Source of the DNA: Barnesiella intestinihominis YIT 11860
GTDB taxonomy: Bacteria; Bacteroidota; Bacteroidia; Bacteroidales; Barnesiellaceae
Reading direction: 5' to 3'
Assembly (NCBI RefSeq): GCF_000296465.1
Contig: NZ_JH815204.1
Span: 372,001 to 436,000, forward strand
Length of the DNA stretch: 64,000 nt
The position numbers and the translations under genes were made by a program. Within the stretch, counting starts at the first letter, position 1. Each line of letters opens with the position of its first letter. Below the pieces are notes generated by a model, which ran no database searches, was not told the DNA's origin, and saw only the letters and a list, made by a program, of their open reading frames with translations. Shown here in pieces: positions 1 to 64,000 of the stretch.

Positions 1-2
1 AA

Positions 3-368
3 ACCTCCTTTTTATATTTATTGAGAGACAAAATAAAAGAAGACCCCGATTTCATCGAAAAAAATAAGTGTGACTTGTGCGCATCGTTGCAGACTACGAT
101 TGTGGACATTTTGATGGACAAACTTTATAAGGCCGTTAAACAAACTGGAATAAAGCATGTGGCTGTTGCAGGGGGCGTTTCGGCGAACTCCGCTGTGAGG
201 GCTGCTTTTGAAGATTATGCCCGAAAGTACGGTTGGACAGTTTATCTGCCGCCCTTCTCTTTTACGACCGATAATGCAGCTATGGTGGCTATTACGGGTT
301 ATTATAAATATTTGGATAAAGAATTTTGTGATATAGCGAAGGCTCCTTTTGCCCGGGTTGAATTATAA
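3..368 (+). CDS. tsaD: tRNA N6-adenosine threonylcarbamoyltransferase TsaD, C-terminal part (5' end outside window)
   Basis: TsaD transfers the threonylcarbamoyl group to A37 of ANN-decoding tRNAs, working with TsaB/TsaE in the cytoplasm. The frame is open from the first bases of the window (reading T-S-F-L-Y-L-L-R-D-K), so this is the last ~121 residues of a protein normally near 340 aa. Recognisable family segments are VAVAGGVSANSAVR, the ATPase-like fold motif, and FTTDNAAMVAITGYYKY near the C-terminus. The stop is 11 bases before cinA. The first ATG-like position inside the frame is not a real start because homology continues upstream. Identification is by motif recognition. Confidence 0.93.
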   Translation, partial: TSFLYLLRDKIKEDPDFIEKNKCDLCASLQTTIVDILMDKLYKAVKQTGIKHVAVAGGVSANSAVRAAFEDYARKYGWTVYLPPFSFTTDNAAMVAITGYYKYLDKEFCDIAKAPFARVEL

Positions 369-379
369 ATACGAATGAA

Positions 380-1621
380 ATGAATGTCGAGATTATTGTT
401 ATCGGCGATGAGTTGTTGATCGGACAGGTGACCGATACGAATTCTGGGTGGATTGCTCGGGAGCTGAATCATATAGGGTGGGAAGTTACCGAGATAACGA
501 CAGTTAGAGATAGGTCTCGGGAAATAACCGATGCTCTGAATAGCTCGTTCGGTAGGGTCGATGTCGTTTTGATGACCGGTGGATTGGGCCCGACGAAGGA
601 CGATATTACAAAGCAGACTCTTTGTGATTATTTCGGTGGAAAGTTGGTCTTCGACGAATCGGTATTTGCCAATGTGGAAGCCATTTTTCGTCGTCGTAAA
701 TTGACGATGAATGACAGTACGCGCAATCAAGCCTATGTTCCTAATGTGTGTACAGTTATTCAAAATTCCGTGGGGACGGCTCCTGTCATGTGGTTTGAAA
801 GAAATGGCAAGGTATTGGTGTCTATGCCGGGTGTCCCGACAGAAATGAAGACCGTCATGAAAGAGGCGGTTATAAGTCGTTTGAGGGAGTATTTTCAAGA
901 TCATTCGTCTATCTTGCATCGCACTTGTTTAGTGAAAGATTTTACGGAATCGAGGTTGTCCGAAACTTTATCCGACTTTGAAGCGCAATTGCCGGCGTGT
1001 ATCAAACTTGCCTATTTGCCTACGCCGGGAGTGATTCGGTTGAGACTGACTGCTCGTGGCGATGAAGAGTCATATTTGCAGAAGATTATCGATGATGAGT
1101 TTTTTAAATTGAGGACTATATTGGGTAGCCATCTGTTTTGTGGTTCGGATACAACTCTCGCAGGAGCATTAGGGTCGATATTAACCGAAAGAGGAGAAAC
1201 GTTGGCGACAGCCGAAAGTTGCACGGGAGGAAATATAGCTCATGAAATAACAAGGGTAGCGGGTAGTTCGGTCTATTTTAAAGGTAGTGTCGTGGCTTAT
1301 TCCAACGAGGTGAAAGCACGCGTTTTGAATGTGTCGTCGGAGACATTATCGGGTTTTGGCGCTGTGAGTAGGGAGACCGTCTTGCAAATGGTATCGGGGG
1401 TACAAAGATTGTTGTCTTCCGATTGTGCGATAGCGACTTCTGGAATAGCAGGTCCAGGTGGAGGTAGCGTTGAGAAACCGGTAGGAACGGTGTGGATTGC
1501 AGTTCGGTATGGCGAGCGAAGCGAGGCTGAATGTTTTTGTTTCGAAGGCGATAGAGAGCAAGTAATTGCACGTGCGACCCAATCGGCTTTGTTGATGTTG
1601 ATACAACTGATGACAAAATAG
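380..1621 (+). CDS. cinA: CinA family protein (nicotinamide-nucleotide amidohydrolase)
   Basis: A 413-aa two-domain protein of normal CinA length. Residues ~1-170 form the MoCF-biosynthesis-like domain (IVIGDELLIGQVTDTNSGWIA, MTGGLGPTKDD, VSMPGVPTEMK). Residues ~250-413 are the CinA C-terminal domain (TLATAESCTGGNIAHEITRV, IATSGIAGPGGGSVEKPVGTVW). The C-terminal domain deamidates NMN in pyridine nucleotide salvage; the N-terminal domain can act as an ADP-ribose pyrophosphatase in other species. The ATG at 380 is preceded by another ATG at 375 that runs straight into a stop, so 380 is the start. Probably read with tsaD. Confidence 0.93.
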   Translation: MNVEIIVIGDELLIGQVTDTNSGWIARELNHIGWEVTEITTVRDRSREITDALNSSFGRVDVVLMTGGLGPTKDDITKQTLCDYFGGKLVFDESVFANVEAIFRRRKLTMNDSTRNQAYVPNVCTVIQNSVGTAPVMWFERNGKVLVSMPGVPTEMKTVMKEAVISRLREYFQDHSSILHRTCLVKDFTESRLSETLSDFEAQLPACIKLAYLPTPGVIRLRLTARGDEESYLQKIIDDEFFKLRTILGSHLFCGSDTTLAGALGSILTERGETLATAESCTGGNIAHEITRVAGSSVYFKGSVVAYSNEVKARVLNVSSETLSGFGAVSRETVLQMVSGVQRLLSSDCAIATSGIAGPGGGSVEKPVGTVWIAVRYGERSEAECFCFEGDREQVIARATQSALLMLIQLMTK

Positions 1622-1659
1622 AACTGAATAAAAAAGTTCCGATTTTAATACCTTAAAAA

Positions 1660-1691
1660 TTTGGAACATATTTCTAAAATGCTTTACTTTG
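1660..1691 (+). promoter_or_regulatory. Bacteroidetes-type promoter of rpmB-rpmG-DUF4295
   Basis: TTTG at 1660-1663, a 20-base spacer, then TTACTTTG at 1684-1691, one mismatch from TAnnTTTG. Predicted start of transcription is near 1698, giving a ~45-base leader before rpmB. It lies in the 121-base gap after cinA. Confidence 0.65.
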
Positions 1692-1742
1692 CACTCTGTT
1701 TGCGAAAGCAGTAAGAAAAAACAAATAAAATAATAGATAGCG

Positions 1743-1997
1743 ATGTCAAAGATTTGTCAAATTACAGGAAAAAAAGCAATGGTTGGCAACAACGTTTCGC
1801 ACTCAAAAAGAAGAACGAAAAGAAGATTTAATGTCAACCTCTTTACAAAGAAATTTTATTGGGTAGAACAAGATTGTTGGATCACGCTTACACTTTCGGC
1901 TGCCGGTCTTCGTACAATCAATAAAATGGGATTAGATGCAGCTATCAAGCAAGCTGCCGGAAATGGGTATTTAACAGAAATAAAAATGTTATATTAA
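1743..1997 (+). CDS. rpmB: 50S ribosomal protein bL28
   Basis: An 84-aa large-subunit ribosomal protein. The N-terminus [21 protein letters not shown] followed by the basic stretch [12 protein letters not shown] is the bL28 signature. First gene of a compact three-gene ribosomal unit; only 3 bases separate it from rpmG. It has its own promoter 50-80 bases upstream. Confidence 0.97.
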
Positions 1998-2000
1998 GAT

Positions 2001-2189
2001 ATGGCAAAGAAAGCAAAAGGTAATAGGGTTCAAGTAATTCTTGAATGCACGGAACACAAGGCGAGTGGTATGCCCGGAACATCGCGTTATATTACTACTA
2101 AGAACAGAAAAAATACCACAGAAAGATTGGAGTTGAAAAAATACAATCCCATCTTGAAAAGAGTTACTGTACATAAAGAAATAAAATAA
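2001..2189 (+). CDS. rpmG: 50S ribosomal protein bL33
   Basis: A 62-aa bL33 protein ([28 protein letters not shown], then [20 protein letters not shown]). Only one cysteine is present, so this is the zinc-free form rather than the four-cysteine form. Directly follows rpmB and precedes the DUF4295 gene by 14 bases. Confidence 0.97.
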
Positions 2190-2203
2190 GGAAGGATTGA
2201 ACC

Positions 2204-2356
2204 ATGGCAAAGAAAACAGTTGCATCGTTGCAAAAAGGCGAAGGCCGTACTTATTCTAAGGTGATAAAAATGGTAAAATCGCCGAAAACAGGGGCTTATA
2301 CTTTCCAAGAGGAAATGGTTCCGAATGACGCAGTTAAAGATGTACTTAGTAAGTAA
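2204..2356 (+). CDS. DUF4295 small ribosome-associated protein
   Basis: A 50-aa basic protein starting MAKKTVASLQKGEGRTYSKV and ending in KDVLSK. It belongs to the Bacteroidetes-restricted DUF4295 family, which regularly sits behind rpmB-rpmG. From memory, this family was assigned as a Bacteroidetes-specific large-subunit protein (named bL38) in a Flavobacterium ribosome structure; I hold that with moderate confidence. Position in the rpmB operon and size fit a ribosomal protein. It is short enough to be missed by ORF-length cut-offs. Confidence 0.9.
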   Translation: MAKKTVASLQKGEGRTYSKVIKMVKSPKTGAYTFQEEMVPNDAVKDVLSK

Positions 2357-2379
2357 GTCATAATTAGCGTAATATAAAG

Positions 2380-2418
2380 AAACTTTCTTATACGAAATGT
2401 GTAAGGAAGTTTTTTTTT
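2380..2418 (+). terminator. Rho-independent terminator of the rpmB operon
   Basis: A 14-bp stem, left arm 2380-2393 (AAACTTTCTTATAC) and right arm 2399-2412 (GTGTAAGGAAGTTT) with two G-U pairs, a 5-base loop, and an uninterrupted T run to 2418. Confidence 0.85.
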
Positions 2419-2433
2419 ACCATGATAATTTTA

Positions 2434-2441
2434 TAGCTTTG
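2434..2441 (+). promoter_or_regulatory. Probable -7 element of the ftsY transcript
   Basis: TAGCTTTG fits TAnnTTTG exactly and lies 51 bases before ftsY, just after the ribosomal operon terminator. The -33 position falls in the T run of that terminator and has no clean TTG, so this is a partial match. Confidence 0.5.
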
Positions 2442-2491
2442 CATATCCACCGGGTAGCTGCTTACAGTTACTTTTCTTAAAAATTTTATAT

Positions 2492-3445
2492 ATGGGATTG
2501 TTTGATTTCTTTTCGAAAGAGAAAAAGGAAACCTTGGATAAGGGATTATCTAAGACCAAAGAGGGCGTATTTTCCAAGTTAGCGCGTATTGTTGCCGGGA
2601 AGTCACAAGTCGATGAGAATATATTGGACGATTTGGAAGAAGTATTGATCACGTCTGATGTCGGAGTGGAAACTACACTTCGTATTATAGACCGAATAGA
2701 GAAACGGGTGGCTCGTGACAAATACATAAATACGAACGAATTAAACTCAATTCTCCGGGAAGAAATCACAGCGTTGCTAACCGAAAACGATGTTGAGGAT
2801 GCCGGTGAATTTTCTGTCCCCGAAGGGAAAAAACCGTATGTAATCATGGTTGTCGGGGTGAATGGTGTAGGCAAGACTACAACTATCGGTAAGTTGGCAT
2901 ATCAATATAAAAAGAGAGGGAATAGTGTTTATTTGGGAGCTGCCGATACGTTTCGTGCCGCTGCGGTCGAGCAGTTGATGATATGGGGTGAACGGGTTGG
3001 AGTCCCTGTCGTGAAACAAAAAATGGGAGCCGATCCGGCATCCGTGGCGTTCGATACGTTGAGTTCGGCGAAGGCGAATAATGCCGATGTGGTAATTATC
3101 GATACGGCAGGTCGTTTGCATAATAAATTGAATTTGATGAACGAGTTGACCAAAATAAAGAAAGTAATGGAGAAAATCGTTCCCGGTGCTCCTCATGAAA
3201 TCTTGTTAGTATTGGACGGCTCCACAGGACAGAATGCTTTTGAGCAAGCCAAGCAGTTTACTGCCGCGACCGAGGTGAACGAGTTGGCCATAACGAAACT
3301 CGATGGTACGGCCAAAGGTGGTGTGGTCATAGGTATATCCGATCACTTTAAGATACCGGTTAAGTACATAGGGCTGGGTGAAGGCATGGAAGATTTGCAG
3401 GTGTTCCGCCGTAAGGAATTTGTGGACTCGTTGTTCGGAGATTGA
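2492..3445 (+). CDS. ftsY: Signal recognition particle receptor FtsY
   Basis: The SRP receptor GTPase that docks SRP-bound ribosomes at the inner membrane. At 317 aa it is the short form: an N-terminal helical region (~1-105) without the long acidic A domain of E. coli, then the NG GTPase domain. Visible GTPase motifs are GVNGVGKTTTIGK (G1), DTFRAAAVEQL, DTAGR (G3) and TKLDGTAKGG (G4). It lies between the ribosomal unit and rimO and may be co-transcribed with rimO and the men genes. Confidence 0.97.
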   Translation: MGLFDFFSKEKKETLDKGLSKTKEGVFSKLARIVAGKSQVDENILDDLEEVLITSDVGVETTLRIIDRIEKRVARDKYINTNELNSILREEITALLTENDVEDAGEFSVPEGKKPYVIMVVGVNGVGKTTTIGKLAYQYKKRGNSVYLGAADTFRAAAVEQLMIWGERVGVPVVKQKMGADPASVAFDTLSSAKANNADVVIIDTAGRLHNKLNLMNELTKIKKVMEKIVPGAPHEILLVLDGSTGQNAFEQAKQFTAATEVNELAITKLDGTAKGGVVIGISDHFKIPVKYIGLGEGMEDLQVFRRKEFVDSLFGD

Positions 3446-3467
3446 TATTCGTGAGTTTTTAGGATAG

Positions 3468-3509
3468 ACGGCTGGGTGGTCTTGCAAAGGCTTCATAGCC
3501 GTATTTTTG
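3468..3509 (+). terminator. Possible weak terminator or promoter between ftsY and rimO
   Basis: ACGGCT (3468-3473) and AGCCGT (3497-3502) could pair over a 23-base loop before five Ts. The same bases also spell TATTTTTG (3502-3509), a -7-like element, but that would leave almost no leader before rimO. Either reading is weak. Confidence 0.25.
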
Positions 3510-3513
3510 TGTA

Positions 3514-4824
3514 ATGACAATGATAAAAAATAGCGTTGATATTATTACGTTGGGTTGTTCGAAAAATTTGGTGGATTCCGAACGATTGATGCATCGTTTC
3601 GCAGAAGCCGGTTATAAGGTGAGACATGATCCTGAAAAAGTTTCGAGTGAGTTTGTCGTAGTGAATACTTGCGGCTTCATTGGAGATGCCAAAGAAGAAT
3701 CTATCGAAATGATTTTACAAATGGTCGAGGCTAAAAAAGCTCATAAGATACATCATCTTTATGTGATGGGCTGTTTGTCTCAACGTTATCGGGAGGAATT
3801 GGAAACCGAGATACCCGAGGTAGATAAGTTTTATGGAAAATTCGACTGGACTGATTTGTTGACGGATTTGGGATCGCGAATTTCCGAGGAGAAAGATTTC
3901 GGGCGCATACTGACAACTCCGCCTCATTATGCCTATGTGAAAATTGCCGAAGGTTGTAATCGATTTTGTTCTTATTGTGCTATTCCTTTAATTACTGGGC
4001 GCTTCGTTTCTTATCCTATGGAACAGTTGCTTGATGAGGTGAAGAGCTTGGTTTCGCAGGGCGTGAAAGAGTTTCAGATTATTGCTCAGGATTTATCTTC
4101 CTATGGGCTTGATTTGTACGGGAAATTGAAATTACCGGAGTTAATCGATCGCATGGCGCAGATTCCGGGTGTGAAGTGGATACGGTTGCACTATGCTTAT
4201 CCGTCACAATTCCCTTATGAGATATTACCTGTTATACAGCGTCATGATAATGTTTGCAAATATCTCGATATCGCATTGCAGCATATCAGTGACCATGTGT
4301 TGGTAGATATGCGTCGGCATGTGACGAAGCAGGAGACTTATGATTTGTTGAAACGCATACGAACGGAAGTCCCCGGCATACATATTCGTACGACATTGAT
4401 GGTGGGATACCCCGGTGAGACCGATGAGGATTTCGAGGAATTAAAGGAGTTTGTTCGGGAGGCTCGTTTCGAGCGTATGGGAGCGTTTGCCTATTCCGAA
4501 GAAGAGGGTACTTATGCGGCCAATCATTTTCCCGACTCTATCCCGGAGGAAGTGAAACAGGCCCGACTCGACGAGTTGATGGCATTGCAAGAAGAAATAG
4601 CACTTGAAAGCAATGCTTCAAAGGTAGGTCAAATATTTGATGTGATAGTCGATCGGGAAGAGGAGGACTATTATGTGGGGCGTACGGAGTACGATTCTCC
4701 CGAGGTCGATCCCGAGGTGCTTATTGCAAAAGATCGCTTTCTGACTGTTGGAGATTTTTGTCGGGTAAAAGTCGTCGAAGCTCTGCCTTTTGAGCTTATG
4801 GCTGTTCCCGTGGAGTTGGATTGA
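3514..4824 (+). CDS. rimO: Ribosomal protein uS12 methylthiotransferase RimO
   Basis: A radical-SAM enzyme that adds a methylthio group to the conserved aspartate of ribosomal protein S12. Domain order: UPF0004 (~5-125; TLGCSKNLVDSE, NTCGFIGDAKEES, a cysteine near GCLSQRY), radical SAM (CNRFCSYCAIPL, the CxxxCxxC cluster site), and a C-terminal TRAM domain (~370-436). At 436 aa it is full length. Two in-frame ATGs lie six bases apart (3514 and 3520); the second would give MIKNSVDIITLGCSKN, closer to family N-termini. menF follows 14 bases after the stop. Confidence 0.95.
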   Translation: MTMIKNSVDIITLGCSKNLVDSERLMHRFAEAGYKVRHDPEKVSSEFVVVNTCGFIGDAKEESIEMILQMVEAKKAHKIHHLYVMGCLSQRYREELETEIPEVDKFYGKFDWTDLLTDLGSRISEEKDFGRILTTPPHYAYVKIAEGCNRFCSYCAIPLITGRFVSYPMEQLLDEVKSLVSQGVKEFQIIAQDLSSYGLDLYGKLKLPELIDRMAQIPGVKWIRLHYAYPSQFPYEILPVIQRHDNVCKYLDIALQHISDHVLVDMRRHVTKQETYDLLKRIRTEVPGIHIRTTLMVGYPGETDEDFEELKEFVREARFERMGAFAYSEEEGTYAANHFPDSIPEEVKQARLDELMALQEEIALESNASKVGQIFDVIVDREEEDYYVGRTEYDSPEVDPEVLIAKDRFLTVGDFCRVKVVEALPFELMAVPVELD

Positions 4825-4838
4825 AAAGTCGGTGCAAT

Positions 4839-5936
4839 ATGGCGAAAGAGGTTGATTCTATACATTTACTATCTTGTGCTATTGAGGCGAGTTTGGGGAA
4901 TGATTTTCCGGCTTTCGCTTTTCGTCTGCCGGGCGAAGATGGTTTTTATTGGGGGGCCTGTGAGCCTGATAGACTTATGACTCTTGCCGATGGCGTTTTT
5001 CCGGAAAGACAGGAGGGCTTCTTTTTCGCACCTTTTGAAGAAGGCGAGTTGCCTCGTTACTTTTTCCCTGTGAAAATACAACGGGCCGAAGAGATCAGTT
5101 TGGAGGCGTTGAATTATGGGGCGGGACAAACTTTGGCAAATTTGGAGATAAAACCGGTAGATAGTTCTTTTGAACAGTATGAAAAACAAGTAAATACGCT
5201 TGTTGCAGCAATGTCTCGTAAAGAGATAAAAAAGGCTGTTCTTTCCCGCACCGTTACATTGAACCGTCCGGTAGTTTCCGATGGGCAGCTGTTTTTTCGA
5301 CTGGCTGCAAAATACGATTCGGCTTTTGTTTCGTGGGTCAATGTGCCCGGTATAGGACGATGGATAGGAGCTACGCCCGAAACATTGCTTGATTGTGACG
5401 GAGTGTCGTTGACTACGATGGCTCTCGCAGGTACGCGAAAGGCGGGAGCGAAGGAGCCGTGGGGACAAAAAGAACAAGAGGAGCAACAAATTGTGACCGA
5501 TTATATATCGAAGGTATTTAGAGATAAAGGTCTCGAACCGATTATCGGTGAGCGGTTTTCTCGCAAGGCAGGACAGGTGGAACATCTGTGTACGCCTATT
5601 TCTCTGAAAGTCGGTTCGGCAAACGGGAGATTGGCCGAGATATTGTCGGTGCTTCACCCTACGCCGGCTGTGGGTGGGTATCCCAAAGAACTTGCGATGG
5701 AATGGATTCGTCGAGTAGAACCGCATGAGCGCAGATATTATGGCGGTTATTTGGGCCCTATGTTTGGTGAGCATGTTCGTTTGTTCGTCAATCTTCGGTG
5801 CATGGAAGTAGACGATTCCCGATTGAGATTGTATGTCGGCGGAGGTTTGACCGATAAATCGGACCCGGAAAGTGAGTGGAAAGAAACCGAGGCGAAAGCG
5901 CAGACTTTGCTGTCGATTATCAATGGTTATAAGTAG
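4839..5936 (+). CDS. menF: Isochorismate synthase MenF
   Basis: Converts chorismate to isochorismate, the first committed step of menaquinone synthesis. The chorismate-binding fold is shown by IGATPETLL, MALAGTRKAG, EEQQIVTDYI, HPTPAVGGYPKELAM and EPHERRYYGGYLGP. The start chosen is ATG 4839 (MAKEVDSIHLL; 365 aa); the longer frame begins at a TTG overlapping the rimO stop. First gene of the menFDBCE run; rimO ends 14 bases upstream, so the men genes probably share a transcript with ftsY-rimO. Could also be annotated as a salicylate/isochorismate synthase, but context settles menaquinone. Confidence 0.92.
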   Translation: MAKEVDSIHLLSCAIEASLGNDFPAFAFRLPGEDGFYWGACEPDRLMTLADGVFPERQEGFFFAPFEEGELPRYFFPVKIQRAEEISLEALNYGAGQTLANLEIKPVDSSFEQYEKQVNTLVAAMSRKEIKKAVLSRTVTLNRPVVSDGQLFFRLAAKYDSAFVSWVNVPGIGRWIGATPETLLDCDGVSLTTMALAGTRKAGAKEPWGQKEQEEQQIVTDYISKVFRDKGLEPIIGERFSRKAGQVEHLCTPISLKVGSANGRLAEILSVLHPTPAVGGYPKELAMEWIRRVEPHERRYYGGYLGPMFGEHVRLFVNLRCMEVDDSRLRLYVGGGLTDKSDPESEWKETEAKAQTLLSIINGYK

Positions 5937-5943
5937 AGTGAAT

Positions 5944-7629
5944 ATGAAAACGACCGATAAACAGGGCTGTAATATTCTTGTCGCACTTTTGGCGGAACAT
6001 GGTGTAAAGCGTGTCGTTCTATCGCCCGGATCGAGAAATGCTCCTTTATTAATGGCATTTTCGCGTACACCCGATATACAGGACTATGTCGTTGTCGATG
6101 AACGTACAGCGGCTTTTATGGCATTGGGTATGTCGCAACGTAGCGGTGAACCTGTGGCATTGGTTTGTACATCGGGAACAGCGTTACTCAATTATGCGCC
6201 GGCTGTTGCCGAGGCCTATTACCAACATATTCCGTTGATAGTTATTTCGGCGGATCGTCCTATGGAGTGGATCGATCAGGACGATAGTCAAACATTGCGG
6301 CAGTACGGCGCTTTGTCTCACTTTGTGAAACGTTCGTATAATTTACGGGCGGAACTGTCTTTGCCGATGGACGGGTGGTACTTCAATCGTTGTATAAACG
6401 ACGCTTTGTTAACGTCATTGTCGGGAGAAAAGGGCCCTGTTCATATTAATATCGCTGTTTCCGAGCCGCTCACGCAAGAAATGGATATGCCTTCCGTACG
6501 GGAGCGTTTTGTTACTCGCATACCTTCGTCGAGCATTCCCGATGAGCATTCTATGAAACTTTTGTGCGATGAGTTTATGTCGGCTCGAAAGGTGTTGGTT
6601 TTAGTGGCTTTCTCACAGCCTGACGAGCAGTTGAGTCAAGCTCTTTTACGTTTAGCGGAATTGCCGCAGGTTGTCGTTCTTACCGAAAGCATAGCCAATG
6701 TGAGGGGGAAGAATTTGATACCTACGATCGATAGGGTTTATTCGGTAATCGATAAAGCGGAATGGGAAGATTATGCACCCGATTTGCTCATTACATTAGG
6801 CGGATCATTGGTGTCGCGTATGATAAAGGCTTTTTTACGGCAGCATAAGCCCAAGTTGCATTGGCGTATATCACAAGGCGATCATGTAATAGATACGATG
6901 CAATCGTTGACTTGCCATATCGATTCTCAGGCTGCATCGTTTTTAGAGGTGTTGTCTCGAAGTGTATTCCCGATAGAGAGCGACTACTCGATGCTGTGGC
7001 ATAGGAAAGAGGTGATTGCTACTCGTTTGCACGACGATTATATCGCTCATGTCGAGTGGTGTGATTTGAAAGCATTTTCATTGATATTACCTGCGATTCC
7101 GCCGGGAACAGCATTGCAGCTTTCCAACGGTACTACGGTACGCTATGCCCAGTTGTTCAAGTGCGAACAGGTGTTGCGGAGCGATTGTAATCGGGGCGTG
7201 AGCGGTATAGACGGCTCCACCTCGACCGCTGCGGGTGCGGCTTGTGTGGGTGAGGGAATGACGGTGTTGATTACGGGAGATATGAGCTTTTCGTATGATG
7301 TAAATGGGTTATCATCGACTTATCTTTCTCCTCGGTTTAAAATTATCGTAATGTGTAATGGGGGTGGGGGAATCTTTCGATTTATTAAACCGACTTCCGA
7401 TTTGCCCGAACTGGAAACTTGTTTTGAAATACATAGAGATATTTCGGTCGAGAAATATGCCGATTTGTTCGGACTTCGTTATTTCGAGCTCAATGATGAG
7501 AAATCGGCCGCAGAGGTACTTTCTCTCTTTTTTGCCGAAGAAGATCGGCCGGCTATACTGGCGGTCCACACCCCGAATGTTTATAATGCCGAGGTTTTGC
7601 GGGGATACTTCCGCCGGTCGAGGCAATGA
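5944..7629 (+). CDS. menD: 2-succinyl-5-enolpyruvyl-6-hydroxy-3-cyclohexene-1-carboxylate synthase MenD
   Basis: A thiamine-diphosphate enzyme that joins isochorismate and the succinic semialdehyde-ThDP adduct from 2-oxoglutarate. At 561 aa it is normal length. Seen: LSPGSRNAPLLMAF and the activating glutamate region VVDERTAAFMALGM in the pyrimidine-binding domain, and ITGDMSFSYDVNGL with the downstream CNGGGGIF in the diphosphate-binding domain. ATG 5944 lies 7 bases after the menF stop; the longer open frame inside menF reads a basic sequence unlike MenD and is rejected. Confidence 0.95.
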   Translation: MKTTDKQGCNILVALLAEHGVKRVVLSPGSRNAPLLMAFSRTPDIQDYVVVDERTAAFMALGMSQRSGEPVALVCTSGTALLNYAPAVAEAYYQHIPLIVISADRPMEWIDQDDSQTLRQYGALSHFVKRSYNLRAELSLPMDGWYFNRCINDALLTSLSGEKGPVHINIAVSEPLTQEMDMPSVRERFVTRIPSSSIPDEHSMKLLCDEFMSARKVLVLVAFSQPDEQLSQALLRLAELPQVVVLTESIANVRGKNLIPTIDRVYSVIDKAEWEDYAPDLLITLGGSLVSRMIKAFLRQHKPKLHWRISQGDHVIDTMQSLTCHIDSQAASFLEVLSRSVFPIESDYSMLWHRKEVIATRLHDDYIAHVEWCDLKAFSLILPAIPPGTALQLSNGTTVRYAQLFKCEQVLRSDCNRGVSGIDGSTSTAAGAACVGEGMTVLITGDMSFSYDVNGLSSTYLSPRFKIIVMCNGGGGIFRFIKPTSDLPELETCFEIHRDISVEKYADLFGLRYFELNDEKSAAEVLSLFFAEEDRPAILAVHTPNVYNAEVLRGYFRRSRQ

Positions 7630-7660
7630 TGATAATGATTCAATTTAAAAATATAAGAAT

Positions 7661-8485
7661 ATGGAACCGATAGATTGGAAAACGATTAAGGAGTATGAGG
7701 ATATACTTTTCGATTATTGTGATGGAATCGCGAAGATAACGATTAACCGCCCGCAAGTATATAATGCGTTTCGTCCGCAAACGAATTGTGAGATGCTCGA
7801 TGCCATGTCTATTTGTCGGGAACGTTCCGATATTGGCGTTATCATTCTGACGGGAGCGGGAGACAAAGCGTTTTGTTCCGGTGGAGACCAGAAAGTAAAA
7901 GGAATTGGCGGTTATATCGATGAAAACGGTGTCCCGAGGTTAAATGTTTTGGATTTGCATAAAGCTATACGTTCCATTCCCAAGCCGGTTATCGCTATGG
8001 TCAACGGTTATGCGATCGGAGGCGGGCATGTGTTGCATGTGGTATGTGATTTGACAATCGCTTCGGAGAACGCTCGATTCGGACAGACTGGCCCGAAAGT
8101 GGGAAGTTTCGATGGAGGATTCGGCTCGTCCTATTTAGCTCGTATCGTAGGGCAGAAGAAAGCGCGCGAAATATGGTTCCTATGTCGCCAATATTCAGCG
8201 AAAGAGGCAGAAGAAATGGGGCTGGTCAATAAAGTTGTTCCTTTCGACCGATTGGAGGAAGAGACAATCGAATGGTGTCGAACGATATTGAAACGTAGCC
8301 CGATGGCTATACGAATGATTAAGCGGGCGTTGAATGCCGAACTTGACGGGCAGCGGGGGTTGATGGAATTTGCCGGTGATGCCACTCTCATGTATTATCT
8401 CATGGAGGAGGCGCAGGAGGGCAAGAATGCTTTCCTTGAAAAGAGAGACCCCGATTTCCAGAAATTTCCCAAATTCCCCGGATAG
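7661..8485 (+). CDS. menB: 1,4-dihydroxy-2-naphthoyl-CoA synthase MenB
   Basis: A crotonase-fold enzyme that cyclises o-succinylbenzoyl-CoA to DHNA-CoA. At 274 aa it is typical. Seen: [36 protein letters not shown] (oxyanion-hole region), [16 protein letters not shown], and the MenB-specific [20 protein letters not shown] with its Asp/Gly-rich loop. The stop touches the menC ATG directly, so the two are translationally linked. Confidence 0.97.
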
Positions 8486-9535
8486 ATGTTAAAGGCAAGT
8501 TATACTCCTTATATACTTCATTTCAAAGTCCCTAGCGGAACTTCTCGGGGTGTTCTCACGCAAAAGGAGACCTATTTCTTGAAAGTGTGGGACGAGCATA
8601 ATCCCGATTGTTTCGGGATAGGAGAATGCGCACTGTTTAAGGGATTGGGAGCAGACGATCGTCCTGATTATGAAGCTATGTTGCAAACGGTTTGTCGGGG
8701 TATCGACCGAATAGATGAAATAGATTTGTCTACATGGAGTTCTATCCGTTTTGGAGTGGAGACCGCCTTACTCGATTTGCAGCATGGCGGACGACGCATG
8801 ATTTACCCGTCTGAGTTTACTGCCGGGAAACAAGCGATTGAAATAAACGGATTGATATGGATGGGCGATAAGCGCACTATGGCTTCCCGTATCGATGAGA
8901 AATTAGCGGCCGGGTTCTCTTGTATTAAGTTGAAAATTGGAGCGATAGATTTCGATGATGAATGTGAATTGCTGGCTGCAATTCGGCGACGATATCGCCG
9001 GGAGGATATAGAGTTGAGGGTCGATGCCAACGGTGCGTTCTCTCCTTATGATGCATTGGAACATTTGCAACGTCTTTCGGCTTATGATTTACATTCGATA
9101 GAACAGCCCATACGAGCCGGACAATGGGAGGCGATGGCTCGGTTGTGCGAAGAAACTCCTCTACCGATAGCTCTTGACGAAGAATTAATCGGGATAACCG
9201 ATTCCACCGAGAAATTAGCGTTATTGGAGACGATTTCTCCGCAATATATCATTTTGAAGCCTTCTTTGATAGGGGGATTTTCGGGTGCGGAAGAGTGGAT
9301 CGAATTTGCTCGGAATTGTCGTGTGGGTTGGTGGATAACATCGGCATTGGAATCGAATGTGGGATTGAATGCAATTGCGCAATGGACGGCGACATTGCCT
9401 ATAAATATGCCTCAGGGATTGGGAACGGGAGCTTTGTACACCAATAATATACCGTCACCGTTGGAGCAGATAGGAGATGAGTTGAGATATAATCCTGATA
9501 AAACTTGGATTTTTTCGATGGATTCATGGAAATAA
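8486..9535 (+). CDS. menC: o-Succinylbenzoate synthase MenC
   Basis: An enolase-superfamily dehydratase making o-succinylbenzoate from SHCHC. At 349 aa, with the barrel motifs in order: CIKLKIGAIDFDDE (catalytic lysine), LRVDANGAFSP, SIEQPI, LDEELIGI and ILKPSLIGGFSG. Begins at the base after the menB stop. The last 10 bases overlap the menE start. Confidence 0.93.
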   Translation: MLKASYTPYILHFKVPSGTSRGVLTQKETYFLKVWDEHNPDCFGIGECALFKGLGADDRPDYEAMLQTVCRGIDRIDEIDLSTWSSIRFGVETALLDLQHGGRRMIYPSEFTAGKQAIEINGLIWMGDKRTMASRIDEKLAAGFSCIKLKIGAIDFDDECELLAAIRRRYRREDIELRVDANGAFSPYDALEHLQRLSAYDLHSIEQPIRAGQWEAMARLCEETPLPIALDEELIGITDSTEKLALLETISPQYIILKPSLIGGFSGAEEWIEFARNCRVGWWITSALESNVGLNAIAQWTATLPINMPQGLGTGALYTNNIPSPLEQIGDELRYNPDKTWIFSMDSWK

Positions 9536-10542
9536 GGCTAAATCATCGTATTTGTCGTAGTCGAGAAGAGATACTCAATGCTTCTACACCCGAAGTGGCT
9601 GCTTTTCTCGATGAGTGGTTCGCACCTTCCGATTTTGTTTGGGGACATACTTCGGGATCGACCGGAACTCCAAAGCCGGTAAGATTACTGAAACGAGATA
9701 TGGAGGCTTCGGCACGGTTGACCAATGACTTTTTCGATATTACCTGTCGTTCGGTAATGTTGTTATGCCTGTCGCCCGATTATATTGCCGGTAAAATGAT
9801 GATTGTAAGAGCCTTGTTATCCGGTGCTGATTTGTTGGTCGTAACTCCTTCGTCGTTGCCTTTGACGACAATAGACGAGCCTATCGATTTTGCCGCGATG
9901 GTTCCGGCGCAAGTAGTCGAATCTTTGAAAAGTACGATGCAGAAATCAAGACTTTCTCGTATAACGTCTCTGATAATAGGTGGTGCACCTTTATCTCCCG
10001 GTACTGAGGTGGAGCTGGAAAAACTTCCTGTCGATATGTATGCTACTTATGGTATGACCGAGACAGTTTCGCATGTCGCATTACGCCGTATCGGTGACTC
10101 TTTGTCGTTATATTGTGCGTTGGATGGTATATCTTTTTCGATAGATGAACGAAATTGTTTAATCATTCACGCTCCGCACTTCTCTGTAAAAGAGTTTGTA
10201 ACGAACGATGTGGTTGAGTTGGTAGATTCTCGGAATTTTCGATGGATAGGACGGTATGACCATGTGATCAATACGGGAGGGATAAAGGTTTTTCCAGAGT
10301 TGATCGAAAAGAAAATAGCAGGTCTGTTTACACGCCGTTTTTTTGTAACGTCTTGTGACGACCTGAAATGGGGTGAATCGGTTGCTCTCGTTATAGAAGG
10401 CGAGGCTTTGTCTCTGGAACAAGAAAAAATATTGCTGGAAAAGATTCGGGCAAAAGTAAATAAATATGAGTTCCCACGTAAAGTATTGTATGTGCAGAAG
10501 TTTAAGGAGACGTCTTCGGGAAAAGTTATACGGAATATTTAG
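9526..10542 (+). CDS. menE: o-Succinylbenzoate--CoA ligase MenE
   Basis: An AMP-forming acyl-CoA synthetase that activates o-succinylbenzoate. Seen: GHTSGSTGTPKPVRL (P-loop), YGMTETVSHVALR, and the C-terminal hinge and lysine region VINTGGIKVFPELIE and KETSSGKVIRN. At 338 aa it is short for an acyl-CoA synthetase but usual for Bacteroidales MenE. ATG 9526 (MEIRLNHRICRS) is inside the end of menC; a TTG at 9505 is possible but less likely. menA and a thioesterase gene are not in the window. Confidence 0.92.
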   Translation: MEIRLNHRICRSREEILNASTPEVAAFLDEWFAPSDFVWGHTSGSTGTPKPVRLLKRDMEASARLTNDFFDITCRSVMLLCLSPDYIAGKMMIVRALLSGADLLVVTPSSLPLTTIDEPIDFAAMVPAQVVESLKSTMQKSRLSRITSLIIGGAPLSPGTEVELEKLPVDMYATYGMTETVSHVALRRIGDSLSLYCALDGISFSIDERNCLIIHAPHFSVKEFVTNDVVELVDSRNFRWIGRYDHVINTGGIKVFPELIEKKIAGLFTRRFFVTSCDDLKWGESVALVIEGEALSLEQEKILLEKIRAKVNKYEFPRKVLYVQKFKETSSGKVIRNI

Positions 10543-10630
10543 TCCTTTTTCTTCGTTGAGAAAGAATTAGAAATATAAAATTTATGATTTTATTTTGATA
10601 GTAATAAAAATGTATTTGTATTAACTTGTC

Positions 10631-10661
10631 TTGCCGAATACTCAAATTATATTTACCTTTA
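10631..10661 (+). promoter_or_regulatory. Probable promoter of the GH3 beta-glucosidase gene
   Basis: TTG 10631-10633, a 20-base spacer, then TACCTTTA at 10654-10661 (one mismatch from TAnnTTTG). The predicted transcript has a ~35-base AT-rich leader. Confidence 0.45.
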
Positions 10662-10701
10662 TTGCAAATTTAATATATCTCTAACATTTTAATATTTTAC
10701 C

Positions 10702-12927
10702 ATGAAATTTTTTCAAAATTTAGTATGGGTAGCCATTTTTTCGTTATCGGGTACAGTGGCCGCTCAAACACCTGTTTATCTTGATGAAACCAAGCCGATG
10801 GAAGACCGAATAGAGGATGCTCTGTCGAGAATGACGCTCGAAGAAAAAGTGGCATTGTGCCACGCACAATCCAAATTCAGTTCACCGGGAGTGCCTCGTT
10901 TGGGATTGCCCGAAAATTGGATGACCGACGGTCCTCATGGAATTCGTGCCGAGGTCATTTGGGACGAATGGGACCAAGCAGGGTGGACGAACGATTCTTG
11001 TATGGCATTCCCGGCATTGACTTGTTTGGCAGCGACTTGGAATCCTGAGATGGCTCTGTTGTATGGCAAATCGATAGGCGAGGAAGCGCGATATAGAAAT
11101 AAGAATGTATTATTGGGACCGGGTGTCAATATCTACCGTACTCCGTTGAATGGTCGTAATTTTGAATATATGGGAGAGGATCCCTATTTAGCTTCGGAGA
11201 TGGTGGTTCCTTATATCGAAGGGGTACAGTCTAACGGGGTAGCAGCCTGTGTGAAGCATTATGCGTTGAATAATCAGGAATACGATCGGCATGCTGTCAA
11301 TGTGGAGGTTAGTGACCGGGCTTTATATGAAATTTATCTTCCAGCGTTTAAAGCTGCTGTACAAAAAGGAAAGGCTTGGGCTATTATGGGAGCCTACAAT
11401 CGTTATAAGAATCAATATTGTTGTCACAACCAATATTTGTTGAACGATATTCTCCGAAAAGAATGGGGATTTGATGGTGTCGTAATATCGGATTGGGGTG
11501 GAGTATTCAATACGAAGGAGGCTGCTTATAATGGTTTGGATATGGAGTTCGGGACTTGGACAGATGGTTTGACGAATGGTAAAGGAGATGCGTATAGCAA
11601 TTACTATTTGGCGCAACCATTTCTTGATTTGTTGAAAAACGGGACGATTCCGGAATCTGTTGTCGATGGCAAAGTTCGAAATATATTGCGTCTGATGTTT
11701 CGTACTACGATGAATCGAAACAGACCTTATGGCTCTTTCAAAACCCCGGCTCATGCTTCTGCTGCTCGTAAAATCGCCGAGGAAGGCATTGTGTTGTTAC
11801 AGAACAAAAATAATGTATTACCCATTCGTTTGTGCGAAACCAAACGCATCTTGGTTGTCGGAGAGAATGCGATAAAGATGATGACGGTAGGTGGCGGAAG
11901 CTCTTCGTTGAAAGCCCAATATGAGATATCCCCATTGGACGGATTGAAGGCAAGAGTCGGAGATGCTGCTGAGGTGATGTATGCTCGTGGATATGTCGGT
12001 AATATCGATGGATCTTATAATGGGGTGGTTTCCAAAGTCAATCTTGCTGAATCTCGGTCTGCCGATGAACTGCTCGATGAAGCTGTAAATAAAGCGAAGT
12101 CGGCTGATTATGTCGTTTTTGTCGGCGGTTTGAATAAAAATAGCCACCAAGATTGTGAAGGTGGAGATCGCACATCGTATGGGCTTCCTTATGGTCAAGA
12201 CCGAGTTATCGAGGCTTTGTCTCAGGCCAATCCCCGCACGATAGTCGTATTGATTTCGGGAAACAGTGTGGCAATGCCGTGGATAGACCAGGTCCCTGCC
12301 ATCGTCGAAGGTTGGTATTGCGGTAGTGAAGCCGGTAACGCATTGGCTTCTATATTGGTGGGCGATGTCAATCCTTCTGGAAAACTCCCGTTCAGTATGT
12401 ATGTCAAATTGGAAGATTATCATGCTCATTCATTCAATGATTCGATTGTTTATCCGGGGTTGAATCACCAACAAATTTATAAAGACGATATTTTTGTAGG
12501 CTATCGTTGGAGCGATCTTCACAAGAAAATACGACCGATGTTCAGTTTCGGTCACGGATTGAGCTACACGACATTTGAATATGGTAAAGCCGAGATCGAT
12601 AAGAAAGTCGTGCGACAAGGTGAAAGCCTCCGGGTTCGTATCCCTGTAACCAATACAGGCAATAGATCTGGGGCGGAAATTGTTCAGTTGTATGTGAGTG
12701 ATTTGAAATCGAGTTTACCCCGTCCGAAGAAAGAATTGAAAGGATTTAAGAAAGTTGATTTACAACCGGGAGAAAGTCAAATCGTAGAGTTTGAGATAGA
12801 CGAGTCGAAGTTCTCTTATTTCGATGATAAGAAACATGCCTGGGTTGCGGAACCCGGGAAGTTCGAAATATTGATAGGATCCTCTTCGAGTGATATAAGA
12901 TCGAAGGTCGCGTTTGAGTTGGAATAA
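10702..12927 (+). CDS. Secreted glycoside hydrolase family 3 protein (beta-glucosidase type)
   Basis: A 741-aa exported enzyme. A signal peptide runs from residue 1 to about 21 (cleavage before QTPVYLDE). The GH3 N-terminal barrel follows (~residues 30-340), containing VVISDWGG whose Asp264 is the candidate nucleophile and the KHYALNNQE substrate-binding segment. Next comes the GH3 C-terminal alpha/beta domain (~370-600; GEGGDRTSYGLPYGQ-like loop) and a fibronectin III-like domain (~645-741; FSFGHGLSYTTFEY). It probably cleaves terminal beta-glucosides or related sugars in the periplasm; the exact substrate cannot be read. No SusC/D pair or CAZy cluster adjoins it, so it stands alone between men genes and a Crp regulator. 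Confidence 0.93.
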   Translation: MKFFQNLVWVAIFSLSGTVAAQTPVYLDETKPMEDRIEDALSRMTLEEKVALCHAQSKFSSPGVPRLGLPENWMTDGPHGIRAEVIWDEWDQAGWTNDSCMAFPALTCLAATWNPEMALLYGKSIGEEARYRNKNVLLGPGVNIYRTPLNGRNFEYMGEDPYLASEMVVPYIEGVQSNGVAACVKHYALNNQEYDRHAVNVEVSDRALYEIYLPAFKAAVQKGKAWAIMGAYNRYKNQYCCHNQYLLNDILRKEWGFDGVVISDWGGVFNTKEAAYNGLDMEFGTWTDGLTNGKGDAYSNYYLAQPFLDLLKNGTIPESVVDGKVRNILRLMFRTTMNRNRPYGSFKTPAHASAARKIAEEGIVLLQNKNNVLPIRLCETKRILVVGENAIKMMTVGGGSSSLKAQYEISPLDGLKARVGDAAEVMYARGYVGNIDGSYNGVVSKVNLAESRSADELLDEAVNKAKSADYVVFVGGLNKNSHQDCEGGDRTSYGLPYGQDRVIEALSQANPRTIVVLISGNSVAMPWIDQVPAIVEGWYCGSEAGNALASILVGDVNPSGKLPFSMYVKLEDYHAHSFNDSIVYPGLNHQQIYKDDIFVGYRWSDLHKKIRPMFSFGHGLSYTTFEYGKAEIDKKVVRQGESLRVRIPVTNTGNRSGAEIVQLYVSDLKSSLPRPKKELKGFKKVDLQPGESQIVEFEIDESKFSYFDDKKHAWVAEPGKFEILIGSSSSDIRSKVAFELE

Positions 12928-12936
12928 TTAATCTGT

Positions 12937-12984
12937 GTAAAACAAAGCACTCTCGACAAATTTGTTGAGAGTGCTTTGTTTTAC
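12937..12984. terminator. Bidirectional terminator between the GH3 and Crp genes
   Basis: Two 18-base arms, 12937-12954 and 12967-12984, are exact reverse complements (GTAAAACAAAGCACTCTC), and the middle ACAAA/TTTGT also pairs, so the whole 48 bases form one hairpin with a single G/T mismatch. A/T tracts on both outer flanks suit termination of both convergent genes. Confidence 0.88.
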
Positions 12985-13006
12985 TTATTATAGCCCAAGT
13001 GGGATA

Positions 13007-13708
13007 TTATCCGAATTTGCTAATTTTTCGTAACCGTTCTTCATCTATAATTTGTATGCGTCGGCCATCGACTGTTATGATTTTTTCGTTTGTAAAACTC
13101 GATAGGGTGCGTATGGCGTTAGATGTTGTCATGTTCGATAAGTTAGCTAAATCTTCACGAGCCATATAGATGTTGAGTGTAAGTCCATCTTCTTCGACAC
13201 CGTAATTTTCTTTAAGTACCAATAAGGATTCGGCTAATCGTCCTCGAATATGTTTTTGTGTGAGATTGACTGTGCGGGCATCCGAAATGCCTAAATCGTT
13301 GGATAGTTCTTTAATGAAAAACCAAGCCAAGCCGTTATTTTTGCGAATATGTTCTTCTACTAACGGCATGGGCAAGAATCCCACAATAGAATTTTCAATG
13401 GCTGCTGCTGCCGTTACATAAGGTTCGCGAGAGAAGTATGCCCGATAGCCGAAATATTGAACCGGTCGAATTAATCGAATAATTTGGCTCCTGCCCCCAA
13501 CACCGTCTTTGTAAATTTTTACTTTACCTTTTAATAAGCACATTAGTTGTGCGGGATTTTCTCCCTCACTGTAAATAATTTCATTCTTTTTGAAATTCTG
13601 AATTTTAAAGTTTTCGGCGATAATGCGTTTTTCCTCATTTTCAAGAAGAGCCCAAAAATCAGACATTTCTTGTTGTAGTATGGATTCTAATGTGCTTTTT
13701 TTAACCAT
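13007..13708 (-). CDS. Crp/Fnr family transcriptional regulator
   Basis: A 233-aa protein with an N-terminal cyclic-nucleotide-binding-like barrel (~residues 25-140; EIIYSEGENPAQLMCLLKGKVKIYKDG) and a C-terminal winged helix (~165-230; MAREDLANLSNMTTSNAIRTLSSFTNEKIITVDGRRI). No cysteines in an Fnr-type iron-sulfur arrangement are seen at the N-terminus, so oxygen sensing of the Fnr type is not supported. It stands alone between the GH3 terminator and a terminator downstream of trxB. Target genes cannot be read. Confidence 0.9.
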   Translation of the reverse strand: MVKKSTLESILQQEMSDFWALLENEEKRIIAENFKIQNFKKNEIIYSEGENPAQLMCLLKGKVKIYKDGVGGRSQIIRLIRPVQYFGYRAYFSREPYVTAAAAIENSIVGFLPMPLVEEHIRKNNGLAWFFIKELSNDLGISDARTVNLTQKHIRGRLAESLLVLKENYGVEEDGLTLNIYMAREDLANLSNMTTSNAIRTLSSFTNEKIITVDGRRIQIIDEERLRKISKFG

Positions 13709-13734
13709 TTGCCTTATAACTATGTTTTACAGCA

Positions 13735-13742
13735 CAAAAATA
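13735..13742 (-). promoter_or_regulatory. Probable -7 element of the Crp/Fnr gene
   Basis: On the minus strand the bases read TATTTTTG, matching TAnnTTTG, 26 bases before the ATG. No convincing TTG at the -33 position. Confidence 0.4.
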
Positions 13743-13821
13743 TATAAAAAATTGATACATTGTTCCTTAAAAGAGGAAAAACTATAATATTTAATAGTAA
13801 ATCGGGATTTATATCAATAAA

Positions 13822-13858
13822 AAATAAGGAGCGTAAATGATTTTTTCGCTCCTTATTT
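13822..13858 (-). terminator. Terminator downstream of trxB
   Basis: Arms AAATAAGGAGCG (13822-13833) and CGCTCCTTATTT (13847-13858) pair perfectly over a 13-base loop, 19 bases after the trxB stop on the minus strand, with a T-rich tail. Confidence 0.85.
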
Positions 13859-13877
13859 GTATAAAGCAAAAGTGTCC

Positions 13878-14825
13878 TTATAGGCTGTTATTTATAAGAT
13901 ATCGTTCGGCATCCATTGCCGCTTTACAACCCGATGCCGCCGCAGTGATAGCCTGTCTATACCGGGGATCTGCGACATCTCCGGCAGCGAATACACCTTC
14001 TATGTTAGTTTCGGTTGTGTGAGGTGCAGTAACTATATATCCGTTTTCATCGAGGGTAATGGAATGTTTGAATATATCTGTATTAGGTTTGTGTCCAATG
14101 GCAAGGAAAAATCCGTCTATGGGTAAATCGTAACGCTCTTCATGCGCTGTGTCTTTGCCTTTAACCAAATGTACTCCTTCCACTCCGTTTTCTCCGAACA
14201 ATCCTTCGGCTTGAGTTTCAAATAAGATTTCTATATTAGGATTTTCATTGACACGGCGTTGCATGATATTGGAGGCTCTTAGAAAGTTTTTTCTGACGAT
14301 TAAGTAAACCTTAGAGGCTAAGTGGGAAAGGTATTCTGCTTCTTCGCAAGCCGTATCGCCTCCACCTACTACTGCGACTATTTTTTTTCGGTAGAAAAAT
14401 CCATCGCAAGTAGCACAGGCCGACACTCCCATGCCTGCATATTTAACCTCATCTGGGAGTCCTAAATATTTGGCCGAAGCACCAGTAGAGATGATTAAGG
14501 CATCGGCTTCTATAATTTTTTCACCGTCTATGGTTATACGATATGGTTTTTGAGAAAAATCGACAGCAGTGGCAATTCCTCGGCGAATGTTTGCCCCGAA
14601 TCGTTCGGCTTGTTTTTTCAAATCTTCCATCATATCGAATCCTGATATACCTTCGGGGTATCCCGGGAAATTTTCTACATCGCTGGTCGTTGTTAGTTGT
14701 CCGCCCGGTTGCATGCCTTCATATAGAACTGGTGATAGGTTTGCTCGTGAAGCATAAATAGCTGCCGTATAACCGGCCGGTCCTGAGCCTATAATTAGAC
14801 AACGTATGCGTTCGTTTTGTTCCAT
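13878..14825 (-). CDS. trxB: Thioredoxin-disulfide reductase
   Basis: An NADPH-dependent flavoprotein reducing thioredoxin. At 315 aa. FAD-binding GSGPAGYTAAIYASRA is at the N-terminus, the redox pair is C137-A-T-C140 in the usual SACATCDGFF context, the NADPH-binding motif is VVGGGDTACEEAEYL, and the C-terminal FAD motif is VFAAGDVADPRYRQ. Last gene of the ftsK-lolA-trxB unit, 21 bases after the lolA-like gene, followed by a terminator. Confidence 0.96.
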   Translation of the reverse strand: MEQNERIRCLIIGSGPAGYTAAIYASRANLSPVLYEGMQPGGQLTTTSDVENFPGYPEGISGFDMMEDLKKQAERFGANIRRGIATAVDFSQKPYRITIDGEKIIEADALIISTGASAKYLGLPDEVKYAGMGVSACATCDGFFYRKKIVAVVGGGDTACEEAEYLSHLASKVYLIVRKNFLRASNIMQRRVNENPNIEILFETQAEGLFGENGVEGVHLVKGKDTAHEERYDLPIDGFFLAIGHKPNTDIFKHSITLDENGYIVTAPHTTETNIEGVFAAGDVADPRYRQAITAAASGCKAAMDAERYLINNSL

Positions 14826-14846
14826 AATTTCTATTTATTTGTGTTA

Positions 14847-15488
14847 TTAGCGTAAATCGATAAGTTCTGCTTTTGGATATTGCTTTTTGTTAAAAACAAA
14901 TGTCGAGTCTGGAAAGTTTTGGTCGGTAGCATATTTTGATAAGTTGATTATGCTATATGTCCGATCGCTATAATAGAGCTTAAAAGAGCTTGGATTCCAC
15001 GTAGTTGTATTGATAATAATTATAATGTGGTCTATATTTGTTCCTTTCTTCTTTGGTGTAAGTTCTGCTATACTTTCTTTGGAACTTTTTGACTTTAATG
15101 TTTTAATGTAGAAGTCTTTTTTGTAGTTATTGATGAGTATGTAGGGATTGACTGTTGCGATTTCTTCGGTCGTTGGTTCGGTTAGGTTTACTTCCTCTGT
15201 TGCCTTTACGTATGCCCATTGTTGTAAACCATCGTACCATACAGTCATAGATGTTGTATTCCAGTAAAATTTGTTCTCAGATAGTTTTATAGTTCCGTTT
15301 TGTTTTTCTACGGGTTCGTTCAGTGCATTAAAAACGGTCAGTGTAAAAGTAGCCGATATACCGTTCGATTGTTGGAATTTACCAACGACTTTATCTAATG
15401 CCTGTGTACCGTTTTGTGCATGTAGAGGTTTCATGCTTAATAGTAGAAAAAGTACAGAGCAGTATAGTAGAATGCGATTTGTTTTCAT
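14847..15488 (-). CDS. LolA-like outer-membrane lipoprotein carrier protein
   Basis: A 213-aa periplasmic protein with a signal peptide (residues 1-24, ending LHAQ) and a LolA-type antiparallel barrel: VVGKFQQSNGISATFTLTV, NKFYWNTTSMTVWYDGLQQWAYV, the ELTPKKKG stretch and a basic C-terminal half. LolA ferries lipoproteins from the inner to the outer membrane. Its start overlaps the ftsK stop by four bases, so it is co-translated with ftsK, the usual arrangement in Bacteroidales. Bacteroidales LolA proteins are divergent, so equivalence to E. coli LolA is by fold and context. Confidence 0.8.
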   Translation of the reverse strand: MKTNRILLYCSVLFLLLSMKPLHAQNGTQALDKVVGKFQQSNGISATFTLTVFNALNEPVEKQNGTIKLSENKFYWNTTSMTVWYDGLQQWAYVKATEEVNLTEPTTEEIATVNPYILINNYKKDFYIKTLKSKSSKESIAELTPKKKGTNIDHIIIIINTTTWNPSSFKLYYSDRTYSIINLSKYATDQNFPDSTFVFNKKQYPKAELIDLR

Positions 15489-17959
15489 TTCATTAATTCT
15501 AATTTGTTTTCGAGAGCCATAATATCCACAATCAGTACTTGTCGAGGTTTACCCCCTTCGCTTGGGCCTACGATACCGGCAGCTTCCAGTTGATCCATCA
15601 GTCGTCCCGCTCTATTGTATCCGATGGAGTAGCGTCTTTGTAAAGACGATGTGGAGGCCTGCCCTGAAACGACGATCATTTTAGCGGCTTCCTCGAATAG
15701 GGGGTCTCGGTTGATTACATCGTTTCCATTGCTCCCTGCGTCACTGTCGGGATTTTTATATTCTGGAAGTTCATATGGTTCGGGGTATCCTTGTTGTTTG
15801 CTGATATACTCACAAATTCGTTTTACTTCGGGAGTATCGATAAACGCACATTGAATACGTTTCAAATCACCACCTTCGGTAAATAACATATCACCTCGTC
15901 CGATGAGCTGGTTTGCTCCGGGAGCATCGAGTATAGTCCGTGAATCGACCATTTGCATGACTCTGAAAGCGATACGTGCCGGGAAATTTGCCTTAATGTT
16001 ACCGGTGATAACGGTCGTTGAAGGACGTTGTGTAGCTATGATCATGTGAATACCGACAGCTCTCGCTTTTTGTGCTATTCGAGCGATGGGCATTTCGACG
16101 TCTCTGCCTGCCATCATAATTAAATCAGCGAACTCATCGATAATCACCACGATATAGGGCATGAATTTGTGTCCGTTATTCGGATTCAGTTTTCTATGGA
16201 TAAACTCTTCGTTATACTCTTTGATTGTTCTCACATTTGCTTTGGCGAGTAGGGCATATCGATTATCCATTTCGATACAGAGAGAATTTAAAGTGGCGAT
16301 AACCTTGTCGCTGTCGGTAATTACGGACTTTTCTGCGTCGGGTAATTTAGCCATAAAATGTCTTTCTATAACCGAATAGATACTGAATTCGACCATTTTG
16401 GGATCGACTAATACGAATTTTAATTGAGCCGGGTGTTTTTTATAAAGTAAAGATGTGATAATGGCATTCAGCCCGACGGATTTTCCTTGTCCGGTAGCAC
16501 CAGCCACCAATATGTGAGGCATTTTACAAAGATCTGCTATGCAGACTTCGTTCGTAATACTTTTTCCTAACGCAAGGGGAAGTTCATATTTACATTCTTG
16601 AAATTTTTTGGAAGCTAAAACAGAATACATAGAGACCATTTTAGGATCTTTGTTCGGTACTTCGATACCGACGGTTCCTTTGCCGGGAATAGGGGCTATA
16701 ATGCGAATCCCTAACGCCGATAGGCTGAGGGCAATATCGTTTTCCAAACTTTTTATCCGGGCTATTCTTACTCCGGGTGCTGGTTTTATTTCATAAAGAG
16801 TAACGGTAGGACCCACAGTCGCCGTAATGGAACTGATTTCTATATTGTAATTTTTGAGGGTTTCGGTGATCAGTTTTTTGTTGGCAGACTGTTCTTCCAT
16901 ATTGATCTCCACCTCGCTGTTTTCCCGTTTGTCCAGTAAATCGAATGTCGGTCTTTTATAATGCGAGAGGTCTTTCGTAGGATCATAATCTTCCATAGGA
17001 GCTTGTGTAGCTAATACTTCGGTCTCAGCCGTCTCGATGACAAAGTCGGGGTCACCGGTCTCGATGGTAACTCGTTTAGTCTCCTCTTCGATAGGAAGAA
17101 TATTTTCTTGTATATCTTCGAGTGTAGGGATTTCTTCGGTAGGGTCATCGGGATATTCGGGCAATGTATTTACAATATCGTTTTCCGATGAGGGTATGTT
17201 TTCAGTGTTTTGGGTTTCGTTAGATTCCGTTTCCTTATTGTCATTTTCGTTATCTGTTTCTGGATTATCCGTCCTGTTTTTTATTGCTTGGATCGCCTTC
17301 CCTGTGAGGTTGACGGACGATACTCGTCGAATATATTCAATGGTTTTATAACTTAGATGGACGAGCAATATAATAACGAGAGCTATAATGAACAGAGCCG
17401 TTCCCCATGGTCCTATCCATGCATTGAGCCATAAAGTCGCATAATACCCGTGATATCCCCCTAAATATAGGAAGGAGTTGTTATAACTGTGCATGAAAAT
17501 GAATCCGAAAAAGAGAGACAAAACTATTATCGACAAGGCACAGCTAATCGTAAATCGTATCATTCGAGTATGGGCGACTTTCATGAATCGACGGCCTACG
17601 ACATATAACCATAGAGAAACGATGAAAGCAGATATACCCATCCAACGATTTATCATGAGGTTGGATAAGTATGCCCCGAATGCACCCGTCCAATTTTGAA
17701 TCTCGTTTCCAATGGAAGAAAGTTCTCCTACCGATAGATTCTCAACTTTACTTTGGTCGATGCTTCCTGTAAAAAAGAATGAGATGAAAGAGATAGTCAA
17801 ATAGAGGGAGAATATGACTAAAATGACACCTAAAATGAAATTTACACGTTCATTTTTAAATATGTTTTTACGTATTTCTCTTTCATTCTGAGCTGTATCG
17901 TTTCCCTCTTCGGGTTGGGCTTGTTTTATTTTATTTTCTTCTAAGTCTGTTGTAGGCAT
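15485..17959 (-). CDS. ftsK: DNA translocase FtsK/SpoIIIE
   Basis: The septal motor that pumps chromosome ends and dimers through the closing septum. Four to five N-terminal membrane segments are followed by an acidic Asn/Glu/Thr-rich linker (~residues 235-350). The RecA-like motor has Walker A GATGQGKSVGLN and Walker B VVIIDEFADLIMM, and the C-terminal gamma winged helix (LQRRYSIGYNRAGRLMDQLE) binds KOPS-type sites. The start used is ATG 17959 (MPTTDLEENKIKQ, 824 aa). The longer frame from 18046 is rejected because it runs through the promoter at 17998-18029 and overlaps trkH. The linker is short compared with E. coli FtsK. Confidence 0.94.
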   Translation of the reverse strand: MPTTDLEENKIKQAQPEEGNDTAQNEREIRKNIFKNERVNFILGVILVIFSLYLTISFISFFFTGSIDQSKVENLSVGELSSIGNEIQNWTGAFGAYLSNLMINRWMGISAFIVSLWLYVVGRRFMKVAHTRMIRFTISCALSIIVLSLFFGFIFMHSYNNSFLYLGGYHGYYATLWLNAWIGPWGTALFIIALVIILLVHLSYKTIEYIRRVSSVNLTGKAIQAIKNRTDNPETDNENDNKETESNETQNTENIPSSENDIVNTLPEYPDDPTEEIPTLEDIQENILPIEEETKRVTIETGDPDFVIETAETEVLATQAPMEDYDPTKDLSHYKRPTFDLLDKRENSEVEINMEEQSANKKLITETLKNYNIEISSITATVGPTVTLYEIKPAPGVRIARIKSLENDIALSLSALGIRIIAPIPGKGTVGIEVPNKDPKMVSMYSVLASKKFQECKYELPLALGKSITNEVCIADLCKMPHILVAGATGQGKSVGLNAIITSLLYKKHPAQLKFVLVDPKMVEFSIYSVIERHFMAKLPDAEKSVITDSDKVIATLNSLCIEMDNRYALLAKANVRTIKEYNEEFIHRKLNPNNGHKFMPYIVVIIDEFADLIMMAGRDVEMPIARIAQKARAVGIHMIIATQRPSTTVITGNIKANFPARIAFRVMQMVDSRTILDAPGANQLIGRGDMLFTEGGDLKRIQCAFIDTPEVKRICEYISKQQGYPEPYELPEYKNPDSDAGSNGNDVINRDPLFEEAAKMIVVSGQASTSSLQRRYSIGYNRAGRLMDQLEAAGIVGPSEGGKPRQVLIVDIMALENKLELMK

Positions 17960-17997
17960 ATTATGAGAATACTTCGCTTTGGATTTTAGATTAGATA

Positions 17998-18029
17998 CAA
18001 ATGTACAAAAAATACTTATTCTCAACAAT
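17998..18029 (-). promoter_or_regulatory. Promoter of ftsK-lolA-trxB
   Basis: On the minus strand: ATTG (18029-18026), a 20-base spacer, then TACATTTG (18005-17998), an exact TAnnTTTG. It sits immediately after the trkH stop codon and 38 bases before the chosen ftsK start. Confidence 0.65.
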
Positions 18030-18030
18030 A

Positions 18031-19494
18031 TTATGAGTTTTTCCAAAAGTAAGATGTGAATAAAATGAGGACTGTAAACAGTTCAAGCCGGCCGATGAGC
18101 ATGATGATTGACAAAGTCCATTTTCCTAAATCGGGGATAAAAGCATAGTTACCTGCCGGACCGGTTGAACCGGCCCCGGGACCGATATTGCTGAGGCAGG
18201 AAAGTGTCGAACCGAATGCTTCTTCCATAGACAGCCCCAATGCCGATAGGATAATAGACCCTGCTATAAGTACCATGACATATACTAAGATAAATGCTAA
18301 TATTTTGGATACTATTTCGTGAGATATGGCTTTCCCATTTACGCGTACAGGTAATATAGCATTGGGGTGTATGACTCTGTAAAGTTCATTTTTTGTATTT
18401 TTGGCGAGGACCACCAGCCTGTCTATTTTTGCTCCTCCACAAGTGGAGCCGGCACAAGCTCCGAAAAACATGAGTAGTAAAAATATAGTTGTAAAAAATG
18501 GGCCCCAAGCAACATAGTCATCTCCGGTGTATCCGGTTGACGTAACAATTGTTACAACCAAGAATAGCGATCTTCGAAAAGTATCTTCGAAGGAGCCGTT
18601 TTGGTCGGTTATGTATAGTCCTGTAATGACTAATAAAGTGGCGCCTAATACAATTGCCGTGTACCATTTGGTTTCTTCATTGTGTAATAGTTTTTTGAAA
18701 TCTCCGGTTACGGCTCTATACACCAAAGCAAAATTTATACCTGCAATAAATGTGAATATAGTCATGACATATTCTGTGTAAGAGGAGTTCCAAAAATTTA
18801 TACCGGCTTGTTTGGTCGAAAATCCACCTGTTGCCATGACGCAAAATGCTTGACAGATAGCATCGAAAAGATTCATGGGACCCAACCACAATAGGAGACA
18901 GAGAATAATGGTGAGTATGATATATACACTCCATAATTTTTTTGCTGTTTCTCCGATTTTAGGTTTCAATTTTTCGGTTGTTATACCGGTTACTTCGGAA
19001 TTAAATAAAAGTAATCCACCCTGATGGTTGAGCATGGGCAGTATGGCGATTGTTAACAAGATGATACCCATTCCTCCGATAAAATGCATGAAACTGCGCC
19101 AAAAGAGAATACCATGTGGAAGAACGTCTACGTTTTCTATAATGGAAGCTCCTGTCGTTGTTAGACCGGATACCGTTTCGAAAATAGCGTCTGTAATACT
19201 CAAATGATTGGGCATTAAGCAAAATGGGAGCATCCCGAAAGCCGAGAAGAAAAGCCATATAGAAGTTACCAGTAAATAACTTTCACGCTTTCCTACGTCG
19301 TTACGGGAATTTCTAAAAATGTAGAATAATATACCACCAACGATTGCAGTTATTGATGCCGATTTAATAAAGGCCGGCGCATCTCCTTCTCCATAAATAA
19401 GAGCTACGACAAACGGAACGAGCATGAATATAGATTCCATGCATAGTAATATTCCGATGAATTTCAGTATGACATGAAAGTTAATTTTGGGCAT
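18031..19494 (-). CDS. trkH: Potassium uptake protein TrkH
   Basis: A 487-aa inner-membrane K+ channel-like subunit with about ten hydrophobic segments and four pore-loop repeats. Selectivity-filter-like turns are TTTGASI, ATGGFSTKQAG, TSTGYTGDDY and SNIGPGAGSTG. It works with the cytoplasmic regulator TrkA, encoded 7 bases upstream. The stop lies next to the ftsK promoter. Confidence 0.94.
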   Translation of the reverse strand: MPKINFHVILKFIGILLCMESIFMLVPFVVALIYGEGDAPAFIKSASITAIVGGILFYIFRNSRNDVGKRESYLLVTSIWLFFSAFGMLPFCLMPNHLSITDAIFETVSGLTTTGASIIENVDVLPHGILFWRSFMHFIGGMGIILLTIAILPMLNHQGGLLLFNSEVTGITTEKLKPKIGETAKKLWSVYIILTIILCLLLWLGPMNLFDAICQAFCVMATGGFSTKQAGINFWNSSYTEYVMTIFTFIAGINFALVYRAVTGDFKKLLHNEETKWYTAIVLGATLLVITGLYITDQNGSFEDTFRRSLFLVVTIVTSTGYTGDDYVAWGPFFTTIFLLLMFFGACAGSTCGGAKIDRLVVLAKNTKNELYRVIHPNAILPVRVNGKAISHEIVSKILAFILVYVMVLIAGSIILSALGLSMEEAFGSTLSCLSNIGPGAGSTGPAGNYAFIPDLGKWTLSIIMLIGRLELFTVLILFTSYFWKNS

Positions 19495-19501
19495 GATATT
19501 C

Positions 19502-20836
19502 CTAATTGAAAAGCTTCTCTATTTTATGTAATGCTGTGTCGAGACAGAAAATAACGACGTGATCATTCGGTTGTATCCATGTGTTTCCGGTTACGACCAT
19601 GCCGTGTCCATTACGAACCAATCCACCGATTGTTAAATCGGACGGGAGTTTTAGGTCTTTTACTGCGGCTTTGGTAATTTTAGAATTTTCTTTTGCAACC
19701 AATTCTACGACTTCGGCGTCGGATAATGCGAGACATTTAGCATTTGAGGAGTCTTCGTCGAGCAACAATTGGAAGATACGGCTGGCCGCTAGTAATTTTT
19801 TATTGATGATATTTCCTATATTTAGCCGTTCGGCAGTAGAAATGAACTGGATATTTTCGACTTCTGCAATAGTCTTTTTTACCCCTAATTCTTTGGCGGT
19901 TAAACAAGCTAATATATTTGTTTCGGAACTATCGGTTAATGCTATAAATGCATCCATGTCACGGATTCCTTCTTCTTTCAAAAGATCCACATTGCGTCCG
20001 TCTCCTTGAATAATGATTATATCGTTCATGTATTCGGCTAATTTATAACTCTTTTGCTTGTCGCATTCGATGAGTTTTATTGCCATATTATCAGGCGCGT
20101 AACTCGATATGCGTATAGCGATACGGCTGCCTCCCATGATCATTATTTTGTGAATTTCTGCTTCTGTTTCACCTGAGAGTTTTTGAATTTCTTGTATATG
20201 ATTAGGAGTCGTGGTAAAGTATGCGATGTCTCCTATTTTTATTTCGTCGTTTCCTCTTGGAATAATAGTTTCATGTATACGTTTGATGGCCGCGATGTGA
20301 AATTGGCTTTCGGCTGTTGTAAGTTCATAGAGTTTTTTATTCAGAATTTTAGCGTTGTCGTGTAATTTTACACTTAGTACGATTAATTCTCCATTACAAA
20401 GTTCAAACCAGTTGCGTGTCCAGGTGTGTTTTAATGCGGTTATTACTTCTTCTGCGGCCAGTTTTTCGGGATATATCAGTTCATTTACTCCCAGATTTTC
20501 AAAGAAGGCTTTATTTTCAGGCAAAAGGTATTCGTAGTTGTCCACTCTTGCCAGAGTTTTTTTTGCGCCTAGTTTCGATGCCATTGTACATGCCATGATA
20601 TTACGAGACTCGAAGGGCATGACAGCAATAAATAAATCGGCTTTATATACTTGGGCTTGTTTTAATGTTTGGAATGCAGTAGGGTTTCCGATGACAGTCA
20701 TTAAATTATAATTGGCATCGAGTTCTCGTAGTTTTTCTTCATCATTGTCGATTAGAATAATATCCTGTTCTTCTCGGGATAACAGTTTTGCTAAATGTGT
20801 TCCAACCTCTCCGGCTCCAGCAATGATTATTTTCAT
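19502..20836 (-). CDS. trkA: Trk system potassium uptake regulator TrkA
   Basis: A cytoplasmic nucleotide-binding ring subunit that gates TrkH. Two tandem RCK units: Rossmann motif GAGEVGTHLAKLL at the N-terminus, then a TrkA-C segment (~150-215), then a second Rossmann domain (MGGSRIAIRIS, IIIQGDGRNVDLL) and a second TrkA-C domain (~375-444). ATG 20836 (MKIIIAGAGEVG, 444 aa) is chosen; the open frame extends 12 codons further up without family resemblance. It lies 29 bases after dxs. Confidence 0.94.
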   Translation of the reverse strand: MKIIIAGAGEVGTHLAKLLSREEQDIILIDNDEEKLRELDANYNLMTVIGNPTAFQTLKQAQVYKADLFIAVMPFESRNIMACTMASKLGAKKTLARVDNYEYLLPENKAFFENLGVNELIYPEKLAAEEVITALKHTWTRNWFELCNGELIVLSVKLHDNAKILNKKLYELTTAESQFHIAAIKRIHETIIPRGNDEIKIGDIAYFTTTPNHIQEIQKLSGETEAEIHKIMIMGGSRIAIRISSYAPDNMAIKLIECDKQKSYKLAEYMNDIIIIQGDGRNVDLLKEEGIRDMDAFIALTDSSETNILACLTAKELGVKKTIAEVENIQFISTAERLNIGNIINKKLLAASRIFQLLLDEDSSNAKCLALSDAEVVELVAKENSKITKAAVKDLKLPSDLTIGGLVRNGHGMVVTGNTWIQPNDHVVIFCLDTALHKIEKLFN

Positions 20837-20865
20837 AATTATTAGTTCTCTTTTATTTCTATGAT

Positions 20866-22764
20866 TTACCAATTACCAATAATTACCGAGTAAATATTTT
20901 CTTCATCTATACCACATAGTTGGTGTAGTTCTTTAACTGTCCCCTGTGCTATGAATTTATCGGGGATTCCTATTCGTTTTATATGGGGTGTATATCCATT
21001 GTCGGACATGAATTCTAATACAGCACTTCCGAAGCCTCCTGTTATGCATCCATCTTCTACGGTTATGATTCGTTTGTATTTTTGGGCTACTTCGTGAAGA
21101 ATTTCTTCGTCAATGGGTTTGACAAAAATCATATCGTAGAGAGCTGCTTTTACACCTGTCTTTCGGGCCCGCTCTACGGCTTGTCGTGCCGCGACACCCG
21201 CAGTCCCGATACTCAGTACGGCTATCTCATTTCCGTCGTAGAGCTTGCGACCTTTCCCGATAGGAATTTCGTGCATAGGGCATTCCCAATCGACATGACT
21301 TCCGCAACCGCGAGGATAGCGAATGGCAAACGGCCCGCGGTCGGATAGTTGTGCTGTGTACATGAGATGTCGCAGATAATGTTCGTCCATAGGTGCAGCA
21401 ATAGTCATATTGGGTATGCAACGCAAATAGCACATATCGAATGCACCGTGATGGGTAACCCCGTCTTCTCCCACGAGTCCAGCGCGGTCGATACAAAATG
21501 TTACCGGTAAGTTTTGTATGGCGACATCGTGAATGACTTCGTCGAATCCTCTTTGGAGAAAAGTCGAATAGATGCTGCAAAATGGTTGTAATCCTTCTTT
21601 GGCCAAACCAGCGGCAAAGGTGACGGCATGTTCTTCGGAGATACCGACATCAAAAGACCTTTCGGGAAATTTCTCCATCATAAAACAGGTGGAACTTCCC
21701 GTTGGCATTGCAGGTGTGATAACTGTTATTTTATCGTTTTTTTTAGCCAATTCGACAAGCGTGAGTCCGAATACATCTTGAAATTTGGGAGGTTTTTGCT
21801 CTTCTGTTACGGTAATTCTATCGCCCGTTTCTGGATTAAAACAGCCCGGAGCGTGCCAAATAGTCGGTTCTTTTTCGGCCGGAGCATATCCTTTCCCTTT
21901 GATCGTACGTAGGTGAAGTATTTTCGGACCGGTCATATCTTTTATATCGTTGAGTTTATTGACGATATTAACCACATTGTGCCCGTCTATGGGACCGAAA
22001 TATCGTATATTTAAACCTTCGAAAATGTTTTGCTGCTTGGTTAGCAATGCTTTTAGGCTATTGTTGAAACGTAAAATGGCCCCCCTGTGTTCATCGTCTA
22101 TCAGATTTAGCTTACGTAGGGTACGATAAGCATCGTATCTGAGTTTATTATAGCTTTTCGATGTAGTGATGTTTACTAGATATTCGTTTAGCCCTCCGAC
22201 ATTATGGTCGATTGCCATATCGTTGTCGTTCAGTATGATGAGCAAGTTATTAGGACTGATGGAGGCGTTATTCAATCCTTCAAAGGCTAATCCTCCGGCA
22301 ATGGATGCATCTCCGATGACAGCAATGACTTTTCTTTCTTTTTGTTCGTGTTTCAGTTGTGTAGCAATGGCCATGCCTAATGCTGCTGATATGGAATTAG
22401 ATGCATGCCCGGCGATGAAAGCGTCGTATTCGCTTTCGGCCGGGTTTGGAAATCCACTCAATCCGTTGAGTTTACGACAAGTATAAAATCTGTCTCGTCT
22501 TTCAGTTAAAATCTTATGCCCGTAGGCTTGATGTCCCACGTCCCAAACTATGCGGTCGTATGGAGTGTCGAATACATAGTGTAAGGCCACGGTCAATTCC
22601 ACGGCCCCCATGCTAGACCCAAAATGTCCCGGATTATGGGCGAGAGTATTGATAATGAAATGCCTGATTTCATCACACACTTGGGGTAGCTCGCTAACCT
22701 GTAATTTTCGTAAATCGGCGGGTGTGTTTATTTGTTTCAGTAGTTCTGTATTGTCGGGGTTCAT
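20866..22764 (-). CDS. dxs: 1-deoxy-D-xylulose-5-phosphate synthase
   Basis: The first enzyme of the MEP isoprenoid pathway, a ThDP-dependent transketolase-like protein. At 632 aa. Seen: [26 protein letters not shown] and [19 protein letters not shown] at the N-terminus, the ThDP motif [18 protein letters not shown]...LNDNDMAID, the pyrimidine domain [17 protein letters not shown], and [19 protein letters not shown] near the end. Transcribed with the small membrane protein upstream and trkA-trkH downstream. Confidence 0.96.
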
Positions 22765-22795
22765 TTTTAGTCTCTTTTACGTAAATACAATGGTA

Positions 22796-22975
22796 CTATT
22801 TACCTTTACTCTCTTGCTTCCATCGTTTGTAGAGTGGAACGAATACAATGATTCCCGAAGCAATGATAGCGAACAGAGCTTGCCCGTCGATGCCTCTTCC
22901 CCTAATTAGAAGAACGCATAAGAATACCCATAATAAGGCTATGCATGAAATACGGAACGTATTATATTTTCTCAT
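22796..22975 (-). CDS. Small membrane protein upstream of dxs
   Basis: A 59-aa open frame beginning MRKYNTFRISCIALLWVFLC and ending YKRWKQESKGK. It has two hydrophobic segments (about residues 9-24 and 33-48) joined by a basic turn (RGRG), with a positive tail: the shape of a two-helix inner-membrane hairpin. It starts 52 bases after a TATATTTG element and ends 31 bases before dxs, filling the gap exactly, which argues that it is real. I recognise no family. It may be a conserved companion of dxs/trk or an unrelated small protein. Confidence 0.65.
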   Translation of the reverse strand: MRKYNTFRISCIALLWVFLCVLLIRGRGIDGQALFAIIASGIIVFVPLYKRWKQESKGK

Positions 22976-23026
22976 GTTAATCCATAGGTTTGTTAGTGCG
23001 CTTATATATACGCCTAAGTTAACCTA

Positions 23027-23034
23027 CAAATATA
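23027..23034 (-). promoter_or_regulatory. Probable -7 element of the small membrane protein-dxs-trkA-trkH unit
   Basis: TATATTTG on the minus strand, an exact TAnnTTTG, 52 bases before the 59-aa gene. No clear TTTG at -33. Confidence 0.45.
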
Positions 23035-23111
23035 AATATTCTTTTGCAATCCATGAAAATATTGTATCAATTTCATTTTATAAAGTTGGTGAGGCAGGGC
23101 GTGCGTGAAAT

Positions 23112-23142
23112 GAAAAAGGCTTGCGTTAAGCAAGCCTTTTTC
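23112..23142 (-). terminator. Terminator of the pheA-tyrA operon
   Basis: Thirteen-base arms GAAAAAGGCTTGC (23112-23124) and GCAAGCCTTTTTC (23130-23142) pair perfectly over a 5-base loop, 11 bases after the tyrA stop. Confidence 0.88.
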
Positions 23143-23153
23143 ATGATTTTGAG

Positions 23154-23927
23154 CTATTCTATGTTTTTTCTCACTTGGGTGAGGTATTCTTTCATTTTTA
23201 TGGAATCTTTACGCTCGATAATATCGAGGAGAGACGATAACTGTTTCTGTATTCCCCGCACTTGGTCGGGAGTATTGGGATTGAAAAGAATTTCGGTTAG
23301 CAGGTAGTCGTCTTCCGAAAGTAGCCCCCTTGCTATGTCCATATGTTTTTTGAATGTCGTGCCGGGAGCCTCTTGATGTTTCATAATCGAGGCGAACACC
23401 AACGTCGAAGTGAATGGAACCGAGAGCGAATAAGCTATGGTTTCGTCATGCTCTTTAAAACTGTATTCGAATATATTCAATCTCAGTCGCTGGTAAATAT
23501 CCTTGAAAAAGATTTTGCCCATGTGGTCGCCTTCGGTAATGATAATTGTATTTTGCGTACTTAGGTCGCTCAAATTAGCGAATGTCGGTCCGAACATAGG
23601 GTGTGTCGATACGAATGGGTGTCGGGCTTGGGCGTAAAATTCGGGTAATCCGGTCTTGACCGAAGCAATATCCGATAGGATTGTGTGAGCCGGTAAATAG
23701 GGGAGAACGGTTTGAAACGCTTCTATCGTATATTTTACGGTTGCCGCATTGATGACTAAGTCGGGCGTAAAATCTTGTATTTCTTCTGGCCGGGTCATTC
23801 GCAAAGTGTTGAATGCGAATCTCAGTCGATGAGGGTCTATGTCGTATAGGGCGATTTCATGGTCGAAACTGAGTACATCGGCAAAGAAAGAGCCCATTTT
23901 TCCGGCTCCGAGAATTACTATTTTCAT
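23154..23927 (-). CDS. tyrA: Prephenate dehydrogenase
   Basis: Makes 4-hydroxyphenylpyruvate for tyrosine from prephenate. A 257-aa protein with an NAD(P)-binding N-terminus (IVILGAGKMGSFFADVLS, then the Asp at ALYDIDPHRL that suggests NAD) and the conserved HPMFGPTFANLSDL segment. No ACT domain is attached, so feedback by tyrosine is not obvious. Last gene of the aromatic operon, 5 bases after the DAHP synthase gene. Confidence 0.9.
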   Translation of the reverse strand: MKIVILGAGKMGSFFADVLSFDHEIALYDIDPHRLRFAFNTLRMTRPEEIQDFTPDLVINAATVKYTIEAFQTVLPYLPAHTILSDIASVKTGLPEFYAQARHPFVSTHPMFGPTFANLSDLSTQNTIIITEGDHMGKIFFKDIYQRLRLNIFEYSFKEHDETIAYSLSVPFTSTLVFASIMKHQEAPGTTFKKHMDIARGLLSEDDYLLTEILFNPNTPDQVRGIQKQLSSLLDIIERKDSIKMKEYLTQVRKNIE

Positions 23928-23932
23928 TGTTT

Positions 23933-24997
23933 TTATTTATTAATAATATCCATTTGTTGATGTACCGATTCTTCGTGAATGGCTTGCATCACTTCTTTCA
24001 TGAATTCTCCGCTCATTCCCAACTCAACGGCTTGTGCCATGCGTTTTTGTAGGATTTCGTCATAGCGGTTAGTTTGCAGCACGGGCATACTGTGCTCTTT
24101 TTTATATTGCCCGATTTCTCTGGATATGCGCATGCGTTTGGCTAACAGTTCGAGCAGTTGATTGTCGAGGTTGTCTATTTGGTGACGTAGTTCCGATAGG
24201 TTTTCTGTCGTCTGTGTGGTCTCTCGTATTACCAACATGTTGAGTATATAGTCCAGAGCGTCGGGGGTCACTTGCTGATTTTTATCGCTCCATGCACAAT
24301 CGGGGTCGCAATGGGATTCAACGATTAGTCCGTCGAATCCCAGATCCATCGCTTGTTGGCTCAATGGAGCTACAAGTTCGCGTTTACCGCCGATGTGGCT
24401 AGGGTCGCAAAAAATAGGAAGATTGGGGAGACGGCGACGTAGTTCGATGGGAATGTGCCATTGAGGCATATTGCGGTACAACTGTTTGTCGTAGCTGCTA
24501 AAACCCCGGTGTATGACTGCCAGTCGGTGGAGACCAGCGTTATAAATGCGTTCGACGGCTCCTATCCATAGTTCTAAGTCGGGATTTACCGGATTCTTGA
24601 TGAGTACCGGAATGTCTACACCTTTCAGTGCGTTGGCTATTTCTTGAACCGCAAAGGGATTGGCGGTCGTGCGTGCTCCGATCCATAAAATGTCGATACC
24701 ATGTTTTAATGCTTCGAATACGTGCCGTTCAGTGGCAACCTCTGTTGCCGTGTACATACCGGTTTCTTCTTTGACGTGTTTTAACCAAGCAAGGCCTTCT
24801 ACGCCTATACCTTCGAATCCGCCCGGTTTGGTACGAGGCTTCCATATACCTGCACGAAATATTTTAATGCCGCGCTCGGCGAGGCTTTTCGCTGTGGTCA
24901 TTACTTGCTCTTCGGTTTCGGCGCTACATGGGCCGGCTATGATAATAGGGCGTTTAGAGTCTATTCCGGGAAGTAAAATTGATTGTAAATCTTCCAT
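23933..24997 (-). CDS. Bifunctional DAHP synthase / chorismate mutase
   Basis: A fusion catalysing the first step of the shikimate pathway and the chorismate-to-prephenate step. Residues ~1-260 are a type I DAHP synthase of the AroF/KDO8P-like class (IIIAGPCSAETEEQVM, IFRAGIWKPRTKPGGFEG, IGARTTANPF, CDPSHIGGKRELV). Residues ~270-350 are an AroQ chorismate mutase helix bundle (LSELRHQIDNLDNQLLELLAKRM, REIGQYKKEHSMPVLQ). ATG 24997 (MEDLQSILLPG, 354 aa) is used; the longer open frame reads into the 3' end of the aminotransferase gene. In fused enzymes of this kind the mutase part often serves prephenate-sensitive regulation. Confidence 0.93.
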   Translation of the reverse strand: MEDLQSILLPGIDSKRPIIIAGPCSAETEEQVMTTAKSLAERGIKIFRAGIWKPRTKPGGFEGIGVEGLAWLKHVKEETGMYTATEVATERHVFEALKHGIDILWIGARTTANPFAVQEIANALKGVDIPVLIKNPVNPDLELWIGAVERIYNAGLHRLAVIHRGFSSYDKQLYRNMPQWHIPIELRRRLPNLPIFCDPSHIGGKRELVAPLSQQAMDLGFDGLIVESHCDPDCAWSDKNQQVTPDALDYILNMLVIRETTQTTENLSELRHQIDNLDNQLLELLAKRMRISREIGQYKKEHSMPVLQTNRYDEILQKRMAQAVELGMSGEFMKEVMQAIHEESVHQQMDIINK

Positions 24998-25011
24998 AAT
25001 GGTATTGTTAT

Positions 25012-26199
25012 TTATTTTATTTGATTTTTTTCTATACGGTGTAACGCTTCTTGCATCTTTTTTTCGGGGGCGCAAAGCGAAATGCGAATATATCTGTTCC
25101 CTCGACTTCCGAAAATGAATCCCGGAGTAATGAAGACGTGCGCGTTGTATAATATTTCGTCGGCTAACGATTCGGCATCTGTTGCACTATCGGGAATTTT
25201 TCCCCATACGAACAATCCTGCTTGTGAAGGATCATAACTGCAACCGAGAGCTTTCATGATTTTTTCTGCGATATCACGTCGGTTACGGTACACTTCGTTT
25301 AATTGGTCATACCATTCTTGGCCGCATGACAATGCTTTTGTCGCAGCCATTTGTAGCGGACGGAACATTCCTGAATCGATATTACTTTTCACTTTCAAAA
25401 TCCATTCGATAAATTGAGGGTTGGAAGCAAGCATACCGATTCGCCAACCGGACATGTTGTGAGATTTGCTTAAAGAATTCATTTCGATACAAATGTCCTT
25501 AGACCCGGGGACAGCTAGTATACTCATCGGATTGTCGTTGAGAATGAAACTGTACGGGTTGTCGTTCACGATGATTATGTTGTGACGCTTCCCGAAATCC
25601 ACCAGCTTGGTAAACAATTCCATAGATGCTTTGGCTCCCGTAGGCATATTGGGATAGTTGACCCACATTAACTTTATACGATCGAGCGGTAACGACTCTA
25701 ATTGCTTGAAGTCGGGTTGCCAATGGTTATTTTCGTCGAGGTCGTAGGTGAAAATTTCAGCTTCGGCCAGTCGGCTGACGGAACTGTATGTGGGGTATCC
25801 CGGGTTGGGAACCAATACCCCGTCTCCGGCATTGAGAAATGCCAGACTGATGTGCAATATACCCTCTTTGGACCCTATAAGGGGTTGTATTTCTTTTTGA
25901 GGATCGAGTGTTACATTGTACCATCTGTTATACCAATCGGCGAAGGCTCGGCGTAGTTCGGGTATGCCTATGTAAGGTTGGTATCCGTGAACATCAGACT
26001 TCCGGCTCTCCGTACACAGGGTTTCAATCGTTTCGGGGTGGGGCGGCCTGTCAGGCCCGCCTATGCCCAGACTGATAATATCCAAACCGCGGGCATTTAG
26101 TTCGGCTATTTCTTTCAACTTTTTTGAGAAGTAGTATTCGCTTATGTTATTTACCCGATTAGCGGGTCTGATATTAAAGGGGTTGATTGAATTCTGCAT
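25012..26199 (-). CDS. PLP-dependent aminotransferase, class I (probable aromatic/aspartate aminotransferase)
   Basis: A 395-aa fold-type I aminotransferase. Seen: SLGIGGPDRPPHP (substrate entry loop), NPGYPTYSSVSRLAEAE, MWVNYPNMPTGAKAS, VNDNPYSF and the PLP lysine in EMNSLSKSHNMSGWRIGM. It sits between pheA and DAHP synthase/chorismate mutase, so the likely job is to transaminate phenylpyruvate, 4-hydroxyphenylpyruvate or prephenate. Its ATG overlaps the pheA end by 26 bases, suggesting translational coupling. It resembles LL-diaminopimelate aminotransferase-type enzymes, so a wider substrate range is possible. Confidence 0.88.
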   Translation of the reverse strand: MQNSINPFNIRPANRVNNISEYYFSKKLKEIAELNARGLDIISLGIGGPDRPPHPETIETLCTESRKSDVHGYQPYIGIPELRRAFADWYNRWYNVTLDPQKEIQPLIGSKEGILHISLAFLNAGDGVLVPNPGYPTYSSVSRLAEAEIFTYDLDENNHWQPDFKQLESLPLDRIKLMWVNYPNMPTGAKASMELFTKLVDFGKRHNIIIVNDNPYSFILNDNPMSILAVPGSKDICIEMNSLSKSHNMSGWRIGMLASNPQFIEWILKVKSNIDSGMFRPLQMAATKALSCGQEWYDQLNEVYRNRRDIAEKIMKALGCSYDPSQAGLFVWGKIPDSATDAESLADEILYNAHVFITPGFIFGSRGNRYIRISLCAPEKKMQEALHRIEKNQIK

Positions 26200-27019
26200 A
26201 TTCTCCGAGTATTTTAAAGTCTTTTGTTAGAGGTCTTATTGCTTCGAGGGATTGTTTGTATCGAGTAAAATTATCGAATGTAAGGTCTATATAAAATCGG
26301 TATTCCCATTCTTTCCCGATAATGGGCATGGATTGTATTTTGGATAAGTTGATGTCATAGAAAGAAAGTATGGTGAGTACTTTTGATAAACTGCCTTGTG
26401 TATGTGGTAAACTGAAAACAAGTGAAGCTTTGTTTATGCGTTTGCCTGCTATTAAAATTTCACGGTGAAAAGGATCGGCAAGAATTAGAAAACGAGTGAA
26501 ATTTCGTTTGTTGGTTTCGATACCTTCTGCCAAGATATTCATGTTGTAAATTTCGGCAGCCAGTTTGCCGCAAATGGCGGCATGGCCCGAAAGATGACGG
26601 TGCGAAATTTCTTGGGCACTACCGGCCGTATCGTCTTTTTCTACAACTTTCATTTTAGGGTGAGCTTGTAAAAAATCACCGCATTGCATTAATGCCATGG
26701 GGTGAGAGTTCACTTCGAGGATATCGTCCATAGTTTCTCCCGGTAGTGCGGCCAGTACGTGAGAAATACGTAATTTATATTCTCCTATGATACTTAATTC
26801 ACTTTTTCGTAATAGTTCGTGATTCTGTAAAATGCTGCCTGCAATGGTGTTTTCAATGGCAATGATACCCAATAAAGAACGGTCGTTATTCATGCGGTCG
26901 AACATTTCGGGAAATGTCGAGCAGGGAACCGTTTCTATTTCTTCTTCCCCGAAATAAGATCGGGCGGCGGCCTCGTGGTAGCAACCGGCTATGCCTTGTA
27001 TGGTGACTTTTTTATTCAT
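26174..27019 (-). CDS. pheA: Prephenate dehydratase
   Basis: Makes phenylpyruvate for phenylalanine from prephenate. At 281 aa: a PDT domain (~1-180; IAGCYHEAAARSYFGEEE, GIIAIENTIAGSILQNHELL, the catalytic-type KDDTAGSAQEIS with its Thr-Ala pair, NFTRFLIL) and an ACT domain (~195-275; KASLVFSLPHTQGSLSKVL, DINLSKIQSMPI). The ESRP allosteric motif of classical PheA appears as QSMP here. ATG 27019 (MNKKVTIQGIAG) is used; a TTG two codons up is ignored. First structural gene of the operon, directly behind the attenuator described at 27033-27235. Confidence 0.94.
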   Translation of the reverse strand: MNKKVTIQGIAGCYHEAAARSYFGEEEIETVPCSTFPEMFDRMNNDRSLLGIIAIENTIAGSILQNHELLRKSELSIIGEYKLRISHVLAALPGETMDDILEVNSHPMALMQCGDFLQAHPKMKVVEKDDTAGSAQEISHRHLSGHAAICGKLAAEIYNMNILAEGIETNKRNFTRFLILADPFHREILIAGKRINKASLVFSLPHTQGSLSKVLTILSFYDINLSKIQSMPIIGKEWEYRFYIDLTFDNFTRYKQSLEAIRPLTKDFKILGEYAEFNQPL

Positions 27020-27032
27020 AAGCAAGATAAAT

Positions 27033-27063
27033 AAAAAATCCCGTTCGTATTGAACGGGATTTT
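27033..27063 (-). terminator. Attenuator terminator in the pheA leader
   Basis: On the minus strand, AAAATCCCGTTC (27063-27052), loop AATAC, GAACGGGATTTT (27046-27035), then the T run continues to 27033: a 12-bp perfect stem followed by Us, ending 14 bases before the pheA ATG. No gene lies upstream on this strand for over 400 bases except the leader peptide, so this terminator sits inside the operon's own leader. Confidence 0.88.
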
Positions 27064-27116
27064 ATCATAAGTTTCTTAATTGTTTTCTATTTCTTTTTTT
27101 TGCATAAAACCCCGTT
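27053..27116 (-). ncRNA. Antiterminator pairing region of the pheA leader RNA
   Basis: AACGGGGTTTTAT (27116-27104), starting two bases after the leader stop codon, is complementary to ATAAAATCCCGTT (27065-27053) over 13 bp with one G-U pair. The 3' partner contains most of the terminator's ascending arm, so this pairing and the terminator exclude each other. A ribosome resting on the leader stop codon would cover the 5' partner; one stalled at the Phe/Tyr codons would leave it free. Confidence 0.8.
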
Positions 27117-27117
27117 T

Positions 27118-27177
27118 CTATTTTTCTCCAAAATAAAAATAAAAGTAAAAGTAATATGCAAAATCAAAATTCTTCAT
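27118..27177 (-). CDS. Phe/Tyr-rich leader peptide of the pheA operon
   Basis: A 19-codon open frame, MKNFDFAYYFYFYFYFGEK, with a TAG stop. Six Phe and five Tyr codons are present, nine of them in an unbroken run (residues 8-16). It starts about 20 bases after the predicted transcription start and ends 2 bases before the antiterminator arm. This composition and placement match the leader peptides of ribosome-mediated attenuation (known in enteric trp, phe and his operons). The mix of Phe and Tyr fits an operon that carries both pheA and tyrA. Too short for standard gene callers. Confidence 0.85.
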   Translation of the reverse strand: MKNFDFAYYFYFYFYFGEK

Positions 27178-27204
27178 TGCCTGTCAAATATGAGTTTGAT
27201 GTTG

Positions 27205-27235
27205 CAAATGTAATGAAATCATTTTTGAATCCAAA
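27205..27235 (-). promoter_or_regulatory. Promoter of the pheA-tyrA operon
   Basis: On the minus strand TTTG (27235-27232), a 19-base spacer, TACATTTG (27212-27205): both elements exact. Predicted start near 27198, so the leader RNA would be about 165 bases to the attenuation point. Confidence 0.8.
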
Positions 27236-27421
27236 CAAATAGTTATATATTTTTGAATAAAACGAGATTTTTTTTATCGCATCGTTTTGTATATGGTATT
27301 TGAAACTTGCTTTGTATGTGACGAATAGGAGAAAATTTTGCATAACGGCGATGTCTACGGATTTTTTCGCTATCTTTGTCGTGAATGTAAAGGTAAGTTG
27401 AGCCGGGCGTGACTAAATAAA

Positions 27422-27452
27422 TTGGTTTCCATCTTCGGTTACACTATCTTTG
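27422..27452 (+). promoter_or_regulatory. Promoter of the 152-aa acidic protein gene
   Basis: TTG 27422-27424, a 20-base spacer, TATCTTTG 27445-27452 (exact TAnnTTTG), 22 bases before the ATG. A second TATCTTTG at 27371-27378 lacks a -33 partner. This promoter is divergent from that of pheA. Confidence 0.7.
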
Positions 27453-27474
27453 AAGTACAAATAATTATGTATTT

Positions 27475-27933
27475 ATGGAAACTTCGGAATTAACACTTTT
27501 TTCTGCAATGTGTGAGTCTTTTTGTACGGCAGTGGAGAAGGCGCGTGCAGAGGCGATGTCCTTGACCGATATGTATGTGCAGGTGAAATACGATGAACAG
27601 TTGTTTTCGGTATTTGATGATACTGAAAATATATTGGTGCAATCGGTAATTGATGGATTGGACGAGTGGCGAGATTCCAGTGGAGAACGTTCGGATGCTG
27701 TGATAATTGCTTTTCTGAGGAAGGTGTTGAGTCATGAAGATGTGAATCTTGCTTTACATTCGCTGGATATTATACCACCTTTTTCTGTCGTGTTGGTAGA
27801 TAATGAGATGGAGCCTGTCGCCGATTTGATTACATTGGACGATGAGAATATCTATTTGCACGATGATTTTTGGGAAAAAATGGATAAAGAGCTTGACGAT
27901 TTTTTTGAACAATTGATGTCCGATACGAAATAA
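27475..27933 (+). CDS. Conserved-looking acidic protein of unknown function
   Basis: A 152-aa cytoplasmic protein without signal peptide or membrane segment. It is strongly acidic, above all in the last 30 residues (LITLDDENIYLHDDFWEKMDKELDDFFEQL). Middle part ILVQSVIDGLDEWRDSSGERSDAVIIAFLRKVLSHEDVNLALHSLDIIP looks helical. A good promoter lies just upstream and tig follows after its own promoter. I recognise no domain. The acidic tail could be a basic-partner-binding surface, but nothing in the sequence names the partner. Confidence 0.7.
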   Translation: METSELTLFSAMCESFCTAVEKARAEAMSLTDMYVQVKYDEQLFSVFDDTENILVQSVIDGLDEWRDSSGERSDAVIIAFLRKVLSHEDVNLALHSLDIIPPFSVVLVDNEMEPVADLITLDDENIYLHDDFWEKMDKELDDFFEQLMSDTK

Positions 27934-28021
27934 GGTGGGGTATTGGGGTTCAAAGGAGGCTGCTCTTGCAGAGTGGAAAGTCTTTTCACGATATAGGTAG
28001 AAAGAAAAAAATTAATAATAA

Positions 28022-28052
28022 TTTGATTATCGAAAGATAAGCACTAATTTTG
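28022..28052 (+). promoter_or_regulatory. Promoter of tig
   Basis: TTTG 28022-28025, a 19-base spacer, TAATTTTG 28045-28052, both exact; leader of about 68 bases to the tig ATG. The remaining bases of the 193-base gap (27934-28021) show no other element. Confidence 0.75.
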
Positions 28053-28126
28053 CGCTCTCAAATTTGCACGCTTTTTGTGGAAAGTTGAGAATAAATTTGT
28101 GAGTCTAATTTAATAAAATCATAAGA

Positions 28127-29488
28127 ATGAACGTTTCGCATCAAAACACTGACAACCTGAATGCCGTGATTTCGATTGAAATTTCAAAGGCTGACTATCA
28201 GGAAAAAGTAGACAAATCTCTTCGTGCTTATGGGCAAAAAGCGAATATTCCCGGATTCAGAAAAGGGAAAGTTCCTTTTAGTATGCTCATGAAGATGTTT
28301 GGAAAATCGGTTCGAGTTGAAGAAATTAATCGTTTGGTTTCCGAGTCTCTGTACAATTATATTCGTGATAATAAGCTCAATATCTTGGGCGAGCCGATGA
28401 CCGCAGAAGATATGACTGTCGATTTGGATACACAAGACGATTTCACGTTCCGTTTTGATGTGGCATTAGCCCCCGAATTGAATGTAAAGGTCGATAAAAA
28501 AATAAAAGTACCTTACTATACGATTACTGTCGATGATGACATGGTAAAACGTCAGAATGAATCCTTTTTGTCACGTTTCGGTAAACAGATTTCGGTAGAT
28601 GAGTCTACCGATGAAAGAGACCTTATCAAAGGTTCGATGGTAGAAATGGTAAAAAAAGGGACTCCGGTAGAAGGGGGAATTACGGTCGAAAGTACCATCG
28701 TTTCTCCTGCATATTTCAAGAATGACAAGGAAAAAGCTAAATTTGCCGGCGTGAAGAAGGGTGACAAAGTGATGTTCAATCCTTCGAAAAGTTGTGATGC
28801 TTCGGTCGCAGAACTGGCCTCTATGTTGAATATCGATAAGGAAAAAGCTGCCAATGTGACATCGAATTTCGAGATGACAGTGACAGATATCACACATTTG
28901 CAACCTGCCGAATTGAATCAAGAATTATTTGACAATGTATTCGGTAAAGATGTTGTAAAAACAGAAGAGGAATATTTTGCTAAACTTCGTGAAATGATAG
29001 CGCATCAATTGGTTCCTGAAAGCGATTATAAATTTTCGATTGATGCACGTGCTGCGATAGAAAAGGCAGTAGGTGAGTTTGATTTGCCCGATGCATTTTT
29101 GAAACGTTGGTTGTTGGCTACCGATAAAAATCGTAAAGCTGAAAATATCGATGAGGATTTTGCGAAGATGGTTCCCGATTTGAAATGGCAGTTGATTAAA
29201 GAACAAATCGTAAAACAATTCGATATTCATGTCGATGATGCCGATTTGTTGGCTTTGGCAAAACGGGTAGCGGCAAGTCAGTTCGCACAATATGGTATGA
29301 CAGGTGTTCCCGATGATGTTCTCGAACGTTATGCTAGGGAAATGTTATCGAGCAAAGAGTCTCGTTCGCGTCTTATTGACCAAGCTACGGAGCAGAAGAT
29401 TCAAACTGCCATTAAGGAGTCTGTAACGCTTACGGACAAAGAAGTGACGATGGATAAATTCCAGAAAATGTTTGAAGTTGCCGAGTAA
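28127..29488 (+). CDS. tig: Trigger factor
   Basis: A 453-aa ribosome-bound chaperone. The N-terminal ribosome-binding domain (~1-130) carries the signature loop GFRKGKVP at residues ~43-50, which docks next to uL23. A diverged FKBP-like region (~140-250) follows, and the long C-terminal helical chaperone arm (~260-450) completes the protein. In Bacteroidetes the peptidyl-prolyl isomerase middle domain is often poorly conserved, as appears here. Own promoter and own terminator; clpP-clpX follow, the same order as in many bacteria. Confidence 0.93.
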   Translation: MNVSHQNTDNLNAVISIEISKADYQEKVDKSLRAYGQKANIPGFRKGKVPFSMLMKMFGKSVRVEEINRLVSESLYNYIRDNKLNILGEPMTAEDMTVDLDTQDDFTFRFDVALAPELNVKVDKKIKVPYYTITVDDDMVKRQNESFLSRFGKQISVDESTDERDLIKGSMVEMVKKGTPVEGGITVESTIVSPAYFKNDKEKAKFAGVKKGDKVMFNPSKSCDASVAELASMLNIDKEKAANVTSNFEMTVTDITHLQPAELNQELFDNVFGKDVVKTEEEYFAKLREMIAHQLVPESDYKFSIDARAAIEKAVGEFDLPDAFLKRWLLATDKNRKAENIDEDFAKMVPDLKWQLIKEQIVKQFDIHVDDADLLALAKRVAASQFAQYGMTGVPDDVLERYAREMLSSKESRSRLIDQATEQKIQTAIKESVTLTDKEVTMDKFQKMFEVAE

Positions 29489-29510
29489 TAAAATCGATAT
29501 AATTATCGAT

Positions 29511-29542
29511 AGCCCCGAGACGTAATGGCTTCGGGGCTTTTC
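29511..29542 (+). terminator. Terminator of tig
   Basis: AGCCCCGA (29511-29518) pairs with TCGGGGCT (29531-29538), 12-base loop, followed by Ts; 22 bases after the tig stop. Confidence 0.85.
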
Positions 29543-29645
29543 ATTGTTTGAAATCTTCCAATATAGTTAATTGATGCTTGTAGTTCGGTTGATGTATTAT
29601 TTTTTGTGAAGATATTGGCAAAAAAGACCGGGCAGCAGAATTTTA

Positions 29646-29678
29646 TTTGGGGTATAATTGTTTTTATTTATATCTTTG
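29646..29678 (+). promoter_or_regulatory. Promoter of clpP-clpX
   Basis: TTTG 29646-29649, a 21-base spacer, TATCTTTG 29671-29678 (exact), about 45 bases before the clpP ATG. Confidence 0.7.
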
Positions 29679-29722
29679 ACTAAAAATAGGGATTAAAAAA
29701 ACAATCTAAAAACGATATAATT

Positions 29723-30394
29723 ATGACTAATGATTTTAGAAAATATGCGGTAAAACATTTGGGTATGAATGGACTTGCCCTTGATCAATATGCGCAGTTT
29801 ACCAGTAGCTATCTTTCCCCTTCTATTATGGAGGAGCGCCAACTGAATGTAACCCAGATGGACGTGTTTTCGCGTTTAATGATGGACCGTATAATCTTTT
29901 TGGGAACTCCTATCGATGATTATACATCGAATGTTATAGAAGCACAGTTGCTTTATCTCGATTCTGCCGACCCGGGTAAAGATATATCTATTTATTTCAA
30001 TACTCCCGGAGGGTCGGTATATGCCGGGTTGGGTATCTACGATACCATGCAGTTCATAAGCAGTGATATTTCTACGATCTGTACAGGTATGGCCGCCTCG
30101 ATGGGCGCTGTATTGTTGGTTGCAGGGACAAAGGGAAAACGTTTTGCTTTGAAACATTCCCGGGTTATGATACATCAACCGATGGGAGGCGCACAAGGTC
30201 AGGCTTCGGATATAGAGATTACGGCAAGGGAGATACAGAAACTTAAAAAAGAACTCTATACCATTATAGCCGATCATTCGGGAAACTCGTATGAGCGTGT
30301 GGAGAAAGATTCCGATCGTGATTATTGGATGACTGCTCTTGAAGCCAAAGAATACGGTATGATTGACGACGTATTGGTAAAATCTATGAAATAA
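29723..30394 (+). CDS. clpP: ATP-dependent Clp protease proteolytic subunit
   Basis: The serine peptidase ring that degrades substrates fed by ClpX. At 223 aa. Catalytic Ser126 sits in [10 protein letters not shown] and His151 in [12 protein letters not shown], 25 residues apart as in E. coli ClpP; the acidic residue lies in [21 protein letters not shown]. The N-terminal ~30 residues are longer than in E. coli and probably include a propeptide. clpX follows 10 bases later. Confidence 0.96.
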
Positions 30395-30404
30395 TATTCT
30401 AGGA

Positions 30405-31631
30405 ATGGCTAAGGGCGAAAAGTGTAGTTTTTGCGGAAGAGGAGAAAATGAGGTAAGATTATTAATGCCGGGGCGTGACGGTTGCATTTGCGACGAGTGT
30501 GCCGAGCAAGCCTATCTCCTTTCCGAAGAATATTTGCATAAAAAGAAAAAAGCGAGTTCCAAATGGACCGTATCCCGAGAGGATTTACCTAAACCGGAAG
30601 AGATAAAAACATTTCTCGATCAGTATGTTATCGGGCAGGACGATGCCAAGCGTTATTTGTCGGTTTCGGTCTATAACCATTATAAACGTGTTTTGCAGGT
30701 AGCCGATAATGATGATGTTGAGATTGAGAAATCGAATATTATTATGGTCGGCCCTACCGGAACCGGAAAGACCTTATTGGCGAAGACGATTGCTCGTTTA
30801 TTGAAAGTTCCGTTTACGATTGTCGATGCTACTGTCTTGACCGAGGCCGGTTATGTGGGCGAGGATATCGAAAGCATTTTGACCCGTTTGCTGCAAGTTG
30901 CCGATTATGATGTCGAGGCGGCTGAGCGAGGTATTGTGTTTATCGACGAGATCGACAAAATTGCTCGTAAAAGCGATAATCCTTCGATTACCCGTGATGT
31001 CAGCGGTGAGGGCGTACAGCAAGGTTTGTTGAAATTATTGGAGGGTTCTATCGTAAATGTTCCGCCGCAAGGCGGGCGTAAACACCCCGAGCAGAAAATG
31101 ATACCAGTGAATACAAAGAATATTTTGTATATTTGTGGCGGGGCTTTTGACGGAATAGAACGTAAAATCGCCATGAGGTTGAACACCCATGTCGTAGGTT
31201 ATAATGGAGGTGGTAGCAATGGTCGTATAGATCGGGAAAATCTGTTACAGTATATTGCGCCCCAAGATTTGAAATCGTTTGGTCTTATTCCTGAAATTAT
31301 AGGACGATTGCCCATTTTAACCTATTTGCAACCTTTGGACAAGGCCGCGCTACGGAGAATTCTGGTAGAGCCTAAGAATTCGATTATCAAACAATATATC
31401 AAACTTTTCGAAATGGACGGAGTGAAACTTTCGTTTGATGAGGATATGCTTGATTATGTTGTCGAAAAGGCCGTAGAGTTCAAGTTGGGAGCCCGAGGAT
31501 TGCGCTCTATTGTCGAAACGATTATGATGGATGCTATGTATGAAACGCCTTCTTCGACAAAAAAGAAATTGCATATAACACGTAGCTATGCAGAAAAGAA
31601 GTTAGAAAAAGCAAAACTATTGGCAGTATAA
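30405..31631 (+). CDS. clpX: ATP-dependent Clp protease ATP-binding subunit ClpX
   Basis: An AAA+ unfoldase. At 408 aa. An N-terminal C4 zinc domain ([11 protein letters not shown]...CICDEC, residues ~6-33), Walker A GPTGTGKT, Walker B VFIDEIDK, pore and RKH-type segments ([14 protein letters not shown]), sensor 2 [10 protein letters not shown]. The loop that docks to ClpP (the IGF-type motif) is expected in the NYLQPLDKA-preceding segment but reads differently enough that I do not pinpoint it. Second gene of the clpPX operon. Confidence 0.96.
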
Positions 31632-31651
31632 GAAAAAACAGCAAGAAAAAA

Positions 31652-31684
31652 TTTGGTAATTAAGAGGAGTTGTTTATAAATTTG
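31652..31684 (+). promoter_or_regulatory. Promoter of recQ
   Basis: TTTG 31652-31655, a 21-base spacer, TAAATTTG 31677-31684 (exact), 51 bases before the recQ ATG. Confidence 0.65.
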
Positions 31685-31735
31685 TTTGACCGATAAAGGT
31701 CGGCGAATATACATAACGAGAAAGAGAGTAACCGT

Positions 31736-33916
31736 ATGGCAAAAGAAGTAAATTTGACTGAGGAACTGAAAAGGAATTTCGGATTCGATACATTTAAGGG
31801 AAATCAGGAAGCGATTATCAGAAATTTGCTTGCCGGGAATGATACATTTGTATTGATGCCTACCGGAGGAGGGAAGTCGCTTTGTTATCAATTGCCGTCG
31901 TTGATTCTTGACGGTACTGCGATAGTTATTTCGCCTTTGATTGCATTGATGAAGAATCAGGTCGATGCTATGCGGAATTTCAGTGCCGAAGATGGTGTCG
32001 CTCATTTCATAAACTCCTCTTTGAACAAAACTGCGATAGACCAAGTAAAAACCGATATTTTATCGGGGAAAACCAAATTGTTATATGTTGCTCCTGAATC
32101 CTTGACGAAGGAAGAAAATATTGATTTTCTTAAACAGGTGAATGTGTCGTTTTATGCGGTAGATGAAGCCCATTGTATTTCGGAATGGGGACATGATTTC
32201 CGTCCTGAATATCGACGTATCCGACCTATTATTAATGAGATTGGTGTACGTCCTGTAATAGCTCTTACCGCGACTGCGACTCCGAAAGTCCAGCATGATA
32301 TACAGAAGAATCTGGGCATGTTGGAAGCTACTGTATTTAAGTCGTCGTTTAATCGTCCTAATCTTTATTATGAGGTTCGCCCGAAAACAGCGAATATCGA
32401 TAAAGACATTATTAAATATATAAAATCGCAGGAGGGTAAATCGGGTATAATCTATTGTTTGAGTCGAAAGAAAGTAGAAGAACTGGCAGAATTGTTACAG
32501 GTAAACGGAATTCGTGCGCTGCCATATCATGCCGGAATGGACTCTGCGACTAGGACTCAGAATCAAGATGCATTCTTGTTGGAGAAAATAGATGTTATCG
32601 TTGCCACGATAGCCTTTGGTATGGGGATTGATAAGCCCGATGTCAGGTATGTCATACATTACGATATACCCAAAAGTCTGGAAGGCTATTATCAAGAGAC
32701 GGGACGAGCCGGTCGAGATGGAGGAGAAGGTCAGTGTATAACTTTTTATATCAATAAAGATTTACAGAAACTCGAAAAATTCATGCAGGGAAAACCCATT
32801 GCCGAGCAAGAGATTGGTAAACAGCTTTTGTTAGAAACTGCTGCTTATGCCGAATCTTCTCTTTGTCGTCGCAAGATTTTACTGCATTATTTTGGAGAAG
32901 AGTATGAGGAAGATAATTGTGGAAATTGTGATAATTGCCTAAATCCTAAAAAGCAAGTGGAAGCAAAAGATCAACTTTGTGCGGTTCTTGAAACTATTAT
33001 TGCACTGAAAGAAAAATTTAAAGCCGAATATGTGATAGATGTCTTGTTAGGTAAAGAAACGAGCCAAATACTTTCGTATCAACATGAAGATTTAGAGGTG
33101 TTTGGAAGCGGACAGGGTGAAGATGAGCGCACGTGGAACGCCGTCATTCGACAAGCATTGATAGCCGGCTACATAGGTAAAGATATTGAGAATTATGGAC
33201 TATTGAAGGTAACGAAGGCTGGGCATGCGTTTTTGAAGAATCCGGTTTCGTTTAAGATTGTCAAAGATGTCGATTTTGACGAGGTGGAGGAAGAAGTGCC
33301 CATGAAAGGTGGAGCTTCTTGTGCGGTCGATCCCGAGTTATATTCTATTTTGAAAGATTTGCGAAAGAAAATCGCTAAACGATTGGAACTTCCTCCGTAT
33401 GTGATTTTTCAAGACCCTTCATTAGAAGCTATGGCGACAACCTATCCGATTACAATTGAGGAGTTACAAAATATTCCGGGGGTAGGAGCAGGTAAAGCGA
33501 AACGTTACGGAGAAGAATTCGTTAAAGTCATCAAAGCTCATGTGGAAGAAAATGAAATTGAGCGTCCCGAAGATTTAAGGGTGCGTACGGTTGCCAATAA
33601 GTCGAAATTGAAAGTATCCATTATTCAGGCCATCGACAGGAAAATTGCACTTGATGAATTGGCCGAGTCGAAGGGCCTTGAATTTGGAGAGTTGCTCGAT
33701 GAGATAGAGGCGATTGTTTATTCGGGAACGAAAATCAATATCGACTATTTCCTGCACGAGATTATGGACGACGAGCATATCGACGATATTTTTGACTACT
33801 TCAAGGAGAGTGAAAGCGATAGTCTCGAAGATGCCATTGAGGAGTTTGGTATGGAGTATAGCGAAGAAGAAATTCGTTTGATACGTATCAAGTTCCTTTC
33901 AGAGATGGGAAATTAA
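31736..33916 (+). CDS. recQ: ATP-dependent DNA helicase RecQ
   Basis: A 3'-5' superfamily 2 helicase in recombination and repair. At 726 aa it is longer than E. coli RecQ (about 610). Helicase core: FKGNQEAIIRNLL, Walker A MPTGGGKSLCYQ, DEAH as AVDEAHCISEWGHDFRPEY, ALTATATPKV, and motif VI YYQETGRAGRDG. The RQC region has a zinc site (CRRKILLHYFGEEYEEDNCGNCDNC), and one HRDC domain lies at ~535-615 (DLRKKIAKRLELPPYVIFQD). The last ~110 residues are an acidic extension seen in Bacteroidetes RecQ proteins. Followed by a clear terminator. Confidence 0.95.
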   Translation: MAKEVNLTEELKRNFGFDTFKGNQEAIIRNLLAGNDTFVLMPTGGGKSLCYQLPSLILDGTAIVISPLIALMKNQVDAMRNFSAEDGVAHFINSSLNKTAIDQVKTDILSGKTKLLYVAPESLTKEENIDFLKQVNVSFYAVDEAHCISEWGHDFRPEYRRIRPIINEIGVRPVIALTATATPKVQHDIQKNLGMLEATVFKSSFNRPNLYYEVRPKTANIDKDIIKYIKSQEGKSGIIYCLSRKKVEELAELLQVNGIRALPYHAGMDSATRTQNQDAFLLEKIDVIVATIAFGMGIDKPDVRYVIHYDIPKSLEGYYQETGRAGRDGGEGQCITFYINKDLQKLEKFMQGKPIAEQEIGKQLLLETAAYAESSLCRRKILLHYFGEEYEEDNCGNCDNCLNPKKQVEAKDQLCAVLETIIALKEKFKAEYVIDVLLGKETSQILSYQHEDLEVFGSGQGEDERTWNAVIRQALIAGYIGKDIENYGLLKVTKAGHAFLKNPVSFKIVKDVDFDEVEEEVPMKGGASCAVDPELYSILKDLRKKIAKRLELPPYVIFQDPSLEAMATTYPITIEELQNIPGVGAGKAKRYGEEFVKVIKAHVEENEIERPEDLRVRTVANKSKLKVSIIQAIDRKIALDELAESKGLEFGELLDEIEAIVYSGTKINIDYFLHEIMDDEHIDDIFDYFKESESDSLEDAIEEFGMEYSEEEIRLIRIKFLSEMGN

Positions 33917-33934
33917 AAGCCGAGAAATAATAGT

Positions 33935-33972
33935 AAAAAAGCGACATTCCGATAATCGGTTGTCGCTTTTTT
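33935..33972 (+). terminator. Terminator of recQ
   Basis: AAAAAAGCGACA (33935-33946) pairs with TGTCGCTTTTTT (33961-33972), with further pairing of CCGAT/ATCGG inside; ends in a T run. Confidence 0.88.
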
Positions 33973-34023
33973 ATTTTAGCTTTTGGGGTGATAAATAAAT
34001 AATTTAAAAATCTTCATGTATAG

Positions 34024-35556
<1,533 letters not shown>

Positions 35557-35595
35557 CTTTTCCGATAAGGAAGGTGGATTTTTATTTTTGGGAAG

Positions 35596-35658
35596 AATAC
35601 ACTATTTTAGTGATTACGATATAATTTTCTTATATTTGAAGCGTTAAAATAGTGTATT
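35596..35658. repeat. 14-bp perfect inverted repeat at the parvulin operon promoter
   Basis: AATACACTATTTTA at 35596-35609 and its exact reverse complement TAAAATAGTGTATT at 35645-35658, with 35 bases between. The left copy also forms its own dyad CACTATTTTAGTG (35600-35612). The right copy lies between the -33 and -7 elements of the promoter and touches the first base of the -7 box, so a protein bound here would block or reposition RNA polymerase. Confidence 0.7.
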
Positions 35659-35665
35659 ATTTTTG
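35635..35665 (+). promoter_or_regulatory. Promoter of the parvulin-OstA-mutL gene run
   Basis: TTTG 35635-35638, a 19-base spacer, TATTTTTG 35658-35665, both exact; ATG at 35715 is 49 bases downstream. Confidence 0.72.
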
Positions 35666-35714
35666 TTGATAACTCGGGACTATCAAGTCTCAATAAAATG
35701 TAGTGCATAACACA

Positions 35715-37655
35715 ATGAAAAACAAATGGCTCTTAGCGGCTTTGCTTGCCGGAAATTCTTGGTTTGGAGGGTGGGCTACCGATGTCGACCCTGTTATTAT
35801 GAGAGTGAATAATAAAGATATTCACAAATCGGAATTTGAGTATATCTATAATAAGAACAGCCAGCAACAAATCGATCATAAATCTCTCGATGAATACGTT
35901 ACACTATTTAAGAACTACAAGTTGAAAGTTGCCGAGGCCGAAGCTATGGGGATTGATACGACTTCGGCATTTAAAAATGAATTGGCGGGGTATAGAGAAG
36001 AGTTGGCTAAACCCTATTTGATCGATGCTTCTGTTGATGACCGTTTGGCACATGAGGCTTATGACCGAATGAAAGAAGATGTGGAGGTAAGCCATATTCT
36101 CATAGGATTGAATGCTCGGATTCCTGAGGACCGAGCCGAGGCAAAGAAAAAAGCCGAATCGGTATTGGCTAAAATCAAGGCGGGTGAAGACTTTGGAATG
36201 TTGGCAGAGAAATTCAGTGAAGACGGATCGAGGCAGAATAAGGGATATTTAGGATTTATTAGAGGCGGACGTACGGTTTATCCTTTTGAAAAGGCTGCTT
36301 TCGCATTACAAGCGGGAGAAGTTTCCGATATAGTGGAAACCCAGTTCGGATATCACATTATAAAAGTACATAGTCGTCGTCCCAATCCGGGAGAGTTTCT
36401 ATTTTCCCATATCATGATATTGGTGCCTCGTGGTGCTTCTGATGAAGTAAAAGCGCAGAAAGAATCCGAGATACGAGCCATTTATGAAGAATTGAAGTCG
36501 GGAGCCGATTTTGCTACGATGGCAAAGGAGCGGTCGGAGGATAAGGCTTCTGCCGTACGAGGTGGAGAATTACCGTGGGTGAGTAGTGGACAATTCGTAA
36601 AAGAGTTCGAGGATGCTGCATTTGCTCTTAAAAATAAAGGAGATATTACAGAGCCTGTATTATCTCCCTATGGTTGGCATATCATTAAGTTAATGGACCG
36701 GCGGGATATTAAGCCATTTGAACAAATGCGCTCGGAGATTACGCGAATGATGGCACGAGACGAAAGAGGTAGCATGGCTCGTAATGCGATGGTGGCTAAA
36801 TTGAAAAATGATTATGGCTTTTCTTTGGAAGAATCGCAGCAGGCGAAGTTGATGAAATTGGCTGGCGATTTAGGTAAAGTCGATTCTTCTTATATAGCGG
36901 CTATTCATAATGACCAAAGTGTTTTATTCTCATTTGAGAACCATTCATATACAGTGGCCGATTTTGCCTCGTTTTTGTCCAAAGGCCGTGATGTGACGGT
37001 CAATGCACCCGATTATGTTTCGACTATGATTGGTTATATGGCCGATATGGAAATATTAGATTTCGAGAAGGCTCATTTGGAAGATAAGTATCCCGATTTT
37101 CGCAATTTGATGAATGAATATCGAGACGGCATGTTGCTGTTTGAAATTAGCAATAGGGAAGTTTGGGAAAAAGCATCGAAAGATACCGAGGGCTTGCAGA
37201 AGTTTTTCAAGAAAAATAGGAAAAAATACAAATGGGATAAACCTCATTATAAAGGATTTTTGATTCAATGCTGTGATGCGGCTACCGCCGATGGCATAAA
37301 GAACCGGATTAAAGAACTCGATGACGATTCTGTAATCGTCGTGTTGAATCGAGAGTTCAATACCGACTCTTTAACAAGAGTAAAAGTGGAACGAGGTTTG
37401 TTTGTTGAGGGAGATAATGAAAAAATTGACGAATTGGTATTTAAGGGAGCTCCGGTGAAAGCCGATGAGAAGTTGCCGATAGCTTTTGTGTCTGGTAAAC
37501 TATTGAAGAAAATGCCGGAAGCGTATACCGATGTGAGAGGACAAGTGACGGCCGATTACCAAACTTACCTTGAAAAAGTTTGGGTGAAGAAACTCAATAA
37601 AAAATATCCGGTAGAAATCTATGAAGATGTCCTAAAAACAGTTAATAGGCCGTAG
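35715..37655 (+). CDS. Periplasmic peptidylprolyl isomerase, PpiC/parvulin type, two isomerase domains
   Basis: A 646-aa exported protein. A signal peptide covers about residues 1-21 (MKNKWLLAALLAGNSWFGGWA). A SurA-like helical N-terminus follows, then two tandem parvulin domains: ~120-220 (VSHILIGL, FSEDGSRQNKGYLGFIRGG, FGYHIIKVHSR) and ~230-330 (FSHIMILVPRG, SEDKASAVRGGELPWVSSG, YGWHIIKLMDRR). A C-terminal ~300-residue region has no motif I recognise. It probably assists folding of outer-membrane proteins. ATG 35715 is used; a GTG four codons up is open but weaker. First of three related genes. Confidence 0.88.
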   Translation: MKNKWLLAALLAGNSWFGGWATDVDPVIMRVNNKDIHKSEFEYIYNKNSQQQIDHKSLDEYVTLFKNYKLKVAEAEAMGIDTTSAFKNELAGYREELAKPYLIDASVDDRLAHEAYDRMKEDVEVSHILIGLNARIPEDRAEAKKKAESVLAKIKAGEDFGMLAEKFSEDGSRQNKGYLGFIRGGRTVYPFEKAAFALQAGEVSDIVETQFGYHIIKVHSRRPNPGEFLFSHIMILVPRGASDEVKAQKESEIRAIYEELKSGADFATMAKERSEDKASAVRGGELPWVSSGQFVKEFEDAAFALKNKGDITEPVLSPYGWHIIKLMDRRDIKPFEQMRSEITRMMARDERGSMARNAMVAKLKNDYGFSLEESQQAKLMKLAGDLGKVDSSYIAAIHNDQSVLFSFENHSYTVADFASFLSKGRDVTVNAPDYVSTMIGYMADMEILDFEKAHLEDKYPDFRNLMNEYRDGMLLFEISNREVWEKASKDTEGLQKFFKKNRKKYKWDKPHYKGFLIQCCDAATADGIKNRIKELDDDSVIVVLNREFNTDSLTRVKVERGLFVEGDNEKIDELVFKGAPVKADEKLPIAFVSGKLLKKMPEAYTDVRGQVTADYQTYLEKVWVKKLNKKYPVEIYEDVLKTVNRP

Positions 37656-37704
37656 TTGCCATTATTTAGTTGTAATTTAGCGGATATTTATGTAGGTAAT
37701 ATAG

Positions 37705-38595
37705 ATGTATAAAGTCTCGATAATAGTATTATGCGCAGCATTTTCGGCATGCCTTTTTACGGCATGCCGAAGTGGGTTACAGAGCGATGAAAATTCATTG
37801 GTACAAGTGGGCGATGAAATACTATCGCGTCAAGAGCTTGCCGATGCCATGCCAGAGGGACTTTCGCGCGCTGATAGTACCGATTTTGCCGACAAGTATA
37901 TCCGTCGATGGATTTGTGATGTATTATTATATCGAATGGCACAAAAGAATATTCCCGATATAGAACGTATTGATGCATTGGTTGAGAAATACCGACGAGA
38001 TTTAGTCATATTCGAATATCGTAAGAGATTGGTTAATGAACGGGTGACGAAGTCTTTTGATGAACAAGAAATGCTGGATTATTATGAGCGAAACTCAGAA
38101 ATGTTTCGTTTGCATGAAGCCATCTTGAAAGGGTTGTTTCTTAAAGTACCGGAGAATACGCCCAATCTTGGACAGTTGAAAAAATGGTATTGTTCTACAA
38201 ATCCCGATGGAGTAGAAAAGATCGAGAAATATGCTTTGAAAAATGCGGTGATCTATGACTACTTTTATGACAAGTGGATACTGTTTGAAGAAATCGTCAA
38301 TAATATTCCATACGAGTTTGGAGATGCTGAATCCTTTTTAAAGACACATCATAAGTTGGAATTTAATAAAAACGGATATTGGTATTTACTGAATATTACA
38401 GAATATCGTTTGCCGGGAGAAGAAATGCCTTATGATTTTGCTCGGGCTCAAATTCAGGAAATTTTGACAAATAGCAATCGGTTGAACTTTGATCGGGAGC
38501 TGGAAGAAAATCTGTATCGGGATGCCGAGAAGTCGGGTGATATAAAGTGGTTGTATAAAGGTGAGAAATCTATTGAAAAAGAGAGTATAAAATAA
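37705..38595 (+). CDS. Putative periplasmic lipoprotein, SurA-like without a clear isomerase domain
   Basis: A 296-aa protein with a lipoprotein-like N-terminus (IIVLCAAFSACLFTAC, candidate lipid-carrying Cys21). The N-terminal pattern VGDEILSRQELADAMPEGLS resembles SurA/PpiC N-termini, and the rest is helical and charged, but I do not see the parvulin core (no HILI or GYHI segments). It lies between two parvulin genes, so a chaperone or partner role for outer-membrane protein folding is likely by context. Only 7 bases precede the next gene. Confidence 0.65.
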   Translation: MYKVSIIVLCAAFSACLFTACRSGLQSDENSLVQVGDEILSRQELADAMPEGLSRADSTDFADKYIRRWICDVLLYRMAQKNIPDIERIDALVEKYRRDLVIFEYRKRLVNERVTKSFDEQEMLDYYERNSEMFRLHEAILKGLFLKVPENTPNLGQLKKWYCSTNPDGVEKIEKYALKNAVIYDYFYDKWILFEEIVNNIPYEFGDAESFLKTHHKLEFNKNGYWYLLNITEYRLPGEEMPYDFARAQIQEILTNSNRLNFDRELEENLYRDAEKSGDIKWLYKGEKSIEKESIK

Positions 38596-38602
38596 TTGAA
38601 TT

Positions 38603-39958
38603 ATGTGTAAAGTTACTGATTGGCTTTTATTTTTCTTTATGGCGGTGTCTTTGCCGGCTTTTTCCGATGACAATGTTATCGATGAGGTTGTATGGATAAT
38701 AGGAGATGAAGCTATTTATAAGTCTGAGGTTGAAGAGCAATATCGACAAATGCAATACGACGGACAACGTATTGATGGCGATCCTTATTGTGTAATACCC
38801 GAACAGCTTGCCGTGCAGAAACTTTTTCTGCATCAGGCGAAACTGGATACGATTACAGTTCCTGATGCTACTGTTTTTCAACAAGTAGAGGCTCGTATCA
38901 ATTATCTGATCGCTAATATCGGGTCGAAGGAAAAAATGGAAGAATACTTTAAAAAGCCGGTAACCGAAATTCGTGAAGAGTTGGCGAATGTTATTCGTGA
39001 TCAGGGAACCGTACAGGAAGTACAACGAAATTTGGTAAAAGATGTAAAAACCACACCGGCCGAGGTGCGTAAGTTTTATAATCAATTGCCGGCCGACAGT
39101 ATTCCTTATATTCCCATGCAGGTAGAAGTCCAAATTATTACTTTGAATCCTAAGGTTCCGCAGCAGGAAATAGATAATGTGAAAGCTCGATTGCGTGATT
39201 TCAGCGAACAAGTAAATAAAGGCGAGCGGGATTTCTCTACTCTTGCGGTTCTTTATTCCGAAGATCGGGGATCTGCCATGATGGGGGGAGAAATGGGCTT
39301 CGTGAGCAAAAGCAATTTGGTGCCGGAGTTTGCCAATGTCGCGTTTAACTTGAATGACCCGAAGAAGGTTTCTAAAATTGTGGAGACCGAATATGGTTAC
39401 CATATTATACAGTTGATAGAGAAGAGAGGCGACCGTATAAATGTTCGGCATATATTACTTCGTCCGCACGTTTCCGAGAAAGATATATCCGATGCTTTGG
39501 TTCGTCTCGATTCGTTGAGGGTAGATTTGATAGATAAGAAAATATCGTTCGATGAAATAACCCAATATGTTTCGCAAGACAAGGATACTCGCAATAACAA
39601 GGGACTTATGGTAAACCCTCAAACCGGAAATTCTAAGTTCGAAATGGGACAATTGCCCCAAGATGTGGCTAAGGTGGTTGCCGATTTGAAGGTGGGCGAA
39701 ATTTCGAAACCGTTTGTCATGACCGACGAACGTAAAAATAAAGAGGTGGTTGCAATCGTAAAGCTGAAAAACAGAATAGATGGACATAAAGCCAATATGT
39801 CTGATGATTATCAAACCTTAAAAGCTATTGTAGAGGAAAAGAAGAAGACCGATATATTGAATGAGTGGTTGGCTAAGAAGCAGAGCGAGACATATATCCG
39901 CATAAAAGAAGGTTGGCGAAACTGCGAATTTAAGTATGACGGTTGGATAAAGAAATAA
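38603..39958 (+). CDS. SurA-like periplasmic chaperone / peptidylprolyl isomerase
   Basis: A 451-aa protein with signal peptide (~1-21, cleavage near AFSDD), a SurA N-terminal helical domain (VIDEVVWIIGDEAIYKSEVEEQY...VIPEQLAVQKLFLHQAKLD) and two parvulin domains: ~175-275 (MQVEVQIITLNPKVP, YSEDRGSAMMGGEMGFVSKSNLV, YGYHIIQLIEKR) and ~285-390 (NVRHILLRPHVSEKD, LMVNPQTGNSKFEMGQLPQ). Order and length match SurA, which delivers beta-barrel proteins to the Bam machinery; the symbol is withheld because several parvulins lie together here. Confidence 0.85.
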   Translation: MCKVTDWLLFFFMAVSLPAFSDDNVIDEVVWIIGDEAIYKSEVEEQYRQMQYDGQRIDGDPYCVIPEQLAVQKLFLHQAKLDTITVPDATVFQQVEARINYLIANIGSKEKMEEYFKKPVTEIREELANVIRDQGTVQEVQRNLVKDVKTTPAEVRKFYNQLPADSIPYIPMQVEVQIITLNPKVPQQEIDNVKARLRDFSEQVNKGERDFSTLAVLYSEDRGSAMMGGEMGFVSKSNLVPEFANVAFNLNDPKKVSKIVETEYGYHIIQLIEKRGDRINVRHILLRPHVSEKDISDALVRLDSLRVDLIDKKISFDEITQYVSQDKDTRNNKGLMVNPQTGNSKFEMGQLPQDVAKVVADLKVGEISKPFVMTDERKNKEVVAIVKLKNRIDGHKANMSDDYQTLKAIVEEKKKTDILNEWLAKKQSETYIRIKEGWRNCEFKYDGWIKK

Positions 39959-39969
39959 GATCGACTCCA

Positions 39970-41589
39970 ATGGGGCATCAAAAAAGAATAAGAGATGAAA
40001 AGAGAAGGCATAAAATACTGGTTGGTATTTTATGCCTGCTTACTCTTGGTATGTGGGCGGCATCGGGCACTCCCGAAAAAAAACTTCCTAAACAGGACGA
40101 TCCCGATAAAGTGTACTTGGTGAATAGTGACGAACTTACTTTCGATAAGGAGCAGAGTGCCGATTATCGAGTATTGAGGGGAAATGTTGTCTTTCGGAAA
40201 GATAGTATGTATATGTACTGCGACAGTGCATATTTTTATGAAAAAGACAACTCACTCGATGCATTTAGTAATGTTCGCATGGAGCAGGGCGATACTCTGT
40301 TTATTTATGGAGATGTGTTATATTATCGTGGAGATGAGCAGATAGCTCGACTGCGGAATAATGTGCGCATGGAAAACAGAGATGTAACTTTGTTTACCGA
40401 TAGTTTGAATTATGAGATGATTCCGAATATCGGCTATTATTTCGATGGGGGCAAATTGGTTGATTCTCAGAATGAATTGACTTCTGTATATGGTCAATAT
40501 TCCCCCGATACCAAACAGTCGGTCTTCAATTTCGATGTGCAGTTGGTGAATGAAAAATATACATTATATTCCGATACGCTCGAATATAATACGCAGACTA
40601 AGATTGCCGATATTGTGGGTCCTTCGACTATTGTGTCGGATAGTAATATCATTTATTCGTCGGCGGGTTGGTATAATACCGAAACTGATAAATCGATGCT
40701 TTTGGATCGTTCTTTGGTTACGTCGAAAGGACAGAGCCTTACGGGGGATACGATTTTTTACGATAGGAGATCGGGATTCGGCGAAGTGTTCGGTAATATG
40801 GTGCTCAACGACTCCATTCGTTCGGTGATTATGGAAGGACAATATGGTTTTTACAATGAAAGAACCGAGTATTCGTTTGCGACAGATTCGGCACGCTTGT
40901 TGGAGTTTTCGCGAGGCGATACGTTGTATTTGCATGCCGATACTCTTAAATCTCACTTGGTATTGCCCGATTCCACCCGTCTTTTGCAGGCCTATCATGG
41001 TGTGAGATTTTTTAGGATAGATGCGCAGGGAGTTTGTGATTCTATGGAGTTTACGTCGGTAGATTCGCTCCTTCACATGTATAAACTCCCTATCATTTGG
41101 AATGAAAATTATCAGATAACCGGAGATACGATTCGTATACACATGAATGACAGTACGGTCGATTGGGCCTTGATTCCCGGGTCTGCTTTTGCTGCACAGC
41201 ATAAAGATTCTGTTTTTTATGATCAAGTTTCCGGTAAGGAGTTGAAAGCATGGTTTGAGCAAGGGCAGTTGCGTCAAATAGATGTAAATGGCAATGCTCA
41301 AACGATTTTCTATCCTCAGGAACGGGATTCGACATTGACAGGGCTGAATAAAGCCGAAAGCGGATTTTTGAGAATGTACTTGAAAAATCAGCAGATGGAG
41401 AAGATAATTATTTGGCCTCAACCGCAGGGAAGCATGACTCCGTTGGACTTGATAAAGCCCGAGCAGCTATATTTACCGGCCTATAAATGGTATAGTGATT
41501 TGAGGCCGGTAAGCCCCGAAGACATATTTCGAAAACCAGAAGTGAAAATAGAAGTTGTTGAAGAGAAAAAACATCGCTTCAATCATTAA
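39970..41589 (+). CDS. OstA-like protein (LptA/LptD N-terminal domain family)
   Basis: A 539-aa protein. After a basic start and one hydrophobic segment (~residues 16-33, KILVGILCLLTLGMWAASG) come beta-rich repeats typical of the OstA/LptA jellyroll (YRVLRGNVVFRKDSMYMYCDSAYFYEKDNSLDAFSNVRMEQGDTLFIYGDVLYY pattern). It resembles the lipopolysaccharide bridge proteins of the Lpt system. Probably carries LPS across the periplasm, or caps such a bridge. ATG 39970 (MGHQKRIRDEK) is used; the TTG frame start lies inside the preceding gene. mutL follows 14 bases later. Confidence 0.82.
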   Translation: MGHQKRIRDEKRRHKILVGILCLLTLGMWAASGTPEKKLPKQDDPDKVYLVNSDELTFDKEQSADYRVLRGNVVFRKDSMYMYCDSAYFYEKDNSLDAFSNVRMEQGDTLFIYGDVLYYRGDEQIARLRNNVRMENRDVTLFTDSLNYEMIPNIGYYFDGGKLVDSQNELTSVYGQYSPDTKQSVFNFDVQLVNEKYTLYSDTLEYNTQTKIADIVGPSTIVSDSNIIYSSAGWYNTETDKSMLLDRSLVTSKGQSLTGDTIFYDRRSGFGEVFGNMVLNDSIRSVIMEGQYGFYNERTEYSFATDSARLLEFSRGDTLYLHADTLKSHLVLPDSTRLLQAYHGVRFFRIDAQGVCDSMEFTSVDSLLHMYKLPIIWNENYQITGDTIRIHMNDSTVDWALIPGSAFAAQHKDSVFYDQVSGKELKAWFEQGQLRQIDVNGNAQTIFYPQERDSTLTGLNKAESGFLRMYLKNQQMEKIIIWPQPQGSMTPLDLIKPEQLYLPAYKWYSDLRPVSPEDIFRKPEVKIEVVEEKKHRFNH

Positions 41590-41603
41590 GATTTGGTCGA
41601 ATT

Positions 41604-43487
41604 ATGAGTGATATCATACATTTATTGCCCGATTCTGTGGCTAATCAAATTGCAGCTGGAGAAGTGATACAACGTCCGGCCTCGGTAATTAAAGAATTGG
41701 TGGAGAATGCTGTCGATGCGGGAGCTACGTCTATTCAGATTATTTTGAAAGATGCAGGACGTACTCTTATTCAGGTGATAGACGACGGCAAAGGAATGTC
41801 TCCGACCGATGCCCGGTTAGCCTTCGAACGTCATTCGACTTCTAAAATTCGTTCGGCCGACGATTTATTCTCGCTACGTACGATGGGGTTTCGAGGAGAA
41901 GCGTTGGCTTCTATCGCCGCTATTTCTCAGGTAGAGCTTCGTACGCGCAGAGTCGACGATGAGGTAGGCACTTGTATACGTATGTCGGCTTCCCAATGTG
42001 AAGGGCAGGAGGCGATTTCTACTCCTGTGGGGAGTAATTTTGCGGTAAAAAATATCTTTTTTAATGTGCCAGCACGACGTAAATTTCTTAAATCCAATCA
42101 GGTGGAATTGAGCAATATACTCAATGAGTTTGAGCGTATGGCATTGATTAATACTCAGATTAGTTTTATTCTCGTCCATAATGACTCGGAATTGTATAAT
42201 TTGCCGGCTACCAATTTGAGGCAGCGTATTGTTGCACTTTTTGGTAAGAGTCTTAATCAGCAGTTACTTTCTTTGGGAACGGAAACGTCTTTGGTGAAGA
42301 TTTCGGGTTATGTGGGGCGTCCCGAAGCTGCTCGCAAAAGAGGAGCATTACAATATTTTTTTGTAAATGGCCGGTATATGCGCCATCCATATTTTCATAA
42401 AGCGGTGACGATTTGTTACGAACATTTGATACCGGTCGGTGAAATGCCCAATTACTTTATCAATCTTACGGTCGATCCCGAGACGATTGATGTGAATATC
42501 CACCCGACTAAGACCGAAATAAAATTTGAGAACGAGCAGCCCATCTGGCAAATTCTTTCTGCGTCTGTAAAGGAAGCATTGGGAAAATTCAGTACGGCTC
42601 CCTCTATCGATTTCGATATGGAAGATGCACCGGAAATTCCAACATCGAAGCCGGGTACACATGTTCTTCCCCCTACGGTTCATGTGGATACGACGTATAA
42701 TCCTTTTCGAGCAGGAGGTGGCGGTTCTTCTGTGAAGAGACCGAACTATGATTGGCAGCAGCTTTATAGCAGCTTTAACAATACAAAAGAAGGTTCGACC
42801 GTTCAGCCCGATTCAGACAACGATTTTCCGTCTAAATTGGATTTCTCTGATGGATATGTTTCTAATTTTTCTAGTGAAGGGGAACAATCGGTTTTTCCTG
42901 AGTTCGAGTCGAAACTGAATCAAAGCGGTAGGACTGTGTTGCAGTTGAAAGGGAAATACATTATGACTTCTTCGACTGAGGGGTTAATGGTGATAGATCA
43001 ACATCGGGCTCATGGCATAATTTTGTTTGAGCGTTTTATGGCGGGAATATCCTCTCGCGAAATGGCTTCGCAACGTGTTTTGTTCCCCGAAATCATGCAA
43101 TTGACGGTCTCTCAATCAGAAACTTTACATGGAATCTGGGAAGAATTGATAGCACTTGGATTCGATTTAGCCGATATGGGGCAGAATAGCTATTCTATCA
43201 ATGCGATACCGGCCGGTATAGAAGGGATAGATGTACGAGACCTTATTGGGCAAATGCTTGTAACTGCTTCGGAGAAAGAACATGATGCAAAGGCCTCGTT
43301 GCAAAAGCGTATGGCTTGGACTTTGGCCGAGACTGCTGCTGTACCGGTGGGACAGTCTCTTTCTCAGGAAGAAATGTCGTCTATGGTCGATGATTTGTTA
43401 TCTTTGAAAACACCGGCTTATACGCCCGAAGGCAAATCAGTTTTTATTATCATCTCGTATGACGAGTTGCAGAAACGGTTTAATTGA
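41604..43487 (+). CDS. mutL: DNA mismatch repair protein MutL
   Basis: A 627-aa matchmaker between MutS and downstream excision. The GHKL ATPase N-terminus is complete: ELVENAVDAGAT, IDDGKGM, RHSTSKI, TMGFRGEALASI and the dimer contact FFNVPARRKFL. A low-complexity linker spans ~335-420. The C-terminal dimerisation domain contains DQHRAHGIILFERF, where endonuclease-active MutL proteins have DQHA-x2-E-x4-E; the first glutamate is glycine here, so nicking activity is doubtful. Last of the SurA-OstA gene run apart from yaaA. Confidence 0.95.
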   Translation: MSDIIHLLPDSVANQIAAGEVIQRPASVIKELVENAVDAGATSIQIILKDAGRTLIQVIDDGKGMSPTDARLAFERHSTSKIRSADDLFSLRTMGFRGEALASIAAISQVELRTRRVDDEVGTCIRMSASQCEGQEAISTPVGSNFAVKNIFFNVPARRKFLKSNQVELSNILNEFERMALINTQISFILVHNDSELYNLPATNLRQRIVALFGKSLNQQLLSLGTETSLVKISGYVGRPEAARKRGALQYFFVNGRYMRHPYFHKAVTICYEHLIPVGEMPNYFINLTVDPETIDVNIHPTKTEIKFENEQPIWQILSASVKEALGKFSTAPSIDFDMEDAPEIPTSKPGTHVLPPTVHVDTTYNPFRAGGGGSSVKRPNYDWQQLYSSFNNTKEGSTVQPDSDNDFPSKLDFSDGYVSNFSSEGEQSVFPEFESKLNQSGRTVLQLKGKYIMTSSTEGLMVIDQHRAHGIILFERFMAGISSREMASQRVLFPEIMQLTVSQSETLHGIWEELIALGFDLADMGQNSYSINAIPAGIEGIDVRDLIGQMLVTASEKEHDAKASLQKRMAWTLAETAAVPVGQSLSQEEMSSMVDDLLSLKTPAYTPEGKSVFIIISYDELQKRFN

Positions 43488-43494
43488 TTGAGTT

Positions 43495-44253
43495 ATGTTG
43501 ATTTTGTTGTCTCCGGCAAAAACGATGGTAGGGAGTAGTAGAACTACTGTCCCTTTTGTTACCGTTCCGTTATATAAAAATGAGGCCGAGCATATAGCGA
43601 TGGAAATGGCTGGTTATTCGGTCGAAGAACTGTCGGGTATGCTGGGGATAAATCGTAATTTGGCCTTGCAGACGAAAGAGAGATATAATGTATTTCATTC
43701 GCCCGACGTGCATGGATTACCGGCTCTTTTGGCCTATACCGGTATTGTCTTTCGTTACATTTCGCCGGCCGATTTTACCGAGGCCGATTTTGAATATGCT
43801 CAGAATCATCTGCGTATGGCATCGGCTTGTTACGGATTGACTCGGCCGCTCGATGTAATAAAACCCTACCGCATGGAATATACTGTTGAATTGCCTTCGA
43901 TGGGTATTCCTGTTTCGGAATATTGGAAGCCGCTTTTAACCGATAAATTGATTGACGATACAAAAGCGGCTGGTGGAATATTGGTCAATTTGGCGAGCCG
44001 TGAAATCCAGCAATCGTTCGATTGGTCTCGAATAAATAAAAGGGTACGAGTAATTACTCCCGAATTTAAAGTATATAAAGGCGACGGGTTTAAGACAATC
44101 GTGATATATGCGAAAATGATGAGAGGGGCGATGACTCGTTATATTCTAAAAAACAAAATATCCCACCCCGACGATATTTGTTCTTTCTCGGCAGAGGGCT
44201 TCCACTTTTCGCCCGAACATTCGAGAGAAAATAATCCTGTATTTGTCGTTTAA
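43495..44253 (+). CDS. yaaA: YaaA family peroxide-stress protein (UPF0246)
   Basis: A 252-aa protein with the full family signature: LLSPAKTMVGSS at the N-terminus, LALQTKERYNVFHSPDVHGLPAL, AYTGIVFRYISPADF, YGLTRPLDVIKPYRMEY, VNLASREIQ and KTIVIYAKMMRGAMTRYIL. E. coli YaaA lowers free iron during peroxide stress and binds DNA; the exact chemistry is unsettled. Starts 7 bases after mutL and faces the convergent flavodoxin gene. Confidence 0.92.
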   Translation: MLILLSPAKTMVGSSRTTVPFVTVPLYKNEAEHIAMEMAGYSVEELSGMLGINRNLALQTKERYNVFHSPDVHGLPALLAYTGIVFRYISPADFTEADFEYAQNHLRMASACYGLTRPLDVIKPYRMEYTVELPSMGIPVSEYWKPLLTDKLIDDTKAAGGILVNLASREIQQSFDWSRINKRVRVITPEFKVYKGDGFKTIVIYAKMMRGAMTRYILKNKISHPDDICSFSAEGFHFSPEHSRENNPVFVV

Positions 44254-44270
44254 TCAGCGTTGTTGTCTTG

Positions 44271-45038
44271 TTATATAAATAGTTCCGGTTCTTTTCTTGT
44301 TTCGCATTTTTCCTTGAAAGCCCGAATAGATAGAAATAATTTCAGTGGATTTATTTTTCTCGCATTTTGAGGACAGACGGCGATACATCTCATGCAAGAG
44401 ATACATTGGCTTTCGTCCGTCATTCGGGGATTCTCTTGGGGAATAGCGTTAGTGGGGCATAATGCCGCGCATTTCCCGCACTGTGTGCATTTTTTACCGG
44501 CACGAGGTTTCAGGGGTACTCCGTTATATATTTTATAATCAGCATTTCCTTTCACTTGTATTTCTGTGAAACTCTCTCCATTTTTCAGTTGCACCAATTT
44601 AGTTTTGATTTGTTCTGAAAAATTCTTTAAGATCGTTTCATCGTCAGAATCCGGACGACCTTTGGCATAAACCCTCATGATAGAATGCTCGGCAATACAG
44701 GCGATACAAGCAACGGTTTGAAATCCGTTCGATTCTATCGTTGTCTTTAATTCAAGTAAAGCATCGTCGTAATCCCGATTCCCGTAGACGACCACGAGTA
44801 TAGCCGGGGTGTTATGCCCGGTTATACGTTTCAGTCGATCTATGGCTACGGAAGGAACTCTCCCTCCATACACAGGAACAGCCACTAATAGGGTGTCTTC
44901 CCCATTTAGCTCGTAAGAGTTCTGTTGCCGTGTATGGTCGGTAATATCTATTTCTGTAGCCTGAGGGTCTATCTCTTTGCCGATGATATAGGCAGCCTTT
45001 CGGGTTCCACCCGTCGGGCTGAAATAAACGATGTGCAT
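44271..45038 (-). CDS. Flavodoxin-like / 2[4Fe-4S] ferredoxin fusion protein (EFR1 type)
   Basis: A 255-aa electron-transfer protein. Residues ~1-165 form a flavodoxin fold (HIVYFSPTGGTRKAAYIIG FMN phosphate loop, LLVAVPVYGGRVP). The C-terminal ~70 residues hold two CxxCxxCxxxCP ferredoxin motifs (CTQCGKCAALCP and CISCMRCIAVCP). ATG 45038 (MHIVYFSPTGG) is used; the longer frame reads into the end of maeB. It starts 4 bases after the maeB stop, so the two are co-transcribed; the link may be redox balance, but the partner enzyme is not shown. Confidence 0.88.
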   Translation of the reverse strand: MHIVYFSPTGGTRKAAYIIGKEIDPQATEIDITDHTRQQNSYELNGEDTLLVAVPVYGGRVPSVAIDRLKRITGHNTPAILVVVYGNRDYDDALLELKTTIESNGFQTVACIACIAEHSIMRVYAKGRPDSDDETILKNFSEQIKTKLVQLKNGESFTEIQVKGNADYKIYNGVPLKPRAGKKCTQCGKCAALCPTNAIPQENPRMTDESQCISCMRCIAVCPQNARKINPLKLFLSIRAFKEKCETRKEPELFI

Positions 45039-45042
45039 TTTT

Positions 45043-47327
45043 TTATTGTTTGTTTCTACGCTCCTGAACAATGGCATCGAGAACTGCGACAGTCGTTAGG
45101 TTGACAATATCTCTCGTCGAACTGGCAATATCGGTGAAGTGAATAGGCTTGTTCAATCCCATTTGTATCGGGCCGATAGACTCTGCCACACCCATTTCCA
45201 GCATCATTTTATAAGCCGAGTTCGCCGAACTTAAATTCGGGAAAACAATCGTATTTACTTCTCTCCCTTTCAGCTTGTTGAACGGATACGATTTGTCTCG
45301 GAGTTTATTATTGAGGGCAAAGTTCATTTGCATTTCTCCGTCGATGATGATTTCGGGATATTGTTCGTGTAAAATTTTAATGGCTTCGTGTACTCTTAGG
45401 GGACTTCCTTGATTATCCGACCCGAAGTTAGAATAGGATACCATAGCGATAACAGGATCTTTGGCAAAAAACCTTACAGAGTCATAGGACAATTTTGCAA
45501 TGTCGATTAATGTTTCGGTAGTTGGTTTCCGATTGATGAGTGTATCGGCGAGGAATAAGTCCCGCACTTGGTGTTCATGATGTGCATGGCTCCGAAATGT
45601 TTGTATCCTTCGCGTATACCGATAACCTCTTTCGCAATCTGTATAGTCTCTGCATACTTGGAGTATGTGCCTGTGATGAAGGCGTCGGCTTCTCCGGCTT
45701 CGACCATCATCATACCGAAGTAATTGCGGTCGAACATCTTTTCATGAGCTTCGGCGTAGGTCATGCCCTCGCGTTGTCTCTTTTCTGTAAGAAGCTGTGC
45801 GTAGCGGATACGGCGGTCTTCTTCGTTCGGATGCCTCAAATTGATAATTTGCATGCCCGATAAATCTACACCTATGGACTCTGCCAACTTCCCTATTAAC
45901 TCATCGTTCCCTAATAAAATAGGTTTGCAAATACCCTCTTTCATTGCCGTAGAAGCCGCTTGTAACATATTGGCATGATTGGCTTCGGCAAACACGACAC
46001 GTTTGGGCTCTTTGCGGGCCATTTCGGTAAATTCCCGTAACATCTTGTTGTCATATCCCATCAGCTTTTTCAGCCGGTCATTGTAGGCATCCCAGTCGGT
46101 GATGTGATGCTGGGCGACACCAGAGTCCATCGCTGCTTTGGCGACTGCGGGGGCTACTGCGGTCAATAGTCTGGGGTCGAGAGCTTTGGGGATAATATAT
46201 TCGGGACCGAACGAAAGTCTCTTTATTCCATAGGCCGAGTTGACAACATCGGGTACAGGTTCTTTGGTTAGTTTGGCAATGGCATACGTAGCGGCCAGTT
46301 TCATCTCTTCGTTAATGGCGGTAGCGCGAACATCGAGAGCTCCTCTGAAAATGTAAGGGAATCCCAATACATTATTTATTTGGTTGGGATAGTCCGACCG
46401 ACCGGTAGCGAATATCAAATCTTTGCGAGAAGCCATTGCTTTATCGTAAGATATTTCGGGATTAGGATTGGCCAATGCGAATACGATGGGCTTTTCATTC
46501 ATGGATTGTACCATTTCTGTTGTCAAGACATCGGCCACGGAAAGTCCCAGAAAAATATCCGCTCCGCGCATGGCATCGGCTAAGGTCTTTATATCGGTTC
46601 GTTCGGTGGCGAATTGCTTTTTTGCCGGCGACAAATCGGTGCGGCTGGTGCTGATGACCCCTTTGCTGTCCACCATGACGATGTTCTCTTTTTTAATGCC
46701 CAATCCCATGTATAATTTCGTACAAGAGCTGGCTGCGGCTCCGGCGCCGTTAACGACGAGTTTCGCCTCTTCTATTTTTTTCCCTTGTATATCGAGAGCA
46801 TTTAAAAGTCCGGCCCCGGAAATAATCGCTGTTCCGTGCTGATCGTCGTGCATAACGGGGATATTTAGTTCCTCTTTTAATCGGGTTTCTATTTCGAAAC
46901 ACTCGGGAGCTTTTATATCTTCCAAATTTATACCTCCGAAAGTGGGGGATATGGCTTTTACTGCGGCAATAAATTTGTCAGGGTCTTTTTCATTGACCTC
47001 AATATCGAATACGTCGATACCTGCGAATATCTTGAATAGCAAGCCTTTCCCTTCCATGACGGGCTTTCCGGCCAAAGCACCGATGTCGCCTAAACCCAAT
47101 ACAGCCGTCCCGTTGGAAATGACTGCTACCAAATTACCTTTGGCCGTGTATTCATACGCCTTTTCCGCATCTTGTTCTATTTCGAGACACGGTTCTGCTA
47201 CTCCCGGAGTATAGGCTAGGGACAGGTCTCGTTGTGTACTATAAGGTTTGGTAGGGATTACTTCTATTTTTCCGGCTTTACCTTCACTGTGATATTTTAA
47301 GGCATCTTCTTTTGAAACTTTTGACAT
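45043..47327 (-). pseudogene. maeB: NADP-dependent malic enzyme with phosphotransacetylase-like domain, split by a frameshift
   Basis: Malic enzyme decarboxylates malate to pyruvate. The part from 47327 to about 45555 reads [40 protein letters not shown] and [12 protein letters not shown] (nucleotide binding), then the PTA-like domain to [15 protein letters not shown]. There the frame changes: the following bases encode [22 protein letters not shown] only in another frame, which continues to 45043. Adding one T on the minus strand (an A within GAGGAATAAG, 45550-45559) restores a single 761-aa protein, the family's usual length. So either a real recent one-base loss or a sequencing error; both halves are otherwise intact with no other damage. 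The isolated 606-aa product would lack the C-terminal end of the PTA-like domain. Confidence 0.9.
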
Positions 47328-47408
47328 AAGTATACTATTTAGTGGTTCGTCTGTTTAATTTGTATTCCTAAAAGTTAAATTACTTTTATTTTGTAAGCAT
47401 ATCGAGTA

Positions 47409-47425
47409 CAAATGTAGCAAATTTA
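47409..47425 (-). promoter_or_regulatory. Two tandem -7-like elements upstream of maeB
   Basis: On the minus strand TAAATTTG (47425-47418) and TACATTTG (47416-47409) follow each other; both match TAnnTTTG. Neither has a clear TTG at -33. They lie about 80-100 bases before the maeB ATG in the 156-base gap to the AraC gene. Confidence 0.4.
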
Positions 47426-47483
47426 TCCCATCTCTTATGTTAAGAAAAACATTTCTTTAAAAATAAAAGTTTTACAAGGGGAA

Positions 47484-48368
47484 TCAGCTCTTTCGATATT
47501 CTTTGGGTGATAATCCGATTTGATGTTTAAAATATTTACTGAAAAAAGTTTGCGAGGGAAAGTTCAGTTCATTGCTGATTTGCTGAATCGTCATACTTGA
47601 ATTTTTGAGTAATCTTTGAGCCTCCAAAATGACATACCTCTTTATCCATTCGCTAGCCGATATGCCGCTATTATTTTTTACGGTTGTAGATAAATATTTG
47701 GCTGTAATACATAGCTTGTCGGCATAGAAATTCAACTGTCTATATTTTTTGAAATTTTTTTCTACCAAATCTAAGAATTCGTAGGTAATATAGTCGGCTC
47801 TTGTCTTTTCGTTTTTTTTGTAAGAACTTATTTGTTTCCAAACTGTCGAATAGAAAAGTGCTACGGTAAGGTGTTGTATCGATTTTATTCGGAAAGGATT
47901 ATCAGTATCGGCTATTATCTTTTTTATGTAAGCACAATAGTCCAATAATGCAGTTAAAGTTTCCTGAGATAAATGATGAGATATATTGTCCTGCCGGGGG
48001 AACCTTAATAATAAAATTTCATTTTTGGAATACGATGCGATATTGCTGGCGAAGTTTTTGGTAAAAGCAATGCAAATGATATAAAAATCTTCGCTGTTAC
48101 TATCGTGTTGTAAAATTTGATTGGGATAAATGCTGATTACGCAAGGAGCGATTGCGTTATACTCTATGGAATTTATTTTCCCTTTAACCCAACCTTTCAA
48201 GACAATACATAATGTGAATGCTTCTGCTTTGTAAGGATAGTTGAATTTTGATAAATCCGAAATATTATCTTTATTAATCTCTATCAAAGCGAACTCGTTA
48301 TCGACATGTAAAACATGTTTGTAATGATTGAAGCTCTCGTTGGGAATATCGGTTATGTGAATGGTCAT
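47484..48368 (-). CDS. AraC family transcriptional regulator
   Basis: A 294-aa regulator. The N-terminal ~180 residues form a cupin-like sensing region (LVLKGWVKGKINSIEYNAIAPCVISIYPNQILQH). The C-terminal ~105 residues are the double helix-turn-helix (LNFYADKLCITAKYLSTTVKNNSGISASEWIKR, then IQQISNELNFPSQTFFSKYFKHQIGLSPKEYRK). It is divergent from the RND efflux operon starting at 48767, the classical place for a local regulator of that pump; the ligand is unknown. Confidence 0.9.
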   Translation of the reverse strand: MTIHITDIPNESFNHYKHVLHVDNEFALIEINKDNISDLSKFNYPYKAEAFTLCIVLKGWVKGKINSIEYNAIAPCVISIYPNQILQHDSNSEDFYIICIAFTKNFASNIASYSKNEILLLRFPRQDNISHHLSQETLTALLDYCAYIKKIIADTDNPFRIKSIQHLTVALFYSTVWKQISSYKKNEKTRADYITYEFLDLVEKNFKKYRQLNFYADKLCITAKYLSTTVKNNSGISASEWIKRYVILEAQRLLKNSSMTIQQISNELNFPSQTFFSKYFKHQIGLSPKEYRKS

Positions 48369-48766
48369 AAATATTTTTATTTTTTCGGAGCAAAAATAGT
48401 CTAATTGTCTTGTAAATAATCTTGAATGAGAAAAATAGACCTGAATAGGGGGATAAAAGGACTCATTTGTATGTAAAGATGGATTTATATTTGCAGCCGA
48501 AATAAAATCTCTGAAAGAGAATTTGTAATAGAATGAAGGATATAATTTTTATTTATTTTATTTTTTCATTCTTTCCAGCTATTATACAGAGTTTATGCCT
48601 AAATTTGTAGCATTCGAAATGTGTTTGAAAAATCCCTGTTTATAGGGGTTATAAAGGTTTTATGTAGGTATTGATTAAATTTATCAATAAGTTGTGTTTA
48701 ATAATTTTTAATATAAAATTTTAACTCGACTTGGAATATCAACGTTGAAAATAATTTTTGTTGCTT
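48369..48766. other. 398-base intergenic region between the AraC gene and the first RND operon
   Basis: AT-rich divergent control region. Minus strand: TATTTTTG at 48398-48391, a -7 element for the AraC gene. Plus strand: TATATTTG at 48486-48493 and TAAATTTG at 48600-48607, -7 candidates for the pump operon, none with a well-spaced TTTG. A 25-codon hydrophobic open frame runs 48533-48610 (MKDIIFIYFIFSFFPAIIQ...), and a short hairpin AATCCCT/AGGGGTT lies at 48631-48650 without a T run. The transcript to the pump would carry a leader of up to ~270 bases. Confidence 0.5.
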
Positions 48767-49900
48767 ATGAAATTGACTAAAAATTTTATTCAGCCTATCG
48801 CAGGTGCGATGCTTTGTATTTTTTTATTTTCCTGTGGAGGAAAAAATGCCCAGAATGGAAGCGGAATGGTTCGCGAATATGCCGTAATGACATTACAGCC
48901 CGATTCGATGGAGTGGTATAGCAATTACCCTGCTGCAATTAAGGGTAAGCGGGATATCGAGATACGTCCGAATGTTAGTGGCTTTATTACAGATTTGAGA
49001 GTCGATGAGGGGTCTGTCGTAAGAAAAGGTCAAGTTCTTTTCGTTATCGATACAGTCCCGTACAAAGCTGCATTGAAAGTCGCCGAGACTAATGTAGAGG
49101 TAGCGAAAGCCAGTACCGAAACCGCTCGCCTTACGGCAGAAAACAAACGGGAGTTGCAGAGACGAGACATCATCAGCGAATATGATTTGCAAATGGCCGA
49201 AAACTCTTATGCTTCGGCTAAGGCCCAGTTGGCTCAGGCGGAAGCCCAATTGGTAAATGCCCGTAATAACGATTCCTATACGCGAGTTATCAGTCCGCTC
49301 GATGGAGTAGTGGGGGAGATTCCTTTCCGTGTGGGGAGTTTGGTGTCGCCGTCTTCGGCCACTCCGCTTACCACTGTTTCGGATAATTCCGAGATGTATG
49401 TTTACTTTTCGATGACCGAGCGGCAAATTTTGGAATTGGTGGCACAATACGGTGCTGAGAATTTTTTGCAAAAACTTCCGACTGTATCGTTGAAACTTTC
49501 CGATGGTAGTATATACCCGTTGAAAGGACGGATCGAAACAGTCAGTGGAATTATAGATACGCAGACAGGCTCCTCGAATATGCGTGCTACTTTTGAAAAT
49601 CCGAATAGGTTGTTGCGTAGCGGAGGTTCGGGCGTTATCATGATTCCTATGAAAAACGACCATGCTATTTTGGTTCCGCAAAAAGCTACTTACGAAATTC
49701 AAGATAAGAAATTTGTTTATGTTTTAAATGACGACTCTACGGTGACTTCTACCGAAATAACCATTGCATCGATCGACAACGGAAAAGAGTATATGGTAAC
49801 TTCGGGATTGAAAGCCGGGGATCGTATCGTGACAGAAGGTGTCAATACTTTGAAGGACGGCATGACTATTAAGGCTGCCGGTTCGCAAAATAATCAATAA
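48767..49900 (+). CDS. RND efflux periplasmic adaptor (membrane fusion) lipoprotein
   Basis: A 377-aa adaptor linking the RND pump and outer-membrane channel. Lipoprotein signal with candidate Cys23 (IFLFSCGG). Barrel-sandwich halves: IEIRPNVSGFITDLRVDEGSVVRKGQVLFVID and YTRVISPLDGVVGEIPFRVGSLVSP, separated by a coiled-coil hairpin (~85-155). Beta-barrel and membrane-proximal domains follow (ILVPQKATYEIQDKKFVYVLNDD, GLKAGDRIVTEGVNTLKDG). ATG 48767 is chosen over an upstream TTG. First gene of operon 1. Confidence 0.93.
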   Translation: MKLTKNFIQPIAGAMLCIFLFSCGGKNAQNGSGMVREYAVMTLQPDSMEWYSNYPAAIKGKRDIEIRPNVSGFITDLRVDEGSVVRKGQVLFVIDTVPYKAALKVAETNVEVAKASTETARLTAENKRELQRRDIISEYDLQMAENSYASAKAQLAQAEAQLVNARNNDSYTRVISPLDGVVGEIPFRVGSLVSPSSATPLTTVSDNSEMYVYFSMTERQILELVAQYGAENFLQKLPTVSLKLSDGSIYPLKGRIETVSGIIDTQTGSSNMRATFENPNRLLRSGGSGVIMIPMKNDHAILVPQKATYEIQDKKFVYVLNDDSTVTSTEITIASIDNGKEYMVTSGLKAGDRIVTEGVNTLKDGMTIKAAGSQNNQ

Positions 49901-49926
49901 CAAGAACTTCAAATAGATAAAAGATT

Positions 49927-52900
49927 ATGAAGTTAGATAGATTTATCAACCGCCCGGTATTATCGACCGTTATTTCCATTTTTATGGTCATACTGGGTGT
50001 TATAGGACTTGTATTTTTACCGATTACGCAATATCCAGATATTGCCCCTCCTACCATACAAGTTTCGACAACTTATACAGGTGCTAACGCTCAAACCATA
50101 TTGAATAGTGTTATAGCTCCGTTGGAAGAGTCCATAAATGGTGTGGAAAACATGCTATACATGACTTCTACGGCAACCAATACAGGATCGGCGTCGATCA
50201 ACGTATATTTTAAGCAAGGAACCGATCCCGATATGGCTGCCGTGAATGTGCAGAACAGGGTCGCTAAGGCTCAAAATCTGTTGCCGGCAGAAGTAACGCG
50301 GGTGGGTGTGATTACCGAAAAACGTCAGACGAGTATGTTGATGGTATTCTCTCTGTTCAGTCCCGACGACCGGTACAGCTTGGAGTTCCTTGAAAATTAT
50401 GCAAAAATTAATGTCCTCCCCTTAATTCAGCGTGTATCTGGTGTCGGTGCTGCCGATGTTATGGCGACAGACTATTCTATGCGTATTTGGTTGAAACCCG
50501 ATGTTATGGCGCAATATGGTTTGATGCCGGCGGATATTGCAGGTATTTTAGCTGAGCAGAATATCGAAGCCGCTCCCGGTCAGTTCGGAGATCAGGGAAA
50601 TCAATCGTTCCAATACGTTTTGACCTATAAAGGCCGTTTACAAACCCCTGAGGAGTTTGGTAATATGGTGATACGAGCAAACGACGATGGGCAAATTTTG
50701 TACTTGAAAGATGTTGCCGATATTGAATTAGGTCGGTTGACCTATGGGTTTAAAAATTTCCAGAACGGGCATAATGCGGTAAGTGCGATGGTCTATCAGG
50801 CTGCCGGATCCAATGCCACTGCAATTATCGGCGATATTACAAATTTGTTGGAAGATATAAAGAAAGACCTTCCCCCCGGAATGGAAATCGAAACGACTTT
50901 GAATGCTAACGACTTCCTGTTTGCTTCGATTCACGAGGTAATCAAGACCCTTATCGAAGCCTTTATTTTGGTGTTCTTTGTAGTGTATGTCTTCTTGCAA
51001 GATTTCCGTTCGACGTTGATTCCCGCTATCGCTATTCCGGTGTCGTTGATCGGTACGTTCTTTGCCTTGTATTTGATGGGATTTAGTTTGAACTTGTTGA
51101 CTCTTTGTGCATTGGTTCTTGCCATTGCGATTGTGGTCGATGATGCCATAGTGGTCGTCGAGGGAGTCCATGCTAAGTTGGATCAAGGATATAAGTCACC
51201 CCGTAAAGCATCTATCGATGCCATGCGCGAGCTTTCTGGCGCTATCATTTCGATTACGTTGGTGATGATGTCGGTGTTTATTCCGGTAAGTTTCATGCCG
51301 GGAACTTCGGGAACATTCTATCGGCAGTTCGGTCTCACGATGGCATTTGCCATTGGTTTCTCGGCGATCAACGCCTTGACGCTGAGTCCGGCTTTGTGTG
51401 CTATTTTATTGAAACCTCACAATAAAGACGGACATGAAAATAAAAAAACATCGTTTATCGATCGTTTTCATATAGCGTTTAATGCAGCATACAACACGAT
51501 GCTCTCCAAATATAAAAATGGGGTTACCCATTTTGTCCATCATAAAAAACTTTCGTTTGCGGGAGTTATCGTAGGAGTTATTGTCTTGGTTATTTTAATG
51601 AACATCACTCCTACGGGACTTGTCCCGAATGAAGATACAGGTACGATAATGATTACAGCCGATTTGCAGCCGGGAACTTCTCAGGAACGTACGGAGAAAA
51701 TTCTTATGGAGGTAGATAGTATTATCGCTACTCATCCGGCAGTAAAAAGTCGTACACAAATTTTAGGATTCAGTTTTATCGGTGGACAAGGGAATACCTA
51801 TGGCTCTTTTATCGTGAAATTGAAAGATTGGGACGAACGTACCGGAAAAGGTATGGATGCCAATTCTGTAATCGGGACTCTTTATATGAAGTTCGCTACG
51901 GAAATAAAGGATGCCCGTGTATTGTGTTTTGCTCCGCCTATGATTCCGGGGTACAGTATCAGTAATGGTTTCGAGTTGAACTTGCAGGACAAGACCGGTG
52001 GTTCGCTGGATCATTTTTATGAAGTCGCTCAAAATTTCTTAGCTGAGCTGATGAAGCGACCGGAGATAGCGATGGCCTCGACGACATTTAATCCTGCGTT
52101 CCCGCAGTATATGGTCGATGTCGATGTCGCCAAATGTAAACAGGCCGGTATTAGCCCGAGCGATGTGTTGGCGGCTCTACAAGGTTATTTGGGAGGTATG
52201 TACTCTTCTAACTTTAACCGTTTCGGTAAATTGTACCGTGTCATGATACAAGCAGAACCGAGTGCTCGGGCCAATCCCGAAAGTCTGAACAACATAAAAA
52301 TTCGTAATGGTTCCGAGATGGCTCCGATTACCAATTTCATTACCTTGAAAAAGGTATATGGTCCCGATAATATCAAGCGTTTCAATATGTTTACGGCTAT
52401 GACTATTAACGGTAATCCGGCCGACGGATATAGTTCTGGTGAAGCTATTAAAGCTATCGAGGAAGTCGCCGCCGAAACATTGCCGGTAGGTTATGGATAT
52501 GAGTTCTCGGGTATGACCCGTGAAGAGCAGGGTTCGAGCAGTGGTACGACTGCTATTATCTTTATGTTGTGCTTGGTATTTGTTTACCTGTTGTTAAGTG
52601 CTCAATACGAAAGTTACATTTTGCCGCTTTCGGTAATCCTCTCGATACCGTTTGGATTGGCCGGTAGCTTTATATTTGCATTGATGATGGGAGTCGAGAA
52701 TAATATCTATTTGCAAATCGCTTTGATTATGCTTATCGGTTTGTTGGCGAAGAATGCGATTCTTATCGTAGAGTTTGCGTTGGATCGTCGTCGTACGGGT
52801 ATGCCTATTATCAATGCGGCCATCGATGGAGCGGCAGCCCGTCTGCGTCCTATCTTGATGACGTCATTGGCGATGGTTATCGGTTTGTTGCCTATGATGT

Positions 52901-53106
52901 TTGCCAGTGGAGTAGGTGCTAACGGTAACGGCACTCTGGGAGCCGGAGCCGTGGGAGGTATGCTCATCGGTATGATATGTCAGATATTTATTGTTCCGGC
53001 TTTGTTCGTTGTCTTCCAGATTATTCAAGAAAAGATTAAACCTCTTAAATGGAACGATCTTGATAATTCGGAGGTTATTTCGGAGATTGAACAATATTCC
53101 AAATAA
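49927..53106 (+). CDS. RND multidrug efflux transporter, HAE-1 (AcrB) type
   Basis: A 1059-aa inner-membrane proton/drug antiporter with twelve transmembrane segments and two large periplasmic loops. Begins FINRPVLSTVISIFMVILG. The proton-relay Asp pair is present in AIAIVVDDAIVVVEGV and the TM10 lysine in LIGLLAKNAILIVEFA. Pore-domain segments typical of AcrB (QVSTTYTGANAQTI, GVGAADVMATDYSMRIWLKPDVMAQYGL) identify the HAE-1 group, pumping hydrophobic and amphiphilic compounds. It lies 26 bases after the adaptor gene. Confidence 0.95.
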   Translation: MKLDRFINRPVLSTVISIFMVILGVIGLVFLPITQYPDIAPPTIQVSTTYTGANAQTILNSVIAPLEESINGVENMLYMTSTATNTGSASINVYFKQGTDPDMAAVNVQNRVAKAQNLLPAEVTRVGVITEKRQTSMLMVFSLFSPDDRYSLEFLENYAKINVLPLIQRVSGVGAADVMATDYSMRIWLKPDVMAQYGLMPADIAGILAEQNIEAAPGQFGDQGNQSFQYVLTYKGRLQTPEEFGNMVIRANDDGQILYLKDVADIELGRLTYGFKNFQNGHNAVSAMVYQAAGSNATAIIGDITNLLEDIKKDLPPGMEIETTLNANDFLFASIHEVIKTLIEAFILVFFVVYVFLQDFRSTLIPAIAIPVSLIGTFFALYLMGFSLNLLTLCALVLAIAIVVDDAIVVVEGVHAKLDQGYKSPRKASIDAMRELSGAIISITLVMMSVFIPVSFMPGTSGTFYRQFGLTMAFAIGFSAINALTLSPALCAILLKPHNKDGHENKKTSFIDRFHIAFNAAYNTMLSKYKNGVTHFVHHKKLSFAGVIVGVIVLVILMNITPTGLVPNEDTGTIMITADLQPGTSQERTEKILMEVDSIIATHPAVKSRTQILGFSFIGGQGNTYGSFIVKLKDWDERTGKGMDANSVIGTLYMKFATEIKDARVLCFAPPMIPGYSISNGFELNLQDKTGGSLDHFYEVAQNFLAELMKRPEIAMASTTFNPAFPQYMVDVDVAKCKQAGISPSDVLAALQGYLGGMYSSNFNRFGKLYRVMIQAEPSARANPESLNNIKIRNGSEMAPITNFITLKKVYGPDNIKRFNMFTAMTINGNPADGYSSGEAIKAIEEVAAETLPVGYGYEFSGMTREEQGSSSGTTAIIFMLCLVFVYLLLSAQYESYILPLSVILSIPFGLAGSFIFALMMGVENNIYLQIALIMLIGLLAKNAILIVEFALDRRRTGMPIINAAIDGAAARLRPILMTSLAMVIGLLPMMFASGVGANGNGTLGAGAVGGMLIGMICQIFIVPALFVVFQIIQEKIKPLKWNDLDNSEVISEIEQYSK

Positions 53107-53137
53107 ATTTGAGGTAACTCTATAAAACAGAGAATAT

Positions 53138-54544
53138 ATGAAACGAATTCTTTTATATACCGTGTGTGGTTTGGCTATGCTCACTATGTTTAATAGCTGC
53201 CACATATATAATAAATATCATCGACCCGATGTCGATGTAGAAGGCTTGTTCCGAGATACTGTTGCGGCAGGCGATACCCTTGCGGCAGATTCCTTGAATA
53301 TGGGGAATTTGCCGTGGGAAGAAGTCTTTACCGACACGATATTGCAGAATCTCATACGCATTGGATTAGAAAAAAATAGCGATCTGCAAAGTGCCATGTT
53401 ACAAGTAGAAGCGGCTCAGGCTAGTTTCAATGCCGCTCGCTTGGCGTTTTTGCCAACGTTGAATTTGACTCCGCAAGGCGGTGTAAGTAGTTTCGATGGT
53501 AGCAAAGCCTCATGGACTTACAATGCGCCGGTTACGGCAAGTTGGGAGATCGATATATTTGGAAGAGTGCTGAATTCAAAACGCAATGCAAAAGCTGTAT
53601 TAATGCAAAGCGAAGCGTATGAACAAGCGGTTCGTACACAGATTATCGCTACCATAGCTAATGGTTATTACACCTTGTTGATGCTCGATAAGCAACTCGC
53701 TGTTACGGAAGAGACCGCTTTGTTGTGGGAAAAGAGCGTGGAGACGATAAAAGCGATGAAGATTGGAGGCATGACAAATGAAGCTGCGGTAGCGCAAAGT
53801 GAAGCGAATAGCTATATGATTGCGGCTTCGATACCGGCTTTGCGGCAACAGATAAGAGAAGCGGAAAACAGTTTGTCCACATTGCTTTATCAAGCGCCTC
53901 AGTCGATCGAGAGAGGAACGTTTGAAGACCAGAAACTCCCCGAAATGTTACAAGTGGGAGTCCCGGTTCAATTACTTTCCAATCGTCCCGATGTACGGTC
54001 GGCAGAGCTCTCGTTGGCTGCGGCATATTATACTACGAATATAGCGCGGTCTGCCTTTTATCCCAACTTGGTAATTTCGGGATCTGCCGGATGGACCAAC
54101 TCAGCCGGGAGCATGATCGTTAATCCCGGAAAAGTGTTGCTGTCTGCAGCTGCATCGTTGGTACAACCGATATTCAATCATGGCAGTAATGTCGCGAATC
54201 TGAAAGCTGCCAAAGCTCAGCAGAAGATGGCTGCTATTAATTTCCAGCAGACAATCCTTAATGCAGGAAAAGAGGTAAGCAATGCTCTTTATCAAATTCA
54301 AACGACAAAGGAAACTCTTGTAAATAGAAATCAGCAGGTCGCTTCTTTGGAAAGAGCTGTTGAAGCTACCGAGTCGTTGATGAAGCTGGGCACTTCGACC
54401 TATCTCGAAGTCCTTACAGCTCAACAGTCGTTGTTGAATGCCCAGTTGTCCCAGATTTCCGATTCGTATCAATGCATGGTCGCTGTCGTCAGTTTGTATC
54501 ATGCCTTAGGCGGAGGTCGGGAAATAGAGGAAAATACGAAGTAA
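53138..54544 (+). CDS. Outer-membrane efflux channel lipoprotein (NodT/OprM type)
   Basis: A 468-aa TolC-family channel with lipoprotein signal (candidate Cys21 in TMFNSCHIY). Two repeats of long alpha-helical hairpins: LIRIGLEKNSDLQSAMLQVEAAQASFNAARLAFLP and a matching C-terminal copy (FNHGSNVANLKAAKAQQKMAAINFQQTILNAGKEVSNAL), the usual TSYLEVLTAQQSLLNAQL near the end. Third component of pump operon 1. Confidence 0.93.
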   Translation: MKRILLYTVCGLAMLTMFNSCHIYNKYHRPDVDVEGLFRDTVAAGDTLAADSLNMGNLPWEEVFTDTILQNLIRIGLEKNSDLQSAMLQVEAAQASFNAARLAFLPTLNLTPQGGVSSFDGSKASWTYNAPVTASWEIDIFGRVLNSKRNAKAVLMQSEAYEQAVRTQIIATIANGYYTLLMLDKQLAVTEETALLWEKSVETIKAMKIGGMTNEAAVAQSEANSYMIAASIPALRQQIREAENSLSTLLYQAPQSIERGTFEDQKLPEMLQVGVPVQLLSNRPDVRSAELSLAAAYYTTNIARSAFYPNLVISGSAGWTNSAGSMIVNPGKVLLSAAASLVQPIFNHGSNVANLKAAKAQQKMAAINFQQTILNAGKEVSNALYQIQTTKETLVNRNQQVASLERAVEATESLMKLGTSTYLEVLTAQQSLLNAQLSQISDSYQCMVAVVSLYHALGGGREIEENTK

Positions 54545-54563
54545 AAATTAAAAATAATATACT

Positions 54564-55349
54564 ATGATTAGTCCGTTAGCGTACGTCGATTCCAAAGCGG
54601 TGATTGGGAACAATGTGACGATTCACCCCTTTGCTTATATCGATAAAGATGTTGTCATTGGAGACAATTGTGTGATATATCCATACGCCAGTGTTTTGGC
54701 GGGAACTGTCATGGGAAAAAACAATCGGGTTTTTCAAGGTGCTATTTTGGGCGCCGAGCCGCAGGATTTCCATTATAAAGGCGATGCTACCCGGTTGTCT
54801 ATCGGGGACGATAATATGATTCGAGAATATGTTATCATCAATAGAGCTACGACTCCCGAAGGAGAAACTGTCATTGGAAATAGAATTTGTCTGTTGAAAG
54901 GAACACGTATCGGACACGACTGCCGTGTGGACGACGATTGCATTTTAGGTATCGATTGTGACCTCTCGGGAGAGTGTCATATTCATAGTAAAGCAATTCT
55001 CGCCGGACGTGTAATCGTGAAAGAGCGCTGTCGGGTAGGTAGCTGGACTTTGGTGAAAAGCGGTTGCCGTACGGGTAAAGATATACCTCCGTATATTTTA
55101 GCTGCACATAATCCCATTACATATAAGGGAATAAATGCATTTATTCTTAGACGGCGAGGATTCGGTGAGGCTACTATCGAGAATATCGCTTTGGCTTATC
55201 GACAAATATATCAGTCGGGTACTAGTCTTGAAAATGCAGTGCTTCGTATTAAAGAAGTGGTGGAGCCAAGTCCCGAAATTGATTATATTCTATCTTTTAT
55301 AGAAGATTCGAAAATGGGTATAATTGCTACCTATGGAGAAGAAAAATAA
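54564..55349 (+). CDS. LpxA-like acyltransferase (hexapeptide-repeat protein)
   Basis: A 261-aa left-handed beta-helix protein (hexapeptide repeats from ISPLAYVDSKAVIGNNVTIHPFAYID to ~residue 175) with an LpxA-type C-terminal helical domain (AAHNPITYKGINAFILRRRGFGEATIENIALAYRQIYQSG). LpxA puts the first 3-hydroxyacyl chain on UDP-GlcNAc in lipid A synthesis. Compared from memory with E. coli LpxA, the residue matching catalytic His125 is kept (RIGHDC) and Arg204 too, but positions matching His122, His144 and His160 read Arg, Glu and Lys. So it is probably a paralog with altered activity. It lies 19 bases after the efflux channel gene and before the operon terminator. Confidence 0.75.
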   Translation: MISPLAYVDSKAVIGNNVTIHPFAYIDKDVVIGDNCVIYPYASVLAGTVMGKNNRVFQGAILGAEPQDFHYKGDATRLSIGDDNMIREYVIINRATTPEGETVIGNRICLLKGTRIGHDCRVDDDCILGIDCDLSGECHIHSKAILAGRVIVKERCRVGSWTLVKSGCRTGKDIPPYILAAHNPITYKGINAFILRRRGFGEATIENIALAYRQIYQSGTSLENAVLRIKEVVEPSPEIDYILSFIEDSKMGIIATYGEEK

Positions 55350-55366
55350 AGTAGAAAAGTAGACTG

Positions 55367-55405
55367 AAAGAAACCCCGGTTAAAAATAACCGGGGTTTCT
55401 TTTTA
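55367..55405 (+). terminator. Terminator of RND operon 1
   Basis: A 16-bp perfect stem, AAAGAAACCCCGGTTA (55367-55382) and TAACCGGGGTTTCTTT (55387-55402), AAAA loop, T run continuing to 55405. Confidence 0.92.
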
Positions 55406-55458
55406 TAAATGCCTATTCTCTTTTTCTATTTTAAATATATAAATATTTGATTATTATA

Positions 55459-55528
55459 TAATTATGTGCTTCCCGGATAGCCTAGGTCTAATAGCGTTTG
55501 TTTTTATTAACGAAATAGCACATAATTA
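55459..55528. repeat. 12-bp perfect inverted repeat upstream of the TetR gene
   Basis: TAATTATGTGCT (55459-55470) and AGCACATAATTA (55517-55528), separated by 46 bases; no mismatch. It ends 16 bases before the predicted -33 element of the TetR gene. A candidate operator pair for autoregulation, or a structured RNA if transcribed. Confidence 0.55.
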
Positions 55529-55543
55529 AGCGGTGAAAACTAT

Positions 55544-55572
55544 TTTGGTTTCCAAAGTTTTCTATACATTTG
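55544..55572 (+). promoter_or_regulatory. Probable promoter of the TetR-RND operon 2
   Basis: TTTG 55544-55547, a 17-base spacer (shorter than the usual 19-21), TACATTTG 55565-55572 (exact), 22 bases before the TetR ATG. Confidence 0.5.
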
Positions 55573-55594
55573 CCGCGATAATGGGATAATTATT

Positions 55595-56206
55595 ATGAAT
55601 ACAGAGTTACAACAGCGAATTATCAAGCAGGCAACCCGTATGTTTTTGTGTAACGGAATTAAATCTGTTACAATGGATATGATTGCGTCTCAATTAGGTA
55701 TCTCGAAACGGACTCTTTATGAAAACTTCAAGGAAAAGAACGAGTTATTATTGGCTTGTTTGGAAAGTCAGGAAATGGAAAGAAGGGCTCGGTTGGAGGT
55801 ATATTTTGCCAATCGAAAGAATGTGATTGATTTGTTGTTGAATGTTTATGAAGATATCCTCCGTTTCATGCGGAATACAAGCCCCATGTTTTTTGTGGAT
55901 ATGGAACGATATTATCCGAGAGTTAATGATAAGTATGAGAATGATAAGGAATGCCATAAACAAGCTACGGTCGATTTATTGAAAGAAGGTGTCGGTGAAG
56001 GTGTGATACGAGCCGATATCAATATGGAGATTGTAGCGACGCTATTGACTTTTCAATTTGAACTTTTAAAAAAATCAGATCAAATATTTAATTCTAAATA
56101 TACTTTTACCGAGATTTTTGAAACGATATTTAAAAGCTTTATTCGAGGAATAGCTACTCCGGAGGGAGTAAAATATACAGATGAATTTTTTGAGGAGAAT
56201 AGATAA
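55595..56206 (+). CDS. TetR/AcrR family transcriptional regulator
   Basis: A 203-aa repressor-type protein. Helix-turn-helix at residues ~5-50 (IIKQATRMFLCNGIKSVTMDMIASQLGISKRTLYENFKEKNELL), ligand-binding helices afterwards. It leads the second RND operon (TolC-type channel 37 bases downstream), so it most likely represses its own operon until a pump substrate is bound. Confidence 0.92.
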   Translation: MNTELQQRIIKQATRMFLCNGIKSVTMDMIASQLGISKRTLYENFKEKNELLLACLESQEMERRARLEVYFANRKNVIDLLLNVYEDILRFMRNTSPMFFVDMERYYPRVNDKYENDKECHKQATVDLLKEGVGEGVIRADINMEIVATLLTFQFELLKKSDQIFNSKYTFTEIFETIFKSFIRGIATPEGVKYTDEFFEENR

Positions 56207-56242
56207 AAAGATGGTAAAAACTTTAATGATGAAAAAAAACGT

Positions 56243-57718
56243 ATGAACAAAATGACGATCATGCACCGAGTCGGTGCTATGTTGATGCTGTTCCTTTTCC
56301 CCGGAATATCTTGGGCTCAGGAACAGAAAGTTCAATCGGTAACTCTCGATTTGAAAACAGCTATCGGTATAGCGCTCAATGAGAATCCAACGATTAAGGT
56401 TGCCGATGTGGAGATAGAGAAAAAAGATTATTCCAAAAAGGAAACTATCGCAGGATTATTCCCTCGTATAGACGGTTCTGCATCATATAGTCGTACGATA
56501 GAGAAACAAACCATGTATATGGATTCAGAAGCATTCGATATGAGTGCCATGTTTACTCCTATATACAATACGATAAGTCAGCTTCACCCCGAGTTTCAGG
56601 TTCCGCAGACAGGAGGAGCTTCCTCTTCTTCCGGTGAAACAGGAATGAAAGTCGGGACAGATAATACTTATTCGGTAGGGTTTAGTGCTTCGTTACCAAT
56701 TATCGCCCCTCAATTGTGGAAAAGCGTTCAATTGTCGAGTGCCGATGTCGAACAAGCGGTAGAAGCAGCCCGTTCCTCTCGGTTGAGTTTGGTTAATCAA
56801 GTAGAGAAAGCATATTATAGTCTGTTGTTGGCGCAAAACTCCTATGAAGTTATCAAAATGAGTTATGACAATGCCAAGTTAAATGCAAGGGATTACAAAA
56901 ATAAGTTTGAACAGGGAACGGCTTCGGAGTACGATGTGTTAAGGGCCGAGGTGCAAGTCCGTAATCTTGAACCTACATTATTGCAAACCGAGAACAGTGT
57001 CAAATTGAGTAAACTTCAATTGAAGGTTCTGATGGGTATGGATATGACGGTTGATATAGAAGTTACCGACAAATTAGACGATTATGAGGCATCCATGTAT
57101 GAGGAGACTTTGAATATCAATACCTCGCTTGAACAAAATACCGATTTGCGTAAATTGGATTTACAAACGGCCTATTTGAAAAAGGCAGTCGATGTACAGC
57201 GCATGGCTTGGTTTCCTACATTGTCGGCGACAGCTAATTACAACTGGATATCGATGAGTTATGGCGGTATGTTTGACGATTTCCGATGGAATCCTTATTC
57301 TACGGTCGGACTTTCTTTATCGCTGCCGATTTTTCAAGGAGGGGCTCGTCACTTTAAAATAAAACAAGCTAAATCGAATGTCTTGCAGTTGGGACTACAA
57401 CGAGATAACTTGGTAAACTCTCTTTCGATGCAAGTGCAAATGTCGATGGATAATATCCAGAAATCTATAAAACAGATTGCTTCCAATAAGGAAGGTGTTC
57501 GACAAGCCGAGAAAGCATATTCCATCATGCAAAAAAGTTTCGAGATTGGTTCCGCTACTTTTGTAGAGCTTAACGATGCCGATTTGGCTTTGACGAACTC
57601 TCGTCTCTCGTATAATCAAGCCATATACGATTTCTTAGCGGCAAAGTCCGATTTACAATTGCTGTTGGGTAATACCGATTTGGAACAATATAAACAAGAG
57701 AAAAGCCAAGATAAGTAA
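56243..57718 (+). CDS. TolC family outer-membrane efflux channel
   Basis: A 491-aa channel subunit with a signal peptide (to about residue 26, FPGISWAQE) rather than a lipobox. Helical hairpin repeats: LDLKTAIGIALNENPTIKVADVEIEKKDYSKKETIAGLFPRIDGSASYSRT and VNQVEKAYYSLLLAQNSYEVIKMSYDNAKLNARDYKNKFEQGTASEYDVLRAEVQV, with a second copy after ~320. It contains a Ser/Gly-rich insert near residues 122-135. First structural gene of pump operon 2. Confidence 0.93.
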   Translation: MNKMTIMHRVGAMLMLFLFPGISWAQEQKVQSVTLDLKTAIGIALNENPTIKVADVEIEKKDYSKKETIAGLFPRIDGSASYSRTIEKQTMYMDSEAFDMSAMFTPIYNTISQLHPEFQVPQTGGASSSSGETGMKVGTDNTYSVGFSASLPIIAPQLWKSVQLSSADVEQAVEAARSSRLSLVNQVEKAYYSLLLAQNSYEVIKMSYDNAKLNARDYKNKFEQGTASEYDVLRAEVQVRNLEPTLLQTENSVKLSKLQLKVLMGMDMTVDIEVTDKLDDYEASMYEETLNINTSLEQNTDLRKLDLQTAYLKKAVDVQRMAWFPTLSATANYNWISMSYGGMFDDFRWNPYSTVGLSLSLPIFQGGARHFKIKQAKSNVLQLGLQRDNLVNSLSMQVQMSMDNIQKSIKQIASNKEGVRQAEKAYSIMQKSFEIGSATFVELNDADLALTNSRLSYNQAIYDFLAAKSDLQLLLGNTDLEQYKQEKSQDK

Positions 57719-57751
57719 TACATTCATAGAATAATATAAGAAAATAAACAT

Positions 57752-58768
57752 ATGAAAAGAAATCATTTTTTCAACGTAATGGCTGTTTGTGCGGCCTTGT
57801 CGTTCGTCGCTTGTTCTGGACAGAAGGAGACTAGCGAACAAGTTGAGGAAGAAACTGTTCAACTTGTGAAAATTGCTAAGGTTATGGAGCAGGCTGTTCC
57901 GCAGGTCGTTTCATATACAGCTACGGTAGAACCCTATAAGCGTAATTCGATTAGTTCGTCTGTCCCCAATCGTATCAAAAAAATATATGTAGAAGTCGGT
58001 GATAAAGTCTATGCCGGACAAAAATTGGTAGATTTGGATCAAGCCAATTTAGCTCAGCAGAAGTTACAGTTGGACAATTTGGAGTTGGAGTATAACCGTG
58101 TAAAGGAGCTTTTTGCCGTAGGCGGTGCTTCTCAGCAGCAAGTAGATCAGTTGCGTACGCAATATGAGACGACCAAGACCGCTTATGGAAATTTAGATGA
58201 AAATACGGTTTTGGTTAGTCCTGTAAACGGAGTGGTGACTGCTCGTAATTTTGATAATGGCGATATGGCCAGTGGGGCTATTTTAACGGTGATGCAGATA
58301 CAGCCTGTAAAAGTATTGGTCAATGTATCGGAGAGTGATTTCACGAAAGTCAAAATAGGTATGTCGGTCGATGTAAATGTCGAGGTATATGGCGATGAAG
58401 TTTTCAAAGGAAAAGTATCGTTGATACATCCTACGATAGATCCTGCTACCCGCACATTTGTGACCGAGATCAATATACCCAATACCGATAGTCGCATTCG
58501 TCCGGGAATGTTTGCCCGCGTAAATATTGATTTCGGGAATGTCAATCGTGTCGTAGTACCCGATCAGGCTGTTGTAAAACGTTCGGGTTCTGGGGACAGA
58601 TTCGTTTACGTGTATAAAGATGGAAAGGTTTCCTTTAATCAAGTTCAGTTAGGGCGTCATATAGACAAAACTTATGAATTGATTTCTGGTGTAGAGAATG
58701 GAGCCGAAGTTGTGATCGCCGGTCAATCCAGATTGAAAGATGGAGCCTCTGTGAAAATTGCAGAGTGA
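57752..58768 (+). CDS. RND efflux periplasmic adaptor lipoprotein
   Basis: A 338-aa adaptor with a lipoprotein signal (candidate Cys21 in LSFVACSGQ). Barrel-sandwich segments RNSISSSVPNRIKKIYVEVGDKVYAGQKLVDLD and ENTVLVSPVNGVVTARNFDNGDMAS bracket a short coiled coil (~95-135); ends with VVPDQAVVKRSGSGDRFVYVYKDGKV and GAEVVIAGQSRLKDGASV. Sits between the channel and pump genes of operon 2. Confidence 0.92.
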   Translation: MKRNHFFNVMAVCAALSFVACSGQKETSEQVEEETVQLVKIAKVMEQAVPQVVSYTATVEPYKRNSISSSVPNRIKKIYVEVGDKVYAGQKLVDLDQANLAQQKLQLDNLELEYNRVKELFAVGGASQQQVDQLRTQYETTKTAYGNLDENTVLVSPVNGVVTARNFDNGDMASGAILTVMQIQPVKVLVNVSESDFTKVKIGMSVDVNVEVYGDEVFKGKVSLIHPTIDPATRTFVTEINIPNTDSRIRPGMFARVNIDFGNVNRVVVPDQAVVKRSGSGDRFVYVYKDGKVSFNQVQLGRHIDKTYELISGVENGAEVVIAGQSRLKDGASVKIAE

Positions 58769-58814
58769 TTTTAAGATACCTAATTAAACTATTCACACAT
58801 TAAAGAAAAATTAT

Positions 58815-61800
58815 ATGAGTCTATATGAAGGTTCGGTAAAGAAGCCAATTATGACGTCATTGTGCTTTGTCGCAGTGGCTATCTTGGGTATCTTTTCCCT
58901 TACAAAGCTGCCTATTGACCTCTATCCCGATATTGAGACCAATACGATTATGGTCATGACAGCGTATCCCGGAGCCAGTGCTGCCGATATAGAGAATAAC
59001 CTTACTCGTCCGTTGGAGAATGCGCTGAATGCGGTGAGCGATTTGAAGCACATTACTTCGGAGTCGAAAGAAAATATATCGTTGATTACCCTTGAATTTG
59101 AGTTCGGTGAAGATATAGATGTACTGACGAACGATGTGCGTGATAAATTGGATATGGTAAAATCGGAGCTGCCCGATGAGGCGGAAAATCCCATTATTTT
59201 CAAATTTAGTTCCGATATGATTCCCATTGTGCTGCTTTCTGTTCAGGCGAATGAAAGTATGCCGGCACTGTATAAAATCCTCGATGATAACGTCGCCAGT
59301 CCTTTGGCGCGTATCAGTGGAGTCGGTTCTGTCTCTATCAGCGGTGCTCCCGAAAGAGAAATACAAGTCTATGTGGATCCGGTCAAACTCGAAGCCTATA
59401 ATCTCAGTATCGAAGCTATTTCGTCGGTTATTGGCGCTGAAAACAGGAATATACCGGGAGGTACGTTTGATGTCGGTTCGGAAACTTATTCATTGCGTGT
59501 GCAAGGGGAGTTTAGCGACGCCACGCAAATGAACGATATCGTAGTCGGTAATTTCGGTGGAAAGACAATCTATTTAAGAGATGTCGCCGTCGTACACGAT
59601 TCAGTCGAAGAGCGGGCGCAAGAAACCTATAACAATGGAGTACAAGGGGCGATGATTATCGTCCAGAAACAGTCGGGGGCGAACTCTGTGGAAATCTCCG
59701 ATGCTGTTATGGAAGCACTGCCTAGATTACAGAAAAATTTGCCGAGCGATGTTAAATTGGGTGTGATTGTCGATACTTCGGATAATATTCGGAACACGAT
59801 TGATACGTTGTTCGAAACCGTTATTTTGGCATTACTCTTTGTGTCGATTGTGGTATTCCTGTTTTTGGGTCGGTGGAGAGCTACTGTTATCATCGTCATT
59901 ACCATACCTATATCTTTGGTCGCATCGTTCATTTATTTGGCGGCTACGGGAAATTCGTTGAATATCATCTCTCTTTCTTCTCTTTCGATCGCTATCGGTA
60001 TGGTGGTCGATGATGCTATTGTGGTACTTGAAAATGTGACGAATCATATCGAGCGGGGAAGTGAGCCGATGCAGGCCGCCGTTCATGGAACGAATGAAGT
60101 GGGACTTTCTGTGGTGGCATCTACGTTGACGCTTATCGCCGTGTTCTTCCCGTTGACATTGGTGACAGGTATGACCGGAGTTCTTTTTCAACAATTAGGT
60201 TGGATGGTAACCATTATTATGGTTATTTCTATCGTGTGCGCTTTGGCCTTGACTCCCATGCTTTGTTCTCGTATGTTGAAGTTGCAACCGAAACAATCTA
60301 AGGCTTTCAAGATACTTTACGGTCCCATTGAGAGAGGATTGGACAGTTTCGACAATGCCTATGCACGTTTGTTGCATTGGGCTGTAGGACACCGCACGAT
60401 AGTTATTGTTTCGTGTATGTCTTTCTTTGTTCTCAGTTTATTCTTGGTTCGGTTCGTGGGAACGGAGTTTATGCCTACTCAGGATAATGGGCGTATAGGG
60501 GTAATCGTGGAATTACCTATTGGAACGCGTACTGAAATTTCCAAAGAGATAGGTATGCGGTTGTATAATCAATGGATGGAACAATATCCCGAAATTGAAG
60601 TTTGTAACTTTACGGCAGGACAAGCCAGTACAGACAATACCTATGCTTCGATGACCGATAACGGTTCTCATATTTTGACCTTTAATATCAGTTTGAGTGA
60701 TCCGGGAGAACGGAAGAGAACACTGTCGGAGATTTGTGATTTGATGCGTAAAGATTTGGCGGGATATCCCGAAATTAAGAAATCGCAAGTGAATTTAGGT
60801 GGTGGTATGTCGGCTATGGGTGGTGAGACCATGCTTGATTACGAAATCTATGGTTATTCGTTCGAAGAGACCGATAGTGTAGCGGCTCAGCTCTCTGCTT
60901 TACTCCGGGATATAAAGGGTGTTAGCGAGGTTCGTATTAGTCGTGCCGATTATCAACCTGAGTATCAAGTAGATTTCGACCGGGAGAAATTGGCTCTTAA
61001 TGGTCTTAACTTGGCGACAGCTGCTACTTATTTAAGAAATCGTATTAATGGAGCTACGGCTTCCCAGTTCCGTGAGGAAGGGGAGGAATATGATATTAAA
61101 GTAATGTATGCTCCCGAATATCGTACATCGATAGAAGACATAGAAAATATTGTCGTTTATAATGCTCAGGGAAAAGGCGTTCGTGTGAAAGAATTAGGGA
61201 CCGTTGTAGAGCGGTTTGCTCCGCCGACGATTGACCGTAAAGACCGTGAGCGTATCAATACGGTTTCGGCTATTCTTTCGGGAGCTGCGATGAGCGAAGT
61301 TGTTGCTGCGGCTCAGGAAAAAATAGACCAAATGTCGCTTCCTTCGGGTATCAGTATACAATTGTCCGGTACTTATGAGGATCAACAGGATTCTTTTGGC
61401 GACTTATTTACTTTGATGTATCTCATCGTGATTTTGGTGTTCATTGTAATGGCTGCCCAATTCGAGTCATTGACCTATCCGTTTATCATTATGTTCTCGT
61501 TGCCCTTTGCATTCTCTGGTGTATTCTTGGCCCTGTGGTTATCGGGCAATACGTTGAATGTGATGTCGTTGATCGGTGCGATAATGCTTATTGGTATTGT
61601 GGTGAAAAATGGTATCGTGCTTATCGACTATATATCGTTGAACCGGGAAAGAGGTATGGGAATACGTGAAGCCGTTGTAACAGGTGGACATTCTCGTTTG
61701 CGTCCTGTAATCATGACGACTTTAACTACGATTTTAGGTATGGTTCCTATGGCTATCGGTACGGGGCAAGGTTCTGAAATGTGGAGGCCGATGGGTACGG

Positions 61801-61952
61801 CTGTGATCGGTGGTTTGACAGTATCTACGATTTTGACATTGATTCTCATACCTGTACTTTATTGTGTATTTGCCTCTGTCGGTGTGAAGCGCAAACGCAA
61901 GAAACATCACGAACGACTGCTTCAAGATGTAAAGATAAATTCTAATAACTAA
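58815..61952 (+). CDS. RND efflux transporter permease
   Basis: A 1045-aa inner-membrane RND pump with twelve transmembrane segments. Begins SVKKPIMTSLCFVAVAILGIFSL; proton-relay Asp pair in AIGMVVDDAIVVLENV and TM lysine in LIGIVVKNGIVLIDYI. Periplasmic features LPIDLYPDIETNTIMVMTAYPGASAADIE and GVGSVSISGAPEREIQVYVDP place it with HAE-type pumps, more distant from AcrB than the pump of operon 1; the substrate cannot be read. The C-terminus is basic (KRKRKKHHERLLQD). A PII-like gene follows. Confidence 0.94.
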   Translation: MSLYEGSVKKPIMTSLCFVAVAILGIFSLTKLPIDLYPDIETNTIMVMTAYPGASAADIENNLTRPLENALNAVSDLKHITSESKENISLITLEFEFGEDIDVLTNDVRDKLDMVKSELPDEAENPIIFKFSSDMIPIVLLSVQANESMPALYKILDDNVASPLARISGVGSVSISGAPEREIQVYVDPVKLEAYNLSIEAISSVIGAENRNIPGGTFDVGSETYSLRVQGEFSDATQMNDIVVGNFGGKTIYLRDVAVVHDSVEERAQETYNNGVQGAMIIVQKQSGANSVEISDAVMEALPRLQKNLPSDVKLGVIVDTSDNIRNTIDTLFETVILALLFVSIVVFLFLGRWRATVIIVITIPISLVASFIYLAATGNSLNIISLSSLSIAIGMVVDDAIVVLENVTNHIERGSEPMQAAVHGTNEVGLSVVASTLTLIAVFFPLTLVTGMTGVLFQQLGWMVTIIMVISIVCALALTPMLCSRMLKLQPKQSKAFKILYGPIERGLDSFDNAYARLLHWAVGHRTIVIVSCMSFFVLSLFLVRFVGTEFMPTQDNGRIGVIVELPIGTRTEISKEIGMRLYNQWMEQYPEIEVCNFTAGQASTDNTYASMTDNGSHILTFNISLSDPGERKRTLSEICDLMRKDLAGYPEIKKSQVNLGGGMSAMGGETMLDYEIYGYSFEETDSVAAQLSALLRDIKGVSEVRISRADYQPEYQVDFDREKLALNGLNLATAATYLRNRINGATASQFREEGEEYDIKVMYAPEYRTSIEDIENIVVYNAQGKGVRVKELGTVVERFAPPTIDRKDRERINTVSAILSGAAMSEVVAAAQEKIDQMSLPSGISIQLSGTYEDQQDSFGDLFTLMYLIVILVFIVMAAQFESLTYPFIIMFSLPFAFSGVFLALWLSGNTLNVMSLIGAIMLIGIVVKNGIVLIDYISLNRERGMGIREAVVTGGHSRLRPVIMTTLTTILGMVPMAIGTGQGSEMWRPMGTAVIGGLTVSTILTLILIPVLYCVFASVGVKRKRKKHHERLLQDVKINSNN

Positions 61953-61959
61953 ATCAAAA

Positions 61960-62004
61960 TGTTCTGTTTTCCTTTTCCCAGAATCGGAAAAGGAAAACAG
62001 AACA
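61960..62004 (+). other. 19-bp perfect hairpin between the RND pump and the PII-like gene
   Basis: TGTTCTGTTTTCCTTTTCC (61960-61978) pairs without mismatch with 61986-62004 over a 7-base loop. No T run follows, so it is not a standard terminator; it may stabilise or process the mRNA or act as a leaky terminator, lowering expression of the next gene. Confidence 0.7.
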
Positions 62005-62022
62005 CTAAAAATATAATTCGAT

Positions 62023-62316
62023 ATGAAATCTGTTCTTATCACTTTTGATCAAGCTCACTATGTGCGAATTATCGAACTGTTGGATAAACTCTCTTGTCGG
62101 GGGTTCTCTTATTTCGAACAGATGAGAGGACGTGGTTCCAAGACAGGGGAACCCCACTATGGCAGTCATGCATGGCCTTCCATGTGTTCTGCCATTATAA
62201 CCGTTGTCGAGGATAGTAAAGTAGAGCCGCTGTTGGAAAAACTGCATCAGATGGACGAGGCTACTCCTCAGCTTGGGCTACGGGCCTTTGTCTGGAATAT
62301 AGAGCAAGCAATTTGA
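62023..62316 (+). CDS. PII-like signalling protein next to an RND pump
   Basis: A 97-aa cytoplasmic protein with the ferredoxin-like beta-alpha-beta pattern of PII/GlnK proteins: KSVLITFDQAHYVRIIELLDKLSCRGFSYFEQMRGRG, a short T-loop-like region (SKTGEPHYGSHAWPSMCS), then AIITVVEDSKVEPLLEKLHQMDE. The usual uridylylated tyrosine context is absent. PII-like subgroups are known beside CusA-type RND efflux genes (the PII-NG group, from memory), which matches its place 70 bases after the pump. Role here is probably sensing a metabolite or metal and adjusting the pump; assignment is by pattern only. Confidence 0.6.
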   Translation: MKSVLITFDQAHYVRIIELLDKLSCRGFSYFEQMRGRGSKTGEPHYGSHAWPSMCSAIITVVEDSKVEPLLEKLHQMDEATPQLGLRAFVWNIEQAI

Positions 62317-62343
62317 CGGGTTTGTGTCCGAACATCACACACC

Positions 62344-62386
62344 CACCCAGAGGCTGCATCGAATATTTCGGTGCAGCCTCTGGGTG
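62344..62386 (+). terminator. Strong hairpin after the PII-like gene
   Basis: CACCCAGAGGCTGCA (62344-62358) pairs perfectly with TGCAGCCTCTGGGTG (62372-62386), and the interior CGAA/TTCG extends it to about 20 bp. No T run follows, so termination is likely but not certain. Confidence 0.6.
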
Positions 62387-62469
62387 TATTAGGCCGTGAG
62401 GATATCTCAACGATTTGTCGAAAGGGGATAATTTGTAGTCCGATTGTCTTCATATTTCGGTAAAATCAT

Positions 62470-62477
62470 TATTTTTG
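62470..62477 (+). promoter_or_regulatory. -7 element of the WG-repeat lipoprotein gene
   Basis: TATTTTTG, an exact TAnnTTTG, 21 bases before ATG 62499. TTG at 62444-62446 is 23 bases upstream, longer than usual. Its overlap with the upstream TTG of the open frame argues for the downstream ATG. Confidence 0.45.
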
Positions 62478-62498
62478 TATTGCATAAAATTGTGTACT

Positions 62499-63995
62499 AT
62501 GAAACATTCAAGCATTTGGAGCTGCCTCATGATTTTTTCAGTAGTTGGTATCTCCTTATTGACATCGTGTGGGAGAAGTGGAAAAGTGGAAATCACTCCC
62601 TATATTCTCAACTTGCATTTGAAATATACGCACATTGATAATTTCGAGCACGGTATAGCTCGGGTGAGCATGGATACTAAGACTGAGTCGGGTCGCGAGA
62701 CAGCTGTCTATGGTTGTATTGACGAGAGGGGCAAGGAGGTGATACCTTGTATTTATGAGCTGGTATTTGTCGAGCCTGGTGGTATCGTGGCTCTTTCGAA
62801 AGAGGGGGTGTACAAACTTTTTGTCTATCGCGACGGTGGGGTAGAGGAATTCTCCCTCCCGTCAGGTATTCAGCCGATAAGCGGTTTCTGTTGCGACCGT
62901 AGTGCGGTTTGTGACGAGTATTATAACTATGGTTATATCGATTCCGAGGGGAACCTTGTGGTGCCCTGCCGGTATGAACGTGTGAATGATTATAACGAAG
63001 GTTTGGCCGTAGTCGAACAGAATTGGAGAAAAGGATATGTCGATACCGACGGTTACGAGGTGTCTCCTGTCTCTTATCGGGGAGCAGAAATGTTTAGAAA
63101 TGGCCGCGGCTGCGTGCAGAACGAGGCAGGACTCTATGGCTACGTCGACGAGACGGGCCGAGAGGTAATTCCCTGTCGGTTCGAAAAAGCCATCTCCTTT
63201 TATGGCGAGGTGACCCCGGCGTGTCTCAATGGTCTCTATGGTTTGATCGACAAAGACGGCGAGTTTATCTCGACCCCGCGTTATGAGGCGATGGGTATTT
63301 GTGACGTTGATGTGTTTTATTTCTATGAGAACGGTCTCTATGGCTTTGTCGATGCCGAGCAGAAAGAACTGACTTCGGCACGTTACGACCGGATAGGTGA
63401 ATTATTCAGCGAGGGGCTGATTGATGTGGAACAGCAGGGTAAACATGGATTCATAAATAAGCAGGGCGAAGAGGTGATACCCTGCATATACAGTCGGGTG
63501 AGCCGGTTTGAAAATGGCTTTGCCCGGGTGGCTCGCAATGGGAGGGTAGGGTATATCGATACCGCGGGACGCGAAGTCTTTTTGCTCCCCTCTAACAGCT
63601 ATGCGAGCACTTATCGCTCGGGCTACGGTGTGTTCTGTTTTAAAAGCGGTGGTGAGATATTCATCTTTGACGAGGAGGGTAACAGGCTCGACAGTAACGG
63701 TCGGGAGACTCCGGGTACCATCTCTGCTGGTAGTGAGACACCCGCCAGTGGTAACGTGGGTAGTGACGTGGTGTCTATTCCCGCAGTTTCGGCACCCGTT
63801 TCGTCGGGTAGCAACCGGAGCGATCCAGCCCGTCGGGTCGAGTGGGAAATCCGCCGCAGCCGGGCCATTGAAGAGCTGACCCGCTTACAGATGAAATTGA
63901 TCGAGGACCCCAATTCGGCTGCTATCAAGCACAACATACAGTCGCAGCAGAACATCATCAATACTTGTAACGAGATGATCGCTATCTATCAGTAA
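62499..63995 (+). CDS. WG-repeat lipoprotein
   Basis: A 498-aa surface or periplasmic protein. Lipoprotein signal with candidate Cys24 (GISLLTSCGRSG). About eight WG-type beta repeats of ~45 residues cover ~residues 40-385; clear ones read YGCIDERGKEVIPCIYE, YGYIDSEGNLVVPCRYE, KGYVDTDGYEV, YGYVDETGREVIPCRFE, YGLIDKDGEFISTPRYE, HGFINKQGEEVIPCIY and VGYIDTAGREVFLL. A Ser/Gly/Val-rich linker (~395-435) and a helical, charged tail (RRVEWEIRRSRAIEELTRLQMKL) follow. WG repeats occur in bacterial extracellular proteins without a fixed function. Its G+C content looks higher than that of its neighbours, so acquisition by transfer is possible. Confidence 0.85.
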   Translation: MKHSSIWSCLMIFSVVGISLLTSCGRSGKVEITPYILNLHLKYTHIDNFEHGIARVSMDTKTESGRETAVYGCIDERGKEVIPCIYELVFVEPGGIVALSKEGVYKLFVYRDGGVEEFSLPSGIQPISGFCCDRSAVCDEYYNYGYIDSEGNLVVPCRYERVNDYNEGLAVVEQNWRKGYVDTDGYEVSPVSYRGAEMFRNGRGCVQNEAGLYGYVDETGREVIPCRFEKAISFYGEVTPACLNGLYGLIDKDGEFISTPRYEAMGICDVDVFYFYENGLYGFVDAEQKELTSARYDRIGELFSEGLIDVEQQGKHGFINKQGEEVIPCIYSRVSRFENGFARVARNGRVGYIDTAGREVFLLPSNSYASTYRSGYGVFCFKSGGEIFIFDEEGNRLDSNGRETPGTISAGSETPASGNVGSDVVSIPAVSAPVSSGSNRSDPARRVEWEIRRSRAIEELTRLQMKLIEDPNSAAIKHNIQSQQNIINTCNEMIAIYQ

Positions 63996-64000
63996 CAGGG

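What the first reader, a model, noticed from the sequence alone, without database searches (positions are those of the whole stretch)
27033..27235. A complete Phe/Tyr ribosome-stalling attenuator in front of the pheA-aminotransferase-DAHP synthase/chorismate mutase-tyrA operon
On the minus strand, in order: an exact promoter (TTTG-N19-TACATTTG, 27235-27205); a 19-codon reading frame MKNFDFAYYFYFYFYFGEK (27177-27118) with 11 Phe/Tyr codons, nine consecutive; an arm AACGGGGTTTTAT (27116-27104) starting two bases past the stop; its 13-bp partner ATAAAATCCCGTT (27065-27053); and a terminator (27063-27033) that uses the same partner, with a U run 14 bases before pheA. Chance production of all parts in the right order and spacing is very unlikely. 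Logic: shortage of charged tRNA-Phe or tRNA-Tyr stalls the ribosome, frees the 5' arm, forms the antiterminator and lets the operon be read; with plenty of both, the ribosome reaches the stop codon, masks the arm and the terminator forms. The peptide counts both amino acids because the operon makes both. I know this mechanism from enteric trp, phe and his operons; I know of no described Phe/Tyr leader of this kind in Bacteroidales.
Basis: partly seen in the sequence, partly recalled or inferred. Interest (0 to 1): 0.92.

Follow-up and report, generated by a model that had tools for sequence, protein, structure and literature searches.

The report
Phe/Tyr leader-peptide switch before pheA
A gut bacterium carries, just ahead of its phenylalanine and tyrosine genes, a tiny reading frame packed with Phe and Tyr codons plus competing RNA hairpins; the arrangement recurs widely in its bacterial class and looks like the classic trp-type switch that senses amino-acid shortage.

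Summary
Nine consecutive Phe/Tyr codons occur once in the 3.44 Mb genome, here. Of 206 distinct regions upstream of pheA homologues, 149 hold a short ATG frame with at least six Phe/Tyr in nine codons, against 2 of 206 reverse complements and 56 of 8240 shuffles: 9/9 same-genus, 88/108 same-order, 46/50 same-class, 6/39 other-class regions. An antiterminator that excludes both the terminator and a pause hairpin is supported by covariation. Arm 2 starts 5-13 nt after the last aromatic codon in 120/134 leaders versus 230/1340 shuffles, although the stop codon moves by about 30 nt. Leader codons follow operon content: 145/145 leaders before pheA operons that also hold aminotransferase, DAHP synthase or tyrA have Tyr in the window; 3/3 before a lone pheA have none, the third predicted beforehand. 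Best explanation: ribosome-mediated attenuation sensing both Phe and Tyr. A 2021 Flavobacterium paper hinted at such elements before pheA and hisG; this is a new variant of a known kind, spread over the class. No expression data were available.

The parts
27205..27235 (-). Bacteroidota-type promoter: TTTG (27235-27232), 19-nt spacer, TACATTTG (27212-27205)
   Evidence: TAnnTTTG within 80 nt upstream of the leader ATG in 108 of the 142 leaders (of 149) with enough upstream DNA (9/9 genus, 75/85 order, 24/43 class, 0/5 other class) versus 167 of 2840 shuffles; the -7 consensus is given in a passage of PMC9723704
27118..27177 (-). leader peptide ORF MKNFDFAYYFYFYFYFGEK*, 11 Phe/Tyr codons of 19
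27155..27163 (-). arm 1 of the pause (1:2) stem, TTTTGCATA, inside the leader ORF
   Evidence: fold; covariation; synonymous-codon control
27104..27116 (-). arm 2, AACGGGGTTTTAT: 5' arm of the antiterminator
27098..27106 (-). 3' side of the pause stem, TATGCAAAA, overlapping the last 3 bases of arm 2
27053..27065 (-). arm 3, ATAAAATCCCGTT: 3' arm of the antiterminator, overlapping the 5' arm of the terminator
27033..27063 (-). intrinsic terminator: stem AAAATCCCGTTC/GAACGGGATTTT, loop AATAC, T-run 27038-27033
   Evidence: -16.5 kcal/mol; hairpin of -9 or better before a T-run in 134 of 142 leaders versus 22 of 426 shuffled tails; covariation
26174..27019 (-). pheA, prephenate dehydratase
   Evidence: NCBIfam best hits prephenate dehydratase, below curated cut-offs
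25012..26199 (-). PLP aminotransferase (LL-DAP/aspartate aminotransferase-like)
   Evidence: below curated cut-offs
23933..24997 (-). bifunctional DAHP synthase / chorismate mutase
   Evidence: scanned from 24994; below curated cut-offs
23154..23927 (-). tyrA, prephenate dehydrogenase
   Evidence: weak but consistent NCBIfam hits, below cut-offs

Best explanation
It is a ribosome-mediated transcription attenuator of the trp/phe/his type that reads both charged tRNA-Phe and tRNA-Tyr. Transcription starts just below the TACATTTG box; a ribosome translates the Phe/Tyr-rich leader behind RNA polymerase, which the 1:2 hairpin probably holds back. If tRNA-Phe or tRNA-Tyr is short, the ribosome stalls in the run, its leading edge just before arm 2, which then pairs with arm 3 (antiterminator) before arm 4 is made, and pheA-aminotransferase-DAHP synthase/chorismate mutase-tyrA is transcribed. 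If both are plentiful, the ribosome reaches the stop codon, covers arm 2, and the 3:4 terminator ends transcription before pheA. Shown here: anatomy, conservation, covariation, spacing, and the match between leader codons and operon content. Inferred: translation of the leader, stalling, termination and the response to amino-acid supply.
For: (1) Nine consecutive Phe/Tyr codons once in 3.44 Mb. (2) Conservation 149/206 versus 56/8240 shuffles and 2/206 reverse complements; at least 7 of 9 codons: 128/206 versus 5/8240. (3) Terminator in 134/142 versus 22/426 shuffled tails. (4) Arm 2-arm 3 pairing in the best 5% of shuffles in 114/134; better than the median of random foreign arms in 119/134, in the best 10% of them in 75/134; better than the median in 127/134 when donors' arm 3 shares no 6-mer. 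(5) Covariation on 60 sequences: antiterminator 9 of 13 pairs, terminator 10 of 12, pause 7 of 9 with changes on both sides; covariation scores exceed all 500 shuffles and all slid versions. (6) Arm 2 begins 5-13 nt after the last aromatic codon in 120/134 versus 230/1340, while its distance to the stop codon runs from -30 (limit of the search) to +6 in 113 of 114. (7) The pause arm pairs better than synonymous recodings of the same peptide (mean z -1.24, SEM 0.10, n=114); 67 of 80 Ala codons counted are GCA. (8) Tyr in the window in 145/145 leaders before pheA with partner genes and 0/3 before lone pheA; G046 was predicted before its downstream DNA was fetched (next gene ilvD). In G026 the separate tyrA-DAHPS operon has its own leader with 6 Tyr/4 Phe. 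In g29 the separate aminotransferase operon has 5 Tyr/4 Phe in three genomes, 4 Tyr/7 Phe in the fourth. (9) The 30 best hits of a covariance model in 295 Bacteroidales genomes lie before pheA (26) or before aminotransferase-DAHPS (4). (10) The same genome has His-rich and Ile/Leu/Val-rich leaders with terminators and competing arms before hisG and ilvD.
Against: No transcript, ribosome or 3'-end data. Folded complete, with the ORF masked up to the end of the run, the window RNA prefers the terminator (-16.5) to the antiterminator (-13.4), so antitermination needs to form first, during transcription. 57 of 206 regions fail the ATG criterion: 20/108 order, 4/50 class, 33/39 other classes; three of them pass with GTG/TTG starts. 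20 of 134 antiterminators are not distinguishable from shuffles. 8 of 142 fail the terminator rule; by eye they have hairpins with short or displaced U-runs. Alignment A1 was drawn from leaders already chosen for a good antiterminator, which favours that stem. The antiterminator's number of pair types is no higher than in shuffles (143/500). The pause stem is weakest: 71.5% of cells paired, +2 slide 68%, and 21/500 shuffles reach its count of two-sided pairs. The lone-pheA contrast rests on three lineages; two lone-pheA genomes of one of these genera (G532, G671) have no leader, and G036 and G611 have two Tyr codons after the Phe run. The Ala-codon bias lacks a genomic baseline.
Confidence: 0.92

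Rival explanations
1. The short frame makes a small aromatic peptide that acts on its own (membrane peptide or signal), and the terminator is incidental.
For: Its composition is conserved over a class.
Against: The order of Phe and Tyr and the residues after the run vary, the stop codon moves by about 30 nt, codon choice tracks RNA pairing, and Tyr is missing from the window before lone pheA.
Confidence: 0.03
2. Constitutive or protein-controlled terminator: the hairpin simply lowers expression or is switched by an RNA-binding protein, without ribosome sensing.
For: Terminator is strong and conserved and in the complete RNA more stable than the antiterminator.
Against: Would not explain the Phe/Tyr run, the run-to-arm-2 spacing or Tyr loss at lone pheA. 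The upstream gene is divergent (27475-27933), so it is not that gene's terminator.
Confidence: 0.03
3. Control of pheA translation rather than of transcription, the stalled ribosome opening or closing the pheA start region.
For: The terminator ends only about 14 nt before pheA here; some leaders have weak U-runs.
Against: Hairpin plus T-run in 134/142; the distance from terminator to gene varies (10th to 90th percentile 13 to 84 nt).
Confidence: 0.04

Closest known systems
E. coli pheA/pheL attenuator (Rfam Phe_leader; recalled, not fetched)
   Same: Leader peptide rich in the product amino acid, terminator and antiterminator before pheA.
   Different: The known leader reads Phe only (recalled); here Phe and Tyr are interleaved and the operon serves both. 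No Rfam match at gathering; Phe_leader is not among the 15 matches at E<=10.
E. coli trp and his attenuators (recalled)
   Same: Alternative stems 1:2, 2:3, 3:4; ribosome position decides.
   Different: Amino acids sensed, sequence, and a host with few Shine-Dalgarno signals (SD-like motif before 2 of 142 leaders).
Structured 5' elements before pheA and hisG in Flavobacterium psychrophilum (PMC9723704; passages and one section read)
   Same: Same genes, same phylum; leader-peptide attenuation suggested for amino-acid operons; no Rfam hit.
   Different: The section read gives no codons, stems or range beyond Flavobacteriaceae; its supplement could not be read here.
ilv and thr leaders of enterobacteria (recalled)
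   Same: One leader reading several amino acids for a multi-product operon.
   Different: Branched-chain or Thr/Ile rather than aromatic.

Membership tests
Ribosome-mediated (leader-peptide) transcription attenuator | short ORF with codons for the end product(s), upstream of the biosynthetic operon | tested here: met
Ribosome-mediated (leader-peptide) transcription attenuator | intrinsic terminator between leader ORF and first gene | tested here: met
Ribosome-mediated (leader-peptide) transcription attenuator | antiterminator that excludes the terminator | tested here: met
Ribosome-mediated (leader-peptide) transcription attenuator | pause (1:2) hairpin overlapping the coding run | tested here: met
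   (weakest of the three stems)
Ribosome-mediated (leader-peptide) transcription attenuator | regulatory codons placed so that a stalled ribosome leaves arm 2 free | tested here: met
   120/134 versus 230/1340 within 5-13 nt; ribosome footprint recalled
Ribosome-mediated (leader-peptide) transcription attenuator | leader is translated and read-through responds to charged tRNA-Phe/Tyr | not testable with these tools
   needs ribosome profiling, Term-seq, reporters
Rfam Phe_leader (enteric pheL) | match to the covariance model | tested here: not met
   no match at gathering, none listed at E<=10
T-box / riboswitch | match to a described tRNA- or ligand-binding RNA family | tested here: not met
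   Searches (window; five loci): no family reached its gathering score

The most novel reading that the evidence does not exclude
An aromatic attenuator already present in an ancestor of the class, which counts the aromatic amino acids its operon feeds: Phe and Tyr as a rule, and also Trp in many leaders outside the window's order (DAHP synthase feeds Trp too). It is rewritten when the operon is split (Tyr lost before lone pheA, kept before tyrA operons) and built in series as tandem attenuators in several lineages, giving a multiplicative gate. It implies that leaders in these bacteria are translated close behind RNA polymerase although Shine-Dalgarno signals are rare.
Probability: 0.4. Interest if true: 0.75.

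Novelty: new variant of a known kind. Interest (0 to 1): 0.62.

Why it matters
Leader-peptide attenuation is textbook for enteric bacteria; a 2010 survey (PMC2965389, passages seen) knew of none shown outside Proteobacteria and Actinobacteria before its own Firmicutes case. A covarying, dual-specificity example spread over Bacteroidia, with His and branched-chain leaders in the same genome and a Trp leader in a relative, indicates that a major gut and environmental group regulates amino-acid synthesis this way. It makes a question directly testable: whether transcription and translation are coupled in Bacteroidota. Lineages where pheA has split off are natural codon-swap experiments.

Tried and rejected
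Rejected: chance (shuffles, reverse complements); a known Rfam leader, riboswitch or T-box (the sub-threshold Thr_leader and Trp_leader hits, E 0.27 and 7, run to the terminator and lie far below their cut-offs). The first leader definition (longest frame per stop codon; 142/206) missed nested ATGs and was replaced by any-ATG (149/206); terminator, antiterminator, spacing and Trp statistics keep the 142.

Led nowhere or unclear: leaders before aspartokinase/thrA and the TrpB-like gene of this genome; Phe/Tyr x7 pattern not specific; of seven weak model hits elsewhere that I fetched (G026 two, G660, G010, G068, G650, G570) none showed a Phe/Tyr leader, and one, in G010, turned out to be a Trp leader before trpB. 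Literature: ten searches. Also seen as passages: PMC4833913 and PMC8305728 (on his genes of this superphylum, the word 'leader' does not occur). Lopatovskaya et al. 2010, a comparative survey of attenuation cited in PMC4833913, is not held and may contain Bacteroidetes cases; supplements could not be read.

Rows dropped: 218 loci, 8 duplicates removed by sequence (210), 4 with under 150 nt upstream left out (206). One search used 142 of 149 leaders (at least 60 nt upstream). Alignment A1 used 60 of the 113 leaders (themselves those with a good antiterminator and under 180 nt), all of the same genus or order but not every such one. One of 149 leader loci is missing from the operon tally. Regions fetched by place were picked by hand from capped match lists.

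Full report
Observation. Nine bases inside the leader ORF (27163-27155) also pair with 27106-27098: the full-length RNA folds into a 1:2 hairpin plus terminator; RNA ending at arm 3 folds into the antiterminator; RNA beginning behind arm 2 folds into the terminator. With the ORF masked but the RNA complete, the terminator still wins, so antitermination must be decided while arm 4 is not yet made, as in the classic model. The host is Barnesiella or very near it: the seven best named relatives have 85-93% PheA identity and six are labelled Barnesiella. The operon is pheA, aminotransferase, DAHP synthase/chorismate mutase, tyrA; among 80 named relatives 68 have aminotransferase, DAHPS/CM and TyrA on the same strand of the fetched stretch and 12 show fewer, some on short contigs.

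Chance. Nine consecutive Phe/Tyr codons occur once in the genome, here; the backwards pattern never. Seven consecutive are not informative.

Conservation. Upstream regions of pheA homologues were collected from relatives (45 of 99 with a match), named genome contigs (80 kept of 137 relatives found) and genomes of the phylum (337 of 392 with a match), taking the loci returned and further ones by place, picked by hand from the capped lists: 206 usable distinct regions. 149 carry a short ATG frame with at least six Phe/Tyr in nine codons; controls 2/206 (reverse complement) and 56/8240 (dinucleotide shuffles). By kinship: 9/9, 88/108, 46/50 and 6/39 for genus, order, class and other classes of the phylum. 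The sample leans to better PheA matches. Of the other-class genomes with a leader, G164, G254, G484 and G112 have a PheA more similar to this one than other members of their families do; G164 and G254 carry aminotransferase and DAHP synthase downstream. Transfer of operon and leader together is an inference.

Stems. Terminators follow 134/142 leaders, 22/426 shuffled tails. Arm 2 pairs with arm 3 in the best 5% of shuffles in 114/134 and better than the median foreign arm in 127/134 when donors share no 6-mer of arm 3. On a 60-sequence alignment (A1), drawn from leaders with a good antiterminator, the antiterminator, terminator and pause stems have 9/13, 10/12 and 7/9 pairs with two-sided changes, exceed all 500 shuffles in cells paired and covariation score, and exceed all slid versions in covariation score. 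Against: the antiterminator's pair-type count is matched by 143/500 shuffles, and the pause stem is only a little better paired than its +2 slide (71.5 versus 68.0%). Related sequences inflate shuffle counts, so the slides and the foreign-arm test matter more. The pause arm pairs better than synonymous recodings (mean z -1.24 over 114; -0.78 in the genus), so RNA pairing seems selected beyond the peptide.

Spacing. The stop codon may lie before or behind arm 2 (distance -30 to +6 nt in 113 of 114 good cases; -30 is the limit of the search), but the last aromatic codon lies 9-12 nt before arm 2 at the quartiles; 120/134 fall within 5-13 nt against 230/1340 for shuffled regions. Taking a ribosome to cover about 9-12 nt beyond its A-site codon (recalled), this is what a stalled ribosome leaving arm 2 just free needs, and both stop positions would let a finishing ribosome cover arm 2.

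Codon logic. If the leader senses what the operon makes, lone pheA genes should drop Tyr codons. Among 148 of 149 leader-bearing loci with downstream DNA examined, 145 have aminotransferase, DAHP synthase and/or TyrA behind pheA (some DAHP synthase only), and all 145 have Tyr in the nine-codon window; three have pheA alone and none has Tyr there (104 and 2; 41 and 1). The third, G046, was predicted from its Tyr-free leader before its downstream DNA was read; its next gene is ilvD. G036's peptide has two Tyr after the run. A congener, G611, repeats the Phe-only run before lone pheA, while G532 and G671 have lone pheA without a leader. Separated partner operons keep Tyr: FAYFYYYFYF in three g29 genomes and the more Phe-rich FAYFFFYYFYFF in the fourth, and MNNTFGYYAFYYYFFYNN before tyrA-DAHPS in G026.

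Trp. Trp codons occur in 23 of 45 same-class (other-order) leaders, 10 of 83 same-order, 0 of 9 same-genus and 0 of 5 other-class leaders; 23 Trp among 686 non-Phe/Tyr residues (3.4%) against 0.87% TGG per trinucleotide in those regions. Several of these genomes are close relatives, so this is suggestive only.

Tandem leaders. 11 of 203 regions hold two leader frames; nine of these have a hairpin of -10 kcal/mol or better before a T-run behind both (L022's second is weak, L176's far one is probably chance). Seven further loci (L264, L268, L271-L275) also hold two frames, each with such a hairpin of -9.6 or better. A covariance model (R1) had hits in 129 of 295 Bacteroidales genomes at E<=0.01, with adjacent double hits in five among the listed matches; its weak hits include chance, but the 30 best all precede pheA (26) or aminotransferase-DAHPS (4). 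One weak hit (G010, E 0.0019) is a different leader, MNLTSVNKFWWWHLQLQQS, followed by a -17.2 hairpin and trpB.

Comparison with the known. It works like enteric trp/phe/his attenuators and meets each sequence-level criterion tested; it is not a member of the Rfam Phe_leader family. PMC9723704 (section read) reports clues of leader-peptide attenuation before amino-acid operons and conserved structured elements before pheA and hisG in Flavobacteriaceae; PMC7366714 (passages) mentions leader-like sORFs in B. thetaiotaomicron; PMC2965389 (passages) shows the state of 2010. In the listings and passages of ten searches I saw no description of a Phe/Tyr dual leader or its range; most subscription journals are not held. 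Hence: new variant of a known kind, well supported, with the dynamic steps inferred.

Noticed in passing
L140 (own genome contig C3, upstream of hisG near 127670, minus strand): His-rich leader MMVLFLHHSHVHCPFGG followed by a terminator (-14.8) whose 5' arm also pairs with a segment just after the leader (-12.1): a likely his attenuator in the same genome (no shuffled control).
   Followed up: partly
L141 (own genome contig C2, upstream of ilvD near 37038, minus strand): Ile/Leu/Val-rich leader MIIMLLHVISLSVISELLVVSR with terminator (-13.7) and competing arm (-14.2): a likely ilv attenuator in the same genome (no shuffled control).
   Followed up: partly
L286 (G010, upstream of trpB, minus strand): Short frame MNLTSVNKFWWWHLQLQQS with three Trp codons in a row, then a -17.2 hairpin before a T-run, then trpB: a likely trp attenuator in a relative of the same order.
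   Followed up: partly
L010, L012, L025, L120, L124, L136, L150, L158, L195 and L264, L268, L271-L275: Tandem Phe/Tyr leaders about 120-190 nt apart before pheA, each followed by a terminator-like hairpin: two attenuator modules in series.
   Followed up: partly
L011/L283 and L258/L284 (G036); L280 and L279 (G026); L290 (G046): Split operons: lone pheA with Phe-only runs; where the partner operon was found (G036, G026) it has its own Tyr-containing leader.
   Followed up: yes
leaders among L116-L139 and L162-L197 (same class, other orders): 23 of 45 carry a Trp codon in or near the aromatic run, suggesting sensing of a third aromatic amino acid.
   Followed up: partly
L188 (G164), L165 (G254), L137 (G484), L123 (G112), L119 (G380): Genomes of other classes with the leader. 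In the first four PheA is more similar to this one than in other members of their families; G164 and G254 carry aminotransferase and DAHPS downstream: possible transfer of operon with leader. G380's family is similar throughout and its other two members examined lack the leader in the first scan.
   Followed up: no
L143 (own genome C1, upstream of a long aspartokinase frame, probably thrA): Short frame MIILMTRLRYRTYFFFGVTAMGTTP upstream with some Thr codons; unclear whether it is a leader.
   Followed up: no
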